A DNA stretch of 64,000 nt, taken from Mumia xiangluensis. Its GTDB lineage: Bacteria > Actinomycetota > Actinomycetes > Propionibacteriales > Nocardioidaceae. The stretch spans positions 372,001 to 436,000 of the forward strand of contig NZ_WJYO01000001.1 in NCBI RefSeq assembly GCF_010994095.1, read 5' to 3'. Below, one piece after another: positions 1-64,000 of the stretch. Under the pieces are notes generated by a model. It saw nothing but the letters and a program-made list of their open reading frames with translations. It was not told the origin of the DNA and searched no databases. Position numbers and translations under genes: made by a program. Within the stretch, counting starts at the first letter, position 1. Each line of letters starts with the position of its first letter.

Positions 1-11
1 CCCACCCGGCG

Positions 12-153
12 CGGCGCCTCGGCGTTTGCCACGCTCGCACCGCAAATGCCGGCCCGGCGCCTCGGCGTTTGCCACGCTCGCACCGCAAATGCCGCCCGTG
101 CACCGCAGATTCAAGGTGCATGAGCGGTATTTGCGGTGCCGGCGTGGCAAACG
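12..153. repeat. Direct plus inverted repeat downstream of acyl-CoA dehydrogenase
   Basis: A unit of about 39 bp (12-50, core CGTTTGCCACGCTCGCACCG) is repeated directly at 55-93, 43 bp later. A third, slightly diverged copy lies in inverted orientation at 124-153 (core GCGGTGCCGGCGTGGCAAAC). The inverted copy can pair with either direct copy, giving a long stem just past the stop codon of the minus-strand acyl-CoA dehydrogenase. It may be a terminator or a REP-like element. It is unrelated in sequence to the GCTGGTCGAGC family elsewhere in the window. Confidence 0.7.
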
Positions 154-160
154 GAGCAGG

Positions 161-1303
161 TCAGATGCCCATCGTGCGGCCGATGATCTCCTTCATGATC
201 TCGGTCGTGCCGCCGTAGATCGTCTGGATGCGGGTGTCCGCGTACGCCCTGGAGATCGGGTACTCGGACATGAACCCGTATCCGCCGAACAGCTGCAGGC
301 ACTTGTCGACCGTCTTCTTCTGAAGCTCGGTCGTCCACCACTTGCCCATCGCGGCATCGGACACCGTCAACGTCCCGGCGTTGAGCTCCATGATCGAGCG
401 GTCCACGAAGACCTGGGCGATCTGCGCCTCGGTCTCGAGCTCGGCGAGCACGAAGCGGCTGTTCTGGAACGACCCGATCGGACGCCCGAACGCCTTGCGC
501 TCCTTGACGTACTCCAGCGTCATGTCGATCACCGCGCGGCACGCGGCAGCGGCGGTGACGGAGATCGTGAGCCGCTCCTGCGGCAGCTTCTCCATGAGGT
601 AGATGAAGCCGTTGCCCTCCTCGCCGAGGAGGTTCTCCTTGGGAACCTTGACGTCGGTGAAGAACAGCTCGGCGGTGTCCTGCGCCTTCAGGCCGAGCTT
701 GTCGAGGTTGCGTCCACGCTCGAAGCCCTCCATGCCGCGCTCGAGGACGATCAGCGAGACGCCGCGCGCACCTGCCGACGGATCGGTCTTCACCGCGACG
801 ATCACCAGGTCGGCGAGGATGCCGTTGGAGATGAACGTCTTCTGACCGTTCACCAGGTAGTGGTCACCCTGATCGATCGCCGTCGTCGCGATCGACTGCA
901 GGTCGGAGCCGGTGCCGGGCTCGGTCATCGCGATCGCGGTGATCGTCTCGCCCGTGCAGAACTTCGGCAGCCAGCGCGCCTTCTGCTCGTCGTTCGCGTA
1001 CGACAGCAGGTAGCCCGACACCAGGTCGTTGTGCAGCGCGAAGCCGACCCCGGTCGCGGCCGCGTGCGCGAGCTCCTCCTCGATGATCGCGTTGAACCGG
1101 AAGTCGCTGACGCCACCGCCGCCGTACTCCTCCGGCATCATGAAGCCGAGGAACCCCTGCCTGCCCGCGGCGAGCCACATGTCGCGCGAGACGATCCCGT
1201 CCTTCTCCCACTGGTCGTGGTGCGGCTTGATCTCCTTCTCGACGAACGTCCGGAACGCGTCGCGGAAGGCGTCGTGGTCCTCGGTGAAGATGTTGCGCTG
1301 CAT
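161..1303 (-). CDS. Acyl-CoA dehydrogenase
   Basis: FAD-dependent dehydrogenase for the first step of beta-oxidation (acyl-CoA to trans-2-enoyl-CoA), cytosolic, passing electrons to ETF. The 380 residues match the usual family length. N-terminal helical domain, the middle-domain signature AMTEPGTGSDL near residues 130-140, and the C-terminal FGGYGFMSEYPISRAY and IYGGTTEIMKE motifs are all present. The IYEGT glutamate of short/medium-chain enzymes is glycine here, as in the long-chain/isovaleryl subfamily whose catalytic base lies elsewhere. It is preceded on the same strand by an alpha-methylacyl-CoA racemase, which suggests branched-chain fatty acid or sterol side-chain breakdown. The ATG at 1303 follows an AGGAG-like site. 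Exact substrate cannot be told. Confidence 0.93.
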   Translation of the reverse strand: MQRNIFTEDHDAFRDAFRTFVEKEIKPHHDQWEKDGIVSRDMWLAAGRQGFLGFMMPEEYGGGGVSDFRFNAIIEEELAHAAATGVGFALHNDLVSGYLLSYANDEQKARWLPKFCTGETITAIAMTEPGTGSDLQSIATTAIDQGDHYLVNGQKTFISNGILADLVIVAVKTDPSAGARGVSLIVLERGMEGFERGRNLDKLGLKAQDTAELFFTDVKVPKENLLGEEGNGFIYLMEKLPQERLTISVTAAAACRAVIDMTLEYVKERKAFGRPIGSFQNSRFVLAELETEAQIAQVFVDRSIMELNAGTLTVSDAAMGKWWTTELQKKTVDKCLQLFGGYGFMSEYPISRAYADTRIQTIYGGTTEIMKEIIGRTMGI

Positions 1304-1320
1304 GGTGCTCCTTGGTGGTG

Positions 1321-1500
1321 GGTTTCGACTCGCTCCGCTCGCTCAACCAGCGGGTGTCTCGCGTGCTCAGCCAGCGGGTTTCGACTCGCTCCGCTCGCTC
1401 AACCAGCGGGTGTCTCGCGTGCTCAACCAGCGGGTGACGGGCTGCTCAACCAGCGGGTGTCGCGTGCTCAACCAGCGGGTGTCGCGTGCTCAACCGGCGG
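1321..1500. repeat. Tandem array of the GCTGGTTGAGC palindromic repeat family
   Basis: Seven head-to-tail units fill the gap between the racemase and the acyl-CoA dehydrogenase. Two long units (1321-1354 and 1379-1410) carry the full TTTCGACTCGCTCCGCTCGC core. Five short units (1355-1378, 1411-1434, 1435-1457, 1458-1479, 1480-1500) are 21-24 bp and end in CTCAACCAGCGGG or a variant. On the minus strand each unit starts CCGCTGGTTGAGC. The last unit overlaps the racemase 3' end and supplies its TGA stop (1490-1492). The 24-bp period is the same as in the array inside the PadR gene at 34 kb. Confidence 0.9.
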
Positions 1501-2665
1501 AAGGGTCGGGCTCCTCGCGCTGCACGACGGCGCCGGACTCGATGAGGGCGTCGACGCCGCCGATGCCCCAGGCGGCGAGCGCCTCGCGGGTGTGCGTGCC
1601 GGGGTGGGACGGCGTACGGCCGAGTGCCGCGGGCGTACGCGAGAAGCGCGGCGCTGGTGCCGCCTGGACGACTCCTTCGTGCTCGAGGTACGTCCCGCGC
1701 GCGGCGAGGTGCGGGTGCTTCGGGGCCTCGCGCATCGGGACGACCGGTGCGACGCAGGCGTCGGTCCCCTCGAACAGGTCCGCCCACTCGGCCTGGGTGC
1801 GCTCGGCGAACCGCGCAGCCAGACGCTCGCGTAGCTGCGGCCACGCCCGTGGGTCGTCGCGGTCCGGCAGGTCGTCCAGCTCCAGGAGGTGAACCATCTC
1901 CGCGTAGAACTGCGGCTCGAGCGCCCCGACCGACATCCACAGGCCGTCCGAGGTCTCGTACACGTCGTAGAACGGCGCGCCGCTGTCGAGCAGGTTGGTG
2001 CCGCGCTGGTCGTTCCAGGCGCCGACCTGCTGGAAGTTCGTGATCATCGTGAGCAGGTGGGCGGTGCCGTCGACGATGGCGGCATCGATGACCTGCCCCT
2101 CCCCCGACGTCCGGGCCTCGAGGAGCGCGGCGAGGACGCCGACCACGAGATACATCGAGCCGCCGGCGAAGTCGCCGACGAGGTTCATCGGGATCTGCGG
2201 GGGGCCGCCGGCTCGACCGATCGGGTCGAGCGCGCCGGCGACCGAGACGTAGTTGACGTCGTGGCCGGCGCTCGGAGCGAGCGGCCCGTCCTGCCCCCAA
2301 CCGGTCATCCGCCCGTAGACGAGGCGCGGGTTGCGGGTCAGGCAGACGTCGGGCCCGAGGCCGAGCCGCTCCGCGACACCCGGCCGGAATCCTTCGATCA
2401 GGACGTCCGCACGCTCGACGAGGTCCAGCACGACGTCCACGCCGGCCGGGTTCTTGAGGTCGACCGCGACAGAGCGGCGTCCACGGGCGAGGACGTCCCG
2501 GTCCTGCGGGAGGACCACCAGTCCTCCCGGTGTCGTGCGGTCAACCCGGACGACGTCGGCGCCGAGGTCGGCGAGGAGCATGGCGGCGAACGGCCCGGGA
2601 CCGATCCCGGCGAGCTCGACGACGCGGATCCCGGCGAGCGGGCCTTGCTGGGTGGTTTCGGTCAC
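1490..2665 (-). CDS. mcr: Alpha-methylacyl-CoA racemase (CaiB/BaiF family)
   Basis: Family III CoA-transferase fold enzyme of 391 residues. Specific features point to the racemase branch: GHDVNYVSVAGAL with His135 and GDFAGGSMYLV with Asp165 match the catalytic His/Asp pair of mycobacterial alpha-methylacyl-CoA racemase. The role would be inverting 2R- to 2S-methylacyl-CoA so that branched chains can enter beta-oxidation, in keeping with the acyl-CoA dehydrogenase just downstream. The start is GTG at 2665 (TETTQQGPLAGIRVVELAGIG). The extreme C-terminus and stop codon are encoded by the repeat array at 1321-1500, so the natural end was probably altered by the repeat. A formyl-CoA-type CoA transferase is the alternative call. 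Confidence 0.88.
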   Translation of the reverse strand: MTETTQQGPLAGIRVVELAGIGPGPFAAMLLADLGADVVRVDRTTPGGLVVLPQDRDVLARGRRSVAVDLKNPAGVDVVLDLVERADVLIEGFRPGVAERLGLGPDVCLTRNPRLVYGRMTGWGQDGPLAPSAGHDVNYVSVAGALDPIGRAGGPPQIPMNLVGDFAGGSMYLVVGVLAALLEARTSGEGQVIDAAIVDGTAHLLTMITNFQQVGAWNDQRGTNLLDSGAPFYDVYETSDGLWMSVGALEPQFYAEMVHLLELDDLPDRDDPRAWPQLRERLAARFAERTQAEWADLFEGTDACVAPVVPMREAPKHPHLAARGTYLEHEGVVQAAPAPRFSRTPAALGRTPSHPGTHTREALAAWGIGGVDALIESGAVVQREEPDPSAG

Positions 2666-2675
2666 CCCGTGATTG

Positions 2676-2692
2676 TGACAGCAATACTGTCA
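2676..2692. promoter_or_regulatory. Perfect operator-like palindrome upstream of racemase gene
   Basis: TGACAG-CAATA-CTGTCA is a perfect 6-bp inverted repeat with a 5-bp centre, 11 bp upstream of the GTG start. On the minus strand a TTGACA -35-like hexamer lies immediately upstream and the dyad falls in the spacer or -10 region. This placement suggests repression by a dimeric regulator (TetR-type is an inference). No such regulator is adjacent. Confidence 0.5.
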
Positions 2693-2735
2693 GGGTTGTC
2701 AAGGCCGCCAGGTACGGCGCACTGGCGGACCCGCG

Positions 2736-5339
2736 TCAGTCGCTCGCCGGGCACCGCGCCTCGAGCTCTGCCCAGCTCACCGGTGCTGCGATCGAGGTGT
2801 CGGCGGCCCGCTCCCGGCCGAGGTTCCACTCGAGCCAGTCGTCGTCGGTCGGCAACTCGTCCAGCGCGCACCCCTGGAGGTCCGGCGGCAGCTCGGCGAG
2901 CGCCGGCACGGCGTCCGCGGAGAGATCCCGCAAGAAGGCCCAGTCGACCTTCCCCGTCTCGGCGTACCGGTCGAGGTTGCGCTCGGCGATCCATGCGTCC
3001 GGGTTGATCGCCGCCAGTCCCAGCAGCACCAGCGCACCGCTGAGCAGCGCGAAGCGCGGCAACCAGGCCGCACGGAGCGCGATCCCACCGACGAGGACCG
3101 CGATCACGAGCAGGCCGAGCCACGCCTCGAAGACGTCCACCAGCACGCGCAGCTGCGTGAACCCGTACGCCTCCTGGTAGATGTGCATGCGGTACAACGC
3201 CGACGCGACCACCACGAGGGTCTGGGCGCACAGGAGCCCGAGCGTGCTTCGCAGCCAGACCCGGTCGGCCACGCTGGCCCGCGGCGCCCGGCGCGTGGCA
3301 GCCCAGACGACGACCAGGGTCAGCGCGGTCGCGACCGTGAGCTGCCCGAAGCCGCGGTGCACGTACTCGGCGTACGTCAGGCCGGTCGTCTCCTGCAGGT
3401 AGTCGTGGCCGCCGAACACGACCGTCGCCTGAGCGATCAGGAAGACGGCGAACACGAGGTTGACGACCAGGACCGGCGTGAGCCACTCGTAGCGCGCCGC
3501 GGTCGGGCGCACCGCGACGGCGGACTGGTCCACGGCGGGAGGGTTGAGCGCGACGTACGCCGCGGAGAGCACCATGCCGCCGACGGCGATCGCGACGAAC
3601 CCGCGCAGCACGGCCGTGTCGAGGGTCAGGTCGGGGACGAGCCCGCCGAGCCACTCGGCGACCAGGGCGTCGGCGGAGACGAAGAGCGCCCCGAAGACGA
3701 CGAGTGCGAGGACCGACCACACCAGCGTCCGGAGCAGCGCCACGCTCCCCTGGCCGAGCCCGGTCAGGGCCCCGAGAGTGCGACCGAGCCACGGCAGCCC
3801 GCGCAGGCCGGCGAGCATCCACGACAGGCCCGAGACCAGGAACCCGGGCAACGTCCGGGCACGAGCGGAGGCGCAGACGCAGACGGCGCCACCCGCGAGG
3901 AGACAGAGCACGACGATCCACTCCGCGGCCCGTACGACGCTCGTCGCGGCGAGCAGGACGCAGATCCCGGCGCACGCGGCGACGAAGGGGTCGCGGCGGT
4001 CCCGGTTCGCCGCGAGGATGACCGCGCCGGCGGCGAGCAGCACCAGGAACGTCCCCAGGCCGAGGTTGCGGAACGGGAGCACGATGGCCGCCAGGACGCC
4101 GACCGCCGACGCTCCCAGCAGGATCGAGAGCCGCGCCGGCGTTCCGCGCTCGGGCCAGTAGGTGCCGAACCAGTCGTCGAGCAGCGGCTTCGGTGGGACG
4201 ACGATCGGCGATGCAGAGGCAGGCACCGGGGCCGACCTAGGTGTCGGGTACGCCGGCGGTTGCGGCTGGCTCTCGGGCGTGGGGACTGGCGGCGGTACGG
4301 GCATCACGTCCTCCTGACGCGGAAGGGGGCGGTCGTGCGGTTGGAGCGGCAGGTCGACCCGCACGCGGGCGCCGTCGGCGCCGGGCTCGGGGTCGACGAA
4401 GCGGATGGTGCCGCCGTGGAGGTCCGTGACCCACCGGGCGATGGCGAGTCCGAGCCCGGTGCCACCGGTGCCGTCGGTCGCGCTCAACGTGCCGAACGGT
4501 TCGAACACGCGTTGACGGTCGGACGGATCGACGCCCGGTCCGCGGTCGTGGACCTCGAGCCGGTAGCGGTCGCCGGTGCGGGACGCGGCGACGGTGACCG
4601 TCTCCCCCGCCGGGCTGTGACGCGAGGCGTTGTCGAGCAGGTTGGACACCAGCTGGCGCAGCCGGGCCGGGTCGGCGTGCACCACCAGGTCGTCCGGCTC
4701 GACGTGCACCTCGTACGAGACGTCGCGTCCGAGGACCCTGCTCTCGGCCACGGCGTCGTCAAGGAGCGCTCGCACCTCCACGCGCTGAGGGGTGAGCGGC
4801 GCCTTGCCCGCGTCGACGCGCGCGAGGTCGAGCAGGTCCTCGACGAGCCCGACGAGCCGCTCGGCCTGCGCCAGCGCGGCGGCGAGCGAGTCGGGATCAC
4901 GAGGACCGACGCCGTCGACCAGGTTCTCGAGGACCGCGCACAGCGCCGTCAACGGCGTACGCAGCTCGTGGCTGACGTTCGCGACCAGCTCCCGTCGCTG
5001 CTGGTCGACCTCGGCGAGATCGCGCGCCATCGTGTTGAACGCCCGCGCCAGCTCGCCGACCTCGTCGCGCGAAGTCGCGGTCACCCGAACGGAGTAGTCA
5101 CCCACCGCCATCCGCCTCGCGGCCGCGGTCATCTCGCGCAGGGGCGACGTCATCCCGACGGCCAGCAGCTGCGTGACCGCGAGCGCAAGCACGATCGTCA
5201 CGGGGATGCTCAGCCACGCCGGGACGCCGCCGGCCCTGCCGAGGGACGCGACCACGAGAGCGACCGCGACGCTTGCGACGACGAGCAGGCCGAGCTTGAC
5301 CTTGAGGGACGTCAGGCCGGCCAGCGGCTGCGCGGTCAC
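2736..5339 (-). CDS. Sensor histidine kinase fused to DUF4153/DUF4173 membrane protein
   Basis: One uninterrupted 867-residue frame. Residues 1-345 are a complete class I sensor kinase: two N-terminal membrane segments (about 17-33 and 42-62), HAMP (65-115), H-box NVSHELRTPLTAL with His124, then N, G1 and G2 boxes of the ATPase domain (DNASRHSP, DRGPGVDP, GTGLGLAIA). Residues from 346 form a Pro-rich linker followed by about ten membrane segments of the DUF4153/DUF4173 family (GGHDYLQETTGLTYAEYVHR, INPDAWIAERNLDRYA). The GTG start at 5339 overlaps the stop of the response regulator by 4 nt. At the junction an AGGAGG with 5-nt spacing precedes an in-frame ATG at 4304, so a free DUF4173 protein is probably also made. 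Usually these are separate genes; either a true fusion or a small indel removed the kinase stop. Confidence 0.88.
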   Translation of the reverse strand: MTAQPLAGLTSLKVKLGLLVVASVAVALVVASLGRAGGVPAWLSIPVTIVLALAVTQLLAVGMTSPLREMTAAARRMAVGDYSVRVTATSRDEVGELARAFNTMARDLAEVDQQRRELVANVSHELRTPLTALCAVLENLVDGVGPRDPDSLAAALAQAERLVGLVEDLLDLARVDAGKAPLTPQRVEVRALLDDAVAESRVLGRDVSYEVHVEPDDLVVHADPARLRQLVSNLLDNASRHSPAGETVTVAASRTGDRYRLEVHDRGPGVDPSDRQRVFEPFGTLSATDGTGGTGLGLAIARWVTDLHGGTIRFVDPEPGADGARVRVDLPLQPHDRPLPRQEDVMPVPPPVPTPESQPQPPAYPTPRSAPVPASASPIVVPPKPLLDDWFGTYWPERGTPARLSILLGASAVGVLAAIVLPFRNLGLGTFLVLLAAGAVILAANRDRRDPFVAACAGICVLLAATSVVRAAEWIVVLCLLAGGAVCVCASARARTLPGFLVSGLSWMLAGLRGLPWLGRTLGALTGLGQGSVALLRTLVWSVLALVVFGALFVSADALVAEWLGGLVPDLTLDTAVLRGFVAIAVGGMVLSAAYVALNPPAVDQSAVAVRPTAARYEWLTPVLVVNLVFAVFLIAQATVVFGGHDYLQETTGLTYAEYVHRGFGQLTVATALTLVVVWAATRRAPRASVADRVWLRSTLGLLCAQTLVVVASALYRMHIYQEAYGFTQLRVLVDVFEAWLGLLVIAVLVGGIALRAAWLPRFALLSGALVLLGLAAINPDAWIAERNLDRYAETGKVDWAFLRDLSADAVPALAELPPDLQGCALDELPTDDDWLEWNLGRERAADTSIAAPVSWAELEARCPASD
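4302..4315 (-). promoter_or_regulatory. Internal ribosome-binding site and ATG at kinase/DUF4173 junction
   Basis: Reading the minus strand, AGGAGG (4315-4310) is followed by ACGTG and an ATG (4304-4302) in the same frame as the upstream kinase. The GTGATG overlap looks like a stop/start overlap whose TGA is out of frame here. It supports internal initiation of a stand-alone DUF4173 protein (4304 down to 2736, 522 residues). Confidence 0.7.
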
Positions 5340-6028
5340 GACGCGTCTCCGGTCTCGAACGCGTAGCCGACGCCGTGCACGGTCCGGATCCGAGCGGCCC
5401 CGATCTTCGCGCGAAGCCCCTTCACGTGGCTGTCGACGGTCCGGGTGCCGGACGCGCCGGACCAGCCCCACACCTCGGCCAGCAGCTTCTCCCTGGTCAC
5501 CACGGCGCCCGGCGAGCCCGCAAGGCAGAGCAGCAGGTCGAACTCGGTCGGCGTCAGCTGGACCTCGTCCTCCCCGCACCACACCCGCCGCGCCGCCGCC
5601 TCGATCCGGATGTCCCCGAGCTCGAGCGCCCGCCGGCCGGCCAGGTCCGAGGCACGCTCGACCCGACGCAGGAGCGCTGCGACCCGAGCGACCAGCTCAC
5701 GCATCCGGAACGGCTTGGTCAGATAGTCGTCGGCACCCACGCCCAGGCCCACGAGCACGTCGGCCTCGTCGGCTCGCGCGGTCAGCATCAGCACCGGGAC
5801 GGGCCGTACGGCCTGGATGCGCCGGCACACCTCGAGCCCGTCGAATCCCGGCAGCATGACGTCCAGGACGACCAGGTCCGGGGTGTTCTCGACGAACGCG
5901 GTGACCGCCGACGGACCGTCGGCGGCGCGGACCACGTCGTACCCCTCGACGTCGAGGCGGTCAGACACGGCCTGGTTGATGACCGGGTCGTCCTCGACGA
6001 CGAGGACCCGACGGCTGGGGTTGCTCAT
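5336..6028 (-). CDS. OmpR/PhoB-family response regulator
   Basis: Cytosolic DNA-binding regulator of 230 residues. Receiver domain (about 6-118) has the acidic pair EDD near 12-14, phospho-acceptor Asp56 (LVVLDVMLP), switch Thr83 and Lys105 (DYLTKPF). A winged-helix domain (about 133-226) carries LTPTEFDLLLCL, TREKLLAEVWG and RTVDSHVKGLRAKIG recognition-helix signatures. It overlaps the following kinase gene by 4 nt (GTGA), so the two are translationally coupled and form a cognate pair. The upstream gene on the same strand encodes a sortase-anchored surface protein, a plausible target, but no operator could be assigned. Confidence 0.94.
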   Translation of the reverse strand: MSNPSRRVLVVEDDPVINQAVSDRLDVEGYDVVRAADGPSAVTAFVENTPDLVVLDVMLPGFDGLEVCRRIQAVRPVPVLMLTARADEADVLVGLGVGADDYLTKPFRMRELVARVAALLRRVERASDLAGRRALELGDIRIEAAARRVWCGEDEVQLTPTEFDLLLCLAGSPGAVVTREKLLAEVWGWSGASGTRTVDSHVKGLRAKIGAARIRTVHGVGYAFETGDAS

Positions 6029-6099
6029 GCTCGAATGCTAGGAGCGCGAGTGGCAAGGATGCGGGGACGACGTGTGAAGGTTCTGTGCAGGTCGCGGTG

Positions 6100-8142
6100 T
6101 CAGTCGACCGCGTCACCGCGTGAGCGCGACCGCGCCAGCCGGAGCGAGACCGCCCCGATCGCGGCGAGCAGGGCACCGAGGACGACGGTCAGCAGCGCCG
6201 TACCGCCGGTGTCGGGGAGCCCCGAGCCGCCCGGTGGCGCATCGGCGGGCGGGGGCGGGTCAGTGCCAGGACCCCCGGCGTCCGGCGGGTCCGACGTACC
6301 CGTCGTGCCCCCGGGCGCGGTCGGCGACGGCGACGTGGGCGTGGTGGGTGTCGGCGCGACCGCGCGCACGACGAAGTCCTGCCCACCGACGATCTCCCCG
6401 GCATCCGTGATGGTCAGGGTCCGGGTCGCCTCGCCGACCACCTCGTAGCCGTCGGGAGCGGTGACGTCGAGGGTGTACGTGCCGGGCGGCAGGTCCCCGC
6501 GGTAGAAGCCGCCGTCCTCGTCGGTCGTCAGGGTCACCGGATCACCCGGGCCGTCGACCACCACCGTCACGCCCGGCAGCGGCTCGGCGCCGTCGGTCAC
6601 CCGTCCGCCGAGCGCGCCGGGCCGGGTGAGCGCGAAGTCCTGTCCCGTCACGTCGTCGGCGTCGACGACCACGCCCTCGATCGGCGGCTCGGCGTCGTAC
6701 CCCTCCGGAGGCACGACGCTGATCGTGTAGCCGGAGCCTGCGGGGACGTCGGCGAACTCGTACGTCCCGTCCGCTCCGGTCACGGTCGAACGCGGCGGAC
6801 TCCCGTCGCCGAGGTCGAGCTCGACGACGACACCCGCGAGCGGGCTCCCGCCGCCGGTGACGGCGCCGCCGACCGACGACGGCGCCTGGAGCACGAAGTC
6901 CTGGCCGGTCACCGGCGCGTCGTCGATCGCGAACGCGGGACGCTGGGTCGTCCCGGTGTACCCGGGCGGCGGGTCCACGGAGACGACGTAGCCGTCGCCG
7001 ATCGGGTTGTCGTCGAGGAGGTACCGGCCGTCGCCGTCGGTGGTCGTGGTGACGGTGCCCTCGGGACCGTCGAGGGTGACCGTGACGCCCGCCAGCGGTT
7101 GCCCGTCGTCGTCGACCACGCGCCCCGAGACGGGGTACGGCACGATCTCTCGTACGCCGAACGCCGGGACGGTCACGTCCTGACTCGCGTCGGCGGTCTG
7201 CTGGGCTGGCCCGACGACCGCGCAGCCCTCGGGCGCCTCGAGGATCACGCGGTAGCCGATCTGGGAGGCGACCTCACCGAACGAGTACGCACCGTCGTCG
7301 GACGCCGTCGTCGTCGCGACGTCACGCCCGTTCTGGTCCACCAGCCGCAGCACCGTCCCCCCGACCGGGCACGCCGCGCCGCCGGTCGACACGTCCGACA
7401 CCGTTCCGGCGAGCGTGTGGGTGCGGTTGAAGAACCAGGTCTGGTACGCCGGCAGCCCGGCGCGCTGCCGGAAGGTCAGGCTCAGCGAACGGATCCGTAC
7501 CGCCGGCTCGAACCAACCCGTCGCGCCAACCGTGTCGAGCGCCTGCGGGTTGCCGGTGAGGGTGCGCGTCGCCGGGTCCCAGGTCGGCACGTCGCCGATG
7601 CTCGCCGTGCAGCCACCGGGACGGGGGGTCCCGAAGGAGCAGACGTTGAACGCGCCCTGGAAGCCGAGCTCCGCACCCGTGGCCTGGCGGACCCCGTCGC
7701 CGTCGGCGACCACCGCGCTGATCGTGACCGCGTCGGCATCGACGTCGCTGAGCGCGAAGCCCCACTGCTGCGCGGGCGTCGGGCTCTCGAACGCGTACGT
7801 CGTCACCGACGGCGCCGTGGCGTTGTCCGCGCGCGGACGGAGGACGACGTACGACGAGCCCTGGCTCGACCCGTACGCCTGTCCGACCGGGGTCGCGGCG
7901 TTGAAGAACGCGCTGCTCGCGATGCCGACGGTGCCACCACGCGAGTCGGACGTCATCGTCGCGGTGGGGAACGCGGCGCCGGACAGCTGCATCGTGGTGC
8001 GGTAGGCGTTGGCGCTCCCCTCGAACGACCCCCAGCTTGCGAACGCGGTCGCGACGGCGCCAGCAGGCCCTCCGGTGGCAGCGACACCGACGAGCAGGGC
8101 AGCCACGAGCGCGACGAGGGGGACCCGAGGACGGGACGGCAT
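6100..8142 (-). CDS. LPDTG sortase-anchored surface protein with Cna-B/SdrD-like repeats
   Basis: A 680-residue exported protein. Signal peptide at residues 1-29 (hydrophobic core ALVAALLVGVAATG). An N-terminal globular region of about 230 residues (choice-of-anchor-like, unassigned) is followed by four or five carboxypeptidase-regulatory/Cna-B-like repeats, recognised by recurring GxVTDxxxPLxGVTVxxDGP and DGxYxFxDxPxGxGY patterns and QDFVL/QDFAL strands. Then comes a Thr/Pro/Gly-rich spacer, LPDTG at about residue 642, a membrane segment and a basic tail, the classic cell-wall sorting signal. Processing by a class E/A-like sortase is expected, but no sortase gene is in the window. It may be a structural or adhesive wall protein. 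Proximity to the two-component genes suggests envelope sensing. Confidence 0.9.
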   Translation of the reverse strand: MPSRPRVPLVALVAALLVGVAATGGPAGAVATAFASWGSFEGSANAYRTTMQLSGAAFPTATMTSDSRGGTVGIASSAFFNAATPVGQAYGSSQGSSYVVLRPRADNATAPSVTTYAFESPTPAQQWGFALSDVDADAVTISAVVADGDGVRQATGAELGFQGAFNVCSFGTPRPGGCTASIGDVPTWDPATRTLTGNPQALDTVGATGWFEPAVRIRSLSLTFRQRAGLPAYQTWFFNRTHTLAGTVSDVSTGGAACPVGGTVLRLVDQNGRDVATTTASDDGAYSFGEVASQIGYRVILEAPEGCAVVGPAQQTADASQDVTVPAFGVREIVPYPVSGRVVDDDGQPLAGVTVTLDGPEGTVTTTTDGDGRYLLDDNPIGDGYVVSVDPPPGYTGTTQRPAFAIDDAPVTGQDFVLQAPSSVGGAVTGGGSPLAGVVVELDLGDGSPPRSTVTGADGTYEFADVPAGSGYTISVVPPEGYDAEPPIEGVVVDADDVTGQDFALTRPGALGGRVTDGAEPLPGVTVVVDGPGDPVTLTTDEDGGFYRGDLPPGTYTLDVTAPDGYEVVGEATRTLTITDAGEIVGGQDFVVRAVAPTPTTPTSPSPTAPGGTTGTSDPPDAGGPGTDPPPPADAPPGGSGLPDTGGTALLTVVLGALLAAIGAVSLRLARSRSRGDAVD

Positions 8143-8252
8143 CCGAACCTGCCTTCCAGAAGACGGTGCGCTTCGGCAGATTAACCCGAGTTGTCCGGAT
8201 TTGCAGGGCAGATTTCAGACCCTGACGGTCTCCCCGGGCGGCGCGCGTGCGT

Positions 8253-8284
8253 TACGATCGCGATCGTGACACGCGTGATGTCAC
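8253..8284 (+). promoter_or_regulatory. Probable promoter/operator of alpha/beta hydrolase gene
   Basis: A -10-like TACGAT (8253-8258) overlaps a perfect 14-bp palindrome ACGATCGCGATCGT (8254-8267), followed by GTGACA-CGCGTGA-TGTCAC (8266-8284), a perfect 6-bp inverted repeat with a 7-bp spacer. The dyads sit across the predicted transcription start, as for a repressor site. The regulator is unknown. Confidence 0.45.
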
Positions 8285-8305
8285 ATGGAGCCGACAGGAG
8301 CACCC

Positions 8306-9106
8306 GTGAGCGAGATCGTCTACAGCCGCAACGGATCCGGTGAGCCCGTGGTCCTCGTCCACGGCATCGGTCACCGCAAGGAGGCCTGGCGCCCGGTCGC
8401 GACCCGTCTCGCCGAGACCCACGACGTCGTCGCGATCGACCTCCCCGGCTTCGGCGCCTCACCCGCGCTCACGAAGAGCCGCCGCGACGGGATGGACGAC
8501 TTCGCGGACACCCTGGAGACGTTCTTCGCCGAGCTCGGCATCGAGCGGCCGCACATCGTCGGCAACTCCCTCGGCGGCGCCATCGCGCTCGAGCTCGCCG
8601 CCCGTGGCTCCGTCCGTACGGCGACCGCCCTCTCGCCCGCCGGGTTCTGGACCGAGCCGGGCCGCGCCCGCGCGTTCGCGCTGCTGCTCGGGCTCAAGAT
8701 GACGTCGGCCGCTCCTGAGCCCGTGGTCCGGCGCATCGCGACCCGACGCTGGTCGCGTGCCGCGGCGATGTCGACGCTGTTCGCGCACCCGGGGCGCATC
8801 GACGCCGACGACTTCCTCGGAGACACGTTCGCGCTGCGCGACTGCACGGCGTTCGGACGGGTGCTGCGCGCGGGTACCCGCTACAGCTACCGGGCGCGGC
8901 CGGTCGTCCCGACGACCGTGGCGTGGGGCACCAAGGATCGGATCCTCGTCCCGTCCCAGGCCGAGGAGGCACGCCGGCGCCTTCCGCACGCGACGCACGT
9001 CCCTCTCCCCGACTGCGGCCACGTGCCGATGATCGACGCGCCCGACCTCATCACGCGGGTGATCCTGGACCGCACCCGCAGCGTCGACCTGGTGCCCGCC
9101 GCCTGA
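8306..9106 (+). CDS. Alpha/beta-fold hydrolase
   Basis: Serine hydrolase of the alpha/beta superfamily, 266 residues from the GTG at 8306. That start is preferred over the ATG at 8285 because AGGAG lies 5 nt upstream of it and the extra residues are not conserved. Motifs: oxyanion-loop VHGIGHRKEAW, nucleophile elbow GNSLGG with Ser88, acid in GTKDRIL, and catalytic His in CGHVPMID. No signal peptide, so cytosolic. It is flanked by unrelated genes, so the substrate (ester, lactone or C-C bond) is not predictable. Confidence 0.88.
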   Translation: MSEIVYSRNGSGEPVVLVHGIGHRKEAWRPVATRLAETHDVVAIDLPGFGASPALTKSRRDGMDDFADTLETFFAELGIERPHIVGNSLGGAIALELAARGSVRTATALSPAGFWTEPGRARAFALLLGLKMTSAAPEPVVRRIATRRWSRAAAMSTLFAHPGRIDADDFLGDTFALRDCTAFGRVLRAGTRYSYRARPVVPTTVAWGTKDRILVPSQAEEARRRLPHATHVPLPDCGHVPMIDAPDLITRVILDRTRSVDLVPAA

Positions 9107-9144
9107 CCGCTTGCAGTGCCCACCACGCAGACGGCCCGGCGCGG

Positions 9145-10371
9145 TCAGGCCTTGCGGCGACCCCCCGTACGCTCGCGCAGGCCGAACACCGTGAACAGGA
9201 GCGCCGCGACCGCGGTCACGCACAGCAGGAGCAGCCCGATCGTGTACGTCTGGTCCTCCTCGTTGTAGGTCGCGCCCATCACCAGCGGCGGGAAGAAGCC
9301 ACCGAGGCCGCCGGCGGCTCCGACCAGGCCGGTGACCGAGCCGGTCTTGTCGGCGGGTGCGCGCTGAGCGACCCACGCGAACACCGAGCCCGAACCCAGA
9401 CCGAGGAACGCGGCCATCAGGACGAAGGAGATCCCCGCCGGCCACTCCGGCTCCGGACGCAGGGCGAGGACGACCGCCATCACCGCTGCACCCGCGAGCG
9501 AGATGATCGTGACCAGACGCGGCCCGACCTTGTCCGACAGCGTCCCGCCGATCGGCCGTGCGATGACGGCCGCGATCGCGAACCCCGCCGTACGCTCGCC
9601 CGCCTCCGTGAGGTCGTACCCGTAGGTGACGACGTCACCGAGGTACGTCGGCAGATAGGTCGAGAAGGCGACGAACCCGCCGAAGGTGACGGCGTACAGG
9701 ATCGCCATCTGCCACGTCACCGGCTCCTTCAGCGCCGACGCCAGCTTCGGCCCGGCGGGCTCCGTCGACGGGGTCCATCGCGGCGAGTCCCGCATGAACG
9801 CCCAGCAGATCGCGGCCGTGACCAGCAGCGCGACGGCGATGATCACGTGCGTCGTCACGTAGCCGAAGTTCTCCACGAAGCGGGGCGTGAAGAACGACGA
9901 CAGCGCGGTGCCGCCCATGCCGGCTCCGAACAGTCCCGTCGCGAACCCCTGGCGCGGCTTCTCGAACCACGCCTTCACGGTCGGGATGCCGACCGCGAAC
10001 GTCGTGCCTCCGATACCGAGGAAGAAGCCGAAGAGGATCATCAGCGGGTACGAGTTCGCCTCGCCCGCGACCGCGACCAGCACCACGAACGGCGCCGTCA
10101 TGACCAGCAGCACCGTGAACAAGAGCCGTCCACCGAAGCGGTCGGTCAACGTGCCCGCCGCGATCCGGCCGAGCGAGCCCACGATCACCGGGACCGCCAC
10201 CAGGAACGACTTCTGCGTCGCACTGAGGTCCATGTCGACGGCGTAGCGGCCCGCCAGCGGGCCGATCATGTTCCACGCCCAGAAGCTGATCGCGAACGCC
10301 CAGGTGGCGAGGACCAGGTTGCGGGTCTGATCGGCCTTGACGAGCGCCGGGCCTTCGGTGGCGGTGGTCAT
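9145..10371 (-). CDS. narK: Nitrate/nitrite transporter, NarK family (MFS)
   Basis: Major-facilitator transporter of 408 residues with 12 predicted membrane segments. The two nitrate signature regions are visible: GGTTFAVGIPTVKAWF...GFATGLFGAGMGG in the first half and GAAGGLGGFFPPL in the second half. NarK proteins take up nitrate or exchange it for nitrite across the membrane. The gene lies 25 bp downstream of narI on the same strand and is probably the last gene of the nitrate respiration operon. The ATG at 10371 is followed directly by the first membrane segment after a short hydrophilic start. Confidence 0.93.
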   Translation of the reverse strand: MTTATEGPALVKADQTRNLVLATWAFAISFWAWNMIGPLAGRYAVDMDLSATQKSFLVAVPVIVGSLGRIAAGTLTDRFGGRLLFTVLLVMTAPFVVLVAVAGEANSYPLMILFGFFLGIGGTTFAVGIPTVKAWFEKPRQGFATGLFGAGMGGTALSSFFTPRFVENFGYVTTHVIIAVALLVTAAICWAFMRDSPRWTPSTEPAGPKLASALKEPVTWQMAILYAVTFGGFVAFSTYLPTYLGDVVTYGYDLTEAGERTAGFAIAAVIARPIGGTLSDKVGPRLVTIISLAGAAVMAVVLALRPEPEWPAGISFVLMAAFLGLGSGSVFAWVAQRAPADKTGSVTGLVGAAGGLGGFFPPLVMGATYNEEDQTYTIGLLLLCVTAVAALLFTVFGLRERTGGRRKA

Positions 10372-10396
10372 GTGGTCTCCCCTGGTTCGAAGGGCA

Positions 10397-11134
10397 TCAA
10401 CGGTCGCGGTCCCGCGTGCCGACCGGGTCCCACCCCGGGCGCGCGGCGCGGGTCCCCGGGACGTCGTCGCGGCTGCGATAGACGATGTAGGGACGGAACA
10501 GGTAGTGCAGCGGCGCGGTGAACGCGTGCACGAGCCGCGTGAACGGCCAGATCGCGAACAGCGCCAGGCCGACGACGACGTGCACGTGGAACGAGGTCGA
10601 CGCCGCCGCCATCGCGTCGACGTCGGGCTGGAGCACCCACAGGCTGCGGAACCACGGCGACACCGTCTCGCGGTAGTTCGTGACGTTCGGGTCGAAGACG
10701 CTCACGACGGTGGTCGCGAGCCCGGCGACGATCGCCGCGACCAGCACGACGTACATGAGCTTGTCGTTCTTCGTCGTCGCCATGAACACCGGGCCGGTCT
10801 TGCGACGGCGGTAGATCAGCAGCGCCACGCCGGCGAGGGTCGCGATCCCCGCGACAGCGCCGAGCGACAGCGCCATGACGTGGTACATGTGCTCGCTGAC
10901 GCCGATCGCGTCCGTCCACGACTCGGGGATGACCAGGCCGATGAAGTGCCCGACCACGACCACGAGGATCCCGAAGTGGAACAACGGGGAAGCGATCCGC
11001 AGCAGCTTCGACTCGTACAGCTGCGACGAGCGCGTCGTCCAGCCGAACTGGTCGTAGCGGTAGCGCCAGATCAACCCGCCGAAGAACACCACGAGGACCA
11101 GGTAGGGGTAGACACCCCAGAGGACGACGTTCAC
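10397..11134 (-). CDS. narI: Respiratory nitrate reductase gamma subunit (cytochrome b)
   Basis: Membrane subunit that takes electrons from quinol through two b haems to NarH. The GTG at 11134 overlaps the narJ stop (GTGA), giving 245 residues, the usual NarI length (about 225-245). Five membrane segments are evident (from LWGVYPYLVLVVFFGG), with haem-ligand histidines expected in FHFGILVVVVGHFIG, EHMYHVM and FHVHVVVG. The signature PLHYLFRPYIVYRSR closes the protein. It is translationally coupled to narJ. Confidence 0.95.
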   Translation of the reverse strand: MNVVLWGVYPYLVLVVFFGGLIWRYRYDQFGWTTRSSQLYESKLLRIASPLFHFGILVVVVGHFIGLVIPESWTDAIGVSEHMYHVMALSLGAVAGIATLAGVALLIYRRRKTGPVFMATTKNDKLMYVVLVAAIVAGLATTVVSVFDPNVTNYRETVSPWFRSLWVLQPDVDAMAAASTSFHVHVVVGLALFAIWPFTRLVHAFTAPLHYLFRPYIVYRSRDDVPGTRAARPGWDPVGTRDRDR

Positions 11135-11859
11135 TGGGAGCCTCCCGCGGTCTCGTGCATCGGCAGCAGACGCGGGTCGTACGCGTCGAGCCCGACGGTC
11201 TCCGTCGGAGGGGGCCCCGCCATCGCCATCGCGGCCGCCTGGTCGCGCGGGCCCGGCCCGTCGTAGGCCGCGCACACGCCGCGGAGGACGTGCACCCACG
11301 GTGTCCCCGTCCCGGTCACCTCGTCGTCAGCCGGGAGCTTCTCGAGCGCGAGACGCAACAGCTCGACGCTCGGCCGATACTGCTCCAGCAGCGCGACACC
11401 GCGTCCCGGGTCGTGGGCGGCGAGCTCCAGCACCATCGGAAGGTAGTCCGGGAGCTCGCCGCGCGTGTCCACGACCAGGCCCGAGTCGCGGTAGGCCTGC
11501 TTGAACTCGGCGAGCACGGCACCGCGGCGTCGGGTGTCGCCGTCGGTGAAGTACGAGAGGTAGAGCGGGTGCTTGCGGTCGAGGTCGAACACCTCGACGT
11601 AGCGACGCGCGAGCGCGTCGACGGGCGTGCGCTCGGCGACGTCGAGGAAGGCGAGCAGGTGGCCGGCGGCATCGGTCTCGACTCGCTTCGCCCGCTCGAC
11701 CAGCGGTGGTCGAGCGAGCTTCTTGGGTCGGGCGAGCCCCCGAGTCGAGACCTCCTCCAGTGCTGTCCGCACCAAGGGCAGGCGCTCGTACGTCGCGGGC
11801 GTCGGGTACGCAAGCAGGATGGCCGCCGCACGGTGCACGACCCGGGCGTCCTTCGTCAT
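11131..11859 (-). CDS. narJ: Nitrate reductase molybdenum cofactor assembly chaperone, with repeat-encoded insertion
   Basis: NarJ-family chaperone (TorD-like) that keeps NarG apo-enzyme competent for cofactor loading; 242 residues. Family hallmarks: VEVFDLDRKHPLYLSYFTDGDTRRRG (about 88-112) and GELPDYLPMVLELAA (about 133-147). Residues about 36-62 (STRGLARPKKLARPPLVERA and flanks) are not family sequence: they are encoded by a 79-bp palindromic repeat (11674-11752) of the dispersed family in this window. The insertion keeps the frame and falls in the loop between the first helix pair and AAGHLLAFLDV, so the chaperone is probably functional. Its ATG overlaps the narH stop by 1 nt and its stop overlaps the narI start. 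Confidence 0.93.
   Translation of the reverse strand: MTKDARVVHRAAAILLAYPTPATYERLPLVRTALEEVSTRGLARPKKLARPPLVERAKRVETDAAGHLLAFLDVAERTPVDALARRYVEVFDLDRKHPLYLSYFTDGDTRRRGAVLAEFKQAYRDSGLVVDTRGELPDYLPMVLELAAHDPGRGVALLEQYRPSVELLRLALEKLPADDEVTGTGTPWVHVLRGVCAAYDGPGPRDQAAAMAMAGPPPTETVGLDAYDPRLLPMHETAGGSQ
11674..11752. repeat. Palindromic repeat element inserted in frame within narJ
   Basis: 79 bp bounded by perfect 12-bp inverted ends: GGTCTCGACTCG (11674-11685) and CGAGTCGAGACC (11741-11752). The centre has a second perfect dyad, GCTCGACCA-GCGG-TGGTCGAGC. This is two inverted copies of the dispersed repeat joined head to head, and it is read through in narJ. Confidence 0.92.
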
Positions 11860-13526
11860 CAGCCCTCATCTCCCTTGCCGGGGAAGAGCCCGTCGGGTGC
11901 ACCGAGACCGTCCCAGTTGAGCAGGTTCACCTGGCCGCTGCGTTGCGGGTCCGGCGCCGCGATCGTGTCGGACTCCTGCCGCTGCTTGAGCGCGTGGAAC
12001 GTCTCCACCGCCATCGGCACAGGCCGTCCGCTCGCCTCACCGACCGGGCCCGACTCGTACATCCCGGGTCCCTCGTCGAAGTCCAGCGAGCACCCCATCT
12101 CCTCGAGGTCGTGCGCCTGCTCGGTGTGGGCCGTCGGGATGACGTACCGCTCGTCGTACTTCGCGATCGCCATCAGCCGGTACATCTCGTACATGGACTC
12201 CTCGGTCATCCCGACCGAGGCGGGGATCGAGTCGTCCGGGTCCTTGCCGAGGTTGATGCCGCGCATGTACGACCGCATCGCCGCGAGCTTGCGCAGCACG
12301 TCCGTGACGACCTCGGTGTCGCCGGCGGTGAAGAGCTCGGCGAGGTACTCGACCGGGATCCGCAGCGCCTCGATCGCCCCGAAGAGCGTGCCCGCGTCCT
12401 CCGCGTCGTGCCCCTGCTCGGCGAGCAGGTCGACGATCGGCGACAGCGGCGGGACGTACCAGACCATCGGCATCGTGCGGTACTCCGGGTGGAGCGGCAG
12501 GGCGACCTTGTACTTCTTCGCGAGCGCGTAGACCGGCGAGCGCTGAGCCCCGTCGATCCAGTCCTGCGGGATCCCCTCGTTCCGCGCCGCGGCGATCACG
12601 TCGGGGTCGTGCGGGTCCAGCATCAGGTCGAGCTGTGCCTCGTACAGGTCCTGGTCGTTCTCGACCGACGCCGCCTCGGTGACGCGGTCGGCGTCGTACA
12701 GGAACACGCCGATGTAGCGCAGCCGGCCCACGCACGTCTCCGCGCACACCGTCGGGATGCCGACCTCCACGCGCGGGTAGCAGAAGGTGCACTTCTCGGC
12801 CTTGCCCGACTTGTGGTTGAAGTAGATCTTCTTGTACGGACAGCCGGTGATGCACTGGCGCCAGCCGCGGCACCGGTCCTGGTCGACGAGGACGATCCCG
12901 TCCTCCTCGCGCTTGTAGATCGCGCCGCTCGGGCACGACGCCATGCACGACGGGTTGAGGCAGTGCTCGCAGATCCGCGGCAGGTAGAACATGAACGTCC
13001 GCTCGAGGTCGAAGCGGATCTTGTCCTCCGACTCCCTGCGGACCTTCTCGACGATCGGGTCCAGCATCGCCGCCGACGGACCGCCGCCCAGGTTGTCGTC
13101 CCAGTTCGCCGACCACGTGATCGCCATGTCCTCGCCGGTGATCAGCGACTTCGGCCGGGCGACCGGGAAGTCGTCGCCCAGCGGGGCGCGGGTGAGGTTC
13201 TCGTAGTCGTACGTCCAGGGCTCGTAGTAGTCCGACAGCTCCGGCTGGACGGGGCTCGCGAAGATGCTCAGCAGCCGCCGCGCGCGCCCGCCCGTCTTCA
13301 GCGAGATGCGACCGCGACGGTTGCGCTCCCAGCCGCCCCGCCACTTGTCCTGGTCCTCGTAGCGCCTCGGGTAGCCCTGACCGGGCCTCGTCTCGACGTT
13401 GTTGAACCAGACGTACTCGACACCCGCGCGGTTGGTCCACGCCTGCTTGCACGTCACCGAGCACGTGTGGCAGCCGATGCACTTGTCGAGGTTCATCACC
13501 ATCGCGACCTGCGCCATGACCTTCAT
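11859..13526 (-). CDS. narH: Respiratory nitrate reductase beta subunit (iron-sulfur)
   Basis: Electron-transfer subunit of 555 residues linking NarI haems to NarG. Four cysteine groups are visible: CIGCHTCSVTCKQAW near the N-terminus, CEHCLNPSCMASCP, CRGWRQCITGCPYKK (Trp in place of one Cys, marking the 3Fe-4S centre) and CTFCYPRV...CAETCVGRLRYIG. Length and order match NarH. The ATG at 13526 (KVMAQVAMVMNLDKCIGC) is the conserved start. It lies 30 bp after narG and overlaps narJ by 1 nt. Confidence 0.96.
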   Translation of the reverse strand: MKVMAQVAMVMNLDKCIGCHTCSVTCKQAWTNRAGVEYVWFNNVETRPGQGYPRRYEDQDKWRGGWERNRRGRISLKTGGRARRLLSIFASPVQPELSDYYEPWTYDYENLTRAPLGDDFPVARPKSLITGEDMAITWSANWDDNLGGGPSAAMLDPIVEKVRRESEDKIRFDLERTFMFYLPRICEHCLNPSCMASCPSGAIYKREEDGIVLVDQDRCRGWRQCITGCPYKKIYFNHKSGKAEKCTFCYPRVEVGIPTVCAETCVGRLRYIGVFLYDADRVTEAASVENDQDLYEAQLDLMLDPHDPDVIAAARNEGIPQDWIDGAQRSPVYALAKKYKVALPLHPEYRTMPMVWYVPPLSPIVDLLAEQGHDAEDAGTLFGAIEALRIPVEYLAELFTAGDTEVVTDVLRKLAAMRSYMRGINLGKDPDDSIPASVGMTEESMYEMYRLMAIAKYDERYVIPTAHTEQAHDLEEMGCSLDFDEGPGMYESGPVGEASGRPVPMAVETFHALKQRQESDTIAAPDPQRSGQVNLLNWDGLGAPDGLFPGKGDEG

Positions 13527-13556
13527 CTCGTCGCCACCTCCTCAGTCTGTGCTGTC

Positions 13557-16500
13557 TCAGTACGTGACCGGCGCGGTCCGCTTGCGGACCGTGCAGACGA
13601 TGTCGCGTTGGTTGCCTGTCGGGCCCAGGTAGTTGAACGTGTACGACAGCTGCGCGTACCCGCCGATCATGTGGGTCGGCTTGACCAGCAGTCGCGTGAC
13701 GGAGTTGTGGATGCCGCCGCGGCGTCCGGTCTTCTGCGACTTCGGCACGTCGATCGTGCGCTCCTGGGCGTGGTGGACGAAGACGACGCCCTCCGGCATC
13801 CGGTGGCTCACGATCGCGCGGCCCACGTAGACGCCGTTGGCGTTGTCGCACTCCACCCAGTCGTTGTCGACGACGTCGATCTTCTCGGCGTCCTGGACGC
13901 TCATCCACACCGTCGGGCCGCCGCGCGAGAGCGACAGCATGAGGAGGTTGTCCTGGTACTCGGAGTGGATCGACCACTTGTTGTGCGGAGTGAGGTAGCG
14001 GACCGCGATCTGCAGCGCGCCGGGCTCCCCCTCGCCGCGACCGTTCTCGCCCCGGCTGTCGCGTGGCACCTCGACGTCGCCGAACAGCCGGTGCATGTCG
14101 AGCGGGGGCCTGTACGTCGGGAGCTGCTCGCCGTAGTCGCGCATCCACGCGTGGTCGAGATAGAAGTGCATCCGCCCGGTGAGCGTGTGGAACGGCTTGA
14201 GGCGCTCGATGTTGACCGTGAACGGCGCGTACCGACGACCCCCGGTCTCCGACCCCGACCACTCGGGCGACGTGATCACCGGCTGTGGCGAGTCCTGCGT
14301 CATGGAGAAGGTGATCTGCTTCTCCTCCGCCCCCTCGGCGAGGTCGACGAGATGTCGCCCGGTGCGCCGTTCGAGGTCACGGAACCCCTGGACGGCGAGG
14401 CGACCGTTCGTCGTCCCGGAGAACGTGAGGATCGCTTCGGCCATGCGCGCGTCCGTGTCGATCGCCGGCCGTCCCTCGCCTGCGCCGGACGACATGACCC
14501 CGTGCTTCGCGGCGATCGACGCGACGGCCTCCTCGAGGTCGTACGTGATGTTCTTGACCGTGAAGCCGAGCTGCTCCGCCTTGGGACCGACGGTGACGAG
14601 CTTGTCGGCGATGGTGGTGTAGTCGCGCTCGACCACGGCGACGACCGGCATCGTCTTGCCGGCAACAGGATCGGTCTGGCCCTCGCGCCAGTCGAGCGCG
14701 CGACCGCCCGGCTGCGCGATCTCGCCGGGGGTGTCGTGCTGGAGCGGCACGGTCACCAGGTCCTTGCGGGTGCCGAGGTGCGTCGCCGCGAGCTCCGACA
14801 GCTTGCGGGCCAGCGCGGTGAAGGTGTCGAAGTCGCTGCGGGCCTCCCACGGCGGGTCGATCGCCGGCGTGAACGCGTGGACGTACGGGTGCATGTCGGT
14901 CGACGACAGGTCGTACTTCTCGTACCAGGTGGCGGCCGGGAAGACGATGTCGCTCAGCAGCGTCGTCGAGGTCATGCGGAAGTCGGCCGAGACGAGGAGA
15001 TCGAGCTTCCCCTGCGGTGTCTCGTCCCGGCGGCGGACCGTGCGCGGGCCCTCGGCGGAGTCCGCCGCGTCGAGGTTCGACTGCGTGCCGAGGAGGTTCT
15101 GGAGGAAGTACTCGTTGCCCTTCGCCGACGATCCGAAGAGGTTGGAACGCCAGAGGACCAGCGTGCGCGGCCAGTTCTCCGGCGCATCGACGTCGTCGAT
15201 CGCCGCGTTGAGGCTGCCGTCCTGGAGACGGTCGGCGATCCACGCGCCGGCGTCGGGGGCGCTCCCGTCGGCGGTCGCTGCCGTGGCCTCGTCGGCGAGG
15301 TCGAGCGGGTTGCGGTCGAACTGCGGGTAGAACGGCATCCATCCCATCCGCGCCGACTTCGCGATCACGTCCGCGGTGTGGAGCCCTTCGAGGTGGCCCT
15401 CGGCGAGCGGAGACGTCAGTGCGTCCTGACGGGAGCCGTCGGAACGCCACTGGCCGGTGTGCATGTACCAGTACGAGGTGCCGGTCATCGTGCGCGGCGG
15501 ACGTGTCCAGTCCAGCGCGTTCGCGAGCGAGATCCACCCGGTGATCGGGCGGCACTTCTCCTGGCCGACGTAGTGCGCCCAACCGCCCCCGTTGCGTCCC
15601 ATCGCGCCGGTGATCATGAGGAGCGTGAGGATCGCTCGGTAGGTGACGTCGCCGTGGAACCACTGGCAGACGCCCGCGCCGAGGATGATCATCGAACGGC
15701 CGCCGGACTCCTCGGAGTTGCGTGCCATCTCACGGGCGATGCGGATGCACTGCGCGGCCGGGACCGAGGTGATCTCCTCCTGCCACGCCGGTGTGTACGG
15801 CGAGGAGGCGTCGTCGTAGCCGGTCGGCCACTCGCCGGGGAGGCCGTCGCGGCCGACGCCGTACTGCGCGAGGAGCAGGTCGAGGACGGTCGTGACGGTA
15901 CGGCCGCCGACCTGGCGCACGGGGATGCCGCGCCGGATCACGCTGCCCGAGCCGTCCGGCGCGTCGAAGGCCGGCATCAGCACCTCGGCCGGCTGCGCGT
16001 CGGGCCCGATCGCGGACAGGGCCGGTTCGACGTCACCGAGGTCGAGGTTCCACCGTCCCTCGCCGGCGTCGCCGTAGCGGAATCCCATCGACCCGTTCGG
16101 GACCACCGGCTCACCCGTGCGGGAGTCGATGAGGACGGTCTTCCACTCGGCGTTCTCGCTGCTGCCGCCCAGGTCCGACTCCGTCAGGAACGTCTCCGGC
16201 ACGTACGCCCCGTCGTCGCTCTGCTTGAGCGTGACGAGCATCGGCAGATCCGTGTACTTCGAGACGTAGTCGGTGAAGAACGGCACCTGCCGGTCGATGT
16301 AGAACTCCTTGAGCATCACGTGGCCCATCGCCATCGCGAGCGCGGCGTCGGTCCCCGCCTGCGCCGGCATCCACTCGTCGGCGAACTTCGTGTTGTCGGC
16401 GTAGTCCGGCGAGACCGTGACGACCTTCGTGCCGCGGTAGCGCGCCTCAGCCATCCAGTGCGCGTCCGGCGTGCGGGTGACCGGGACGTTCGAGCCCCAC

Positions 16501-17327
16501 ATCATCAGGTACGACGCGTCCCACCAGTCGCCGGACTCCGGCACGTCGGTCTGGTCCCCGAATACCTGCGGGCTCGCCACCGGCAGGTCCGCGTACCAGT
16601 CGTAGAACGACGTCATCACTCCGCCGATGAGCTGGATGAACCGCGTGCCGATGCAGTGCGACACCATCGACATCGCCGGGATCGGCGAGAAGCCCGCACA
16701 GCGGTCCGGGCCGTACGTCTTGATGGTGTTGACGTGCGCCGCCGCGGCGATCTCGATCGCCTCGTCCCACGAGATCCGTACGAGGCCACCCTTGCCGCGG
16801 GCGCTCTGGTAGCGGCGGCGCTTCTCCGGGTCGGCGGCGATCTCGGCGAACGCGAGCACGGGGTCACCGAGCCGCTGCTTGGCCTCGCGGTACATCTCGA
16901 TCAGCACGCCGCGCCCGTACGGGTAGCGGACGCGGGTCGGTGAGTACGTGTACCAGGAGAATGCGGCGCCTCGCGGGCATCCGCGGGGCTCGTACTCCGG
17001 CCTGTCCGGGCCGGTGCTCGGGTAGTCGGTCTGCTGCGCCTCCCACGTGATGATGCCGTCCTTGACGTACACCTTCCACGAGCACGAGCCGGTGCAGTTC
17101 ACGCCGTGCGTCGACCGTACGACCTTGTCGTGGCTCCAGCGGTCGCGATAGAACACGTCGCCGCGGCGGCCGCCCTCGCGGTAGACGGCGCGACGGTCGG
17201 CGCTCTCGTCCCAGCGGGTGAAGAAGTCACCGAGTGCGAGCAGCGCCTCCGACGCCGGGCCGTCGGTGCCCGAGGAAGCCCCTCGCCGTCGTGATCGTGC
17301 GCGCCCTTCGCGGGTCGTCTCCGTCAT
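13557..17327 (-). CDS. narG: Respiratory nitrate reductase alpha subunit (Mo-bisMGD)
   Basis: Catalytic subunit reducing nitrate to nitrite at the cytoplasmic face; 1256 residues, standard NarG length. FS0 cluster ligands His74, Cys78, Cys82 (HGVNCTGSC) and Cys117 (PRGCPRG) are present, as is the molybdenum-ligand Asp247 in DWYADLPVASPQ. The N-terminus lacks a functional Tat signal, as expected for the inward-facing enzyme. AGGAGG precedes the ATG at 17327. First gene of narGHJI-narK, transcribed away from a small cupin gene. Regulation by oxygen or nitrate is likely, but I could not identify a clear operator in the 119-bp divergent region. Confidence 0.97.
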   Translation of the reverse strand: MTETTREGRARSRRRGASSGTDGPASEALLALGDFFTRWDESADRRAVYREGGRRGDVFYRDRWSHDKVVRSTHGVNCTGSCSWKVYVKDGIITWEAQQTDYPSTGPDRPEYEPRGCPRGAAFSWYTYSPTRVRYPYGRGVLIEMYREAKQRLGDPVLAFAEIAADPEKRRRYQSARGKGGLVRISWDEAIEIAAAAHVNTIKTYGPDRCAGFSPIPAMSMVSHCIGTRFIQLIGGVMTSFYDWYADLPVASPQVFGDQTDVPESGDWWDASYLMMWGSNVPVTRTPDAHWMAEARYRGTKVVTVSPDYADNTKFADEWMPAQAGTDAALAMAMGHVMLKEFYIDRQVPFFTDYVSKYTDLPMLVTLKQSDDGAYVPETFLTESDLGGSSENAEWKTVLIDSRTGEPVVPNGSMGFRYGDAGEGRWNLDLGDVEPALSAIGPDAQPAEVLMPAFDAPDGSGSVIRRGIPVRQVGGRTVTTVLDLLLAQYGVGRDGLPGEWPTGYDDASSPYTPAWQEEITSVPAAQCIRIAREMARNSEESGGRSMIILGAGVCQWFHGDVTYRAILTLLMITGAMGRNGGGWAHYVGQEKCRPITGWISLANALDWTRPPRTMTGTSYWYMHTGQWRSDGSRQDALTSPLAEGHLEGLHTADVIAKSARMGWMPFYPQFDRNPLDLADEATAATADGSAPDAGAWIADRLQDGSLNAAIDDVDAPENWPRTLVLWRSNLFGSSAKGNEYFLQNLLGTQSNLDAADSAEGPRTVRRRDETPQGKLDLLVSADFRMTSTTLLSDIVFPAATWYEKYDLSSTDMHPYVHAFTPAIDPPWEARSDFDTFTALARKLSELAATHLGTRKDLVTVPLQHDTPGEIAQPGGRALDWREGQTDPVAGKTMPVVAVVERDYTTIADKLVTVGPKAEQLGFTVKNITYDLEEAVASIAAKHGVMSSGAGEGRPAIDTDARMAEAILTFSGTTNGRLAVQGFRDLERRTGRHLVDLAEGAEEKQITFSMTQDSPQPVITSPEWSGSETGGRRYAPFTVNIERLKPFHTLTGRMHFYLDHAWMRDYGEQLPTYRPPLDMHRLFGDVEVPRDSRGENGRGEGEPGALQIAVRYLTPHNKWSIHSEYQDNLLMLSLSRGGPTVWMSVQDAEKIDVVDNDWVECDNANGVYVGRAIVSHRMPEGVVFVHHAQERTIDVPKSQKTGRRGGIHNSVTRLLVKPTHMIGGYAQLSYTFNYLGPTGNQRDIVCTVRKRTAPVTY

Positions 17328-17446
17328 CTCAGCCTCCTGGCGATCACGCTAGAGCCCCTCTGGAGGCCTCGCACGCCGGAAGCCGAACCGGCCAAAAGGG
17401 GCTACGCTCACGGCACCGAGGTCCGTACCGGAGACGGAGGTTCGCC

Positions 17447-17767
17447 ATGCGGGACATCGCAGCGCTGACCCAGGAGTACGTGGACGCGTCGAGCTCCGCA
17501 CCGCATGGCCGCAGCGCCGAGCTGGTGCTTCAGGACGGGCCCCTGCGCCAGAGCGTCCTCGGGCTCGCTCAGGGCGCTGTGCTCTCCGAGCACGACTCCC
17601 CGCCGGCCGGCAGCGTGCTCGTGCTGCGAGGGGCGATCGAGATCGTCGGTGCGTCCGAGACGATCGCCCTCGAGACCGGGATGCTGTCCGAGCTTCCCCG
17701 CGAGCGCCACTCGGTGCGCGCGACCGTGGACTCAGCGTTCCTGCTCACCGCCGTCACCGACATCTGA
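17447..17767 (+). CDS. Small cupin-domain protein divergent from narG
   Basis: 106 residues from the ATG at 17447, which has GGAGG 6 nt upstream; the longer upstream frame has no credible start. The sequence fits a single cupin barrel: glycine-rich turns (PPAGSVLVLRGAIEIVG), an ELPRERHSVRATVDSAFLLTA end typical of small cupins, and one conserved His. It is probably a small-molecule or metal-binding protein. It shares a divergent promoter region with narG, so a link to nitrate respiration is possible but unproven. Confidence 0.75.
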   Translation: MRDIAALTQEYVDASSSAPHGRSAELVLQDGPLRQSVLGLAQGAVLSEHDSPPAGSVLVLRGAIEIVGASETIALETGMLSELPRERHSVRATVDSAFLLTAVTDI

Positions 17768-17778
17768 GCCACCACCCC

Positions 17779-17931
17779 CTGGTCGGGCCGCCACCCCACC
17801 CCGCTGGTCGACGCCCCCCACCCCGCTGGTCGAGCCGCCCCCCACCCCGCTGGTCGAGGCGCGAAGCGATCGAGACCCCCGCTGGTCGACGCCCCCCACC
17901 CCGCTGGTCGAGGCGCGAAGCGATCGAGACC
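17779..17931. repeat. Tandem array of the GCTGGTCGAG repeat between cupin and iron-importer genes
   Basis: Convergent intergenic region made almost entirely of CTGGTCGA units separated by CCCCCACCCCG spacers. Two full elements (GCTGGTCGAGGCGCGAAGCG then ATCGAGACC) lie at 17849-17877 and 17903-17931; the last one abuts the TAG stop of the ATPase gene (17931-17933). All copies here run in the same direction, unlike the inverted pair at 30.1 kb. Confidence 0.88.
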
Positions 17932-18725
17932 TAACCCCCGTGGTGGCGCCCGCGCGGGACGACCATCGGCGTGCCGCTCACCGGGTCTGGCACGATCTCG
18001 CAGGCCAGCCCGAACACCTCGCGCACCACCTCCGGCGTCACGACGCCCTGCGGCTTGCCCTCGGCGACGATCCGACCTGACTTCATCGCGATGAGGTGGT
18101 CGGCGTAGCGGCTGGCGAGGTTGAGGTCGTGCAGCACGATGACGATGGTCTTGCCACGCTCGCGGTTCAGATCGGTGAGCAGGTCGAGGAGCTCCACCTG
18201 GTGCGCGATGTCGAGGAACGTCGTCGGCTCGTCGAGGAGCAGCAGGTCGGTGTCCTGCGCGAGAGCCATCGCGACCCAGATGCGCTGGCGCTGTCCGCCG
18301 GAGAGGTCCTGGATGCGTCGGTCGATCAGCGACACGGTGTCGGTCGCCTCGAGGGCAGCCGCGACCGCCGCCTGGTCCTCCGCGGTCCAGCGCCGGAACC
18401 AGCCCTGGTGCGGATACCGTCCACGGCCCACCAGGTCGCCGACGGTGATCCCGTCCGGGGCTACCGGCGACTGCGGCAGGAGTCCGAGCACCTTCGCGAG
18501 CTCGATGCTCCGCATGTCGGTGACCGAGATTCCGTCGAGCATGACGGCCCCGGCCTGCGGCTTCAGCAGGCGAGCGAGCCCGCGCAGCAGCGTCGACTTG
18601 CCGCACGCGTTCGCTCCGACGATGACGGTGATGGCCCCGTCGGGGACGGCGACCGACAGCTCGGAGACGACGGTGCGCTCGTCGTACCCGAGGGAGAGCC
18701 CTTCGGCTCGCAGGTCGTGCCTCAT
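17931..18725 (-). CDS. Iron-siderophore ABC transporter ATP-binding protein (FecE/FepC-like)
   Basis: 264-residue ATPase powering import of ferric siderophores. Walker A is GANACGKST (near residue 38; Asn/Ala/Cys variants are common in FepC-type ATPases), then Q-loop LLPQSP, signature LSGGQRQRIWVAMALAQ, Walker B LLLLDEPTTFLDIAHQVELL and H-loop LHDLNLA. The FLDIxHQ sequence is typical of the FecCD-type importer family. The ATG at 18725 overlaps the upstream permease stop (ATGA). Last gene of an iron-box-controlled three-gene operon. The 3' end touches the repeat array. Confidence 0.94.
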   Translation of the reverse strand: MRHDLRAEGLSLGYDERTVVSELSVAVPDGAITVIVGANACGKSTLLRGLARLLKPQAGAVMLDGISVTDMRSIELAKVLGLLPQSPVAPDGITVGDLVGRGRYPHQGWFRRWTAEDQAAVAAALEATDTVSLIDRRIQDLSGGQRQRIWVAMALAQDTDLLLLDEPTTFLDIAHQVELLDLLTDLNRERGKTIVIVLHDLNLASRYADHLIAMKSGRIVAEGKPQGVVTPEVVREVFGLACEIVPDPVSGTPMVVPRGRHHGG

Positions 18726-19798
18726 CCGCCTCGTCCTCCACGGTTGGCGCTCACGAGGAGCCACAGCAGGTACGGCGCGCCGACCGCGCCGGTCACGACA
18801 CCCGTCGGCAGCGCCGTCGGGAGGAGGTGCGCCGCCACGAGCTCGGCCATCATCACGAGCGCCGCGCCCACGAGCGCGGATGCGAGGAGTGCGCCCGGCG
18901 CCGACCCGAGCAGCCGGTGCGCGAGCGGTCCGGCGACCAGGGCCACGAACATGATCGGGCCGGCGGCCGCGGTCGCGAACGCGACCAGCACGATCGCCAG
19001 CGTCATCAGGCCCCACCGCGCAGCCTCGACCCGCACGCCGAGCGCGGCCGCCGAGTCGTCGCCCAGCTGGAGCCCACGCAACGGCCGCGCGAGGAGCACG
19101 AGAAGCGGCACGGAGAGAAGGAGCACCGCGAAGAGCGCCTGCAGCGTCCCCGGGTCCGCCATGCCGACCGACCCGATGATCCAGGTCATCGCCTCACGCG
19201 CGTCGTGGATGTCGGCGCGGGCCACGAGATACGCGGTGATCGACAGCATGAACTGCGAGATGCCGATCCCGATGAGGATGAACCGGTAGCCGGTGACCCC
19301 GCCGCGCCACGCCAGCGCGTAGACGAGCAGCCCTGAGACGAGGGCGCCGACGAGCGCGGCGACGGACGTCGCGATGCCGTTCAACGAGACGACGATGATC
19401 GCACCCGCCGCGAAGAGGCTCGCGCCCGAGGAGACACCGACGAAGTCGGGCGACGCGAGCGGGTTCGCGAGGAGGGTCTGGAAGACGACTCCGGACAGGC
19501 CGAGGGCCAGGCCGACGCCGAGCGCCGCGAGCGCGACTGGGAGCCGGATGCCCTGCACGACGAAGTCGACCGACGGGTCGTCTCCGACGTGCAGCACCGA
19601 CGCGACCACGTCGGCGAGCGGGAGCTGATAGCTGCCGACCGTCAGCATCGTCGCGAACAGGCCGACGACGACCACGCACAACGCGGCGACGACTGCTGTC
19701 GTACGGCGCCGCAGCCGGCGTCGGTGGGCGGCGAGGGCGGTCGGGACGTCTGCCGGCGACGGTGCCGCCGGGCCCGGGTACGTCGTCGCGGCGCTCAC
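18722..19798 (-). CDS. Iron-siderophore ABC transporter permease (FepG/FecD-like)
   Basis: FecCD-family permease of 358 residues from the GTG at 19798, which overlaps the upstream permease stop by GTGA. About nine to ten membrane segments; family signatures RLPVALAALGVGLALGLSGVVFQTLLANPLASPDFVGVSSGA and PIMFVALVAGPLAHRL (the cytoplasmic coupling helix) are clear. Forms a heterodimer with the neighbouring permease. The Arg/Ala-rich N-terminal 45 residues before the first membrane segment are poorly conserved. Confidence 0.94.
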   Translation of the reverse strand: MSAATTYPGPAAPSPADVPTALAAHRRRLRRRTTAVVAALCVVVVGLFATMLTVGSYQLPLADVVASVLHVGDDPSVDFVVQGIRLPVALAALGVGLALGLSGVVFQTLLANPLASPDFVGVSSGASLFAAGAIIVVSLNGIATSVAALVGALVSGLLVYALAWRGGVTGYRFILIGIGISQFMLSITAYLVARADIHDAREAMTWIIGSVGMADPGTLQALFAVLLLSVPLLVLLARPLRGLQLGDDSAAALGVRVEAARWGLMTLAIVLVAFATAAAGPIMFVALVAGPLAHRLLGSAPGALLASALVGAALVMMAELVAAHLLPTALPTGVVTGAVGAPYLLWLLVSANRGGRGG

Positions 19799-20838
19799 AA
19801 CTCGGTCAGGTTCCGGTAGCGGACCAGCAGGACGAAGAACGGTGCGCCCAGCACGCCGAGGACGACGCCCACCTGGAGCTCGCCGCCCGGGAGCGCCAGC
19901 CGTCCGAGGATGTCGGCGACCAGCAGCACGATGGGCGACAGCACCAGGCTGAACGCGAGGATCGCGCGGTAGTCGGGCCCGCAGATCATGCGTGCGACGT
20001 GCGGCACGACGAGCCCGATGAAGACGATCGGGCCGCACGCAGCGGTCGCAGCCCCGCAGAGGACCGCGACGGTCACGAAGAGCATCGCTCGCGTGAGAGC
20101 GACATGCTGGCCGAGCGCGATCGCGATGTCCTCACCGAGCGCGAGCCCGTTGAGAGCGCGGCCCGCGCCGAGAGCGACCACGATCCCGACGACGATGAAC
20201 GGCAGGGTCTGCCAGAAGACCGGCATGTAGCGGCCGGCGAGCGCACCGACCTGCCAGAACCGCAGCTCGTTCAGCGCCTCGGTGCTCGTCATCACCATCG
20301 CCGAGGTGAACGCCGTGAGCCCCGCGGTGACCGCGGCCCCCGCCAGCGCGAGCTTGACCGGTGTCGCCCCTTCCCGACCGAACGACGCGACGCCGTAGAC
20401 GACCACCGTGGCGATCCCCGCCCCCACGAACGCCGCCCAGATCTGGCCGGTCAGCGACCCGATCCCGAGCATCGTCGCCGACGCGACGACCGCGGCCGCG
20501 GCTCCGGCGTTGATGCCCATGATCCCCGGGTCGGCGATCGGGTTGCGCGTGACGCCCTGCAGGATCGCGCCGCTCAGGCCGAGCGCGGCGCCGACGGTGA
20601 GGCCGAGCAGCGTGCGCGGCACCCGCATCTCGCGGATCACCGTGTGCTCGGTGGACGAGGGATCGAAGGCGTCGAAGGCGTCCCACACCGTACGGAGCGT
20701 GATGTCGCGCGACCCCATCGAGATGCTGAAGAAGCACACGACGAGCAGGAGGCCGACGAGCAGCGCCCACGTGGCAGCGAGCCGCAGTGCCCGGCGCGAA
20801 CGCACCGGCGGCGCAGCGGCAGGCGCGACGGCGGTCAT
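19795..20838 (-). CDS. Iron-siderophore ABC transporter permease (FepD/FecC-like)
   Basis: FecCD-family permease of 347 residues. The ATG at 20838 is chosen because GAGGAG lies about 5 nt upstream; an upstream extension crosses the iron box and is not conserved. Motifs: MRVPRTLLGLTVGAALGLSGAILQGVTRNPIADPGIMGINAGA and CGPIVFIGLVVPHVARMICGPDYR. First gene of the importer operon. No periplasmic-type (lipoprotein) binding protein is encoded next to it, so that partner must be elsewhere. Confidence 0.94.
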   Translation of the reverse strand: MTAVAPAAAPPVRSRRALRLAATWALLVGLLLVVCFFSISMGSRDITLRTVWDAFDAFDPSSTEHTVIREMRVPRTLLGLTVGAALGLSGAILQGVTRNPIADPGIMGINAGAAAAVVASATMLGIGSLTGQIWAAFVGAGIATVVVYGVASFGREGATPVKLALAGAAVTAGLTAFTSAMVMTSTEALNELRFWQVGALAGRYMPVFWQTLPFIVVGIVVALGAGRALNGLALGEDIAIALGQHVALTRAMLFVTVAVLCGAATAACGPIVFIGLVVPHVARMICGPDYRAILAFSLVLSPIVLLVADILGRLALPGGELQVGVVLGVLGAPFFVLLVRYRNLTEL

Positions 20839-20932
20839 GGGGCTCCTCGCAGAGCGGTGGGGCAGAGCGGTGGGGGGCAGAGCGGGCGGGCGGAGCGGGC
20901 AGCTCTCCATCAGGCGGGCAGCCGCCGACGGA

Positions 20933-20951
20933 TTAGGCGAGCCTACCCTCA
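20933..20951 (-). promoter_or_regulatory. DtxR/IdeR-type iron box
   Basis: The 19-bp minus-strand sequence TGAGGGTAGGCTCGCCTAA matches the consensus TTAGGTTAGGCTAACCTAA at 15 of 19 positions and retains the TAGGCT core. It lies 95 bp upstream of the first permease start. By established knowledge, iron-loaded DtxR/IdeR represses at such sites, so the importer is predicted to be induced by iron starvation. Confidence 0.8.
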
Positions 20952-20996
20952 GGGCCCGGCGTCGCGACACACGTCCCGGGGTTCATCCCACCGCCG

Positions 20997-22256
20997 TCAC
21001 ACGAGGAACTGGAAGGCCGGGTCGTCCGGCGACAACTTCTTCGCACGCACCGGCGAGTCCTCGAGGCGACCGACCAGACCGCCGAGCGCATCGGGCGACC
21101 CCAGCTCGATCCCGACCAGCGCGGGACCCGTCTCACGGTTGTGTCGCTTCACGTACTCGAACAGCGTGATGTCGTCGTCCGGCCCGAGCACCTCGTCGAG
21201 GAACCGCCGCAGCGCACCCGGCTCCTGCGGGAACTCCACCAGCCAGTAGTGCTTCACACCACGGGACACCAGCGCACGCTCGATCACCTCCGCGTAGCGG
21301 CTCACGTCGTGGTTGCCGCCCGACACCACCGCCACGGCAGACTCGCCCGCGGCAACCACGTCCGGCAGGCGCAGCGCGGCCGCGGCGAGCGCTCCCGCAG
21401 GCTCCGCGATCACACCGTCCACCTCGAACAGCGCCAGCATCTCCTCGCTCACCATGCCGGGATCGACCGTGACCAGCTCCACCGCGTGACCGATCCGGGC
21501 CAGCTCCGCAAGGACCGCGTACGAGTGGTCGCCGACCCGACGGACCGCGGCTCCGTCGACGAACGCATCCACCTCGTCCAACGTCACCGGGCCACCGCTC
21601 ACCACCGCAGCCGCCATGCTCGCCGCGCCTGACGGCTCCACGCCCACGATCCGTGTGTGCGGGTGGCGTGCGGCGAGCCACGCCGCCATCCCCGCCACCA
21701 GGCCGCCGCCCCCGACGGGGACCACGACCACGTCCGGTGCGCCGCCACGCTGCTCGACCGCCTCACGCGCGACGGTGCCCTGACCGGCGATCACGTCCGG
21801 GTGGTCGAAGGCGGGTACGACGGTGGCTCCGGTGCGCGACGCGTCCTCGTACGCAGCTGCGCTCGCCGCGTCGTACGTCTCGCCGCCGACGATGAGCTGG
21901 ACGTGCGGCCCGCCGAGCGTGGCGATCCGGTCCCGCTTCTGGCGCGGGGTGGTGCGCGGGAGGTAGATGCGCGCGGTCGTGCCGAGCGCGCGCGCGGCGT
22001 ACGCGACCCCCTGCGCGTGGTTGCCGGCGCTCGCTGCCACCAGCCCGCGCGCCCGCTCGTCGGGATCGAGACGCGCGATCATGTGGAACGCACCGCGCAG
22101 CTTGTACGAGCGGACGACCTGGAGATCCTCGCGCTTGAGCCACACCTGTGCTCCGGTCGCCTCGCTGAGCCTCGTGTTGCGTTCGAGGGCAGTACGCAGC
22201 GCGACCCGGGAGACGGGGGCGTACGCGGCATCGACGTCATCAGCGGTCACAGGCAC
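20997..22256 (-). CDS. ilvA: Threonine ammonia-lyase (threonine dehydratase)
   Basis: PLP enzyme deaminating threonine to 2-oxobutanoate, the first step of isoleucine synthesis. 419 residues from the GTG at 22256 (an in-frame GTG at 22250 is an alternative). PLP lysine Lys52 in RSYKLRGAF, SAGNHAQGVAYAA, the glycine loop PVGGGGLVAGM and VSGGNHD are present. The C-terminal 90 residues form an ACT-like regulatory domain (HYWLVEFPQEPGALRRFLDEV), so this is the short single-ACT form. Monocistronic; ends 158 bp before the iron importer. Confidence 0.94.
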   Translation of the reverse strand: MPVTADDVDAAYAPVSRVALRTALERNTRLSEATGAQVWLKREDLQVVRSYKLRGAFHMIARLDPDERARGLVAASAGNHAQGVAYAARALGTTARIYLPRTTPRQKRDRIATLGGPHVQLIVGGETYDAASAAAYEDASRTGATVVPAFDHPDVIAGQGTVAREAVEQRGGAPDVVVVPVGGGGLVAGMAAWLAARHPHTRIVGVEPSGAASMAAAVVSGGPVTLDEVDAFVDGAAVRRVGDHSYAVLAELARIGHAVELVTVDPGMVSEEMLALFEVDGVIAEPAGALAAAALRLPDVVAAGESAVAVVSGGNHDVSRYAEVIERALVSRGVKHYWLVEFPQEPGALRRFLDEVLGPDDDITLFEYVKRHNRETGPALVGIELGSPDALGGLVGRLEDSPVRAKKLSPDDPAFQFLV

Positions 22257-22335
22257 ACCGACCAGCGTAGGTCTCGCTCCGATGGGGCGACCGCGCCGGT
22301 CCAGCACCCGGAACCCGCCCCGGTCGCGGTGGCTC

Positions 22336-22373
22336 GTCAAGATCGCGTCAAGACCGGTCAAGGCCTCGTCAAG
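22336..22373 (+). promoter_or_regulatory. Four phased GTCAAG repeats, probable KdpE operator
   Basis: GTCAAG occurs at 22336, 22347, 22357 and 22368, spaced 11, 10 and 11 bp, all on the same face of the helix and 41 bp upstream of the kdpF start. OmpR/PhoB-type regulators bind such direct repeats as tandem dimers, and kdpE of that family is in the same operon. Confidence 0.7.
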
Positions 22374-22413
22374 GACCGCGGGAACCGCGAGATCGCGGCG
22401 TTGACTCGACGTC

Positions 22414-22503
22414 ATGAGTCTCGCAACCGGCCTCCTGATCATCCTGGTGGCCCTCTTGATCGGCTACCTCGTCGCCTCGCTCGTCCACCCGGAGCGGTTC
22501 TGA
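22414..22503 (+). CDS. kdpF: Potassium-transporting ATPase KdpF subunit
   Basis: A 29-residue single membrane-segment peptide (SLATGLLIILVALLIGYLVA then SLVHPERF) that stabilises the KdpABC complex. Sequence, length and position directly before kdpA are those of KdpF (the family ends in Y/L-V-x-L-x-x-P-E-x-F). Its TGA overlaps the kdpA ATG (TGATG). Easily missed because of its size. Confidence 0.92.
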   Translation: MSLATGLLIILVALLIGYLVASLVHPERF

Positions 22504-24160
22504 TGAGCGACGCCTTCGCAGGTGTCCTGTCCCTGCTCGCCCTCGTCGCCCTGCTGGCCCTCGCGTACCGGCCGCTCGGCGACTACATCGCCCGCACGCT
22601 CGAGAGCCCCCGGCACACGCGCTTCGAGCGACCGCTCTATCGCCTCGCCGGCGTGAACCCGGACGCGTCGCAGAGCACGCGCTCGTACGCGCTCGCCGTC
22701 GTCGGCTTCTCGGCCGTGAGCCTGATCCTCCTCTACGTCCTCCTCGTCGCGCAGTCCTTCCTCCCGTACTCGCGCGGCATGGACGGCATGCCCTGGGACA
22801 TGGCGCTCAACACCGCGGTGTCCTTCGTGACCAACACCAACTGGCAGTCGTACGCCGGTGAGTCGACGCTCGGCTGGACAGCGCAGGCCGTTGGCCTGGC
22901 CGTCCAGAACTTCGTCTCCGCCGCGGTCGGGATCGCCGTCGCCGTCGCGCTCATCCGTGGTTTCACGAGAAACCGATCGGACCAGCTCGGCAACTTCTGG
23001 GTCGATCTCGTCCGGGTGACCGTGAGGGTCCTGCTGCCGATCGCCTTCGTCGGCGCGGTGCTGCTGGTGATCGGCGGCGTGGTGCAGTCCTTCTCCGCCG
23101 ACCAGGTGGTCGACACGATCACGGGCGGTCAGCAGACGATCACGACGGGCCCGGCTGCGAGCCAGGAGGCGATCAAGGAGCTCGGGACCAACGGCGGCGG
23201 GTTCTTCAACGCCAACTCCGCGCACCCGTTCGAGAACCCGACCGGCTTCACCAACCTGCTCGAGATCTTCCTCATCCTCCTGATCCCGGTCGCGCTGACC
23301 CGGACCCTCGGAACGATGCTCGGCAACCATCGCCAGGGCTACGCCGTGCTCGGCGCGATGGGCGTCCTCTTCCTCGCCTCGCTCGCGATCACCACGTGGG
23401 CCGAGGTCGGCGCTCACGGGCAGTCCGCGCAGGCTGCCGGCGCTGCGATGGAAGGCAAGGAGACGCGGCTCGGCGAGTGGGCCTCGGCGCTCTTCGCGAC
23501 CGCGACGACCGGCACGTCGACCGGCGCCGTCAACGCGGCGCACGACTCGCTGACCCCGACCGGCGGCGGTGCGGTCCTCGTCAACATGATGCTCGGCGAG
23601 GTCGCTCCGGGCGGTGTCGGAGCCGGCATCTACGGAATCCTCGTGATGGCGATCCTCGCGGTCTTCGTCGCCGGCCTCATGGTCGGTCGTACGCCCGAGC
23701 TGCTCGGCAAGAAGATCCGGTCGACCGAGATGCGATACATCGCCCTCTACTCCCTCACCACACCCGCAGTTGTCCTGGTAGCGGTTGGGATCGCGATCGC
23801 GCTGCCCAGCACGTCGGACGCGATGGGCAATCCGGGCGGCCACGGCTTCTCCGAGGTCGTCTACGCGTTCACGTCCGCGGCGAACAACAACGGGAGCGCG
23901 TTCGGCGGCATCACCGTGACGTCCACGTTCTTCCAGCTGATGCTCGCTGCGGCGATGCTGCTCGGCCGGTTCGTCCCGATCCTGCTGGTGCTGGCGCTGG
24001 CCGGCTCCCTGGCGCGACAGGGCCGAGTCCCCGCCACAGCGGGCACCCTCCCCACCCACACTCCCCTGTTCGCGGGGCTGCTCGTCGGGGTCGTCCTCGT
24101 GATGACCGGCCTGACGTACTTCCCCGCACTCGCCCTCGGTCCGATCGCGGAGGCCCTCGC

Positions 24161-24164
<4 letters not shown>
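22503..24164 (+). CDS. kdpA: Potassium-transporting ATPase subunit A (K+ channel-like)
   Basis: 553-residue membrane subunit forming the K+ selectivity filter of the high-affinity Kdp pump. Four filter-type loops can be seen: [43 protein letters not shown] and [13 protein letters not shown]. Ten to twelve membrane segments. The ATG at 22503 overlaps kdpF; the stop overlaps kdpB (ATGA). Confidence 0.97.
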
Positions 24165-26164
<2,000 letters not shown>

Positions 26165-26223
26165 GCCCGCACCCCGTCACTCCCCCAGCAGGAAGACCTC
26201 CCCAGCAGAAGAAGGGCAACCGC

Positions 26224-26859
26224 ATGACGACGACCGCTCCTGTCCAGACGCCCACCGCCACCGCCGGGCGCACTCCGATCGCCTCCGGCCTGCTCCGCCA
26301 GACGGTCACCGGCCTGCGCCTCCTGCTCGTCCTCACCGTGATCCTCGGCGTCGGCTATCCCGCCGCGGTCTGGGCCGTCGGCCAGGTCGTCGCCCCCGAC
26401 CGCGCGAACGGGCAGATCGTCTCGGTCGACGGGGCACCCGTCGGCTCTGCGCTCCTCGGCCAGGCCTTCGACGACCCCGCCCTGTTCCACTCACGGCCGT
26501 CGGCTGCGGCGTACGACGGTCTGGCAAGCGCGGCGAGCAACCTCGGCCCGTCCAACGAGGACCTTCTCGCGTCGATCCAGGAGCGGCGCGAGGCGGTCGC
26601 CGCCGAAGAGGGCGTCGCCCTGGCCGACGTCCCGCCCGACGCGGTCACGGCCTCGGGCTCGGGCCTCGACCCGCACATCTCGACCGCGTACGCCGAGCTG
26701 CAGGCCGCACGTGTCGCCCGGGCCAACGGCCTGGACGAGTCCGCCGTACGCGGCCTCATCGCCGCCGCCACCAGCGGACGGACCCTCGGCTTCCTCGGCG
26801 AGGAGGGCGTGAACGTCCTCCAGCTCAACATCGCGGTCCGCCACGCTGCGGAAGGCTGA
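26224..26859 (+). CDS. kdpC: Potassium-transporting ATPase subunit C
   Basis: Accessory subunit with one N-terminal membrane segment (LLLVLTVILGVGYPAAVWAVGQ) and an external domain; conserved FHSRPSAA, NLGPSNEDL and DAVTASGSGLDPHIS motifs. The ATG at 26224 gives 211 residues, close to family length. An upstream GTG at 26161 overlapping the kdpB stop would add 21 unconserved residues and is the alternative start. Confidence 0.95.
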   Translation: MTTTAPVQTPTATAGRTPIASGLLRQTVTGLRLLLVLTVILGVGYPAAVWAVGQVVAPDRANGQIVSVDGAPVGSALLGQAFDDPALFHSRPSAAAYDGLASAASNLGPSNEDLLASIQERREAVAAEEGVALADVPPDAVTASGSGLDPHISTAYAELQAARVARANGLDESAVRGLIAAATSGRTLGFLGEEGVNVLQLNIAVRHAAEG

Positions 26860-26863
26860 CAGG

Positions 26864-29395
26864 ATGGCGGGTATGGACCACCCGCCCACACGCCGCGGGC
26901 GGCTCCGGGTCTATCTCGGGGCCGCTCCGGGCGTGGGCAAGACGTACAAGATGCTGGACGAGGCGCAGCGCCGCGCCGTGCGCGGCACCGACGTCGTGAT
27001 CGGCTTCGTCGAGACCCACGGCCGCGTCCACACCGCCGAGCGGCTCGACGGTCTGGAGGTCGTACCCCGCCGCCGTGTCGCCTACCGCGGCTCGACGTAC
27101 GAGGAGATGGACGTCGACGCGGTCCTCCAGCGCCGCCCTCAGGTCGTGATCGTCGACGAGCTCGCCCACACGAACATCCCGGGCCTGGAGCACGAGAAGC
27201 GCTGGGAGGACGTCGACGTGCTCCTCGACGCCGGCATCGACGTCGTCACGACCGTCAACGTCCAGCACCTCGAGTCCCTCAACGACGTCGTCGAGTCCAT
27301 CACCGGCGTGCGGCAGCGCGAGACGGTCCCGGACCACGTCGTCCGGGACGCCGAGGCCGTCGAGCTCGTCGACATGAGCCCGCAAGCATTGAGGCGCCGT
27401 CTTGCGCACGGCAACGTCTACGCGGCAGACAAGGTCGATGCGGCGCTGTCGCGCTACTTCCGCGAGGGCAACCTCGCGGCGCTGCGCGAGCTCGCGCTCC
27501 TGTGGGTCGCCGACCGGGTCGACGAAGGGCTGGAGCGCTATCGCCAGGAGCACCGTATCGACGCGACGTGGCCGGCGCGCGAGCGGATCGTGGTCGCCGT
27601 GACGGGCGGTCCGGAGTCGCCGACGCTGCTGCGGCGCGCCGCGCTGATCTCGGGCCGTACCGCTGGAGGCGAGTGGCTCGCCGTGTACGTCGCCCGTGGC
27701 GACGGGCTCTCAGGCACCTCGCCCGACCAGCTCGCCCGCCAGCACACGATGGCCAAGGACATGGGCGGGAGCTTCCACACCGTCGTGAGCGACGACGTGG
27801 CGACCGGGATCCTCCAGTTCGCGCGCGCCGAGAACGCCTCCCAGATCCTCATCGGCGCCAGTCGCCGCGGACGGTGGTCCACCGCGTTCCGGCCAGGCGT
27901 CGGCGAGCGCGTGATCGACGGCTCGGGTGACGTCGACGTGCACATCGTCAGCCACGGCGAGGCGCGCCAGGCGAACCGCGACCGCCGGCGGCGCCCTGAC
28001 CTCGGCCTCGGCCGCACGATCCTCGGCTACGTCTTCGGCGTGATCCTCCCGGTGGTCACGGCCCTGCTCCTCGACGCCACGTCGCACCTCCACGACCTGA
28101 CGCTCGAGTCGATGCTGATGCTCAGCGCCGTGGTCGTCGTCGCGATCGTCGGCGGCCTCCTCCCCGCCCTGGTCGCGGCTGTGCTCTCGGCGGTGCTGCT
28201 CAACTGGTACTTCGTGGAGCCGATCCACACGCTCACGATCGCGCGCGGGCAGTACGTGGTCGTGATCGCCGTCTTCGTCGTCGTCGGTGCCGCGGTGGCC
28301 TCGGTCGTCGACCTGGCTGCCGGCCGCGCGGCTCAGGCGCGCCAGGCGTCGTCGGAGGCCGATGCGCTCGCCGTCCTCTCGCACAGCCTCCTGCGCGCGG
28401 GCGATCGCCTGCCCGCCGTCCTCGCCCAGGCATGCGAGGTGTTCTCCATGATCGGCGCTGCGATCCTCGCGCGCGACGGCGACGGATGGACGACGGTCGT
28501 CGCGCACGGGGACGCGCCCGGGTCGGTCGACGCGGCCGACGTCGACGTCCCGATCGACGAGCGGACATTCCTCGTCCTGCGCGGACGGACCCTCGCGGCC
28601 TCGGACCGCCGCCTCGTGACCGCATACGCCGCACACGCCGCCGTCGTCCTCGAGCGCGCCCGCGCCGCGACCGAGCAGGCGCGCGCCGTCCAGCTCGCCG
28701 AGGCCGACCGGACGCGTACGGCGCTGCTGGCCGCGGTCTCGCACGACCTGCGGAGCCCCCTGGCGGCGATCAAGGCAGCGGTGTCGAGCCTGCGCAACGA
28801 CGAGATCGACTGGTCGGAGGAGGACGAGGCCGAGCTCCTGATGACGGTCGAGGAGTCCGCCGACCGTCTCGACGCGCTCGTCGCGAACCTGCTCGACATG
28901 AGCCGGCTGCGGGCCGGGGCGATCACTGCCCTTCCGGACGACGTCGACGTCGAGTCGGTGCTGCGCCACGCCATCGCTCCGCTGCCCGACGCCGACCGGG
29001 TCGACATCCAGGTCGACGCCGACCTGCCGCTCGTGCACGCCGACGCCGGACTGCTGGAGCGCGTCCTCGCGAACCTCTGCGAGAACGCGCTCAAGCACAC
29101 CAGCAGCCGGGTCGCCGTCCAGGGATCGACGTACGTCGAGACCGACGGCGCCCCGAGGGTCTGCCTGCGGGTCGTCGACCACGGTCCGGGAGTCCCCTCG
29201 GAGGCGTTCGACCAGCTCTTCGCCCCGTTCCAGCGGCTCGGCGACGTGCCGCAGGGCGACGGCGTCGGGCTCGGCCTCGCCGTGGCGCGCGGGCTCACCG
29301 AGTCGATGTCGGGCACGCTGGACGCCGAGGAGACGCCCGGCGGAGGGCTCACGTTCGTGCTCTCCCTGCCACGCGCGAAGGAGGCCGCCCGATGA
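26864..29395 (+). CDS. kdpD: Sensor histidine kinase KdpD
   Basis: 843-residue membrane sensor for K+ limitation. In order: N-terminal KdpD domain with Walker A GAAPGVGKTYKML (about 19-31) and Walker B-like VIVDELAHTN; a Usp-like domain (about 240-365, ILIGASRRGRW); four membrane segments of DUF4118 (about 390-490); a GAF-like region; HisKA with AAVSHDLRSPLAAIKAAV; and a HATPase domain (ENALKHT, DHGPGVP, GVGLGLAVARGL). Follows kdpC by 4 bp and overlaps kdpE by 4 nt. ATG at 26873 is a possible alternative start. Confidence 0.97.
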   Translation: MAGMDHPPTRRGRLRVYLGAAPGVGKTYKMLDEAQRRAVRGTDVVIGFVETHGRVHTAERLDGLEVVPRRRVAYRGSTYEEMDVDAVLQRRPQVVIVDELAHTNIPGLEHEKRWEDVDVLLDAGIDVVTTVNVQHLESLNDVVESITGVRQRETVPDHVVRDAEAVELVDMSPQALRRRLAHGNVYAADKVDAALSRYFREGNLAALRELALLWVADRVDEGLERYRQEHRIDATWPARERIVVAVTGGPESPTLLRRAALISGRTAGGEWLAVYVARGDGLSGTSPDQLARQHTMAKDMGGSFHTVVSDDVATGILQFARAENASQILIGASRRGRWSTAFRPGVGERVIDGSGDVDVHIVSHGEARQANRDRRRRPDLGLGRTILGYVFGVILPVVTALLLDATSHLHDLTLESMLMLSAVVVVAIVGGLLPALVAAVLSAVLLNWYFVEPIHTLTIARGQYVVVIAVFVVVGAAVASVVDLAAGRAAQARQASSEADALAVLSHSLLRAGDRLPAVLAQACEVFSMIGAAILARDGDGWTTVVAHGDAPGSVDAADVDVPIDERTFLVLRGRTLAASDRRLVTAYAAHAAVVLERARAATEQARAVQLAEADRTRTALLAAVSHDLRSPLAAIKAAVSSLRNDEIDWSEEDEAELLMTVEESADRLDALVANLLDMSRLRAGAITALPDDVDVESVLRHAIAPLPDADRVDIQVDADLPLVHADAGLLERVLANLCENALKHTSSRVAVQGSTYVETDGAPRVCLRVVDHGPGVPSEAFDQLFAPFQRLGDVPQGDGVGLGLAVARGLTESMSGTLDAEETPGGGLTFVLSLPRAKEAAR

Positions 29396-30069
29396 CGTTC
29401 GTGCTCGCCGTCGACGACGACCCCGCGATCCTGCGGACGCTCCGCATCAACCTCCGAGCGCGCGACTACGAGGTGGAGACGGCCGGCGACGGACGCTCGG
29501 CGCTGCAGATCGTGGACGAGCGCGAGCCGGACGTGATCGTGCTCGACCTCGGGCTCCCGGACGTCAGCGGCACTGCGGTGATCCGTCGGGTCCGCGCGAC
29601 CAGCAACGTGCCGATCGTCGTGCTCTCCGCGCGGCACGAGTCCGACGACAAGGTCGAGGCGCTCGACGCGGGCGCCGACGACTACGTGACGAAGCCCTTC
29701 GGGATGGAGGAGCTGCTCGCGCGGGTGCGTGCCGCCGTACGCCGTGGTGGAACCGCACCCGCACCGTCGAGCGCGGTCTCGACCGACGGGCTCGTGCTCG
29801 ATCCCGAGGACGGCACCGCCACCAGGGACGGCGTGGAGGTCCACCTCACGCCGACCGAGTGGCGGATCGTGGCCGCGCTGCTGCGACGCCCTGGCCGGCT
29901 GGTGCGGCAGACCGAGCTCCTGCGTGACGTGTGGGGACCGGCGTACGAGCGCGAGACCCACTATCTGCGCGTCTATCTCGCGCAGATCCGCCGCAAGCTG
30001 GAGACCGACCCCGCGAAGCCGAAGCACTTCCTCACCGAACCGGGACTGGGCTACCGCTTCGTGGTGTGA
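29392..30069 (+). CDS. kdpE: Response regulator KdpE
   Basis: 225-residue OmpR-family activator of kdp. Receiver with DDD near the N-terminus, phospho-acceptor Asp52 (VIVLDLGLP), Lys101 (DYVTKPFG), and winged helix with LTPTEWRIVAALL, RQTELLRDVWGP and ETHYLRVYLAQIRRKLE; C-terminal EPGLGYRF is typical of KdpE. Expected to bind the GTCAAG repeats at 22336-22373. Followed by an inverted repeat array that probably ends transcription. Confidence 0.97.
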   Translation: MTFVLAVDDDPAILRTLRINLRARDYEVETAGDGRSALQIVDEREPDVIVLDLGLPDVSGTAVIRRVRATSNVPIVVLSARHESDDKVEALDAGADDYVTKPFGMEELLARVRAAVRRGGTAPAPSSAVSTDGLVLDPEDGTATRDGVEVHLTPTEWRIVAALLRRPGRLVRQTELLRDVWGPAYERETHYLRVYLAQIRRKLETDPAKPKHFLTEPGLGYRFVV

Positions 30070-30077
30070 GGCGCCCC

Positions 30078-30179
30078 GCTGGTCGAAGCCGCGCCCTCCT
30101 CCGCTGGTCGAGGCGCGAAGCGATCGAGACCACGCCAAAGGTCTCGATCCTCCGCTGGCGCTCCGGCCTCGACCAACGG
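30078..30179. terminator. Inverted pair of dispersed repeats, probable bidirectional terminator
   Basis: After a partial copy at 30078-30090, a full element (30103-30131) faces an inverted copy (30140-30179). The inner stem GATCGAGACC/GGTCTCGATC (30122-30131 with 30140-30149) closes an 8-nt loop ACGCCAAA, and an outer stem GGTCGAGGC/GCCTCGACC (30106-30114 with 30166-30174) is also perfect. It lies between the convergent kdpE and SnoaL-like genes, so it could stop both transcripts. There is no T-run. Confidence 0.75.
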
Positions 30180-30191
30180 AGTGGACGTCGC

Positions 30192-30575
30192 TCAGCGCAC
30201 CGTCGGCCGGTCGATGATCCACCGCCACGTCCCGTCGGGCTGCCGCCGCGCGACCTCGCACGTCGCACCACCCGCGCCCGCGCTCATCGGCAGGACCGTG
30301 GTCGTCAGCGCAAGGTCTCCGCGCACGAGCGGGCGCCGCGGGATGCCGGCACGCACCGGGCGGTGAGCGGCGAGCGCACGCGTGTAGAAGGCGCGGATGT
30401 CGTCGTGCCCGACAGCGACGCGGCCGTCAGGAAGCTCGAGCACGGCCGTCGGCTCGTACAGGGCGACGACGCCCTCGACGTCGCGCGCGTTGAGACGGTC
30501 GACGAGCTGCGCGCTCAGCTCGTCAGGGGTGTGGGCGGCGGAGGGGGCGGACCGGAGCGGCGACGGGGTGGACAT
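30192..30575 (-). CDS. SnoaL-like/NTF2-fold protein
   Basis: 127 residues from the ATG at 30575 (a GTG at 30599 would add 8). Pattern fits the SnoaL-like NTF2 fold: ALVDRLNARDVEGVVALYEPTAVLELPDG, GHDDIRAFYTRALA, then a C-terminal strand GTWRWIIDRP. Such proteins may be isomerases, hydrolases or binding proteins; no catalytic residues can be assigned. Convergent with kdpE and divergent from a YdeI-family gene. Confidence 0.75.
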   Translation of the reverse strand: MSTPSPLRSAPSAAHTPDELSAQLVDRLNARDVEGVVALYEPTAVLELPDGRVAVGHDDIRAFYTRALAAHRPVRAGIPRRPLVRGDLALTTTVLPMSAGAGGATCEVARRQPDGTWRWIIDRPTVR

Positions 30576-30643
30576 GTGTTCGACCGTACGAGGCGGCACG
30601 GACAGTTCTGCAGAGCGTCCGCGGGCGGCGATAGCGTCTCGCC

Positions 30644-31225
30644 ATGAGCCGCTTCAGCGACGCGCCGCGCCTGCCCATCACGTCCGTCGAGCAGTGGCGC
30701 GCCTGGTTGGTCGAGCATCAGGACGACCCCGACCCTGGCGTGTGGATCGTGTGGGAGCGTTCTGCTGCGGCGAGGCAGGTGTCGTACGAGGAGCTCATCG
30801 AGGAGGCGCTCGCGGTCGGCTGGATCGACGGGCAGGCCGCGACGCTCGACGACGACCACTCGATGTTGTGGCTCACGCGTCGGCGTCCAGGCTCGGTGTG
30901 GAGCCGCCTCTCCAAGGAGCGTGTCGCGCGCGTCGTGGAGTCCGGCCGCATGACGGCGGCAGGGCAGGCGGCGATCGATCGCGCGAAGGCGGACGGGTCG
31001 TGGACGATCCTCGACAGCGTCGAAGCCCTGATCGTCCCCGACGACCTCGCGGCCGCGTTCGACGCGACGCCGGGTTTGCGGGATCAGTACGAGTCCTTCA
31101 CGCCGGGTCAGCGCAAGCAGATCCTCCGCTGGCTCGTCGATGCCAAGCGCCCGGCGACCCGGGCACAGCGGATCGCCGAGACCGTACGCCTCGCCACGGA
31201 GGGCGTGCCGGCCAACAACCGTTGA
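30644..31225 (+). CDS. YdeI/OmpD-associated family protein
   Basis: 193-residue cytosolic protein. The N-terminal DUF1801-like part carries the family pattern PGVWIVWER...YEELIEEALAVGWIDGQA...LWLTRRRPGSVWSRLSKE, and the C-terminal part has the YdeI tail (YESFTPGQRKQILRWLVDAKRPATRAQRIAETV). Members have been linked to bacteriocin or peptide resistance in enterobacteria; the role here is unknown. Single gene. Confidence 0.85.
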   Translation: MSRFSDAPRLPITSVEQWRAWLVEHQDDPDPGVWIVWERSAAARQVSYEELIEEALAVGWIDGQAATLDDDHSMLWLTRRRPGSVWSRLSKERVARVVESGRMTAAGQAAIDRAKADGSWTILDSVEALIVPDDLAAAFDATPGLRDQYESFTPGQRKQILRWLVDAKRPATRAQRIAETVRLATEGVPANNR

Positions 31226-31246
31226 CGTCGCGACGCTCCGGGGGGC

Positions 31247-31642
31247 TCAGCCGAGGGGCTGGAGGAACTCGAGCCGGTTGCCGAACGGGTCGTCGGCGTA
31301 GAAGCGCCGGTGTCCCGGGAACGCGTCGTCCCACGTGACCTTCACGCCGGCCGCGGTCAGCCGTGCGGCGACGTCGTCGATGCGGGCGACAAGGATGCCG
31401 GGGTGCGCCTTGAGCGCCGGCGCGAAGTCCCGCTCCACCCCGAGGTGGACCTCGACCCCACCCGACCGGAACCAGCAGCCGCCGCGCGCCGCCAGCTCCG
31501 AGGGCTTCGCCAGCTCGTGCATCCCGAGCGTGTCGCCCCAGAACGCGCGGCACGCTTCCTCACCGCCCTCGGGGATCGCCAGCTGCACGTGGTGCAGGTG
31601 GATGAACGCGAGGTGGTCGGGGTCGGAGTGAGGATCGGCCAT
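31247..31642 (-). CDS. VOC family (glyoxalase-like) protein
   Basis: 131 residues from the ATG at 31642. Paired beta-alpha-beta modules of the vicinal-oxygen-chelate fold: LHHVQLAIPEGGEEACRAFWGDTLGM at the start, a central VEVHLGVE strand, and FYADDPFGNRLEFLQP at the end. Metal-ligand positions His and Glu are present at the expected ends. Substrate unknown; resembles uncharacterised glyoxalase-like proteins. Divergent from a flavin monooxygenase gene. Confidence 0.85.
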   Translation of the reverse strand: MADPHSDPDHLAFIHLHHVQLAIPEGGEEACRAFWGDTLGMHELAKPSELAARGGCWFRSGGVEVHLGVERDFAPALKAHPGILVARIDDVAARLTAAGVKVTWDDAFPGHRRFYADDPFGNRLEFLQPLG

Positions 31643-31721
31643 GCTCGGCACCCTATCCGCCGTCCGGCTCTGCGGTGACCGGGCCAGGAACACGTGGGGG
31701 CACACGACGGTTGTCCCTGAC

Positions 31722-32831
31722 GTGACCATCTCCCCGGCCCCCGCGACGCAGGTCGACGTCGTCGTGGTCGGAGCGGGACAGGCAGGGCTGTCCGCCGCGT
31801 ACCACCTGAAGCGGCTCGGTGCCTCGTTCGTCGTCCTCGACGCCAACCCTGCACCGGGTGGGGCGTGGCAGCACCGGTGGCGCACCCTCACCATGCGTGA
31901 CGTCCACGGCATCGCGATGCTCCCCGGCCTTGACGTTCCGGCGAGGGTGGAGGACGAGGCCGCCCGGGACTTCGTGCCGGCCTACTACGCGGCGTACGAG
32001 GAGCGTTTCGACCTTCCCGTCGTCCGGCCGGTGCGGGTGCTCCGGGTCGAGGACGCCGAGAGCGGGAACCCCGACGGCGACCTCGTCGTCCACACCGACG
32101 TCGGCACCTGGCGCGCCCGTGCGGTCATCAACGCCACCGGCACGTGGGAGCGGCCGTTCTGGCCGTCGTACCCGGGCGCTTCGTCGTTTCGCGGCCGGCA
32201 GCTGCACACGGCCGACTACACAGGGCCAGGAGACGTGGCCGGGCTCGACGTGGTCGTGGTCGGCGGCGGCGCGTCCGCCGTACAGATCCTCGGCGAGGTC
32301 GCGCCACGGGCCGCGTCCACGACCTGGGTGACCCGTCGCGAACCGATCTGGCGGGTGGGTGAGTTCGACCCCGACGCAGGCCGTGACGCGGTGGCGCTGG
32401 TCGAGGAACGCGTACGACGGGGGCTGCCGCCGCAGAGCGTCGTCAGCGTCACGGGGTTGATGCTCCGGCCGCAGGAGCAGCGCGCGGCCGCCATGGGGGC
32501 GTACGACCGGCATCCGATGTTCACGCGGATCGAGCCGGACGGCGTCCGGATGGCTGACGGCACGTTCCGGCACGCGGACGTCATCGTGTGGGCGACCGGA
32601 TTCCGCGCTGCGCTCGGCCACCTCGCGCCGCTCCACCTGCGCGAGGACACCGGCGGCGTACGCCTCGTCGCCCGCGAGGACGCGCACACCCCGACGACGG
32701 CGGCGCGCGATCACCGCGTACAGCTCGTCGGCTACGGCCCGTCGGCATCGACGATCGGCGCGAACCGTGCTGGCCGTGTCGCTGCGCTGTCGGCGCTGCG
32801 GGTCGTCGCATCGCGTGCCGCCGCGGCCTGA
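31722..32831 (+). CDS. FAD-dependent monooxygenase-like oxidoreductase (FMO type)
   Basis: 369 residues from the GTG at 31722. FAD-binding GAGQAG, a flavin-monooxygenase fingerprint variant FRGRQLHTADYTG, and a second dinucleotide fold GGGASAVQI for NAD(P)H, followed by VIVWATGFR, are all in family order. It is likely to oxygenate a nucleophilic or ketone substrate or act as a related reductase. The start is uncertain since no strong ribosome-binding site precedes it; a frame extending to 31641 exists but overlaps the divergent gene start. Confidence 0.85.
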   Translation: MTISPAPATQVDVVVVGAGQAGLSAAYHLKRLGASFVVLDANPAPGGAWQHRWRTLTMRDVHGIAMLPGLDVPARVEDEAARDFVPAYYAAYEERFDLPVVRPVRVLRVEDAESGNPDGDLVVHTDVGTWRARAVINATGTWERPFWPSYPGASSFRGRQLHTADYTGPGDVAGLDVVVVGGGASAVQILGEVAPRAASTTWVTRREPIWRVGEFDPDAGRDAVALVEERVRRGLPPQSVVSVTGLMLRPQEQRAAAMGAYDRHPMFTRIEPDGVRMADGTFRHADVIVWATGFRAALGHLAPLHLREDTGGVRLVAREDAHTPTTAARDHRVQLVGYGPSASTIGANRAGRVAALSALRVVASRAAAA

Positions 32832-32905
32832 CCCGCCAGCCTCGCTCGTCGTCGCCGCTCCAGTACCGTCGACCCGGCGGGGCGGACGTTAGCTGAGGGA
32901 GTGCC

Positions 32906-33328
32906 ATGAAGTTCACCGAACGCGAGATGACCGTTGCAGTGGAGGCGGTGGCACGCCAGGCGTTCGAGGCGCTGCCCGGGTTCATGCGCCGCAAGGTCGG
33001 CGCTGCGTCGTGGGAGGAGCTGCCGAAGATGAGCCGCTACAACCTCCTCTCAGCCGCCAGCACGCTGCTGCTGCCGAGCCTGACGGCGCTGCCGGAGCGG
33101 CCGACCGTCGGGGCGACGCCGGCGTTCACGGACGAGGAGTACGACGCGGCGGCGGAGTCGGTGCTGCGCGACCGGGTCGAGCGGTCCGAGCCGGGCGCGT
33201 GGGAGAAGATCTCGCCGCGCAAGCGCCGCAAGCAGGTCGAGGCCGCGGTCCTCGCGTTGCGCGCAGGCGTGGAAGCGATGCCGCACCGCCAGGACCCCGA
33301 CGCGTTGATCGTCCCGGATCACCTCTGA
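32906..33328 (+). CDS. Hypothetical protein, 140 residues
   Basis: Not recognised. Soluble, charged, helix-rich sequence with MKFTEREMTVAVEAVARQAFEALPGFMRRKVGAASWEELPKMSRYNLLSAA at its start and a basic SPRKRRKQVEAAV segment near residue 105. A GAGGGA-like site precedes the ATG. Codon use is like its neighbours, so it is probably a real gene. It lies between a monooxygenase and a PadR regulator with no clear operon. Confidence 0.65.
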   Translation: MKFTEREMTVAVEAVARQAFEALPGFMRRKVGAASWEELPKMSRYNLLSAASTLLLPSLTALPERPTVGATPAFTDEEYDAAAESVLRDRVERSEPGAWEKISPRKRRKQVEAAVLALRAGVEAMPHRQDPDALIVPDHL

Positions 33329-33422
33329 CGCCAGCGTGGGCGCGCCAGCTGTCGGTGCGCCAGTCGTCACTCGCGGCGAGCGCGTGACCACTGACGAACC
33401 GACGCGCCGGGTCATCGACCGT

Positions 33423-33436
33423 TGCAACTAGTTGCA
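33423..33436 (+). promoter_or_regulatory. Probable PadR operator
   Basis: TGCAACTAGTTGCA is a perfect 14-bp palindrome 31 bp upstream of the PadR-type gene, with an additional GTTGCAT half-site at 33448-33454. It lies in an AT-richer patch containing the likely promoter. Autoregulation of PadR-type genes at such sites is common; direct evidence is lacking. Confidence 0.6.
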
Positions 33437-33467
33437 TATGCGCCTCGTTGCATAGATACTTCCAGGT

Positions 33468-34199
33468 ATGGCCCTGGAGCACGCGATCCTCGTCTCGCTC
33501 GCCGAACGCACGGCGAGCGGCTACGACCTGACGCGCCGCTTCGACAAGTCGATCGGCTACTTCTGGAAGGCCAGCCACCAGCAGATCTACAAGGTGCTCG
33601 GCCGCATGGAAGCCGACGGCCTGGTCGCCTCCGAGGCGGTCCCGCAGTCGGGCCGGCCCGACAAGAAGGTCTATGCGATCACCGAGGCCGGCCGCGCCGC
33701 GATCCAGGACTGGTCCCGCACGCCGAGCCCGCCTGAGACCTCGCGCAGCGAGTTCGCGGTGAAGCTGCGCGGACTCCCGTACGGCGACCGCGACGCCATC
33801 GTCGCCGACGTGCAGCGCCGGGCCGAGGCACATCGCGAGCGCCTCGCGTACTACCGCGCCGACGAGAGCAGGACGTTCCCCGACGTCGACGCGCTCGACG
33901 ACGCGCAGCGCGCTCAGTACGCGGTGCTCCGCGGCGGCATCCTCCTCGAGGAGGCCGGGCTCGCGTGGTGTCAGGAGATCGTGGAGCTGCTGGGGGGTTT
34001 CGACTCGCTGCGCTCGCTCAACCAGCGGGACGAAGGCTCGCTCAACCAGCGGGACGAAGGCTCGCTCAACCAGCGGGACGAAGGCTCGCTCAACCAGCGG
34101 GACGAAGGCTCGCTCAACCAGCGGGACGAGCGCTCGCTCAACCAGCGGGACGAAGGCTCGCTCAACCAGCGGGCGAGCGGCGGGACCGCAGCGCCGTGA
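33468..34199 (+). CDS. PadR-family transcriptional regulator with repeat-encoded C-terminal tail
   Basis: 243 residues. Residues 1-85 form the PadR winged helix (LEHAILVSLAERTASGYDLTRRF, KASHQQIYKVLGRMEADGLV, GRPDKKVYAITEAGRAAIQDW); residues about 100-175 are the Vir-like C-terminal dimerisation helix region. From residue 177 the protein is not family sequence: GGFDSLR followed by seven SLNQR units separated by DEG (once DER). This tail is encoded by one 34-bp full unit (33996-34029) of the dispersed repeat plus six 24-bp units. Its 3' end overlaps the convergent SCO4848-family gene by 38 bp. The core regulator looks intact. Confidence 0.9.
   Translation: MALEHAILVSLAERTASGYDLTRRFDKSIGYFWKASHQQIYKVLGRMEADGLVASEAVPQSGRPDKKVYAITEAGRAAIQDWSRTPSPPETSRSEFAVKLRGLPYGDRDAIVADVQRRAEAHRERLAYYRADESRTFPDVDALDDAQRAQYAVLRGGILLEEAGLAWCQEIVELLGGFDSLRSLNQRDEGSLNQRDEGSLNQRDEGSLNQRDEGSLNQRDERSLNQRDEGSLNQRASGGTAAP
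33996..34173. repeat. 24-bp coding tandem repeat derived from the dispersed element
   Basis: A full 34-bp unit (33996-34029) differs from the one at 1321 by a single base. Six perfect or near-perfect 24-bp units follow (34030-34053, 34054-34077, 34078-34101, 34102-34125, 34126-34149, 34150-34173), each ACGAAGGCTCGCTCAACCAG then CGGG; only the fifth differs (GCGC for AGGC). Because 24 is a multiple of three, copy-number change would keep the reading frame. Confidence 0.95.
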
Positions 34200-34422
34200 A
34201 CGCCACCCACAGCACGCCGAGCGCGATCGACACCGCCGCCACGATCAGCACCGCGTGCACCCACAGGAACCCGGTCGGCGTGCTGTCGCCGACCGCCCCC
34301 TCCCATGCCCGCTCGTCGTTCCACACCGCCATCCCGAACCGGGGCCAGATCACGATGTTGAACACCCCGGCGAGCACCAGGAACCACGCAGCACGTCGAG
34401 AGATCACCCGTCCAGTGAACAC
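34162..34422 (-). CDS. SCO4848-family small membrane protein
   Basis: 86 residues with two membrane segments. The pattern SRRAAWFLVLAGVFNIVIWP, then NDERAW, PTGFLWVHAVLIVAAVSIALG matches the actinobacterial SCO4848 family of unknown function. The C-terminal end reads into the repeat array and overlaps the PadR-type gene convergently. Start ATG at 34422 is 11 bp from the divergent FadH gene start, so the two share a promoter region. Confidence 0.82.
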   Translation of the reverse strand: MFTGRVISRRAAWFLVLAGVFNIVIWPRFGMAVWNDERAWEGAVGDSTPTGFLWVHAVLIVAAVSIALGVLWVAFTALRSRRSPAG

Positions 34423-34433
34423 CAGAGGTCCCC

Positions 34434-36464
34434 ATGCCTGAGCAGTCCCCCAGCCCGTACCCGCACCTTCTCTCCCCGCTCGAGGTGGCCGGCTTCACGC
34501 TGCGCAACCGCGTGATGATGGGCTCGATGCACACCAAGCTCGAGGACCGCGCGAGCGACGTCCCCAAGCTGGCGGCGTACTTCGCCGAGCGGGCCCAGGG
34601 CGGCACCGCGCTCCTCGTCACCGGCGGGTACGCCCCGAGCTGGCGCGGGTGGCTCAGCCCGATGGGGTCGACGATGGCGTCACGCCGCCTCGCCGACCGC
34701 CACCGCGAGGTCACCGACGCGGTCCACGCGCACGACAGCCGGATCCTCATGCAGGTGCTGCACGCCGGCCGCTACGGCTACTCGCCGTTCTCGAAGGGCG
34801 TCTCGTCCAAGCAGTCCCCGATCACTCCCTTCAAGCCGAGCGCGATGAGCACCCGCGAGGTGGAGCGGACCGTCCACGACTTCGTGCGCGCCGCCCTGCT
34901 GGCCCAGCGCGCCGGCTACGACGGCGTGGAGATCATGGGCTCCGAGGGCTACCTCATCAACCAGTTCCTCGCCGCCCGCACCAACGACCGTACGGACGCG
35001 TGGGGCGGCACCGCGGAGAAGCGGATGCGCTTCCCCGTCGAGGTCGTGCGGCAGATCCGCGAGGCGGCCGGCGAGCGGTTCATCGTCCAGTACCGGATCT
35101 CCCTGCTGGACCTCGTCGACAACGCGCAGACGTGGGAGGAGACCGTCGAGCTCGCCCGCAAGGTCGAGGAGGCCGGCGCGTCGATCCTCAACACCGGCAT
35201 CGGCTGGCACGAGGCTCGCGTCCCCACGATCGTCACGTCCGTCCCCCGGGCGGCGTTCGCCTGGGTGACCGGCAAGCTGCGCCCCGAGGTCGGCATCCCG
35301 GTGATCGCGTCCAACCGCATCAACACCCCCGAGGTCGCCGAGCAGATCCTCGCCGACGGTCAGGCCGACATGGTCTCGATGGCGCGGCCCCTGCTGGCCG
35401 ATGCCGCCTTCGTGAACAAGGCCGCCGAGGGCCGCGCCGACGAGATCAACACCTGCATCGCCTGCAACCAGGGCTGCCTCGACCACACCTTCAAGAACAA
35501 GCGCGCGACCTGCCTGGTGAACCCGCGCGCCGGCTACGAGACCGAGCTCCGCCTGCTCCCCGTCCCGAAGCCTCGGCGCAAGCAGGTCGCCGTCGTCGGC
35601 GCCGGTCCCGCAGGCCTCGCCGCCGCGACCGAGTTCGCGGGGCGTGGGCACAGCGTCACGCTGTTCGAGGCCGACGACCAGATCGGCGGCCAGTTCCGGC
35701 TGGCGCGACGGATTCCCGGCAAGGAGGAGTTCGCGGAGACGCTGCGCTACTACACCCGGCGCCTCGAGGTGACCGGAGTCGACGTGCGGCTCTCGACCCG
35801 GGCGACGGTCGCCGACCTGAGCGCGTACGACGACGTCGTGGTCGCGACCGGTGTCGTCCCGAGGATGCCCGAGATCAAGGGGCTCGACCACGCCAGCGTG
35901 GCGTCGTACCCGGACGTCATCGACGGGCGCGTCGACGTCGGCGAGCGGGTCGCCGTCATCGGTGCCGGCGGGATCGGCTTCGATGTCGCGGAGTTCCTGC
36001 TGCACAGCCCCGACGAGGAGCTCGGCGCGTGGATGGCCCGCTGGGGCGTCACCGATCCGGCCCTCGAGCCGGGCGGCCTCGCGACGAAGGTGAAGGCGCC
36101 GCCGTCGCGTGAGATCTGGCTGCTGCAGCGCAAGGACGAGCCGCTCGGCAAGGGGCTCGCGAAGACGTCCGGCTGGGTGCACCGCGCCACGCTGAAGGAC
36201 TCCGGGGTCCACATGCTCGGCGGCGTCTCGTACGAGTTCGTCGACGACGCGGGCCTGCACATCCTGGATCGGGACGGCAACGCGCAGGTCCTCGAGGTCG
36301 ACAGCGTCGTCGTGTGCGCGGGCCAGGAGTCGGTCGCCGACCTTGCGGAGCCGCTGCGCGAGGCGGGCGTGAGCGTGCACGTCATCGGCGGCGCGGACGT
36401 CGCGGCCGAGCTCGATGCGAAGCGCGCGATCCGCCAGGCCACGGAGCTCGCCGCCCGCCTGTGA
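34434..36464 (+). CDS. fadH: NADPH-dependent 2,4-dienoyl-CoA reductase
   Basis: 676-residue flavoenzyme reducing 2,4-dienoyl-CoA in the breakdown of unsaturated fatty acids. Residues 1-330: old-yellow-enzyme TIM barrel with FMN and substrate residues (VLHAGRYGY, DGVEIMGSEGYLINQFLAARTNDRTDAWGG). Residues 340-360: 4Fe-4S ligands CIACNQGC...C. C-terminal half: FAD fold (VAVVGAGPAGLAAATEFAGRG) and NADPH fold (VAVIGAGGIGFDVAEFLL). Order and length are those of FadH. Stand-alone gene. Confidence 0.95.
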   Translation: MPEQSPSPYPHLLSPLEVAGFTLRNRVMMGSMHTKLEDRASDVPKLAAYFAERAQGGTALLVTGGYAPSWRGWLSPMGSTMASRRLADRHREVTDAVHAHDSRILMQVLHAGRYGYSPFSKGVSSKQSPITPFKPSAMSTREVERTVHDFVRAALLAQRAGYDGVEIMGSEGYLINQFLAARTNDRTDAWGGTAEKRMRFPVEVVRQIREAAGERFIVQYRISLLDLVDNAQTWEETVELARKVEEAGASILNTGIGWHEARVPTIVTSVPRAAFAWVTGKLRPEVGIPVIASNRINTPEVAEQILADGQADMVSMARPLLADAAFVNKAAEGRADEINTCIACNQGCLDHTFKNKRATCLVNPRAGYETELRLLPVPKPRRKQVAVVGAGPAGLAAATEFAGRGHSVTLFEADDQIGGQFRLARRIPGKEEFAETLRYYTRRLEVTGVDVRLSTRATVADLSAYDDVVVATGVVPRMPEIKGLDHASVASYPDVIDGRVDVGERVAVIGAGGIGFDVAEFLLHSPDEELGAWMARWGVTDPALEPGGLATKVKAPPSREIWLLQRKDEPLGKGLAKTSGWVHRATLKDSGVHMLGGVSYEFVDDAGLHILDRDGNAQVLEVDSVVVCAGQESVADLAEPLREAGVSVHVIGGADVAAELDAKRAIRQATELAARL

Positions 36465-36465
36465 C

Positions 36466-36502
36466 TTGATCTCAACCGGGCTTGAAGTTCTACGTTGACG
36501 AC
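36466..36502 (+). promoter_or_regulatory. MerR-type promoter with 19-bp spacer, leaderless start
   Basis: TTGATC (36466-36471) and TACGTT (36491-36496) are separated by exactly 19 bp containing the interrupted dyad TCAA-CCGGGC-TTGA. Over-long spacers with a central dyad are the hallmark of promoters untwisted by MerR-family activators. The ATG at 36503 is only 6 nt after the -10 element, so the transcript would be leaderless. No MerR-family gene is in the window. Confidence 0.6.
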
Positions 36503-36979
36503 ATGACGATAAGCACGGAGGACAACCTGCGCGACTACCCCGCCGCGGTGATCGCAGCGCAGCCGATCGGTGCCTGGACCGGCGACGCGTACCGCCGCGT
36601 CGTCGGCGGGCTCCGCGGCGCCCTCGCGACCGAGGACCTCACGCAGCCGCACTGGTGGACGCTCAACCATGCCGCCGGCGACCCGGGCCGGTGGACGCGC
36701 GCCACCCTGACCGAACGGCTGACCCCGTACGAGGACCTCGGGATCGACTTCGACGACGTGTACGACGACCTGGTCGCGCGCGGCTGGCTGCGCGAGGACG
36801 ACGGCGCCATGACGCTGACCGACGCGGGCGTGGCCGGGCTCGAACGCGCACGTGAACGCAACGCGCAGGTGCACCAGCAGACGCTCGACGGCATCCCTGA
36901 GGACGAGTACGTGACGATGATCAACGTGCTGCGCCGCGTCGTCGCGAATCTCGGCGGCGACGGCAACATCCCGGAGTGA
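36503..36979 (+). CDS. MarR-like winged-helix protein
   Basis: 158 residues from the ATG at 36503, chosen because a promoter ends just before it; the ATG at 36482 lies between the -35 and -10 elements and is unlikely. Helical N-terminus (YPAAVIAAQPIGAWTGDAYRRVVGGL), a recognition segment (TRATLTERLTPYEDLGIDFDDVYDDLVARGWLREDDGAMTLTDAGVAGLERA) with wing, and a C-terminal dimerisation helix fit a MarR-type fold. Function could be a regulator of the promoter-linked stress response. Assignment is by pattern only. Confidence 0.65.
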   Translation: MTISTEDNLRDYPAAVIAAQPIGAWTGDAYRRVVGGLRGALATEDLTQPHWWTLNHAAGDPGRWTRATLTERLTPYEDLGIDFDDVYDDLVARGWLREDDGAMTLTDAGVAGLERARERNAQVHQQTLDGIPEDEYVTMINVLRRVVANLGGDGNIPE

Positions 36980-37009
36980 CGCCGCGCCGGTCCGGGTGAA
37001 GATGGGGGC

Positions 37010-37933
37010 ATGAGACTCGCATACGGCTGCATGGGACTCGGCAGCGCCGAGCCGACTCCGACCACGGACGAGGTGGACCGTGCGGAGGCCGCGGTCCAGG
37101 CGGCGTACGACGTGGGCATCCGCCTCTTCGACCATGCCGACATCTACGGCGGAGGGACCGCCGAGACGGTGTTCGGCATGGTCCTCGCGCGCAACCCCGG
37201 CCTGCGGGACGAGATCGAGATCCAGACCAAGTGCGGGATCGTGATCGGCGGCGCCGAGGGCGGCAACGCGTACGACCTGTCGCGGGAGCACATTCTCGCC
37301 TCCGTCGACGCGAGCCTGGAACGGCTCGGCGTGGAGCGGGTCGACCGCCTCCTGCTGCACCGGCCCGACCCGCTGGCCCGCCCCGGCGAGATCGCCGACG
37401 CCTTCGAGCTGCTCACCGCAGCCGGCAAGGTGAGCGCCTTCGGTGTCTCCAACATGGCGGCCGCGCAGGTCGCACACCTGCGTTCGGCCGTCCGCCAGCC
37501 GCTCGACGTCAACCAGGTCGAGCTCGGGCTGCACCACCGCGACCTCATCGAGGCCGGGGTGCTCGTCAACCACGCGGACTCGTCGGCGTACGCGCCCGTG
37601 GTGGGCACCCTCGAGTACTGCGCGGACCACGCGATCACCGTGCAGGCGTACGGCCCCCTGGCCCAGGGACGGTACGCCGGGCGACCGCGCGGGCCGGAGG
37701 ACGAGGCGACGGCCGCGCTCGTCCAGCGGTACGCCGACGCGCTCGGCGCCACGCGCGAGGCCGTCGTCCTCGGCTGGCTCCTCAAGCACCCCGCCCAGGT
37801 CGTCGCGGTGATCGGCACCACCGATCCCGGCCGGATCCAGGCCTGCGCCGACGCGGAGCAGGTCGCCGAGGCGATGACGCGCGACCAGTGGTGGTCGTTG
37901 TGGACTGCCGCCCGTGGTAAGCCATTGCCGTGA
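37010..37933 (+). CDS. Aldo/keto reductase
   Basis: 307-residue NADPH-dependent TIM-barrel oxidoreductase. Catalytic tetrad is visible: Asp44 (LFDHADIYGGG), Tyr in DIYG, Lys in IQTKCGI, and His in LLLHRPDPL. The cofactor loop GTTDPGRIQ is near the C-terminus. Resembles the YdhF subfamily. The GTG start of the mannose-6-phosphate isomerase gene overlaps its stop by 4 nt, suggesting a sugar-related operon. Confidence 0.92.
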   Translation: MRLAYGCMGLGSAEPTPTTDEVDRAEAAVQAAYDVGIRLFDHADIYGGGTAETVFGMVLARNPGLRDEIEIQTKCGIVIGGAEGGNAYDLSREHILASVDASLERLGVERVDRLLLHRPDPLARPGEIADAFELLTAAGKVSAFGVSNMAAAQVAHLRSAVRQPLDVNQVELGLHHRDLIEAGVLVNHADSSAYAPVVGTLEYCADHAITVQAYGPLAQGRYAGRPRGPEDEATAALVQRYADALGATREAVVLGWLLKHPAQVVAVIGTTDPGRIQACADAEQVAEAMTRDQWWSLWTAARGKPLP

Positions 37934-38985
37934 CCGCGACCCCCCAGCTGCTCCAGCCGAACCTCGTCCACCACTTCTACGCCGGCGGCGCACGCATCGC
38001 CGCGCTCCGGGGCCTTCCGCCCGTCGAGCGGTGCCCTGAGGAGTGGGTCGGCGCGACCGTGTCGCGCGCCGGCTCCGACGACGTCGGCCTGGCCCGCACG
38101 GTCGACGGCGACCTCGTACGCGACCTGGTCGCGGCCGACCCCGACGGCTGGGTCGGCGCCGTCCCCACCGACGGCAGCGCGCTCACCGGAGACACCGGGA
38201 TCCTGCTGAAGCTGCTCGACGCCGGACAGCGCCTGCCGGTCCACGTGCACCCCGACCGTGCGTTCGCCTCGCGCCACCTCGACTGCCCGTACGGGAAGAC
38301 CGAGGCGTGGCTGGTTCTGGACGCGTCCGGTGACGGCGCGGTCTATCTCGGCTGGAACGCCGACGTCGACCCGGACGAGCTCGCCGAGCGTCGCGACGCC
38401 CAGGACAGCGAGTGGCTGCTGAGCCGCCTGAACCGGATCCCCGTACGGCCCGGCGACGGCTTCCTCGTCCCTGCGGGCACGCCCCACGCGATCGGCGAGG
38501 GCGTGTTCGTCGCGGAGGTGCAGGAGCCGACAGACTTCTCGATCCTCCTCGAGTGGTCGATCACCACCTCGACCCGCGACGAGTCGCACCTCGACCTCGG
38601 GTTCGACACCGCGATGGAGGCAGTGACGACACAGGGGCTCGACGCCGCCGAGCTCGAACGCCTCACCGTGCACCACGACCTGACCGACCGCGGTCCCGCG
38701 CCGGTCCCGCTGCTGCCCGAGGGCGGCGATCCGTTCTTCCGTCTCCACCTGCTCGCCGCCCGGGCCGGCGAGAGGCCCGAGGTGCCTGCCGGGTTCGCCG
38801 CGCTCGTCGTCCTGTCGGGCACCGGGGTGATCGAAGGGACGACGTCCGTGCCGATCGGCGGCGGCCAGTCGCTGGTCGTCCCGGCCGCGTTCGGGCCGTG
38901 GCGGTTGTCCGGAGACGCGCGCGTGCTCGTGGCGCGTCCGGGCGAGAAGTGGCGCGGCACGCCCGAGAGGCGCATCGTGGGGTGA
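37930..38985 (+). CDS. manA: Class I mannose-6-phosphate isomerase
   Basis: 351-residue zinc enzyme interconverting mannose 6-phosphate and fructose 6-phosphate, supplying mannosylated envelope polymers. Zinc and active-site signatures: PVHVHPDRAFASRHLDCPYGKTEAWLVLD and GTPHAIGEGVFVAEVQEPTDFSILLEW. GTG start overlaps the aldo/keto reductase stop; its TGA overlaps the downstream transpeptidase ATG (TGATG). Confidence 0.92.
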   Translation: MTATPQLLQPNLVHHFYAGGARIAALRGLPPVERCPEEWVGATVSRAGSDDVGLARTVDGDLVRDLVAADPDGWVGAVPTDGSALTGDTGILLKLLDAGQRLPVHVHPDRAFASRHLDCPYGKTEAWLVLDASGDGAVYLGWNADVDPDELAERRDAQDSEWLLSRLNRIPVRPGDGFLVPAGTPHAIGEGVFVAEVQEPTDFSILLEWSITTSTRDESHLDLGFDTAMEAVTTQGLDAAELERLTVHHDLTDRGPAPVPLLPEGGDPFFRLHLLAARAGERPEVPAGFAALVVLSGTGVIEGTTSVPIGGGQSLVVPAAFGPWRLSGDARVLVARPGEKWRGTPERRIVG

Positions 38986-39755
38986 TGCCGTCTCGCAGCG
39001 CCGTGCTCCTTGTGTCCGCGGCGCTGCTCGTCTGCATCCCCGCGCCGGGCTCGGCAGCCGCGTCGGAGGGGCCTCGACTCGCTGCGCTCGCTCGACCAGC
39101 GGAAACCGCCGTCGCTCGACCAGCGGAAGCTGCTGTGCGCCTCGATGGCGTCACCGTCCGCCTCAGGGCGGGGACGCGCCAGGTCGTGACGGTCAACCGC
39201 ACCCGGTCGTACCGTGCCCGCGTCACCTACTGGGTCCTGCGCGACGGCGGCTGGACCGTGAAGCGGCAGACGACGAACGGGCGCATCGGGTACGGCGGCC
39301 TGGTCGCCGCGTCGAAGCGCAGGCAGGCGACGGGGACGACGCCGCTCGGGACGTTCGCGATGACAGAGGCGTTCGGGATCCGGTCGCGCCCGAGCGGCAC
39401 CGCGTTGCCGTACAGGAAGGTCCGCGCAGGCGACTACTGGGTGCAGGACAACCGCTCCGCGTACTACAACACGCTGCGCAACAAGGCTGCCGGCGGATTC
39501 CGCTGGTGGCTCCCTTCATCGCGCCTCAACGCGTCCGAGCGGCTGCGCGACTACCGGACGCAGTACGTCTGGTCGATCGTCATCGACTTCAACCGGCCGC
39601 CGAACGCGGTCCGCTACCGCGGATCCGGCATCTTCTTCCACGCCAACGGCAAGGGCGCGACCGCGGGATGCGTGTCCGTTCCACCCCGTTTTGTCCGGTT
39701 TGTCATGAAACGCCTTCGTGCCAATCGTGCCCCCGTCATCGCGATCGGACGTTGA
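38985..39755 (+). CDS. L,D-transpeptidase (YkuD-like) with repeat-encoded linker
   Basis: 256-residue exported enzyme. Signal peptide at 1-27 (AVLLVSAALLVCIPAPGSAAA), then a linker at residues 29-47 (LAALARPAETAVARPAEAAV) encoded by the dispersed repeat, then a YkuD-type domain: GRIGYGGLVAASKRRQATGTTPLGTF, and catalytic HANGKGATAGCVSVPP with His and Cys near residues 223 and 233. Family members cross-link or modify peptidoglycan peptides. TGATG overlap with manA. The usual SHGC motif is TAGC here. A GTG at 38982 adds one residue. Confidence 0.88.
   Translation: MPSRSAVLLVSAALLVCIPAPGSAAASEGPRLAALARPAETAVARPAEAAVRLDGVTVRLRAGTRQVVTVNRTRSYRARVTYWVLRDGGWTVKRQTTNGRIGYGGLVAASKRRQATGTTPLGTFAMTEAFGIRSRPSGTALPYRKVRAGDYWVQDNRSAYYNTLRNKAAGGFRWWLPSSRLNASERLRDYRTQYVWSIVIDFNRPPNAVRYRGSGIFFHANGKGATAGCVSVPPRFVRFVMKRLRANRAPVIAIGR
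39071..39126. repeat. Dispersed repeat inside L,D-transpeptidase gene
   Basis: One unit at 39071-39102 (CCTCGACTCGCTGCGCTCGC then TCGACCAGCGG) and a truncated unit at 39111-39126 (GTCGCTCGACCAGCGG). Both are read in frame just after the signal peptide. Confidence 0.85.
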
Positions 39756-39863
39756 ATCGCGTTTCGATCTGACGCGGCCGGGCACCTGCACTAGCGTCAT
39801 GGTCGTGCGGCAGGACGCCGTACGAGTACCTGGGTCCCCCCGGCCCGGAGAACGGAGTGAAGC

Positions 39864-40010
39864 ATGGCTTTCCTTCTTTGGATCCTCGCGGTCGTCCTCG
39901 TGGTGGCCGGAATCGTTGCACTGGTCCGCAAGCAGTTCCTGTGGGGCATCGTCCTCATCATCGTCGGCCTGCTCGTCGGACCCGGCGGCGTCAGCGTCTT
40001 CAACGTCTGA
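39864..40010 (+). CDS. Small GPGG membrane protein, 48 residues
   Basis: AFLLWILAVVLVVAGIVALV, then RKQFLWGIVLIIVGLLVGPG and GVSVFNV: two hydrophobic segments joined by a basic turn and ending in a GPGG motif. GGAG precedes the ATG by 6 nt. Many actinobacteria carry a short membrane peptide with this GPGG ending; its function is unknown. Upstream about 100 bp contain a likely promoter (CTAGCGT). Confidence 0.78.
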   Translation: MAFLLWILAVVLVVAGIVALVRKQFLWGIVLIIVGLLVGPGGVSVFNV

Positions 40011-40048
40011 CCGTGTTCAACCGATAGCGGCCCACGTAGGCTGACGTC

Positions 40049-40900
40049 ATGGAGCTCGTGATCCTTGTCGTCATCGCCGTGGCTGTCGTCTACCTGGTCA
40101 GCGAGCGTCGAAAGAAGACGCGCGAGCGTGAGGCGCTCGCTGATCAGGTTGCCGGAGTCCGCAAGACCGCTTTCGAAGACGTGACCGCCCTCGGCGAGGA
40201 GCTTCAGCGCCTCGACGCCGACCTGATCGGCATCCCGCTGGACGAGGGGGCACAGGCCGACTACCAGCGGGCGCTCGACGCGTACGAGTCTGCGAAGTAC
40301 GCCGTCGACAAGCTGGAGAAGCCCGAGGACGTGCGGCATGTGACCGAGATCCTCGAGGACGGCCGCTACGCCATCGCCTGTGTCCAGGCCCGCGTGACCA
40401 ACGGCCCGCTTCCCGCGAAGCGACCGATGTGCTTCTTCGACCCACGGCACGGCCTCTCCGTCGAGGACGTCTCGTACGCCCCTGACGGCGGCACCCTCCG
40501 CGAGGTCCCCGCGTGCGCGCTCGACGCCGAGCGCATCCGGGCCGGCGCGGAGCCCGACACCCGCAAGGTGATGGTCGGCCCCCAGCGCGTCCCGTACTGG
40601 CAGGGCGGCCCCGCCTACGCCCCCTACGCCGCGGGCTACTTCTCGGCGTTCGCCTTCATGCCGGCCCTGTTCATGGGCACGATGCTCGGCGGCATGTACG
40701 CCGGCGAGGCTGGCCTCGACCCGAGCGCGTACGGCGACGGCAGCGAGGCCGGTGGTGGCGACGGCGGCGGTGGTGACGCTGGCGGCGATGCCGGTGGCGG
40801 CGACGGTGGTGGTGACGCTGGCGGCGGTGACGGCGGCGGCTTCGGCGACTGGGGTGGCGGCGACGGCGGCGGGTTCGACTTCGGCGGCTTCGATTTCTGA
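40049..40900 (+). CDS. Membrane-anchored protein with Gly/Asp-rich tail, unknown function
   Basis: 283 residues. An N-terminal membrane segment (LVILVVIAVAVVYLV) is followed by a basic, coiled-coil-prone stretch (SERRKKTREREALADQVAGV) and a conserved-looking soluble region (DVTALGEELQRLDADLIGIPLDEGAQADYQRALDAYESAKYAV, CFFDPRHG, VPYWQGGPAYAPYAAGYF). The last 50 residues are Gly/Asp repeats of the type GGGDGGGDAG encoded by a GGTGGCGAC-type low-complexity sequence (40740-40890). The pattern recalls TPM/YgcG-associated actinobacterial proteins, but I cannot name a family. Confidence 0.75.
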   Translation: MELVILVVIAVAVVYLVSERRKKTREREALADQVAGVRKTAFEDVTALGEELQRLDADLIGIPLDEGAQADYQRALDAYESAKYAVDKLEKPEDVRHVTEILEDGRYAIACVQARVTNGPLPAKRPMCFFDPRHGLSVEDVSYAPDGGTLREVPACALDAERIRAGAEPDTRKVMVGPQRVPYWQGGPAYAPYAAGYFSAFAFMPALFMGTMLGGMYAGEAGLDPSAYGDGSEAGGGDGGGGDAGGDAGGGDGGGDAGGGDGGGFGDWGGGDGGGFDFGGFDF

Positions 40901-41423
40901 GAAGGTCGTCTACCTGCTGCGGGCGGTCAACGTCGGCGGCAACAAGGTGCCGATGGCCGAGCTCCGCAAGCTGGCAGCCGACCTCGGCGCCGACGACGTC
41001 GCGACGTACGTCAACTCGGGCAACCTCGTCTGTGTCCCCCCGGGCGACCCCGCCGACTTCGGCTCGGCGCTCGAGGCCGGGATCGCCGACCGGATGGGCG
41101 TGACGACGGACGCGATCCCGCGGACCGGCGCCGAGCTGCGGGCGGCGCGCGACGCCTTCCCGTACGAGGTGCACGAGGCGAAGTTCTGCTACGTCTGGTT
41201 CTTGGCCTCGAAGCCGACCGCCAAGGCGGTGCGGGACGTCGAGGCGTACGACTTCGGGGACGACCGCATCACGGCGGTCGGCCAGGACCTGCACATCTGG
41301 TACGCCGACGGCGCAGGCCGCAGCCAGGTGACCGCGCCGCGGCTGCTGAAGCTGTGCGGCGGGATCCCGGGCACCGGGCGCAACCTGCGCTCGGTCGAGA
41401 AGCTCGCCGCGATGGCCGAGTGA
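40854..41423 (+). CDS. DUF1697 family protein
   Basis: Domain DUF1697 begins at KVVYLLRAVNVGGNKVPMAELRKL, runs through YVNSGNLVC, KFCYVWFLASKP and ends GIPGTGRNLRSVEKLAAM. No ATG, GTG or TTG lies at the domain boundary. The nearest in-frame start is GTG at 40854, inside the Gly-rich tail of the upstream gene, giving 189 residues; an ATT at 40893 is another possibility. Coupled to the upstream gene by a 47-nt overlap. Function unknown. Confidence 0.82.
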   Translation: MAATAAGSTSAASISEKVVYLLRAVNVGGNKVPMAELRKLAADLGADDVATYVNSGNLVCVPPGDPADFGSALEAGIADRMGVTTDAIPRTGAELRAARDAFPYEVHEAKFCYVWFLASKPTAKAVRDVEAYDFGDDRITAVGQDLHIWYADGAGRSQVTAPRLLKLCGGIPGTGRNLRSVEKLAAMAE

Positions 41424-41426
41424 GTC

Positions 41427-42125
41427 TCAGAGGTCTCCGACAGGGGCCGCCGTCGCCGGCGGGGTGCCGATGCTCTCGACCGGCAGGTCGGCCGCCTTTC
41501 CCGAGGTGAGCCGGGCGCGCTCGATCCGGTCGAGCCTGAACCAGCGGATCCCCTCCCGCTCCCGGCAGTGCGCGACGAGGTACCACCGGTGCTGCGTGAA
41601 GGCGAGGATCTGAGGGTCGACGCGACGCTCGGACACGGCACCGTCCGCCCCCCGGTAGCGCAGGGACAGGACCCGTCGATCGACAAGCGCCTGCTCGAGC
41701 GCACGCCGCGACCGCGTGTCTCCCGCGCCGGGATCGGCGTGGTCGATCCAGATCCGTTCCGTGAGCGCGGAGGCCCGCCGGCGAGCCTGAGGCTCCATGA
41801 CGCCGAGCACCTTGGCCAGAGCAGCCCGGGCCTGGCCGTCGAACGGCTGGCCGCGGTGCGCGGAGATCGCCGCAGCGAGGCCGGACACCTCGGAGTCAGT
41901 GAAGTTCACCGGCGGCAGCGTCGCCGCCGGGTCGACGACGTAGCCGCCGGTGCGCCCGAGCCTCGCCCAGACCGGGAACCCGCCGTGCTGCAGCGCGGAG
42001 ACGTCGCGTTTGATCGTGCGGACGCTGACCTCGTACGTCGCGGCGAGCTGCTCGGCGGTCCGGCCCTGCGCGCCGGCACGACGCAGCTCCTCGCGGATGC
42101 CGTACAGCCGATCGGTGCGGTTCAC
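41427..42125 (-). CDS. WYL-domain transcriptional regulator (YafY-like)
   Basis: 232 residues from the GTG at 42125. N-terminal HTH_11 (RLYGIREELRRAGAQGRTAEQLAATYEVSVRTIKRDVSALQ) and a C-terminal WYL domain (ALVDRRVLSLRYRGADG, HRWYLVAHCREREGIRWFRLDRI, where RWYL replaces WYL). Divergent from an alpha/beta hydrolase gene, its probable target. Confidence 0.9.
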   Translation of the reverse strand: MNRTDRLYGIREELRRAGAQGRTAEQLAATYEVSVRTIKRDVSALQHGGFPVWARLGRTGGYVVDPAATLPPVNFTDSEVSGLAAAISAHRGQPFDGQARAALAKVLGVMEPQARRRASALTERIWIDHADPGAGDTRSRRALEQALVDRRVLSLRYRGADGAVSERRVDPQILAFTQHRWYLVAHCREREGIRWFRLDRIERARLTSGKAADLPVESIGTPPATAAPVGDL

Positions 42126-42175
42126 GCAATAAATAGTGCCATAAGGGTGACACAGCGGCGGGCGATGATGGAGGC
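42126..42175. promoter_or_regulatory. Divergent promoter region of WYL regulator and hydrolase
   Basis: A 50-bp gap with an AT-rich island (AATAAATAGTGCCATAAGG, 42128-42146) unlike the surrounding sequence. It holds -10-like TATTTA on the minus strand 10 bp before the GTG. Probable binding site of the WYL regulator. Confidence 0.5.
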
Positions 42176-42886
42176 ATGACCTCACACGAACCCGTCCTCC
42201 TCATCAGCGGCGCGGGCCTGCCTGCCTGGATCTGGGACGAGACCAGGGAGCTCCTCGCACCGCGAGAGACGGCAGTCGCCCCACGCCCTGCTGCTCGGAC
42301 CGCCCGGCTCGGCGACTACGTCGACGCCGCGCTGGAGGCCGCCCCGTGGGACCGGTTCGCCGTCGTGGCGCACTCCTCGGGCGGCGTCGTCGGCACAGAG
42401 CTGGCCCGCAGGGCCGCGGGACGGGTCACCGCCCTGCTCGCGGTCACGGCCGTGGTCCCGCGACCCGGAGCGTCGTTCCTGTCGTCGATGCCCTTCCCGC
42501 AGCGACACGTCCTGAGCCTCGCGATGAGGGTCGCGGGAACCCGGCCGCCGGACGGCGCCATTCGCCGTGGCGTCGCCAGCGGCTTGGACGAGCCGACGGC
42601 CGACCGCGTCGTCGGCGCCTTCGTCCCGGAGTCGGTCGACCTCTACCGGGGGCGCGTCGGGCGGACCGACCTGCGGCTGCCCGTCGGCTACGCGACGACC
42701 ACGCGCGACCGGGAGCTCACCCCGGCGCTCCAGCGCAGGTTCGCGACGAACCTCGGCACCTCGTGGCAGCAGACGCTCGACACCGGGCACCTCCCGATGC
42801 TCGAGGACCCGCCGGCGTTCGTACGCACCGTGGCCGGGTTCCTCGACCAGCGCGGGGCGGATGTCAGCTCAGCTGGCGCAGCCTGA
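42176..42886 (+). CDS. Alpha/beta-fold hydrolase divergent from WYL regulator
   Basis: 236 residues. VLLISGAGLPAWIWDE opens the fold; nucleophile elbow AHSSGGVVG has the serine; TGHLPMLEDPPAFV carries the catalytic His. Similar in pattern to small EstC/salicylate-esterase-like hydrolases. Substrate unknown. Its 3' end overlaps the convergent serA gene by 23 bp. Confidence 0.86.
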   Translation: MTSHEPVLLISGAGLPAWIWDETRELLAPRETAVAPRPAARTARLGDYVDAALEAAPWDRFAVVAHSSGGVVGTELARRAAGRVTALLAVTAVVPRPGASFLSSMPFPQRHVLSLAMRVAGTRPPDGAIRRGVASGLDEPTADRVVGAFVPESVDLYRGRVGRTDLRLPVGYATTTRDRELTPALQRRFATNLGTSWQQTLDTGHLPMLEDPPAFVRTVAGFLDQRGADVSSAGAA

Positions 42887-44132
42887 TCGTCTCGGGCAGC
42901 GTGCCGAGCGCGGTCAGCGTCTCCGGCTCGAGCTGCTTGTCGATGTCGGTGAGGACGTAGCCGATCTCACCGCGGGTCCCGAGCGTCTGCCCGTCGATGT
43001 TGACCCCGTGGTTGCCGAGCACGACGTTGATCGCCGACAGTACGCCCGGCACGTTGTGGTGGATGTGCACCAGGCGGTGGTGCTCGCCGTACGACGGGAG
43101 CTGGAGGTGCGGGAGGTTCGGCGAGAGGTCCGTCGAACCCTCGGCGAGGTAGGAGTGCAGCTTGCCGGCGACGAACCTGCCGATGTCCTGCTGCGCCTCC
43201 ATCGTCGAACCGCCGACGTGGGGGGTGAGGATGACGTTGGGGAGACCACGCAGGTCCGACTCGAACGGGTCGCCCTGCTTCTTGGGCTCGACCGGGAAGA
43301 CGTCGACGGCGGCACCCGCGATGTGGCCGGACTCGATGTGCGCGCGCAGCGCCTTCGTGTCCACCAGGATGCCGCGCGAGAGGTTGAGGAACAGCGAGCG
43401 CGGCTTCATCCGTGCGAACTCGTCGGCGCCGAAGAGGCCGGCGTTGCCGGGACGCCCGTCCACGTGGAGGGTCACGACGTCGACGGTCTCGAGCAGCTCG
43501 TGGAGCGTCGCACAGCGCTTGGCGTTGCCGAGCGCGAGCTTGTCGGCGACGTCGAAGTAGAAGACCTGCATGCCGAGCGCCTCGGCGATCACCGACAGCT
43601 GGCTGCCGATGTTGCCGTAGCCGACGATGCCGAGCTTGCGACCCCGGATCTCGTGGCTGCCCTGCGCGGACTTGTTCCAGACACCGGCGTGCATGTCGTT
43701 GGTCTTCTCGTTGAGCCGCCGAGCGAGCGAGATGATCTCGCCGATCGCGAGCTCGACCACCGACCGCGTGTTGGAGTACGGCGCGTTGAAGACTGCGACG
43801 CCGCGTGCGGCTGCTGCCTTGAGGTCGATCTGGTTGGTGCCGATGCAGAAGGCGCCGATCGAGAGCAGGTCGGGAGCGTGCTCGAGGACCCGCTCGGTGA
43901 CGTACGTCGTGGAGCGGATGCCGAGCAGGTGCACGCCCTGGACGGCCTCGATGAGCTCGTCCTCGCCGAGGGCGCCCTTGCGGGTCTCGACCTGGTAGCC
44001 CTGCGCACGCAGGAACTCGGCGCCGTCCTCGTGGATGTTCTCCAGTAGCAGGACGCGGATGTCGCCGTCGCCAAGGCGCGGCGTGCTCACGGGAAGGTCA
44101 GCGGTCATGGTGTAGAGCGTCTGGGTCGTCAC
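42864..44132 (-). CDS. serA: D-3-phosphoglycerate dehydrogenase
   Basis: NAD-dependent first enzyme of serine synthesis. 422 residues from the GTG at 44132, which has AGGAGA 8 nt upstream. Substrate domain with GAFCIGTNQIDL, NAD fold KLGIVGYGNIGSQLSVIAEALGM, catalytic region LFLNLSRGILVD and LTPHVGGST, and a C-terminal ACT domain (VHIHHNVPGVLSAINVVLGNHGVNIDGQ). This is the short E. coli-type enzyme, probably serine-inhibited, not the long ASB-domain form usual in many actinobacteria. Confidence 0.95.
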   Translation of the reverse strand: MTTQTLYTMTADLPVSTPRLGDGDIRVLLLENIHEDGAEFLRAQGYQVETRKGALGEDELIEAVQGVHLLGIRSTTYVTERVLEHAPDLLSIGAFCIGTNQIDLKAAAARGVAVFNAPYSNTRSVVELAIGEIISLARRLNEKTNDMHAGVWNKSAQGSHEIRGRKLGIVGYGNIGSQLSVIAEALGMQVFYFDVADKLALGNAKRCATLHELLETVDVVTLHVDGRPGNAGLFGADEFARMKPRSLFLNLSRGILVDTKALRAHIESGHIAGAAVDVFPVEPKKQGDPFESDLRGLPNVILTPHVGGSTMEAQQDIGRFVAGKLHSYLAEGSTDLSPNLPHLQLPSYGEHHRLVHIHHNVPGVLSAINVVLGNHGVNIDGQTLGTRGEIGYVLTDIDKQLEPETLTALGTLPETIRLRQLS

Positions 44133-44298
44133 GGGGTCCCTCTCCTGGTCGGTCTCAGGTCGTTCCACCCGGAGGTGGCGGTCGACCCAGGGCCCAGGCG
44201 AACGGTCCCGCGGTCATTGCTGATGTGCCGCTCCCTGGTGGTCTGCCCACCTGAACGCCAGTCGCGACGGGTTCAGTGTAGGTCGCAACCGCGGGAAC

Positions 44299-44314
44299 GC
44301 GGAATGCATTCCGC
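44299..44314. promoter_or_regulatory. 16-bp perfect palindrome in serA upstream region
   Basis: GCGGAATGCATTCCGC is a perfect palindrome 167 bp upstream of serA and 26 bp past the thioesterase stop codon. It could be an operator for serA. The rest of 44133-44339 shows no gene or other structure I can name. Confidence 0.4.
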
Positions 44315-44339
44315 CGCCCGGACGCCCCGCGCAGCGCGG

Positions 44340-44765
44340 TCAGGCGTCGAGCAGCGCGAGGAACTCCTGCGGCGGGGACCCGGGGATGTGCGCCAGCCGC
44401 ACCTGTCCGCGCGAGACCAGCTTGCCCTCGGCGTTGGTGGTCTCGATCGCCCAGAGCTGCGTCGTACGCCCCTGGTGGATCGGGGTCGCGACGCTCCGGA
44501 GGGTCTCGCCGGTGCGAGCCTGGCGGAGGAAGTCGGTGTTGTTGTTCACGCCGACGACGAGGCCCTGGTCGCGCAGCCACGCCTGTCCACCGATGCTCGC
44601 GGCGCTCTCGTTCACCGCGCAGTGGACGCCGCCGTGGACGATCCCGAACGGCTGGAGGTGCTGCGGGCCCACGGTCCAGGTGACGACGACGCGGTCGCCG
44701 CTCACCCCTTCGTACGCGAAGCCGAGAGCGTTGCCGAGGCCGGAGTCCATCTGAATGCCAGTCAC
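44340..44765 (-). CDS. PaaI-type hotdog-fold thioesterase
   Basis: 141 residues from the GTG at 44765 (ATG at 44750 is possible). Hotdog fold with FGIVHGGVHCAVNESAASIGG (HGG motif and helix) and NNNTDFLRQARTGETLRSVATPIHQGRTTQLWAIE. Likely hydrolyses acyl- or aryl-CoA thioesters. Single gene preceding csoR divergently. Confidence 0.88.
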   Translation of the reverse strand: MTGIQMDSGLGNALGFAYEGVSGDRVVVTWTVGPQHLQPFGIVHGGVHCAVNESAASIGGQAWLRDQGLVVGVNNNTDFLRQARTGETLRSVATPIHQGRTTQLWAIETTNAEGKLVSRGQVRLAHIPGSPPQEFLALLDA

Positions 44766-44798
44766 TCGACGAGTGTGCCCGCGTGCCCTTGGCAGACG

Positions 44799-44815
44799 AT
44801 ACCCCCCAGGGGTAT
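44799..44815 (+). promoter_or_regulatory. CsoR operator
   Basis: ATACCCC-CCA-GGGGTAT is a near-perfect G-tract palindrome 9 bp upstream of the csoR start. Such pseudo-palindromes (TACCCC...GGGGTA) are the known sites of CsoR copper repressors; copper(I) binding releases the protein. Predicts copper-induced expression of csoR-copZ-copA. Confidence 0.85.
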
Positions 44816-44824
44816 GGTTTCCGT

Positions 44825-45115
44825 ATGGACACCCACGCACCCGGTTACAGCGCCGACAAGGCCGCCGTCCTCAAGCGCCTCAAGCGCGTCGAAGGCCAGG
44901 TCCGCGGCCTCCAGCGCATGGTGGAGGAGGACACGTACTGCATCGACGTGCTGACACAGGTCTCTGCCGCGACGAAGGCCCTCGAGTCCGTCGCCCTGAC
45001 GCTTCTCGACGAGCACCTCGCGCACTGCGTCCACGACGCCATCGCTTCCGGAGAGGGTGCCGAGGCCAAGATCGCCGAGGCATCCGCAGCCATCGCACGC
45101 CTCGTCCGATCCTGA
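44825..45115 (+). CDS. csoR: Copper-sensing transcriptional repressor CsoR
   Basis: 96-residue all-helical repressor (DUF156 fold). Cu(I) ligands Cys39 (DTYCIDVL), His64 and Cys68 (DEHLAHCVHDA) form the C-H-C set of true CsoR proteins. RLKRVEGQVRGLQRMVEE is the DNA-contacting first helix. The ATG at 44825 is favoured over an upstream ATG at 44783, which lies before the operator. Confidence 0.95.
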   Translation: MDTHAPGYSADKAAVLKRLKRVEGQVRGLQRMVEEDTYCIDVLTQVSAATKALESVALTLLDEHLAHCVHDAIASGEGAEAKIAEASAAIARLVRS

Positions 45116-45144
45116 ATCGCGATCCTGACTCGAAGGAGAGATCC

Positions 45145-45363
45145 ATGAAGAAGACCTACTCCGTGACCGGCATGACCTGCGGACACTGCGCGGGCGCCGT
45201 CACCAGTGAGATCCGCGCTCTCGACGGCGTGCGGGAGGTCGAGGTCGACCTCGTCGCCGGCGGCACCTCGTCGGTGCACGTGACGAGTGACGTGCCGCTC
45301 GAGGACGCAGCGGTCGCCACCGCCGTGGACGAGGCCGGGGACTACGCGGTCGTCGACGCATGA
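45145..45363 (+). CDS. copZ: Copper chaperone CopZ (heavy-metal-associated domain)
   Basis: 72-residue HMA-fold protein. GMTCGHC (residues 9-15) is the Cu(I)-binding motif; the beta-alpha-beta-beta-alpha-beta pattern is complete. AAGGAGAG precedes the ATG. It lies between csoR and copA and its stop overlaps the copA ATG. Delivers copper to CopA. Confidence 0.95.
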
Positions 45364-47567
45364 CCCTTCAGTCCCACGAGCTCGAGATCGGCGGGATGAC
45401 GTGCGCCTCGTGCGCCGCCCGCGTCGAGAAGAAGCTCAACAAGCTCGACGGCGTGGAGGCGAGCGTCAACTTCGCGACGGAGCGTGCGTACGTCTCCGCT
45501 CCGGCCTTCGTCGACGTGGCCGACCTCGTCCAGACGGTGGAACGCACGGGCTACTCCGCCGCGCCGGTCCGGCAGGACGCGCCTGAGGACGACAGCCGCC
45601 CCGAGGACGACGACCCCGAGCTCGCCGAGCTGCGGCACCGGCTGATCGTCTCCGCGGTCCTCGCGGCACCGGTCCTCGTCCTCTCGATGGTCCCGGCCTG
45701 GCAGTTCGACAACTGGCAGTGGCTGTCGCTGACGCTCGCAGCACCCGTCGCCGTCTGGGGCGCGTGGCCGTTCCACCGCGCCGCCTGGGTCAACGCGCGG
45801 CACGGCGCCGCCACGATGGACACGCTGATCTCGCTCGGCGTCGCGGCAGCCTTCGGCTGGTCGGTCTACGCGTTGTTCTGGGGGCATGCGGGCGTCACCG
45901 GCATGACCATGGAGATCTCGTGGTTCGCCCAGGGTTCCGGGGCGGACGAGATCTATCTCGAGGTCGCCAGCGCGGTCACGGTGTTCATCCTGCTCGGCCG
46001 CTATCTGGAGCACCGCGCCAAGCGCGACTCCGGGGCCGCACTGCGCGCGCTGCTGTCGCTCGGCGCCAAGGACGTCGTCGTGCTCCGCGAGGGTCGCGAG
46101 GTCGAGATCCCGGTCGGCGAGCTCGGCGTGGGTGACGTCTTCGTCGTACGCCCCGGCGGCAAGGTGGCGACCGACGGCGAGGTCGTCTCGGGCGCCGCGT
46201 CGGTCGACCTGTCGATGCTCACCGGCGAGAGCGTGCCGGTCGACGTCGGCCCTGGTGACCGCGTCGTCGGCGGCACCGTCGCCACCGGGGGCCGCCTGAT
46301 GGTGAGCGCCACCGCCGTCGGCGGGCAGACGCAGCTCGCCCAGATGGCGCGCCTCGTCGAGAACGCGCAGAGCGGCAAGGCCCCCGTCCAGAGGCTGGCC
46401 GACCGGATCTCTGCCGTCTTCGTCCCCGTCGTCCTCGTGCTCGCCGTGCTGACCTGGGTCGGCTGGATGGTCACGGGCGGCACCACCACCGAGGCGTTCA
46501 CCGCCGCCGTCGCGGTGCTGATCATCGCCTGTCCCTGTGCGCTCGGGCTCGCGACGCCGACCGCTCTCCTGGCAGGCACGGGGCGCGGCGCCCAGCGCGG
46601 CATCCTCGTGAAGGGTCCGGAGGTCCTCGAGTCGACCCGTCGCATCGACACGATCGTGCTCGACAAGACCGGCACCGTCACCGAGGGCGCGATGCACGTG
46701 ACCGGCGTGGCGACGGCATCGGGCTTCGACGGCGGCGAGCTCCTGCTGCTCGCGGGCGCCGTCGAGGCCGCGTCCGAGCACCCGCTCGGTCGCGCGATCG
46801 CCGACGCGGCGCGCTCGGCGGTGCCGGGTGGCGAGCTGCCGAAGGTCGACCGCTTCAGCACGACCACCGGGCTCGGGGTGGCGGGGACGGTCGACGGACG
46901 CTCGGTCCGCGTCGGTCGACTTCCCTGGCTGGTCGAGCACGGCGCCTGGCCGTCGACCTCGCTTCCCTCGGTCGACCCTGGGACGACGCCCGTCCACGTC
47001 GCCATCGACGGCGTCGTACGCGGCGTGGTGGCCGTGGCCGATCGGGTCAAGCCGACCTCGGCCGAGGCGATCACGCGGCTCCGCGGTCTGGGTCTGGACC
47101 CCGTCCTGCTCACCGGTGACCGCCGCTCGGTCGCCGAGGAGGTCGCCCGGGAGGTCGGCATCACCGAGGTCGTCGCCGAGGTCCTGCCGGAGGGGAAGGC
47201 CGCCGTGATCGCCGACCTGCAGGCGCGCGGTCGTACGGTCGCGATGGTCGGCGACGGTGTCAACGACGCACCAGCGCTCGCTGTCGCCGACCTCGGCATC
47301 GCGATGGGGACCGGGTCGGACGTCGCGATCGAGGCGTCGGACCTGACCCTCGTCCGCGGGGACCTGCTGCTCACCTCCGACGCGATCGCGCTGTCGCGCC
47401 AGACGTTGCGGACCATCAAGCAGAACCTCGGCTGGGCCTTCGGCTATAACGTCGCCGCCCTCCCGCTGGCCGCTGCGGGGTTCCTCAACCCGTTGATCGC
47501 CGGTGCCGCCATGGCGGCGAGCTCGGTGCTCGTCGTGACGAACTCGCTCCGCCTGCGCAAGTTCTGA
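45360..47567 (+). CDS. copA: Copper-exporting P1B-type ATPase
   Basis: 735-residue Cu(I) efflux pump. One N-terminal metal domain (GMTCASC, Cys15 and Cys18), eight membrane segments, actuator [12 protein letters not shown] motif at 391-393 ([13 protein letters not shown]), phosphorylated Asp435 in DKTGTVTEG, the P1B-specific SEHPLGRAI, and [26 protein letters not shown] overlap with copZ. Last gene of the copper operon. Confidence 0.97.
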
Positions 47568-47580
47568 GCACGCGGCGGGG

Positions 47581-48546
47581 TCACGCCAGGGAGAACGTCT
47601 TGCGATACTCCCCCGGCGTGACCCCGACGATGCGCCGGAAGTGGTGACGCAGCAGCGTCCCCGACGAGAACCCGCACCGGTGCGCGACGTGGTCGACGTC
47701 GATCTCGGTGGTCTCGAGCAGAGCCCTCGCTCGCAGGACCCGCTGCTGGACGAGCCACTGCACCGGCGTCGTCCCAGTCTCTGCGGCGAAGCGGCGCGCG
47801 AACGTCCGCGTCGACATCCCCGCCAGCTCGGCGAGCCGGGCGACGGGCTGCTGCTCGTCGAGGTGCTCGACCATCCAGTCGAGGACCTCCGCGAACATGT
47901 CGTCGTCGCAGTCCGGCACCGGCTGCACGATGAACTGGCGCTGGCCGCCGTCGCGCTGGGGCGGCACCACCATGCGGCGGGCGATGGCGTTCGCGGCGGC
48001 ACTGCCGAGCTCACGGCGTACGAGGTGCAGGGCCGCGTCCACCCCGGCCGCGGTGCCGGCGCTGGTGACGATGTCACCCTCGTCGACGAACAGGACGTCC
48101 TCGTCGACGGTGATCTCGGGGTGGAAGGCGCGCAACGCCTCGGCGTGCTTCCAGTGGGTGGAGACCCGCTTCCCGCTGAGGAGGCCTGCCGCGGCGACCT
48201 GGAAGACGCCCGTGCAGAGCGTGAGGATGATGGCGCCGTTCTCGTGCGCCTTGCGGATCGCCTGCGGGACGGCGGCGTCTGCGTGCTCGTGCCAGTGGCC
48301 GCTCGGCGGCGCGGCAGGCACGACGACGACCAGGTCGGCCTCGACGCCGTCCTCGTACCCGTGCTCGACGAGGAGGGCTCCGCCCCCCGCGATCGGGACG
48401 GGCCGGCCTGCCTCGGGTCCGCAGATCGTGAACGAGAGGAGCGGCACTCCATCGTCGGTCCGGTCGATCCCGAAGACCTCCGAGGCGATGCCCAGCTCGA
48501 AGAGGTGGAAGTTCTCAGGCACGAGCACTGACACTGTCCGAATCAT
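47581..48546 (-). CDS. GlxA-type AraC-family transcriptional regulator
   Basis: 321 residues from the ATG at 48546. N-terminal DJ-1/PfpI-like domain (VSVLVPENFHLFELGIASEVFG, LTLCTGVFQVAAAGLLSGKR) and C-terminal double HTH of AraC type (VARLAELAGMSTRTFARRFAAETGTTPVQWLVQQRVLRA, HRCGFSSGTLLRHHF). Members often respond to amide or aldehyde metabolites; the effector is unknown. Convergent with copA. Two direct repeats in front of it are likely binding sites. Confidence 0.92.
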   Translation of the reverse strand: MIRTVSVLVPENFHLFELGIASEVFGIDRTDDGVPLLSFTICGPEAGRPVPIAGGGALLVEHGYEDGVEADLVVVVPAAPPSGHWHEHADAAVPQAIRKAHENGAIILTLCTGVFQVAAAGLLSGKRVSTHWKHAEALRAFHPEITVDEDVLFVDEGDIVTSAGTAAGVDAALHLVRRELGSAAANAIARRMVVPPQRDGGQRQFIVQPVPDCDDDMFAEVLDWMVEHLDEQQPVARLAELAGMSTRTFARRFAAETGTTPVQWLVQQRVLRARALLETTEIDVDHVAHRCGFSSGTLLRHHFRRIVGVTPGEYRKTFSLA

Positions 48547-48560
48547 CCCTCTACCGTAGG

Positions 48561-48616
48561 TGGCAGGATCTGTTCGGTCAATGGCCTTCCAGCCACTATT
48601 GGCAGGAAGTGTTCGG
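48561..48616. promoter_or_regulatory. Two 17-bp direct repeats between GlxA-type regulator and small gene
   Basis: TGGCAGGATCTGTTCGG (48561-48577) recurs as TGGCAGGAAGTGTTCGG (48600-48616), 15 of 17 identical, 39 bp apart (nearly four helical turns). AraC-family proteins bind direct repeats through their two HTH motifs, so these are likely sites for the regulator controlling both divergent genes. Confidence 0.65.
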
Positions 48617-48623
48617 GCGCAGA

Positions 48624-48779
48624 ATGAGAGCCATGGAGATCTTGAGGAAGCACCACACGAGGAAGCACCACGAGTCCACCACACCGCGGTTCCCGGCGTT
48701 CCGCGTCGGCAACGGCAACCGTGACGAGGCGCGGATGCGCGCCGAGATGGACGCGATCCGGGCGCACAGCGGACGTTGA
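48624..48779 (+). CDS. Small basic protein, 51 residues
   Basis: Short frame MRAMEILRKHHTRKHHEST followed by a TPRFPAFRVGNGN segment and a C-terminal helix EARMRAEMDAIRAHSGR. Rich in His, Arg and Lys, no membrane segment. It starts 8 bp after a predicted regulator site and is divergent from the GlxA-type gene, supporting expression, but no family is recognised. ATG at 48633 is an alternative start. Confidence 0.5.
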   Translation: MRAMEILRKHHTRKHHESTTPRFPAFRVGNGNRDEARMRAEMDAIRAHSGR

Positions 48780-48800
48780 GCGGCCTGCGATGATCGGGGG

Positions 48801-49643
48801 ATGTCCACGCTCATCGGCATCACCGGGGCCAGCGGGTACGTCGGTGGCGCGGCCGCGCGGCACCTCGCCGGCGCCGGCCGCGCGACCCGCCTGATCGTCC
48901 GCGACCCCGCCCGTGCTCCACGCCTCCCGCACGCGGAGGTCGCGGTCGCCTCGTACGAGGACGTCGATGCGTGCCGCCGGGCCTACGAGGGACTCGACAC
49001 CCTGTTTCTCGTCTCCGCGACCGAGTCGGCCGACCGGGTCCAGCAGCACCACCTGACGATCGACGCGGCCGTCTCCGCCGGCGTACGCCAGATCGTCTAC
49101 CTGTCCTTCGTCGGCGCAGGACCTGACGCCGGGTTCACGCTCGCGCGCGACCACGGCGCGACCGAGGAGTACGCGAAGTCGTCTCCCCTGGCGTGGACGT
49201 TCCTGCGCGACAACTTCTACACCGACGCGATCCGCACGATGTTCGGCGAGGACGGCGTCATCCGCGGACCCGCCGGGCACGGACGTGTGGCCTCGATCGC
49301 GCGGGACGACGTCGCCGCCGTGGCGGCCCGGGTCCTCGCCGATCCGCGCTCGCACGTCGGCCGCGCGTACGAGCTCACCGGACCCGAGGCGCTGACGCTG
49401 GCCGAGTTCGCCACGCTGATGACGCAGGCGACCGGTTCGCCGCACCGCTACCTCGACGAGACGATCGAGGAGGCGCGTGCCTCGCGCGCGCACTACGGGG
49501 CGCCCGAGTGGATGGTCGACGCGTGGATCAGCACCTACACCGCGATCCGCGACGGCGAGCTCGACCGCGTGACCAGCGACGTCCCGGCCCTGCTCGGCCG
49601 ACCTGCACTGACGGTCGCCGAGGTGCTCAGCGGTCGGCGCTGA
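48801..49643 (+). CDS. NmrA-like NAD(P)-binding oxidoreductase
   Basis: 280 residues. N-terminal Rossmann motif [21 protein letters not shown] (GxxGxxG), [11 protein letters not shown] strand and a C-terminal substrate cap ([21 protein letters not shown]). Matches the atypical SDR/QorB-NmrA group, which reduce quinones or act as redox sensors. Possibly cotranscribed with the preceding small gene. Its 3' end overlaps the convergent dipeptidase gene by 17 bp. Confidence 0.88.
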
Positions 49644-50751
49644 CCGAGGTCCAATCGGTAGAAGCGGCCCACGCAGCGTCCAGCACGCGCAGCACGTTGC
49701 CGCCCGCGAGCGCCGCGAGCTCGTCGGCAGTCCAGCCACGGGCGGCAAGCGCCTCCAGGATCCGCGGGTACGTCGCGACGTCCTCGAGCCCCTGCGGGAA
49801 CCGCACGAACCCGTCGTAGTCGCCCCCGAGGCCGACGTGCTCCACACCCATCACCTCGCGGGCGTGCTCGACGTGCGCGACGACGTCGTCGACGGAGACG
49901 ACCGGCTCTGGGCCGACGCTCCCCGCGTGCCGCCAGCGGGCCCACTCCTCGCTGAGGAAGCTCGGTACGAAGGCGACCATCACCACGCCGCCGTTCTCGC
50001 GGACGCGACCGAGCACGTCGTCGGGGACGTTGCGGGGATGGTCGGCGACCGCGCGGCAGCTCGAGTGGCTGAAGACCACGGGCGCCGTGGTCGTGTCGAG
50101 CGCGTCGTGCATCGTCGCCGGCGAGACGTGCGACAGGTCCACGAGCATCCCGAGCCGGTTCATCTCGCGCACGACGTCGCGACCGACGTCCGTGAGACCG
50201 CCGTGCACGGGCTCGTCGGTCGCCGAGTCGGCCCACGCGGTGTTGTCGTTGTGGGTGAGGGTCATGTACGCGACGCCGAGCCGGGCATACATCCGCAGCA
50301 CCGCCAGCGAGTCGTCGATGCTGTGCCCTCCCTCGGCGCCCAGCAGCGACGCGATCGCGCCGTCCGCCCACGCAGCTCGCACGTCGGCGCCGGTCCGCGC
50401 GAGGCGGAGATCGTCGGGGTAGGCGGCGACGAGCCGGTGCACGAAGTCGATCTGCTCGAGCGTCGCCGTGACGGCGTCGGCGCCCTTGATCGACGTCGGG
50501 ACGAACACCGACCAGAACTGCGCGCCGACCCCGCCGCGACGCAGCCGCGGGATGTCGGTGTGGAACCGACCGTGCGGGGATGTAGGCCCGAGTCCGTCGG
50601 TCGAGTACTGGGCCTCTGCGCGGCACTCCCACGCCAGGTCGTTGTGGCCGTCGAACACCAGCGCGCCGGCCAGCGCCGTACGGACTGTCTGGTCGTCGGT
50701 CGCGGCCAACGCGGCCGCCGGGTTCGAGACAAGAGCGGTCGAGTCGTTCAC
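49627..50751 (-). CDS. Membrane dipeptidase (M19 family)
   Basis: 374 residues from the GTG at 50751. Binuclear zinc amidohydrolase-type barrel: FDGHNDLAW (HxD ligands), [14 protein letters not shown] with the bridging Glu, [30 protein letters not shown] and [11 protein letters not shown]. No signal peptide, so probably cytoplasmic, cleaving dipeptides or related amides. Followed on the same strand by nothing close; a DJ-1 protein gene lies upstream. Confidence 0.92.
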
Positions 50752-50833
50752 CCGACCACCCTCTCGCACGGCGACGGGAGCCGCCCACGGACCCGGCACG
50801 GAGCGTGTCGCGCACCGGGCCCGCGGGCGGAGA

Positions 50834-51391
50834 TCAGGCGAGCACCTGCTCGACCTCGCGGACGAAGTCGTCGAGGTCCTTCGGCGTCCGGGAGGTGATG
50901 ATCGTGGGCTGTCGCGAGTCGTCCACGACAGCGGCCTCGTCGACCCACCTGCCACCGGCGTTGCTGATGTCGGTCTCCAGCGAGGCGTACGAGGTGAGCC
51001 GACGTCCGTCGACGATGCCCGCCTCGACCAGCGCCCACGGCCCGTGGCAGATCGCCGCGATCGGGCGACCCTCCGCCTCGAACGTGGAGACGATGCCGAC
51101 CGCGGCCTCGTCGAGGCGCAGCTGGTCGGCGTTGATGGTGCCGCCCGGGATGATCAGGAGGTCGTAGTCGGACGCGTCGACCTGTCCGACGGTGGTCGTC
51201 GGCCGGATCGACTTGCCCGGATCCTTGTCGCCCACGAGAGTCTCGACCGGGCCGTCCTCCACGGCGGCGACGGTCACGTCGGCACCGCGCTCGCGCAGGT
51301 GCTCGACGGGGACGACGAGCTCGTCCTGCTCCACGCCGTAGTTCGTGACGATCGCCAGGACTCGGCGACCGCTCAGGTCAGCGTCTGCCAT
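50834..51391 (-). CDS. DJ-1/PfpI family protein (type 1 glutamine amidotransferase-like)
   Basis: 185 residues from the ATG at 51391 preceded by GAGGAG. Nucleophile elbow [10 protein letters not shown] with the catalytic Cys, [28 protein letters not shown] characteristic of PfpI/YhbO deglycase-like proteins, and Glu in the VEQDELVVP strand. May repair glyoxal-damaged proteins or nucleotides; activity is disputed within the family. Divergent from the ABC exporter. Confidence 0.9.
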
Positions 51392-51488
51392 GGACACTCC
51401 TCTCGAGGTCGGGGCCGTCGACACTCAGGTACCCGCCGCTGCGGACTTCACACCTGCTCGCCCGGAATCGCGACCTAGGCTCGGACCC

Positions 51489-53543
51489 ATGACGTCCTCG
51501 ACCCAGGAGACCACCCCGGCCGTACGCCGTGCCGCCGCGCGGGAGGACGCGGGACGGGTGCTGCCGCGGATCGCCCACCTGCTGGCGCCGTACAAGGGCA
51601 AGTTGCTCCTCGTCGGGCTGGCCGTCGTGACCGGCGCTGTGCTCGCGTCGCTCGCACCTTTCCTCACGAAGGCGGTCTTCGACGACGCGCTCTTCCCGCC
51701 CGGCGGGGGGGCTCCCGACGTCGAGCTCCTCGGGTGGCTGGTCGCCGGGCTGTGCGTGATCCCGATCCTGACCGCGCTGATCGGGATCGGGCAGAACTTC
51801 CTCACGTCGACCATCGGCAACTCCGCGATGGCGGACCTGCGCGGGAAGCTGTTCGCGCACCTGCAGACGATGGAGCTCGGCTTCTTCACCGCGACGAAGA
51901 CCGGTGCGATCCAGTCGCGGCTCGCCAACGACGTCAGCGGCGTCCGCACCGTCCTCACCGACACTGCGACGACGATCCTGCAGAACGCTGTCACGGTGAT
52001 CTCCGCGTTCGTCGCGATGGTGATCCTGTCGTGGCAGCTCACGATCATCACGCTCGTCCTGATGCCGCTGTTCGTGGTCATCCAGGTCCGTGTCGGCCGC
52101 CGGCGGCAGCGGCTCGCCCGCAAGACGCAGGAGTCGCTGTCGGAGATGACCGCGATCACCGAGGAGGCGCTCTCGGTCTCCGGCATCCTGCTCGCGAAGG
52201 TGTTCAACCGGTCGGAGAGCGAGACGCTGCGCTACCGCGAGGAGAACCAGCGCCAGACCCACCTGCAGGTGACGGCGGCGATGACCGGCCGTACGTTCTT
52301 CGCGCTGGTGCAGACGTTCTTCGCGATCACGCCGGCGCTCATCTACCTCGTCGCGGGCCTGATGCTCACCGGGCGGTTCGACTACTCCGGCGGGACGCTC
52401 ACCGCGGGCACGCTGGTCGCGTTCACGACGCTGCAGGCGCGACTCCAGATGCCGCTCATCCAGCTCATGCGCGTCACCCTCGACGTCCAGACGTCGCTCG
52501 CGCTGTTCCGCCGGATCTTCGAGTACCTCGACCTCGAGCCCGCGATCGTCGAGCAGCCCGGAGCGCGCCCGCTGCCGGACACGGGCGAGGGTGGCCACGT
52601 CGAGTTCCGCGGGGTCTGGTTCCGCTACCCGCCGCCGCGCCTGCTCGGCACGCCGCCGCGGGAACGCGACGCGCGTGACGGCAGCAGCGACCGCGACGCG
52701 GAGGGTGTCACGGCCGTCGAGGACGTGGAGATCGAGTCGTCCGCGGCCGAGGTCGCCGCCGAGGAACGCTGGACCCTCCGCGACGTCTCGCTGACCGTCA
52801 AGCCCGGCCGGCTCGCTGCCATCGTGGGACCGTCGGGCTCGGGCAAGACCACGATGACCTACCTCGTCCCGCGCTTCTACGACGTCACCGAGGGCGCCGT
52901 CCTCATCGACGGCGTCGACGTCCGCGAGGCCACCGAGCGGTCGCTGGCCACAGCGGTCGGGATGGTGACGCAGGAGCCGTACCTGTTCCACGGCACGATC
53001 TACGAGAACATCGCGTACGCGAAGGAGGGCGCGACCCCTGCGGAGGTCGAGCAGGCCGCGCGCGACGCCAACATCCACGACCGGATCATGAGCTTCGCCG
53101 AGGGGTACGACACGGTGACCGGCGAGCGGGGCTACCGGCTGTCGGGCGGCGAGAAGCAGCGCGTCGCGATCGCCCGCGTGTTCCTGATGAACCCGCGCGT
53201 GCTGATCCTCGACGAGGCGACGTCCGCCCTCGACACCGAGACCGAGCGCCTCGTCCAGGACGCGCTCGAGCGGGCGACCGCCGGCCGGACGACGATCGCG
53301 ATCGCTCACCGGCTGTCGACGATCCAGAACGCCGACGTCATCTTCGGGCTGGAGGACGGGGAGCTCGTCGAGCAGGGCACCCACACCGAGCTGCTCGCGC
53401 AGGGCGGGCTCTACTCACGGCTGTACGTCGAGCAGTTCGGCGGCGGCGAGATCGAGGGGCGCTTCCGCGACGGCGTCCTGTTCCGGGACGGCACCTGCGT
53501 CCGGGAGGGCGAGGAGCACCCGCGGGCGGACGTCCGCATCTGA
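51489..53543 (+). CDS. ABC exporter (fused permease and ATPase)
   Basis: 684 residues. Six membrane segments (about 40-345), then the ATPase: Walker A GPSGSGKTT from residue 447, Q-loop VTQEPYLF, signature LSGGEKQRVAIARV, Walker B VLILDEATSALD, H-loop IAHRLSTI. Between the A-loop (WFRYPPPRLLG) and the first strand is an acidic insertion of about 40 residues (GSSDRDAEGVTAVEDVEIES) not usual in the family. MsbA/LmrA-like half-transporter, likely homodimeric, for lipids or drugs. The ATG at 51489 follows a TAGGCT -10-like element by 8 nt, so transcription may be leaderless. Confidence 0.93.
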   Translation: MTSSTQETTPAVRRAAAREDAGRVLPRIAHLLAPYKGKLLLVGLAVVTGAVLASLAPFLTKAVFDDALFPPGGGAPDVELLGWLVAGLCVIPILTALIGIGQNFLTSTIGNSAMADLRGKLFAHLQTMELGFFTATKTGAIQSRLANDVSGVRTVLTDTATTILQNAVTVISAFVAMVILSWQLTIITLVLMPLFVVIQVRVGRRRQRLARKTQESLSEMTAITEEALSVSGILLAKVFNRSESETLRYREENQRQTHLQVTAAMTGRTFFALVQTFFAITPALIYLVAGLMLTGRFDYSGGTLTAGTLVAFTTLQARLQMPLIQLMRVTLDVQTSLALFRRIFEYLDLEPAIVEQPGARPLPDTGEGGHVEFRGVWFRYPPPRLLGTPPRERDARDGSSDRDAEGVTAVEDVEIESSAAEVAAEERWTLRDVSLTVKPGRLAAIVGPSGSGKTTMTYLVPRFYDVTEGAVLIDGVDVREATERSLATAVGMVTQEPYLFHGTIYENIAYAKEGATPAEVEQAARDANIHDRIMSFAEGYDTVTGERGYRLSGGEKQRVAIARVFLMNPRVLILDEATSALDTETERLVQDALERATAGRTTIAIAHRLSTIQNADVIFGLEDGELVEQGTHTELLAQGGLYSRLYVEQFGGGEIEGRFRDGVLFRDGTCVREGEEHPRADVRI

Positions 53544-53575
53544 CCGTCCCCGGTCGAGGCGCGAGGCCGTTCGGG

Positions 53576-53953
53576 CTACTCCTGGATCACCGACAACACG
53601 TTGCCCGCGGGGTCGGTGAACCACGCGATGAGCGGGCCACCCCCACGGAAGATCCCCTTGTCGTCGGTCGCCGTCGGCGTGCCCTCGTACTTCTCGAAGA
53701 CGACCCCACGCCCGGCCAGCGCGTCGACTGCTGCCTCGATGTCGGGGACCGGGAAGTTCAGGATCGTGTACGACGCCGGCTGGTGATGCTCACCCTTCGG
53801 GTAGACGAGCGTGTCGCGTCCCCCTGCGAGGTGCAGGGTCAGCATCCCGTCGGCCTCGCTCACGTCGAGCCCGAGCGTGTCGCCGTAGAACGCCTGGGCC
53901 TTCGCCGTGTCGTCCACCGAGAAGCCGCTGAAGGCTGGTGCCTCGCCAAGCAT
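53576..53953 (-). CDS. VOC family (glyoxalase-like) protein
   Basis: 125 residues with a single-repeat VOC pattern: FSGFSVDDTAKAQAFYGDTLGLDV at the start, TLHLAGGRDTLVYPKG in the middle and GPLIAWFTDPAGNVLSVIQE at the end. Metal-ligand His/Glu positions are partly present. Function unknown, possibly antibiotic or aldehyde binding. A degenerate fragment of the dispersed repeat (53551-53568) lies just past its end. Confidence 0.88.
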   Translation of the reverse strand: MLGEAPAFSGFSVDDTAKAQAFYGDTLGLDVSEADGMLTLHLAGGRDTLVYPKGEHHQPASYTILNFPVPDIEAAVDALAGRGVVFEKYEGTPTATDDKGIFRGGGPLIAWFTDPAGNVLSVIQE

Positions 53954-54016
53954 GGTGCTCTCCTGTCCGGGACCGTCGTCGGCCCCTGCAGTAGTGACCC
54001 GTCGGGCCCGTCGAAG

Positions 54017-55465
54017 TCACCGCTGCCGGAGGGGTCGCGTCGCCGGCCCCTCGACGACCGCGCCGTCCGCGTCGAAGCGGGACCCGTGCAGCGGGCAGTC
54101 CCAGGTGCGTTCCTCGTCGTTCCACGCGACGACGCCGCCGAGGTGGGAGCAGACCGCGGTCGTGCGGGTCCCGTCCCCGGAGTCCGCGCACGGAGGCACG
54201 CCCGCGACGCGCGGCGCTTCCTCGTCCCTGGCGAGTGCAGCCGTCGTCCACCCCTTGGCAAGCTCCAGCCCGACGCCGCCGTTGATCGCGAGGGTCCGCG
54301 CGACGTCGCTGATCGTCGGCCGCGGCCACGACCGTACGGCGCCACGCCACCCGCGCCGCTCGCCGAGGACCTCCGCCGCGAGCGCGAGGCCGGCAGCGGT
54401 CCCCATCGCGAGGCCCCACTTGGCGAACCCGGTCGCCACCAGGATCCACGGCACCGCCGGCAGGAGCCGTCCGACGTACGGCAGTCCCGTGGTCGACTCG
54501 TAGTCCTGGGCGGACCACGTCGCGAGCGGTTCCTGCACACCGAAGGTCCGCTGCGCCCAGTCCACGAGCTCCGAGGCCCGCTCCGCCTCCGACCGGACGC
54601 GTCCGGTGGTGTGCCCGTTGCCGCCGACCACCAGGACCGTGTCGTCCGTCGCGGCTGTGCGCAGCGACCGGGTCGGGGCGTCGATCGAGAGATACATCGC
54701 CTCGACGGCCGGCTCGCCGGTCCGGAAGGCCGCCGCGTAGGACCGGTGCGGCGACAGGCGGGCGAAGAATCCCCCGCGGTCGAGGATCGGGATGCCGGTG
54801 GCGAGCACGACGTGGCGCGCGTCCACCCGCCCGGACTCGGTGCGGACCCGCCTCCGTCCACGGTGGCCGTCGACCCCGAGCGCCCGCGTCCCCTCGAAGA
54901 TCCGGGCCCCGGCCGCGACCGCCTCCGCGGCGAGGCTGTCAGCGAGGGCCACGGCGTCGATCTGTCCCTGGCCGGGGAGGCGGAGCGCGCCCCGCACCTC
55001 GTACGGCAGCCCGGGATCGGTCTCCCAGGTGACCGGGAGACCCGCCTGCTCGCACGCGCCCTGCTCACGGCGGAGCCGGTCCTCGCCGACAGCGGTCGTC
55101 GCGTACGTGACCGCGTCGCGAGGGTCGTACGGGATGCCGGTGGACGCGCAGAAGCCCTGGAGCCACTCCTGCCCCTCGCGGTTCGCCGCGACGTAGCCGT
55201 CGAGCCGGTCGGGGTGCGCCCGCCGGATCCGGCTCAGCCGGGACCCCTGCAGGAGACTCACCTTCCCGGTGGTCCCACCGGTGGTGCCTGCCGCGACGTG
55301 ACGTGCCTCGAGGACGACCACCGAGGTCCCGGCGCGGGCCAGGGTCAGCGCGACCGTGAGTCCGACGACGCCGGCGCCGACGACGACCACGTCGCAGCTC
55401 GCGTCCTCGGCCAGCGGGGCGTACGTGGGGCGGGCAGGATTCTGGGCGTACCACCAGGACTGCAT
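54017..55465 (-). CDS. FAD-dependent oxidoreductase with C-terminal Rieske domain
   Basis: 482 residues from the ATG at 55465. Residues 30-380: DAO-type FAD fold (CDVVVVGAGVVGLTVALTLARAG, GTTGGTTGKVSLLQG, VLATGIPI, ATGFAKWGLAMGTAAG). Residues about 440-480: Rieske [2Fe-2S] motif CSHLGG and CPLHGSRFD, giving the C-x-H / C-x2-H ligands. The same architecture is known in Bacillus/actinobacterial glycine-oxidase-like proteins of unknown substrate. Divergent from the CrtI-like gene, 115 bp apart. Confidence 0.92.
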   Translation of the reverse strand: MQSWWYAQNPARPTYAPLAEDASCDVVVVGAGVVGLTVALTLARAGTSVVVLEARHVAAGTTGGTTGKVSLLQGSRLSRIRRAHPDRLDGYVAANREGQEWLQGFCASTGIPYDPRDAVTYATTAVGEDRLRREQGACEQAGLPVTWETDPGLPYEVRGALRLPGQGQIDAVALADSLAAEAVAAGARIFEGTRALGVDGHRGRRRVRTESGRVDARHVVLATGIPILDRGGFFARLSPHRSYAAAFRTGEPAVEAMYLSIDAPTRSLRTAATDDTVLVVGGNGHTTGRVRSEAERASELVDWAQRTFGVQEPLATWSAQDYESTTGLPYVGRLLPAVPWILVATGFAKWGLAMGTAAGLALAAEVLGERRGWRGAVRSWPRPTISDVARTLAINGGVGLELAKGWTTAALARDEEAPRVAGVPPCADSGDGTRTTAVCSHLGGVVAWNDEERTWDCPLHGSRFDADGAVVEGPATRPLRQR

Positions 55466-55580
55466 CGGGGTTCCTTCCGTCGACGCCCTGGTACCCACCG
55501 CCGACGGGGGCAATCGGGTTTCGCGAGGCGGGCGACGGGTACCGCCCGGACGTCGCCGACCGCCGGCACAAGGAGGGGTT

Positions 55581-57227
55581 GTGGCCACGACCGAGCACGA
55601 CGTCGTCGTCGTCGGGGCGGGGCCCAACGGGCTCGTCGCCGCGAACCTCCTCGCCGACAAGGGGCTCGACGTCGTCGTCCTGGAGGCGCAGCCCGAGGTC
55701 GGTGGCGCCGTCCGCAGCGCCCGTGACGTCCACCCGGACTACGTCCACGACACGTTCAGCTCGTTCTATCCGCTCGCGGCGGCCTCGGGCGTGATGGGCG
55801 GGCTGGGGCTCGAGCACCACGGCCTCGTGTGGAGCCACGCGCCCGCCGTCCTGGGCCATCCGCTCCCGGACGGGTCCTGGGCGATGCTGCACCGCGACGT
55901 CGACCGGACGGCGGCGTCGATGGAGGCGCTGGGAGCCGGCGACGGCGACCGCTGGCGTACGTGGGTCGAGGACTGGGGCCGGATCGGCGGCCCGCTCGTC
56001 GACGCCCTCACCACCCCGTTCCCGCCGATCCGTGCGGGTGCTCGCGTGCTCGCAGCGCTCCCGGGGGTCGGCGGGATGGACTACGTACGGCGGTTGCTGG
56101 AGCCGGCGAGCGTGCTCGGACGCGACGGCTTCGGCGGCCCCGGGCCTGCGCTGCTGTTCGCCGGCAACGCCGGGCACGCCGACATCCCGACCGACGCCAC
56201 CGGATCCGGGCTCATGGGTCTGCTGATGACGATGCTCGGACAGACGGTCGGCTTCCCGGTCCCGCGAGGCGGCGCCGGCGAGCTGGCTGCGGCCCTCACG
56301 CGTCGGTTCACCGCGCTCGGCGGGGAGGTACGGTGCTCCGCGCGGGTCGACCGGGTGCTCCTGCGGGACGGACGCGCTGTCGGCGTCCGCGTCGAGGGCG
56401 GTGAGACCGTCCAGGCTCGGCGTGCCGTCGTCGCCGACGTGGTGGCGCCAGTGCTCTACGGCGACCTGATCCCCGACGACGAGCTCCCCGCGCGGCTGCG
56501 CCGGAGGATGCGGTCGTTCGAGCTCGATCCCGGGACGGTCAAGGTCGACTGGGCCCTCGACGGACCCGTCCCGTGGGCGTCGGCCCCCGAGACGGCGCCG
56601 GGCACCATCCACCTCGCCGACTCCGTCACCGCGATCACCGAGGCCACCTCCCAGATCACCTCGCACGCGGTCCCCGCCGAGCCCCTCCTCATCGTCGGCC
56701 AGATGACCACCGCCGACGCGACTCGCTCGCCCGCGGGGACCGAGGCGCTGTGGGCGTACGCGCACGTGCCCCAGGACGTCCGCCACGACGCGGGCGACGG
56801 AGGCATCACCGGACGCTGGGACCGCGACGACCTCGAGCGGTTCGCCGACCGCATGCAGCGGCGGCTCGAGGCGTACGCGCCGGACCTCGCGAGCCGCGTC
56901 GTCGCACGCCGGGTCCTCGGACCGCGCGAGCTCGAGGAGCGCGACGCGAACCTCGTCGGCGGCGCGATCAACGGCGGCACCTCGGCGATCCACCAACAGC
57001 TCGTCTTCCGCCCGGTCCCCGGCAACGGCCGGGCGACGACACCCGTCCCCGGCCTGTTCCTCGCCTCGGCGTCGGCCCACCCTGGCGGCGGCGTGCACGG
57101 CGCACCCGGCGCGAACGCGGCGCGCGCCGTCCTCGCCGAGCCGGCCCTCCTGCGCCGTACCCGCCCGCTCGTCGCACGCCTGCGCGGCACGCGGACCCAC
57201 CGCCGTACCCCAAGGAGCCCACGATGA
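55581..57227 (+). CDS. CrtI-like NAD(P)/FAD-dependent oxidoreductase
   Basis: 548 residues from the GTG at 55581, preceded by AGGAGGG. FAD motif DVVVVGAGPNGLVAANLLADKGLDVVVLEAQPEVGGAVRS and C-terminal SASAHPGGGVHGAPGANAARA are those of phytoene desaturase-like amine oxidoreductases (the retinol saturase/CrtN group). No phytoene synthase is nearby, so a carotenoid role is not supported. It is followed by an SRPBCC gene overlapping by 4 nt. Confidence 0.9.
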   Translation: MATTEHDVVVVGAGPNGLVAANLLADKGLDVVVLEAQPEVGGAVRSARDVHPDYVHDTFSSFYPLAAASGVMGGLGLEHHGLVWSHAPAVLGHPLPDGSWAMLHRDVDRTAASMEALGAGDGDRWRTWVEDWGRIGGPLVDALTTPFPPIRAGARVLAALPGVGGMDYVRRLLEPASVLGRDGFGGPGPALLFAGNAGHADIPTDATGSGLMGLLMTMLGQTVGFPVPRGGAGELAAALTRRFTALGGEVRCSARVDRVLLRDGRAVGVRVEGGETVQARRAVVADVVAPVLYGDLIPDDELPARLRRRMRSFELDPGTVKVDWALDGPVPWASAPETAPGTIHLADSVTAITEATSQITSHAVPAEPLLIVGQMTTADATRSPAGTEALWAYAHVPQDVRHDAGDGGITGRWDRDDLERFADRMQRRLEAYAPDLASRVVARRVLGPRELEERDANLVGGAINGGTSAIHQQLVFRPVPGNGRATTPVPGLFLASASAHPGGGVHGAPGANAARAVLAEPALLRRTRPLVARLRGTRTHRRTPRSPR

Positions 57228-57661
57228 CGACCGTCACCCGCGACATCGACGCCCCCGCCCACCAGGTCTTCGCCGTGCTCGCCGACGGCTGGACGTACGC
57301 CTCGTGGGTGGTCGGCGCCTCACGCATCCGGCACGTCGACGCGAGCTTCCCCGAGCCGGGATCGGCGATCCACCACTCGGTCGGGACCTGGCCCGCGCTC
57401 ATCGACGACACGACGACGGTTCTCGCGTGCGAGCCAGGACGGCGGCTCGAGCTGCGTGTCCGGGCGTGGCCGCTCGGCGAGGGGAACGTCGCACTCGTGC
57501 TGCGCGACCTGGGCTCGTCGACGACGGTCGAGATGGAGGAGTACACCGTCAGCGGGCCCGCCAGGCTCATCCCGAAACCGGCGGAGGCGCTCGGCCTGAA
57601 GGCGCGCAACCGCGAGGCCCTGCGCCGGCTCGCCTACCTGGCCGAGGGCCGGAGCCGCTGA
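57224..57661 (+). CDS. SRPBCC-fold protein
   Basis: 145 residues. TRDIDAPAHQVFAVLADGWTYASWVVGASRIRHVD and the end helix RNREALRRLAYLAEGRSR give the START/polyketide-cyclase-like helix-grip fold that binds hydrophobic ligands. ATGA overlap with the CrtI-like gene indicates a shared lipid or isoprenoid substrate. Confidence 0.9.
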   Translation: MTTVTRDIDAPAHQVFAVLADGWTYASWVVGASRIRHVDASFPEPGSAIHHSVGTWPALIDDTTTVLACEPGRRLELRVRAWPLGEGNVALVLRDLGSSTTVEMEEYTVSGPARLIPKPAEALGLKARNREALRRLAYLAEGRSR

Positions 57662-57664
57662 CCC

Positions 57665-58972
57665 TCAGGCGGGAAGGCCGCGTGCCTTGGCCTCGTACAC
57701 GCCGCGCTCGCGTGCGTTGCCGGTGAGGGTCGCCGCCCGCTCGTACTCCGCGCGCGCCTCGGCGGTGCGCCCGAGGCGTGCGAGCAGGTCGGCGCGCACG
57801 GCCGGGAGCTGCGGGTACGCCGCCAGCGCGGGGTGTCCCGCTACCGTCTCGACGACGGCGAGTCCCTCCTCGGGCCCGTCGGCGAACCCGACGGCGACCG
57901 CACGGTTGAGCTCGACCACGGGGGACGGCCAGGCGTGGCGGAGCAGCACGTAGAGCGCTGCGATCCTGCGCCAGTCGGTCTCGGCGACGGTCGCAGCGCG
58001 CGCGTGGCACGCGGCGATCTCGGCCTGGATCGCGTACGCCCCCAGCGCGGGTCCGCCCGCACCGGGTGCGCTGGCGAGCTCCTCGGCCCGGGCGAGCGAC
58101 GCGAGCCCGCGGCGTACGAGAGTGCGGTCCCACCGGCGGCGGTCCTGGTCCAGCAGCAGGACGGGCTCGCCGTCCGGCCCGGTGCGGGCCGGGATGCGCG
58201 AGGCCTGCAGCTCGAGGAGCGCGGCGAACCCGTGGACCTCCGGATCGTCCGGCACCAGGGTCGCGAGCAGTCGCGCGAGGCGGAGCGCCTCCTGGCACAG
58301 CGCCGGGCGCATCCAGTCGTCGCCTGCCTGCGCGGCGTACCCCTCGTTGAAGATCAGGTAGACGACCTCGAGGACGGACCCGAGACGCGCCCGCCGCTCC
58401 CCGGCGTCCGGCATCGCGAAGACGACGCCGCTGTCGGTCAGGGTCTTCTTCGCGCGCGAGATCCGCTGGCCCGCGGTCTTCTCGGGGACGAGGAAGCCGC
58501 GTGCGATCTCGCTCGTGCTAAGCCCGCCGAGGCAGCGCAGCGTCAGCGCGACGCGTGACTCCACCGAGAGCACGGGATGGCACGACGTGAAGATCAGCCG
58601 CAGGAGGTCGTCCCCGATGTCGTCATCGAGCGCGTCGTCGAGGTCGTCGCCGGCGCCGTACGCGGAGCCTGCGGCTTCCTGGTCGCGGCCGATCTGCTCG
58701 AGCTTGCGCTGGTACGTGCCGCGTCGCCGCGCCGCGTCGATCCCGCGGTTCTTGGCGGTGGTCATCAGCCAGCCTGCGGGGTTCGGGGGGACGCCGGCGA
58801 CCGGCCACTGCTCGAGCGCGACGACGAGCGCGTCCTGGGCGAGCTCCTCGGCGAGGCCCACGTCCCCGGTCACGCGCGCGAGTCCGGCGACGAGGCGGCC
58901 GGCCTCGATCCGCCACACCGCCTCGACTGCCGCACGCGCCGACTCGCTGTCTGTCGTCTCGGCCTTCCGCAC
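57665..58972 (-). CDS. ECF42-type RNA polymerase sigma factor
   Basis: 435 residues from the GTG at 58972. Sigma region 2 (LAEELAQDALVVALEQWPVAGVPPNPAGWLMTTAKNRGIDAARR), region 4 (LTLRCLGGLSTSEIARGFLVPEKTAGQRISRAKK) and a long C-terminal DUF6596/TPR-like extension (VLEVVYLIFNEGYAA, ALGAYAIQAEIAACHARA). Such extension plus a YCII/DGPF gene next to it defines group ECF42. No anti-sigma factor is present; the extension is thought to control activity. A 35-bp hairpin lies just upstream of its start. Confidence 0.95.
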   Translation of the reverse strand: MRKAETTDSESARAAVEAVWRIEAGRLVAGLARVTGDVGLAEELAQDALVVALEQWPVAGVPPNPAGWLMTTAKNRGIDAARRRGTYQRKLEQIGRDQEAAGSAYGAGDDLDDALDDDIGDDLLRLIFTSCHPVLSVESRVALTLRCLGGLSTSEIARGFLVPEKTAGQRISRAKKTLTDSGVVFAMPDAGERRARLGSVLEVVYLIFNEGYAAQAGDDWMRPALCQEALRLARLLATLVPDDPEVHGFAALLELQASRIPARTGPDGEPVLLLDQDRRRWDRTLVRRGLASLARAEELASAPGAGGPALGAYAIQAEIAACHARAATVAETDWRRIAALYVLLRHAWPSPVVELNRAVAVGFADGPEEGLAVVETVAGHPALAAYPQLPAVRADLLARLGRTAEARAEYERAATLTGNARERGVYEAKARGLPA

Positions 58973-58992
58973 GCCTCGATCCAAGCACAGGC

Positions 58993-59068
58993 CCCGTCCC
59001 CGATTCGGGCAGTTCGGGTAGGAATCCGGGGGTGGATTCCTGCCCGAACTGCCCAAATCGGGGACGGG
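58993..59068. repeat. Near-perfect 35-bp inverted repeat (hairpin)
   Basis: Left arm 58993-59027 begins CCCGTCCCCGATTCGGGCAG and ends TAGGAATCC; right arm 59034-59068 is its reverse complement at 33 of 35 positions, one difference being a wobble pair. The loop is 6 nt (GGGGGT). On the minus strand it lies between the YCII and ECF42 genes and starts 20 bp before the sigma factor GTG. Confidence 0.93.
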
Positions 59069-59104
59069 ACGGGGCGGGGGCGGGGCGGGGCGGGGCGGGA
59101 CGGG
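59066..59104 (+). other. G-tract, potential G-quadruplex
   Basis: Six or more runs of three to five G separated by single bases (GGGGCGGGGGCGGGGCGGGG and neighbours) on the plus strand, directly after the hairpin and up to the YCII stop codon. On the minus-strand transcript it is a C-tract. Confidence 0.8.
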
Positions 59105-59476
59105 TCAGGGGAGGTTCGCGAAGTCCTCGGGGCCGAAGAGCTTGAGGACCCGGGCACTCCCCTCCCACGCGGGCCAGTGCTGCTGGTGGACCTGCAGGAA
59201 GCGGTTGGCCCACTCGACCGCCTCCTCCTTGCTCCGGACCTCGTACAGCGCGTAGCTGATGAGCTCCTTCGCCTCGGCGAACGGGCCGTCGGCGGCGGTG
59301 ATCGTGCCACCGGTGAGGTCGACCCGGGCACCGAACGCGCTGGGCGCGAGCCCTGCGGTGTCGAGCAACGCTCCGGAGCTGGTCGCCTCGGCGCCCAGGA
59401 CCGCGATGGCCTCGATCAGCTCGGGCGGCGGCGGACCCTCGGGCGGGGTGCCGTCGAGAAGGATGAGGTAGCGCAT
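59105..59476 (-). CDS. YCII/DGPF domain protein
   Basis: 123 residues. RYLILLDGTPPEGPPPP, DGPFAEAKELISYALYEV (the DGPF motif) and a C-terminal WEGSARVLKLFGPEDF. Ferredoxin-like YCII fold. Established partner of ECF42 sigma factors and probably the main gene they switch on; biochemical role unknown. Upstream gene DUF998 is 36 bp away. Confidence 0.93.
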   Translation of the reverse strand: MRYLILLDGTPPEGPPPPELIEAIAVLGAEATSSGALLDTAGLAPSAFGARVDLTGGTITAADGPFAEAKELISYALYEVRSKEEAVEWANRFLQVHQQHWPAWEGSARVLKLFGPEDFANLP

Positions 59477-59512
59477 GATCGTCTCCTTGGTCTCGTGGTG
59501 GTCGGGGTGGCG

Positions 59513-60202
59513 TCAGGACGGGGTGTCGGCCGAACGGTACTGGTCCACCGCGACCGCGGCGACCCAGCCGAAGACGGTCACGACGGCTGCGGTGAACGCG
59601 AGGTTCGCGGCAGCCGCACCGGCACCGGCGGCGACCGCGCCGAACCCGGCGAGGAACGCGATCCCGACGATGCGCGACCCGACCGCCCAGCCACGACGAC
59701 CGTCGGCGGCGTAGCGGCGCGCCATCACGAAGCACGCGACGGCGAGCGCGGTGAACCCGATGCTCCCCGCGAGCAGGTGCAGCATGCCGTGCCAGGAGAC
59801 CTGCCCGGGACCGTCGGGAGTGCCGACGGGGAACCCGTACGCCGCGTCGGCCGGGAAGGCGGCCGCGGCCACCATCGAGATGCCGTACGTCGCCACGAGG
59901 CGCGGGGCCCAGCGTGCGCCGCGACCCGGGGTGAGCGCCCGGCGCAGACCCACCGCGAACGCGACGAGCATGAGGCCGGTGAGGGCGAGGTTCGCGACCT
60001 GGATCCAGCCGTGCTCGCCGATCGCGAGCATGCTCCACTGGTGGACGCTCGGGTGGAAGCCGTCGCGGGTGAAGGCCTGGGCGAGCGCGACGCTCACGTA
60101 GAAGGGCCCGGCGAGGACGCCGTACCCGAGGAGGGACTTCGTGACCCGGGTCGCCGGGTCGCAGGTGCTGCGGGTGTCGAGGGTGTGGGTCGTGGTGGCC
60201 AT
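59513..60202 (-). CDS. DUF998 family membrane protein
   Basis: 229 residues with six predicted membrane segments. GYGVLAGPFYVSVALAQAFTRDGFHPSVHQWSML and GWIQVANLALTGLMLVAFAVGLRR, WHGMLHLLAGSIGFTALAVACFVMAR are DUF998 hallmarks. Function unknown. First gene of the DUF998-YCII-ECF42 unit. Confidence 0.9.
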   Translation of the reverse strand: MATTTHTLDTRSTCDPATRVTKSLLGYGVLAGPFYVSVALAQAFTRDGFHPSVHQWSMLAIGEHGWIQVANLALTGLMLVAFAVGLRRALTPGRGARWAPRLVATYGISMVAAAAFPADAAYGFPVGTPDGPGQVSWHGMLHLLAGSIGFTALAVACFVMARRYAADGRRGWAVGSRIVGIAFLAGFGAVAAGAGAAAANLAFTAAVVTVFGWVAAVAVDQYRSADTPS

Positions 60203-60278
60203 GACGTGCTCCTGAGGACTTCGGCCGCCGCCGTCTGCGTCGGCCTCTCAGGACCTCCACGAACGACGACGGCCGACT

Positions 60279-60284
60279 TCTACA
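60279..60284 (-). promoter_or_regulatory. Candidate ECF42-type -35 element
   Basis: Minus-strand TGTAGA, 77 bp before the DUF998 gene start, matches the ECF42 -35 motif TGTCGA at 5 of 6 positions. CGTC sequences follow (60263-60272 region), but spacing to a -10 motif is uncertain. Suggests autoregulation; weak evidence. Confidence 0.3.
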
Positions 60285-60320
60285 CGACCCAGGAACTTTT
60301 TCTGAACGCCGCCCTTCGGC

Positions 60321-61802
60321 CTACAGCGCGAGCCCGACGTACTTGACCTCGAGGTACTCGTCGATGCCCTCGTCGCCGCCCTCGCGCCCGAACCCGGACG
60401 CCTTGACCCCGCCGAACGGCGCGGCCGGGTTGGAGACGACGCCCTGGTTGATGCCGACCATGCCGGTGTCGAGTCCCTCGTACACGCGGATCGCGCGGTC
60501 GAGGCTCTGCGTGAACGCGTACGCGACGAGGCCGTACTCGGTGTCGTTGGCCATCCGCAGCGCCTCCTCCTCGGAGGAGAACGTGAAGACCGGGGCGACG
60601 GGGCCGAAGATCTCCTCGCGGAACACCTGAGCGTCCGCGGTGACGCCGGTGAGCACCGTCGGCGGGTAGAAGTAGCCGGGACCGTCGGGGATCTCACCTC
60701 CGGTCAGGACCGTGGCACCCGAGTCCACGGCGTCGGCGACCAGCTCCGCGACCTTGGCGCGTGCCTTCTCCTCGACCAGGGGCCCGACCTGGACACCGTC
60801 CTCGGACCCGCGGCCGATCGTCATCGCGCCCATGCGCTCGGCGAGCTTCTGGGAGAACGCGTCGGCGACGGACTCGTGCACGATGAAGCGGTTCGCGGCG
60901 GTGCACGCCTCGCCGATGTTGCGCATCTTGGCGAGCATCGCGCCGTCGACGGCCTTGTCGAGGTCGGCGTCCTCGAACACGAGGAACGGCGCGTTGCCAC
61001 CGAGCTCCATCGACACGCGGAGGATGCCCTCGGCGCTCTGCTCGATCAGCTTCTGGCCGACCGGCGTCGAGCCGGTGAACGTCAGCTTCCGCAGGCGCGG
61101 ATCGCGGATCAGCGGCTCCATCACCTCACCGGTCGTCGTGGTGGCGACGACGTTGAGGACACCCTCGGGCAGACCCGCCTCGACCAGGATGTCGGCGAGC
61201 GCGAGCATCGTCAGCGGCGTCAGCGCGGCCGGCTTGACGACCATCGTGCAGCCGGCGGCGATCGCCGGACCGATCTTGCGGGTCCCCATCGCGAGCGGGA
61301 AGTTCCACGGGGTGATCATCAGGCACGGGCCGACGGGCTGCTTCAGCGTGAGCAGGCGGGTCGCCCCGTTCGGAGCGACGGCGTACCGGCCGTTGATGCG
61401 GACGGCCTCCTCGGAGAACCAGCGGAAGAACTCGGCGCCGTACGCGATCTCGGCCTTCGACTCCGACAGCGGCTTGCCCATCTCGAGCGTCATGAGCAGC
61501 GCGAGGTCGTCGGCGCGCTCGGTGATCAGCTCGAAGGCCTTCCGCAGGATCTCGCCGCGGTCCCGCGGCGCAGTCTTCGCCCAGTCGGCCTGGGCCTCGA
61601 CGGCAGCGTCGAGCGCGGCCCGCCCGTCGGCCACCGACGCGTCGGCGATCTCGGCGATCACGGCGCCGGTCGACGGATCCTCGACCGTGAAGGTCTTGCC
61701 TCCCTCGGCGTCTCGCCACTTCCCTCCGATGAAGAGCTGGGGACGAACCCCGGCGACGACCTCGGCTTCACGACCCTGCGCAACTGCGCTGTCAACAGAC
61801 AT
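60321..61802 (-). CDS. gabD: NAD(P)-dependent succinate-semialdehyde dehydrogenase
   Basis: 493 residues of the aldehyde dehydrogenase superfamily. Catalytic Cys in NIGEACTAANRF, general base Glu in SMELGGNAPFLVF, cofactor motif FTGSTPVGQKL and the oxyanion WNFPLAMGTRKI. The GabD signature (MITPWNFPLAM, VGPLVEEKA) makes succinate semialdehyde the likely substrate, feeding GABA carbon into the TCA cycle. Single gene with a palindrome upstream. Confidence 0.92.
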   Translation of the reverse strand: MSVDSAVAQGREAEVVAGVRPQLFIGGKWRDAEGGKTFTVEDPSTGAVIAEIADASVADGRAALDAAVEAQADWAKTAPRDRGEILRKAFELITERADDLALLMTLEMGKPLSESKAEIAYGAEFFRWFSEEAVRINGRYAVAPNGATRLLTLKQPVGPCLMITPWNFPLAMGTRKIGPAIAAGCTMVVKPAALTPLTMLALADILVEAGLPEGVLNVVATTTTGEVMEPLIRDPRLRKLTFTGSTPVGQKLIEQSAEGILRVSMELGGNAPFLVFEDADLDKAVDGAMLAKMRNIGEACTAANRFIVHESVADAFSQKLAERMGAMTIGRGSEDGVQVGPLVEEKARAKVAELVADAVDSGATVLTGGEIPDGPGYFYPPTVLTGVTADAQVFREEIFGPVAPVFTFSSEEEALRMANDTEYGLVAYAFTQSLDRAIRVYEGLDTGMVGINQGVVSNPAAPFGGVKASGFGREGGDEGIDEYLEVKYVGLAL

Positions 61803-61856
61803 GACGACCTCCCGATCGGTGGCGAACGCCTCGATGATCTCGTCCCCCCACGCTCG

Positions 61857-61876
61857 GACACTACGCGCGAAGTGTC
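61857..61876. promoter_or_regulatory. Operator-like palindrome upstream of gabD
   Basis: GACACTACGCGCGAAGTGTC: perfect 6-bp arms (GACACT/AGTGTC) around a self-complementary CGCGCG, 55 bp before the gabD start. Likely site for a dimeric repressor; no regulator adjacent. Confidence 0.5.
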
Positions 61877-61895
61877 GCCCCCTCCACCCACGCGA

Positions 61896-62480
61896 TTACA
61901 CGTCGTCAGATCCGGGGCCGGTGGACTCGCCCGCGCGGGATGCGCCCGCGTCAGATCCCCATCGACGCTCCGCCCGCACCAGCGCGAGGTGGAGGAGCAC
62001 CCCGACGACCGCGCCGACGCCGATTCCGACGAGGTTGTTGGCGAGGTCCTCGCCCGACATGCCGTGCCGGCCGCTCGGCATCACGGCCTGCCACCACTCC
62101 GCCACGCACGGTGCGAGGACGGCGACGACCACCGGCCACCACCGATGCCGGTCCAGCGCCAGCAGGACGGCACCGATCCCGAGCGGCAGCCCGAGCCACA
62201 CGTTGAGCGTGGCGGAGTCGACCCCGGTGACGAACGCGTCCCAGCGGGGCTCCGCGAGCGAGAGGTCGAGCGGGCTCCGCCAGTGCCACCCGTGAGACAG
62301 CGAGTCCGGCAGCATGGTCACGGCGACGAACGTCCCGAGACCGGCGACGTACACCCACACGCGGACGGGTGCCGCGTACGCCGTCCGCACCGACGCCGCC
62401 GCCAGCGCCGTCGCGACGCTCAGAGCGACGACGATGCCGACGCCGGCCATCGGCGTCTCGCGGAAGTAGGAGTCGAGCAC
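61896..62480 (-). CDS. VanZ-like family membrane protein
   Basis: 194 residues from the GTG at 62480 (ATG at 62450 is an alternative). Five hydrophobic segments; the VanZ pattern is present: AVTMLPDSLSHGW, NVWLGLPLGIGAVLLALDRHRW, EWWQAVMPSGRHGMSGEDLANNLVGIGVGA. VanZ-like proteins have been linked to glycopeptide tolerance, but most members are uncharacterised. Its start lies 8 bp after the GluQRS stop. Confidence 0.82.
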   Translation of the reverse strand: MLDSYFRETPMAGVGIVVALSVATALAAASVRTAYAAPVRVWVYVAGLGTFVAVTMLPDSLSHGWHWRSPLDLSLAEPRWDAFVTGVDSATLNVWLGLPLGIGAVLLALDRHRWWPVVVAVLAPCVAEWWQAVMPSGRHGMSGEDLANNLVGIGVGAVVGVLLHLALVRAERRWGSDAGASRAGESTGPGSDDV

Positions 62481-62488
62481 TCCTCGAG

Positions 62489-63370
62489 TCAACCAGTCGG
62501 CGGCACGAAGACCCACGGCGTACGAGGCAGCGCCGCGGGGTCGAACTCGTCGAGCATGCCGACGGCGTCGCGGGCGGCCATCCCGAGGGAGTCCGCGATC
62601 GCGGCCACGAGGTCGGCCGGGGTCCACCCGTACAACGCCAGGTCGGCGAGCGTGACCGCGCCGTCGCGCTTCGCGAGCCGCTTGCCGAGGCCGTTCACGG
62701 CCAGCGCCACGTGGGCGTAGTGCGGGGGGACGGCGCCGAGCAGCGTCGCGAGGTACGCCTGGCGCGGAGCGGAGGCGAGCAGGTCGTCGCCCCGCACCAC
62801 CTGGTCGACGTCCATCTCCGCGTCGTCGACCACGACGGCGAGGTTGTACGCGGGCACCCCGTCGTTGCGGACCAGGACGAGGTCGTCGACCGGGCCGGTG
62901 TACGTCCCGTGGAGCAGGTCCCGGACCGTGAACTGGTCGACGCCCGAGGCGAGACGCAGCGCGGCCGGCCGCTCCGCACGACGCTCGGCACGCTGCTCCT
63001 CCGTCAGCCGCCGGCACGTCCCTGGGTAGTGGCCGGGGACGCCGTGCGGAGCCGATGCGGCCTCGGCGATCTCGCGGCGCGTGCAGAAGCACTCGTACGT
63101 GAGGCCGCGCGCCTCCAACGTCGACACGGCATCGGCGTACACCGCCAGGCGCTCCGACTGGAGGACGACCGGCGGGTCCCAGTCGATCCCGAGCGCGGCC
63201 AGGTCCGCGAGCTGCTGCTCCTGCGCGCCGGGGCGTACGCGGTCGAGGTCCTCGACCCGCATCCGGAAGCCGCGCCCGCTCGACCGGGCGAACATCCACG
63301 CGAGGAGCGCCGTACGCAGGTTGCCGACGTGCAGGTCACCCGAGGGGCTCGGGGCGTACCGGCCGAACAT
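62489..63370 (-). CDS. gluQ: Glutamyl-queuosine tRNA(Asp) synthetase
   Basis: 293 residues, a truncated glutamyl-tRNA synthetase lacking the anticodon domain. RYAPSPSGDLHVGNLRTAL contains the HIGH-type motif (HVGN), CFCTRREI with PGHYPGTC gives the zinc ligands, and KRLAKRDGAV replaces KMSKS. Attaches Glu to queuosine 34 of tRNA(Asp). No tRNA-modification genes are adjacent. Confidence 0.94.
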   Translation of the reverse strand: MFGRYAPSPSGDLHVGNLRTALLAWMFARSSGRGFRMRVEDLDRVRPGAQEQQLADLAALGIDWDPPVVLQSERLAVYADAVSTLEARGLTYECFCTRREIAEAASAPHGVPGHYPGTCRRLTEEQRAERRAERPAALRLASGVDQFTVRDLLHGTYTGPVDDLVLVRNDGVPAYNLAVVVDDAEMDVDQVVRGDDLLASAPRQAYLATLLGAVPPHYAHVALAVNGLGKRLAKRDGAVTLADLALYGWTPADLVAAIADSLGMAARDAVGMLDEFDPAALPRTPWVFVPPTG

Positions 63371-63516
63371 GTCACCGCCTCACACCAGGGAGCGGGAGGG
63401 CCCGCCCGTTGTGCCGGATCCTACGCAGCGCGGCGGGGCGGCGACGGTGTCGACGCACGGGCATGACGCACCGCACACCGCTCCGGTCCGTCGGTGCCGC
63501 GTGCCACGATCGGGGG

Positions 63517-64000
63517 GTGACCTCGCCTCGAGCCGCCCGCCCGGACGCCACCCGCACGTGGCATCCCGCCGGGCCGGTCGACGTGCGGCGCACGCTGGGG
63601 GCACTCGGCAAAGGCCCGTACGACCCGGCACACCAGGTGGCGCCCGACGGTGCGACCTGGCGCGCCAGCCGCATGGCGACGGGGGCGGTCACCTACCGCG
63701 TGAGCGCGGCTCGGGTCACCCCGGCGCCCCGTGAGATCACCGTCGAGGCGTGGGGCGACGGCGCCGAGGAGCTCGTGGCGGAGGCCCCCTTCCTGCTCGG
63801 CGGCGCCGACGACTGGTCCGACTTCGACCCGCGCATCCCGCTCGTGGCGCGGGCGCTCGCCCGTCACCCGGGCCTGCGTCTTCCCCGCCAACGCCGCATC
63901 TTCGAGACGCTGGTGCCGGCGATCATCGAGCAGCGGGTCCCCGGCGTCGACGCGTACGCGTCCTGGCGACGCCTGCTCCGCACCCACGGCGAGCCCGCGC
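63517..64000 (+). CDS. DNA-3-methyladenine glycosylase 2-like protein (5' part, runs off window)
   Basis: Starts at GTG 63517 and remains open to the window end (161 codons seen). N-terminal TBP-like half (PVDVRRTLGALGKGPYDPAHQVAPDG) then the start of the HhH-GPD region: DWSDFDPRIPLVARALARHPGLRLPRQRRIFETLVPAIIEQRV, followed by ASWRRLLRTHGEPA. This matches AlkA-like base-excision enzymes of actinobacteria. The HhH and catalytic Asp lie beyond the window. Confidence 0.82.
   Translation, partial: MTSPRAARPDATRTWHPAGPVDVRRTLGALGKGPYDPAHQVAPDGATWRASRMATGAVTYRVSAARVTPAPREITVEAWGDGAEELVAEAPFLLGGADDWSDFDPRIPLVARALARHPGLRLPRQRRIFETLVPAIIEQRVPGVDAYASWRRLLRTHGEPA

Follow-up and report, generated by a model that had tools for sequence, protein, structure and literature searches.

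A REP-like composite repeat read in frame in narJ of Mumia xiangluensis, and the association of its family with genes for standalone GIY-YIG nucleases

REP-like repeats are common in bacteria, and several described families resemble the one reported here. A 2013 study (Di Nocera 2013, PMC3733652) recognized two REP super-families, one of which (CGTC REPs) had no known dedicated transposase, and it reported intragenic REPs in several species, with recB and DnaE2 genes among the carriers. This contradicts the initial annotation of the present locus, which held that palindromes in protein genes are well known only from Rickettsia and a few other groups. For Rickettsia itself, a review (PMC2229807) counts RPE insertions in 19 reading frames and describes an RPE-bearing guanylate kinase that is active. 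On the enzyme side, a survey of GIY-YIG proteins (PMC1564403) puts standalone prokaryotic forms in the Slx1 cluster, and the matching places covered in it (12 of 15) make no mention of flanking repeats. Words starting with RAYT or nuclease are absent from the RepRanger paper (PMC12306157), and a GIY-YIG/REP link is absent among the matches listed for the open literature (subscription journals and preprints lie outside this scope). A pairing of REPs with a GIY-YIG nuclease, the nuclease standing where a RAYT would, is apparently undescribed.

We analysed a 64,000-nt stretch of the M. xiangluensis genome (the window; the genome is called G000 here), in which narJ carries an in-frame insert. We conclude that this insert is a composite of REP-like mobile elements and that the event is an intragenic REP-type insertion, a kind already known. 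Our main reading, to which we give a probability of roughly two in three, is that the family behind this composite is most likely spread by a standalone GIY-YIG endonuclease of about 95 residues encoded amid its cognate repeats. The association of repeat and nuclease is strong; that the nuclease moves the repeats is what we infer from it. The features of the window that bear on this reading are collected in Table 1.

Table 1. Repeat copies and the narJ gene in the window (C1, contig coordinates in G000).
Feature	Position in window	Strand	Description	Basis
narJ	11131..11859	(-)	242 aa, nitrate reductase molybdenum cofactor assembly chaperone	ORF; TIGR00684 E 1.3e-23, PF02613 E 1.5e-12
Composite repeat insert	11674..11752	(-)	~NarJ residues 36-62	inverted repeats; absent or shorter in most relatives; fold z -5.06
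Complete unit	11674..11706	(-)	CCGCTGGTCGAGCGGGCGAAGCGAGTCGAGACC; G000:C1:383674-383706	exact family-pattern match
Degenerate inverted half-unit, ~7 nt spacer, degenerate unit	11707..11752	(+)		parsed by eye from sequence
33-nt unit copy	1321..1353	(-)	C1:373321-373353	pattern match
33-nt unit copy	1377..1409	(-)	followed by half-units to ~1506	pattern match
31-nt subfamily copy	17847..17877	(+)		pattern match
31-nt subfamily copy	17901..17931	(+)		pattern match
31-nt subfamily copy	30101..30131	(+)		pattern match
33-nt unit and half-unit array	33996..34179	(-)	complete 33-nt unit (33996-34028) and tandem 24-nt half-unit array	pattern match
Degenerate 33-nt unit copy	39070..39102	(-)	C1:411070-411102	91% identity

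The narJ frame adjoins an ORF at 11859-13526, which we read as narH. The 79-bp element that the initial annotation had placed here, with perfect 12-bp inverted ends, was confirmed, as was its position inside the open narJ frame, where it contributes about 27 residues (reading as about EVSTRGLARPKKLARPPLVERAKRVETD); its central dyad, described as perfect, is 13 nt at 92%. We parse the composite as a head-to-head pair of units, such that the coding strand presents the degenerate inverted half-unit and unit first and the complete unit CCGCTGGTCGAGCGGGCGAAGCGAGTCGAGACC last. Because 79 is not divisible by 3, the palindrome by itself does not equal the net insertion. Matches to the family models begin C-terminal of the insert, at residue 63 for the NCBIfam narJ model and at residue 65 for Pfam PF02613, so the conserved NarJ match starts after it. 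The segment from LLAYP to LLAFLD spans 53, 43, 38, 37, 31 and 30 residues in six Mumia genomes and 27-33 residues in 22 rows from other genera (this segment pattern was readable in 29 of 85 NarJ rows). The loop at this site is mostly shorter in relatives, as had been proposed, and none of them carries an unrelated sequence of the same length. A clean gap at residues 36-62 had also been anticipated; in an alignment of 30 rows (L064 omitted) most relatives do show gaps, but two of them (L040 and L060) are partly filled. At the same place in narJ of one congener (G004) there is a stretch that by eye resembles another subfamily of the repeat. This stretch and the length series together indicate that the loop is variable within Mumia and that the repeat fills it in G000; another congener (G005) has 0 strict copies of the repeat and yet a 38-residue loop segment. 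An AlphaFold model of NarJ (mean pLDDT 77.4) matches the fold of the solved NarJ structures 8jzc and 8jzd. Within it, the insert is predicted to run from loop to weak helix between two confident helices, but its shape is of low confidence (mean pLDDT 53-56 for residues 41-60). The insert appears to be tolerated, as the initial annotation had argued, being in frame and in a loop that looks tolerant.

In Mumia the head of the unit reads CCGCT, the outer stem spans 4 bp and has a 2-nt bulge, the letters GAG...TCGA are constant and the interior varies; the units fall into subfamilies with common ends and differing interiors. For counting, we used a strict family pattern (CCGCTGGTYGA-N(3-30)-TCGARACC), which itself fixes the ends of the matched units as CCGCT at the start and ACC at the end, and the reversed pattern as a control. 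The strict pattern gave 160 matches in G000 (4.62 Mb) and 86, 79, 14, 43 and 0 in congeners G001-G005, while the reversed pattern gave 0 in each of these genomes. Among 132 copies sampled from G000, unit lengths were 31-49 nt with one exception of 57, and half-units recur before full units with a period near 24. The statement that the narJ element occurs elsewhere holds for 33-nt-unit copies in the window and the genome, but the 4.62-Mb genome has the whole 79-bp composite at this one place; from its first 47 bases, parts are found repeatedly (51 matches at E 0.001, the site itself included). The family has the unit size (tens of bp) and the interspersed copy number (tens to hundreds) of REPs in the broad sense. 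That it reflects an assembly or chance artefact, as might be feared of repeats so short and abundant, is hardly credible, given the empty reversed-pattern control and the inserts at the same loops in other Mumia genomes. At the Rfam gathering threshold, no family was found at the repeats of the window, and when six repeat pieces of 12-15 letters were sought in open papers, a single paper contained one piece, apparently on an unrelated subject. The window also holds features of other kinds. The sole Rfam match in it is a ZMP/ZTP riboswitch aptamer (RF01750, 46.8 bits) at 44185-44275 (-). Three related arms of ~39 nt (CGTTTGCCACGCTCGCACCGCAAATGCCG...) stand in inverted arrangement at 23-153 and are unlike the narJ repeat family, and at 58993-59068 there is an inverted repeat of 35 nt (94% complementary, 6-nt loop).

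As single-stranded DNA, the 79-bp composite folds far better than its shuffles (z -5.06). The stem-loop of the units is preserved by compensatory change, as in REPs in the broad sense, but four single units that were tried folded no better than shuffles (z -0.07 to -0.41). Near nuclease genes, position 4 of the outer stem is T-A in 148 units, C-G in 126 and mismatched in 3. In the 9 sequences of the 47-nt class, 100% of interior-stem cells are paired and 5 are changed on both sides; on either measure, 0 of 500 shuffles came as high. Compensatory change occurs at 2 of its 12 pairs, the other 10 being invariant, and two of the five measures were unexceptional (pairs changed on both sides, 100/500 shuffles as high; further pair types, 93/500).

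The narJ insert has counterparts in other genes. We inspected 85 repeat clusters in ~332 kb of G000 stretches that were chosen for holding copies, and compared candidate genes with their orthologs in two to five Mumia congeners per gene. Ten genes carry in-frame inserts, which is insertion into conserved protein genes of the intragenic-palindrome (RPE) type. By our own reading of the gene names, these are narJ, cobN, a transketolase N-terminal gene, a thiamine-diphosphate enzyme, recB, dnaE2, a cydC-like ABC gene, mfd, an M20-type amidohydrolase and a DUF6351 gene; Pfam support came from CobN, transketolase, TPP enzyme, UvrD helicase, HHH_6, UvrB_inter, Peptidase_M20, ABC and DUF6351. A respiratory chaperone gene had seemed a notable carrier, but with nine other genes of this genome carrying in-frame copies, narJ is not special. 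The transketolase insert is absent from 5/5 congeners, and by eye its insertion site has no target duplication. The inserts in the thiamine-diphosphate, cydC-like and DUF6351 genes are less clean, the site being a linker that varies in all congeners. In recB, mfd, cobN, dnaE2 and the amidohydrolase, the loop that is filled in G000 is occupied in some congeners by a different insert of their own; five of these congener sites overlap pattern copies (cobN, dnaE2 and recB in G001; recB and the amidohydrolase in G002).

In 19/19 cases inside the ten genes (from 8 genes), array spacing is divisible by 3, versus 93/222 outside them; the in-gene set is partly chosen for same-frame flanks, which constrains short arrays. 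This count covers genes that were compared with their orthologs; with the copies in atuA-like, chlD-like and pab-like genes it is 20/20. This spacing supports the prediction that the inserts are translated into protein. In cobN, an insert of 62 residues (G000:C1:102403-102588) has tandem repeats of ~7 residues between two inverted units, and in mfd one of 68 residues (G000:C3:247874-248077) has tandem repeats of ~12 residues, again between two inverted units. These in-gene arrays appear to grow by whole numbers of codons. Outside the ten genes, the clusters with a clear coding signal on both sides comprise 16 in convergent, 2 in divergent and 11 in same-strand context, as scored by codon usage trained on six window genes, with at least one flank lacking a clear signal in 46 of the 85 clusters. 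One could regard the narJ insert as a selected functional linker or regulatory hairpin instead of a tolerated selfish copy, because it is in frame, its modelled shape runs from low-confidence loop to weak helix, and the composite can fold strongly. We consider this very improbable, since inserts hit unrelated genes, several reading frames of the unit are used, and length and content differ among species at the same loop.

The link to a nuclease comes from two large convergent arrays of G000, outside the window, each of which encloses one standalone GIY-YIG gene. Around one gene (G000:C1:1045814-1046098) the units are of the 33-nt class, and around the other of the 31-nt class; these two classes are the most frequent in the G000 sample (67 and 37 of 132 copies). 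The two proteins match PF01541 at E 9e-21 and 6.8e-20, and in an NCBIfam search no model reached its cut-off for them. The letters Y, Y, G, R, H and E, which we take to have catalytic roles, are invariant in 49/49 nuclease rows, so that both the GIY-YIG domain and its motif are present. A GIY-YIG match at 1e-8 was found in 177 of 341 Nocardioidaceae genomes. From the best-scoring of these matches we took 70 nuclease loci, and 68 entered the flank tests after two short ones (L270 and L271) were dropped. A comparison free of any pattern found a repeat common to both 300-bp flanks at 66/68 loci (inverted in 60) and in 2/68 control windows. With the strict pattern, 55 of the 68 loci have units on both sides within 500 bp, 2 on one side and 11 on neither; 277 units were counted within 500 bp of nuclease genes versus 5 at 1000-1500 bp. 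On reading, the 11 missed loci hold apparent variants with different outer stems. A general formula (S-GAG-N-TCGA-S', with any 4-bp outer stem) finds units on both sides in 64/68 loci, with counts of 354 close to the genes, 16 farther off and 5 when the flanks were shuffled. Because this formula was devised after the 11 missed loci had been read, the flank comparison made without a pattern gives the fairer test, and its result agrees.

Copy number follows the gene. Matches to the C-class pattern have a median of 53 in the 177 genomes with the nuclease gene versus 16 in the 164 without it (p 8.6e-23), and 60 versus 21 within genus g18 (p 1.3e-13), p-values that overstate independence because the genomes are related; some background matches are chance occurrences in coding DNA. 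More than 60 matches occur in 77/177 genomes with the gene versus 12/164 without it. These twelve count against the nuclease model, as does G002, a Mumia congener with 79 strict-pattern copies and no GIY-YIG match at 1e-8, in which the nuclease gene was possibly lost after the repeats had spread. Mapped onto the nuclease tree (which holds 49 of 73 rows and has many weakly supported forks), the outer-stem class changes 11 times versus 21.8 when shuffled, and 0 of 200 shuffles were as low. The GIY-YIG gene might instead be a passenger, a homing-type or otherwise selfish nuclease that lodges in the arrays while another activity spreads the repeats. The nuclease genes do sit inside or between arrays, some genomes are repeat-rich yet lack the gene, and GIY-YIG domains occur in homing enzymes (PMC1564403). 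We consider a passenger unlikely, since a gene that merely lodges in arrays sits poorly with stem classes that cluster on the nuclease tree, with a copy number that tracks gene presence, and with the two commonest G000 subfamilies being those that flank its two nuclease genes.

Under the nuclease model that we prefer, the repeats spread in Mumia and other genomes of the family, landing between genes and occasionally, with the frame kept, inside protein loops that tolerate them. The GIY-YIG nuclease would nick or cut the folded unit, and host repair, either by copying from a repeat or by end joining, would place a copy elsewhere. A GIY-YIG nuclease is not known to rejoin DNA on its own, so host functions must be assumed. 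The poor folding of single units, the lack of a target duplication at the transketolase site and the long narJ loop of G005 likewise speak against the model. Selection would then keep frame and loop position, and half-unit arrays may grow by slippage.

A more conventional account would make the units ordinary REPs moved by a RAYT (a Y1/HUH transposase). Unit size is similar, the placing is partly convergent and intergenic, and REP and RAYT form a known pair (PMC3733652). We find it improbable: the main units have no GTAG end, and PF01797 was found in 0/6 Mumia genomes by a search that was positive in 5/14 control genomes. On that count, RAYT was rejected as the mobilizer in Mumia.

Beyond the family, 32 of 396 genomes drawn from the phylum have a GIY-YIG match. 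Flanking repeats are shared in 3/3 further close relatives and in 2/23 distant relatives of the phylum (23 of 25 loci used), and the general formula is found on both sides in 0/25 distant loci. The flanks of the two distant loci with shared repeats (L340 and L342) look CGTC-like by eye, as judged from the description in PMC3733652. Among plasmid GIY-YIG loci (15 of 26 records), the flanks share repeats in 7/15 versus 0/15 control windows, namely in two loci of Methylobacterium, one of Sphingomonas, three of related Sphingobium and one of Planktothrix. The eight without shared repeats come from a second Sphingomonas, Cupriavidus, Radiobacillus, Subdoligranulum, Cetobacterium, Bacillus, Acetoanaerobium and Paenibacillus. 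Among genes beyond the close group, 9/38 show the link, and because of these distant and plasmid counts we regard it as true of some branches of the superfamily and not of all. The repeat-flanked gene of Planktothrix agardhii plasmid p1 (L350, NZ_LR882964.1:17659-20283) lies between an MmeI-like restriction gene and the DISARM gene drmA.

More tentatively, and with the odds somewhat against it, a branch of small standalone GIY-YIG nucleases could be the missing enzyme of repeat families without a RAYT, including CGTC REPs and intragenic palindromes of the Rickettsia type. As a second enzyme class, unrelated to RAYTs, it would fill the RAYT role and be the source of in-frame inserts in bacterial proteins. 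If the GIY-YIG nuclease does the work, the question of the transposase comes within reach of simple biochemistry on a 95-residue protein and a short oligonucleotide. Such a role would also account for the repeated entry of short peptides into conserved bacterial proteins, and would provide a case of apparent joint change of nuclease and hairpin.

Among known systems, the UPF0213/YazA GIY-YIG proteins (1zg2 and 1ywl) are the nearest solved structures by sequence and have the same domain as the Mumia nuclease. Unlike the Mumia genes, YazA-type genes (Bacillus, Radiobacillus) stand in closely spaced gene runs and have no shared flanking repeats. CGTC REPs and the Rickettsia repeats RPE-4 and RPE-6 resemble the Mumia family in having intragenic copies, many of them in replication or repair genes, and no known dedicated RAYT. 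They differ in sequence, in their reported range of five phyla without Actinobacteria, and in being said to lack a dedicated transposase (PMC3733652); the G000 units have neither the unpaired CGTC end nor the CCA-like tail. The GTAG REP/RAYT REPtron shares with the Mumia system short, high-copy, hairpin-type repeats arranged in arrays and head-to-head pairs, a nuclease gene with the cognate repeat on its flanks, and some intragenic copies (PMC3733652). Its Y1 transposase (PF01797) and unpaired GTAG end are absent from the six Mumia genomes and from the main Mumia units, respectively: the ends and the constant letters are different, and in the place of the Y1/HUH enzyme stands a GIY-YIG nuclease.
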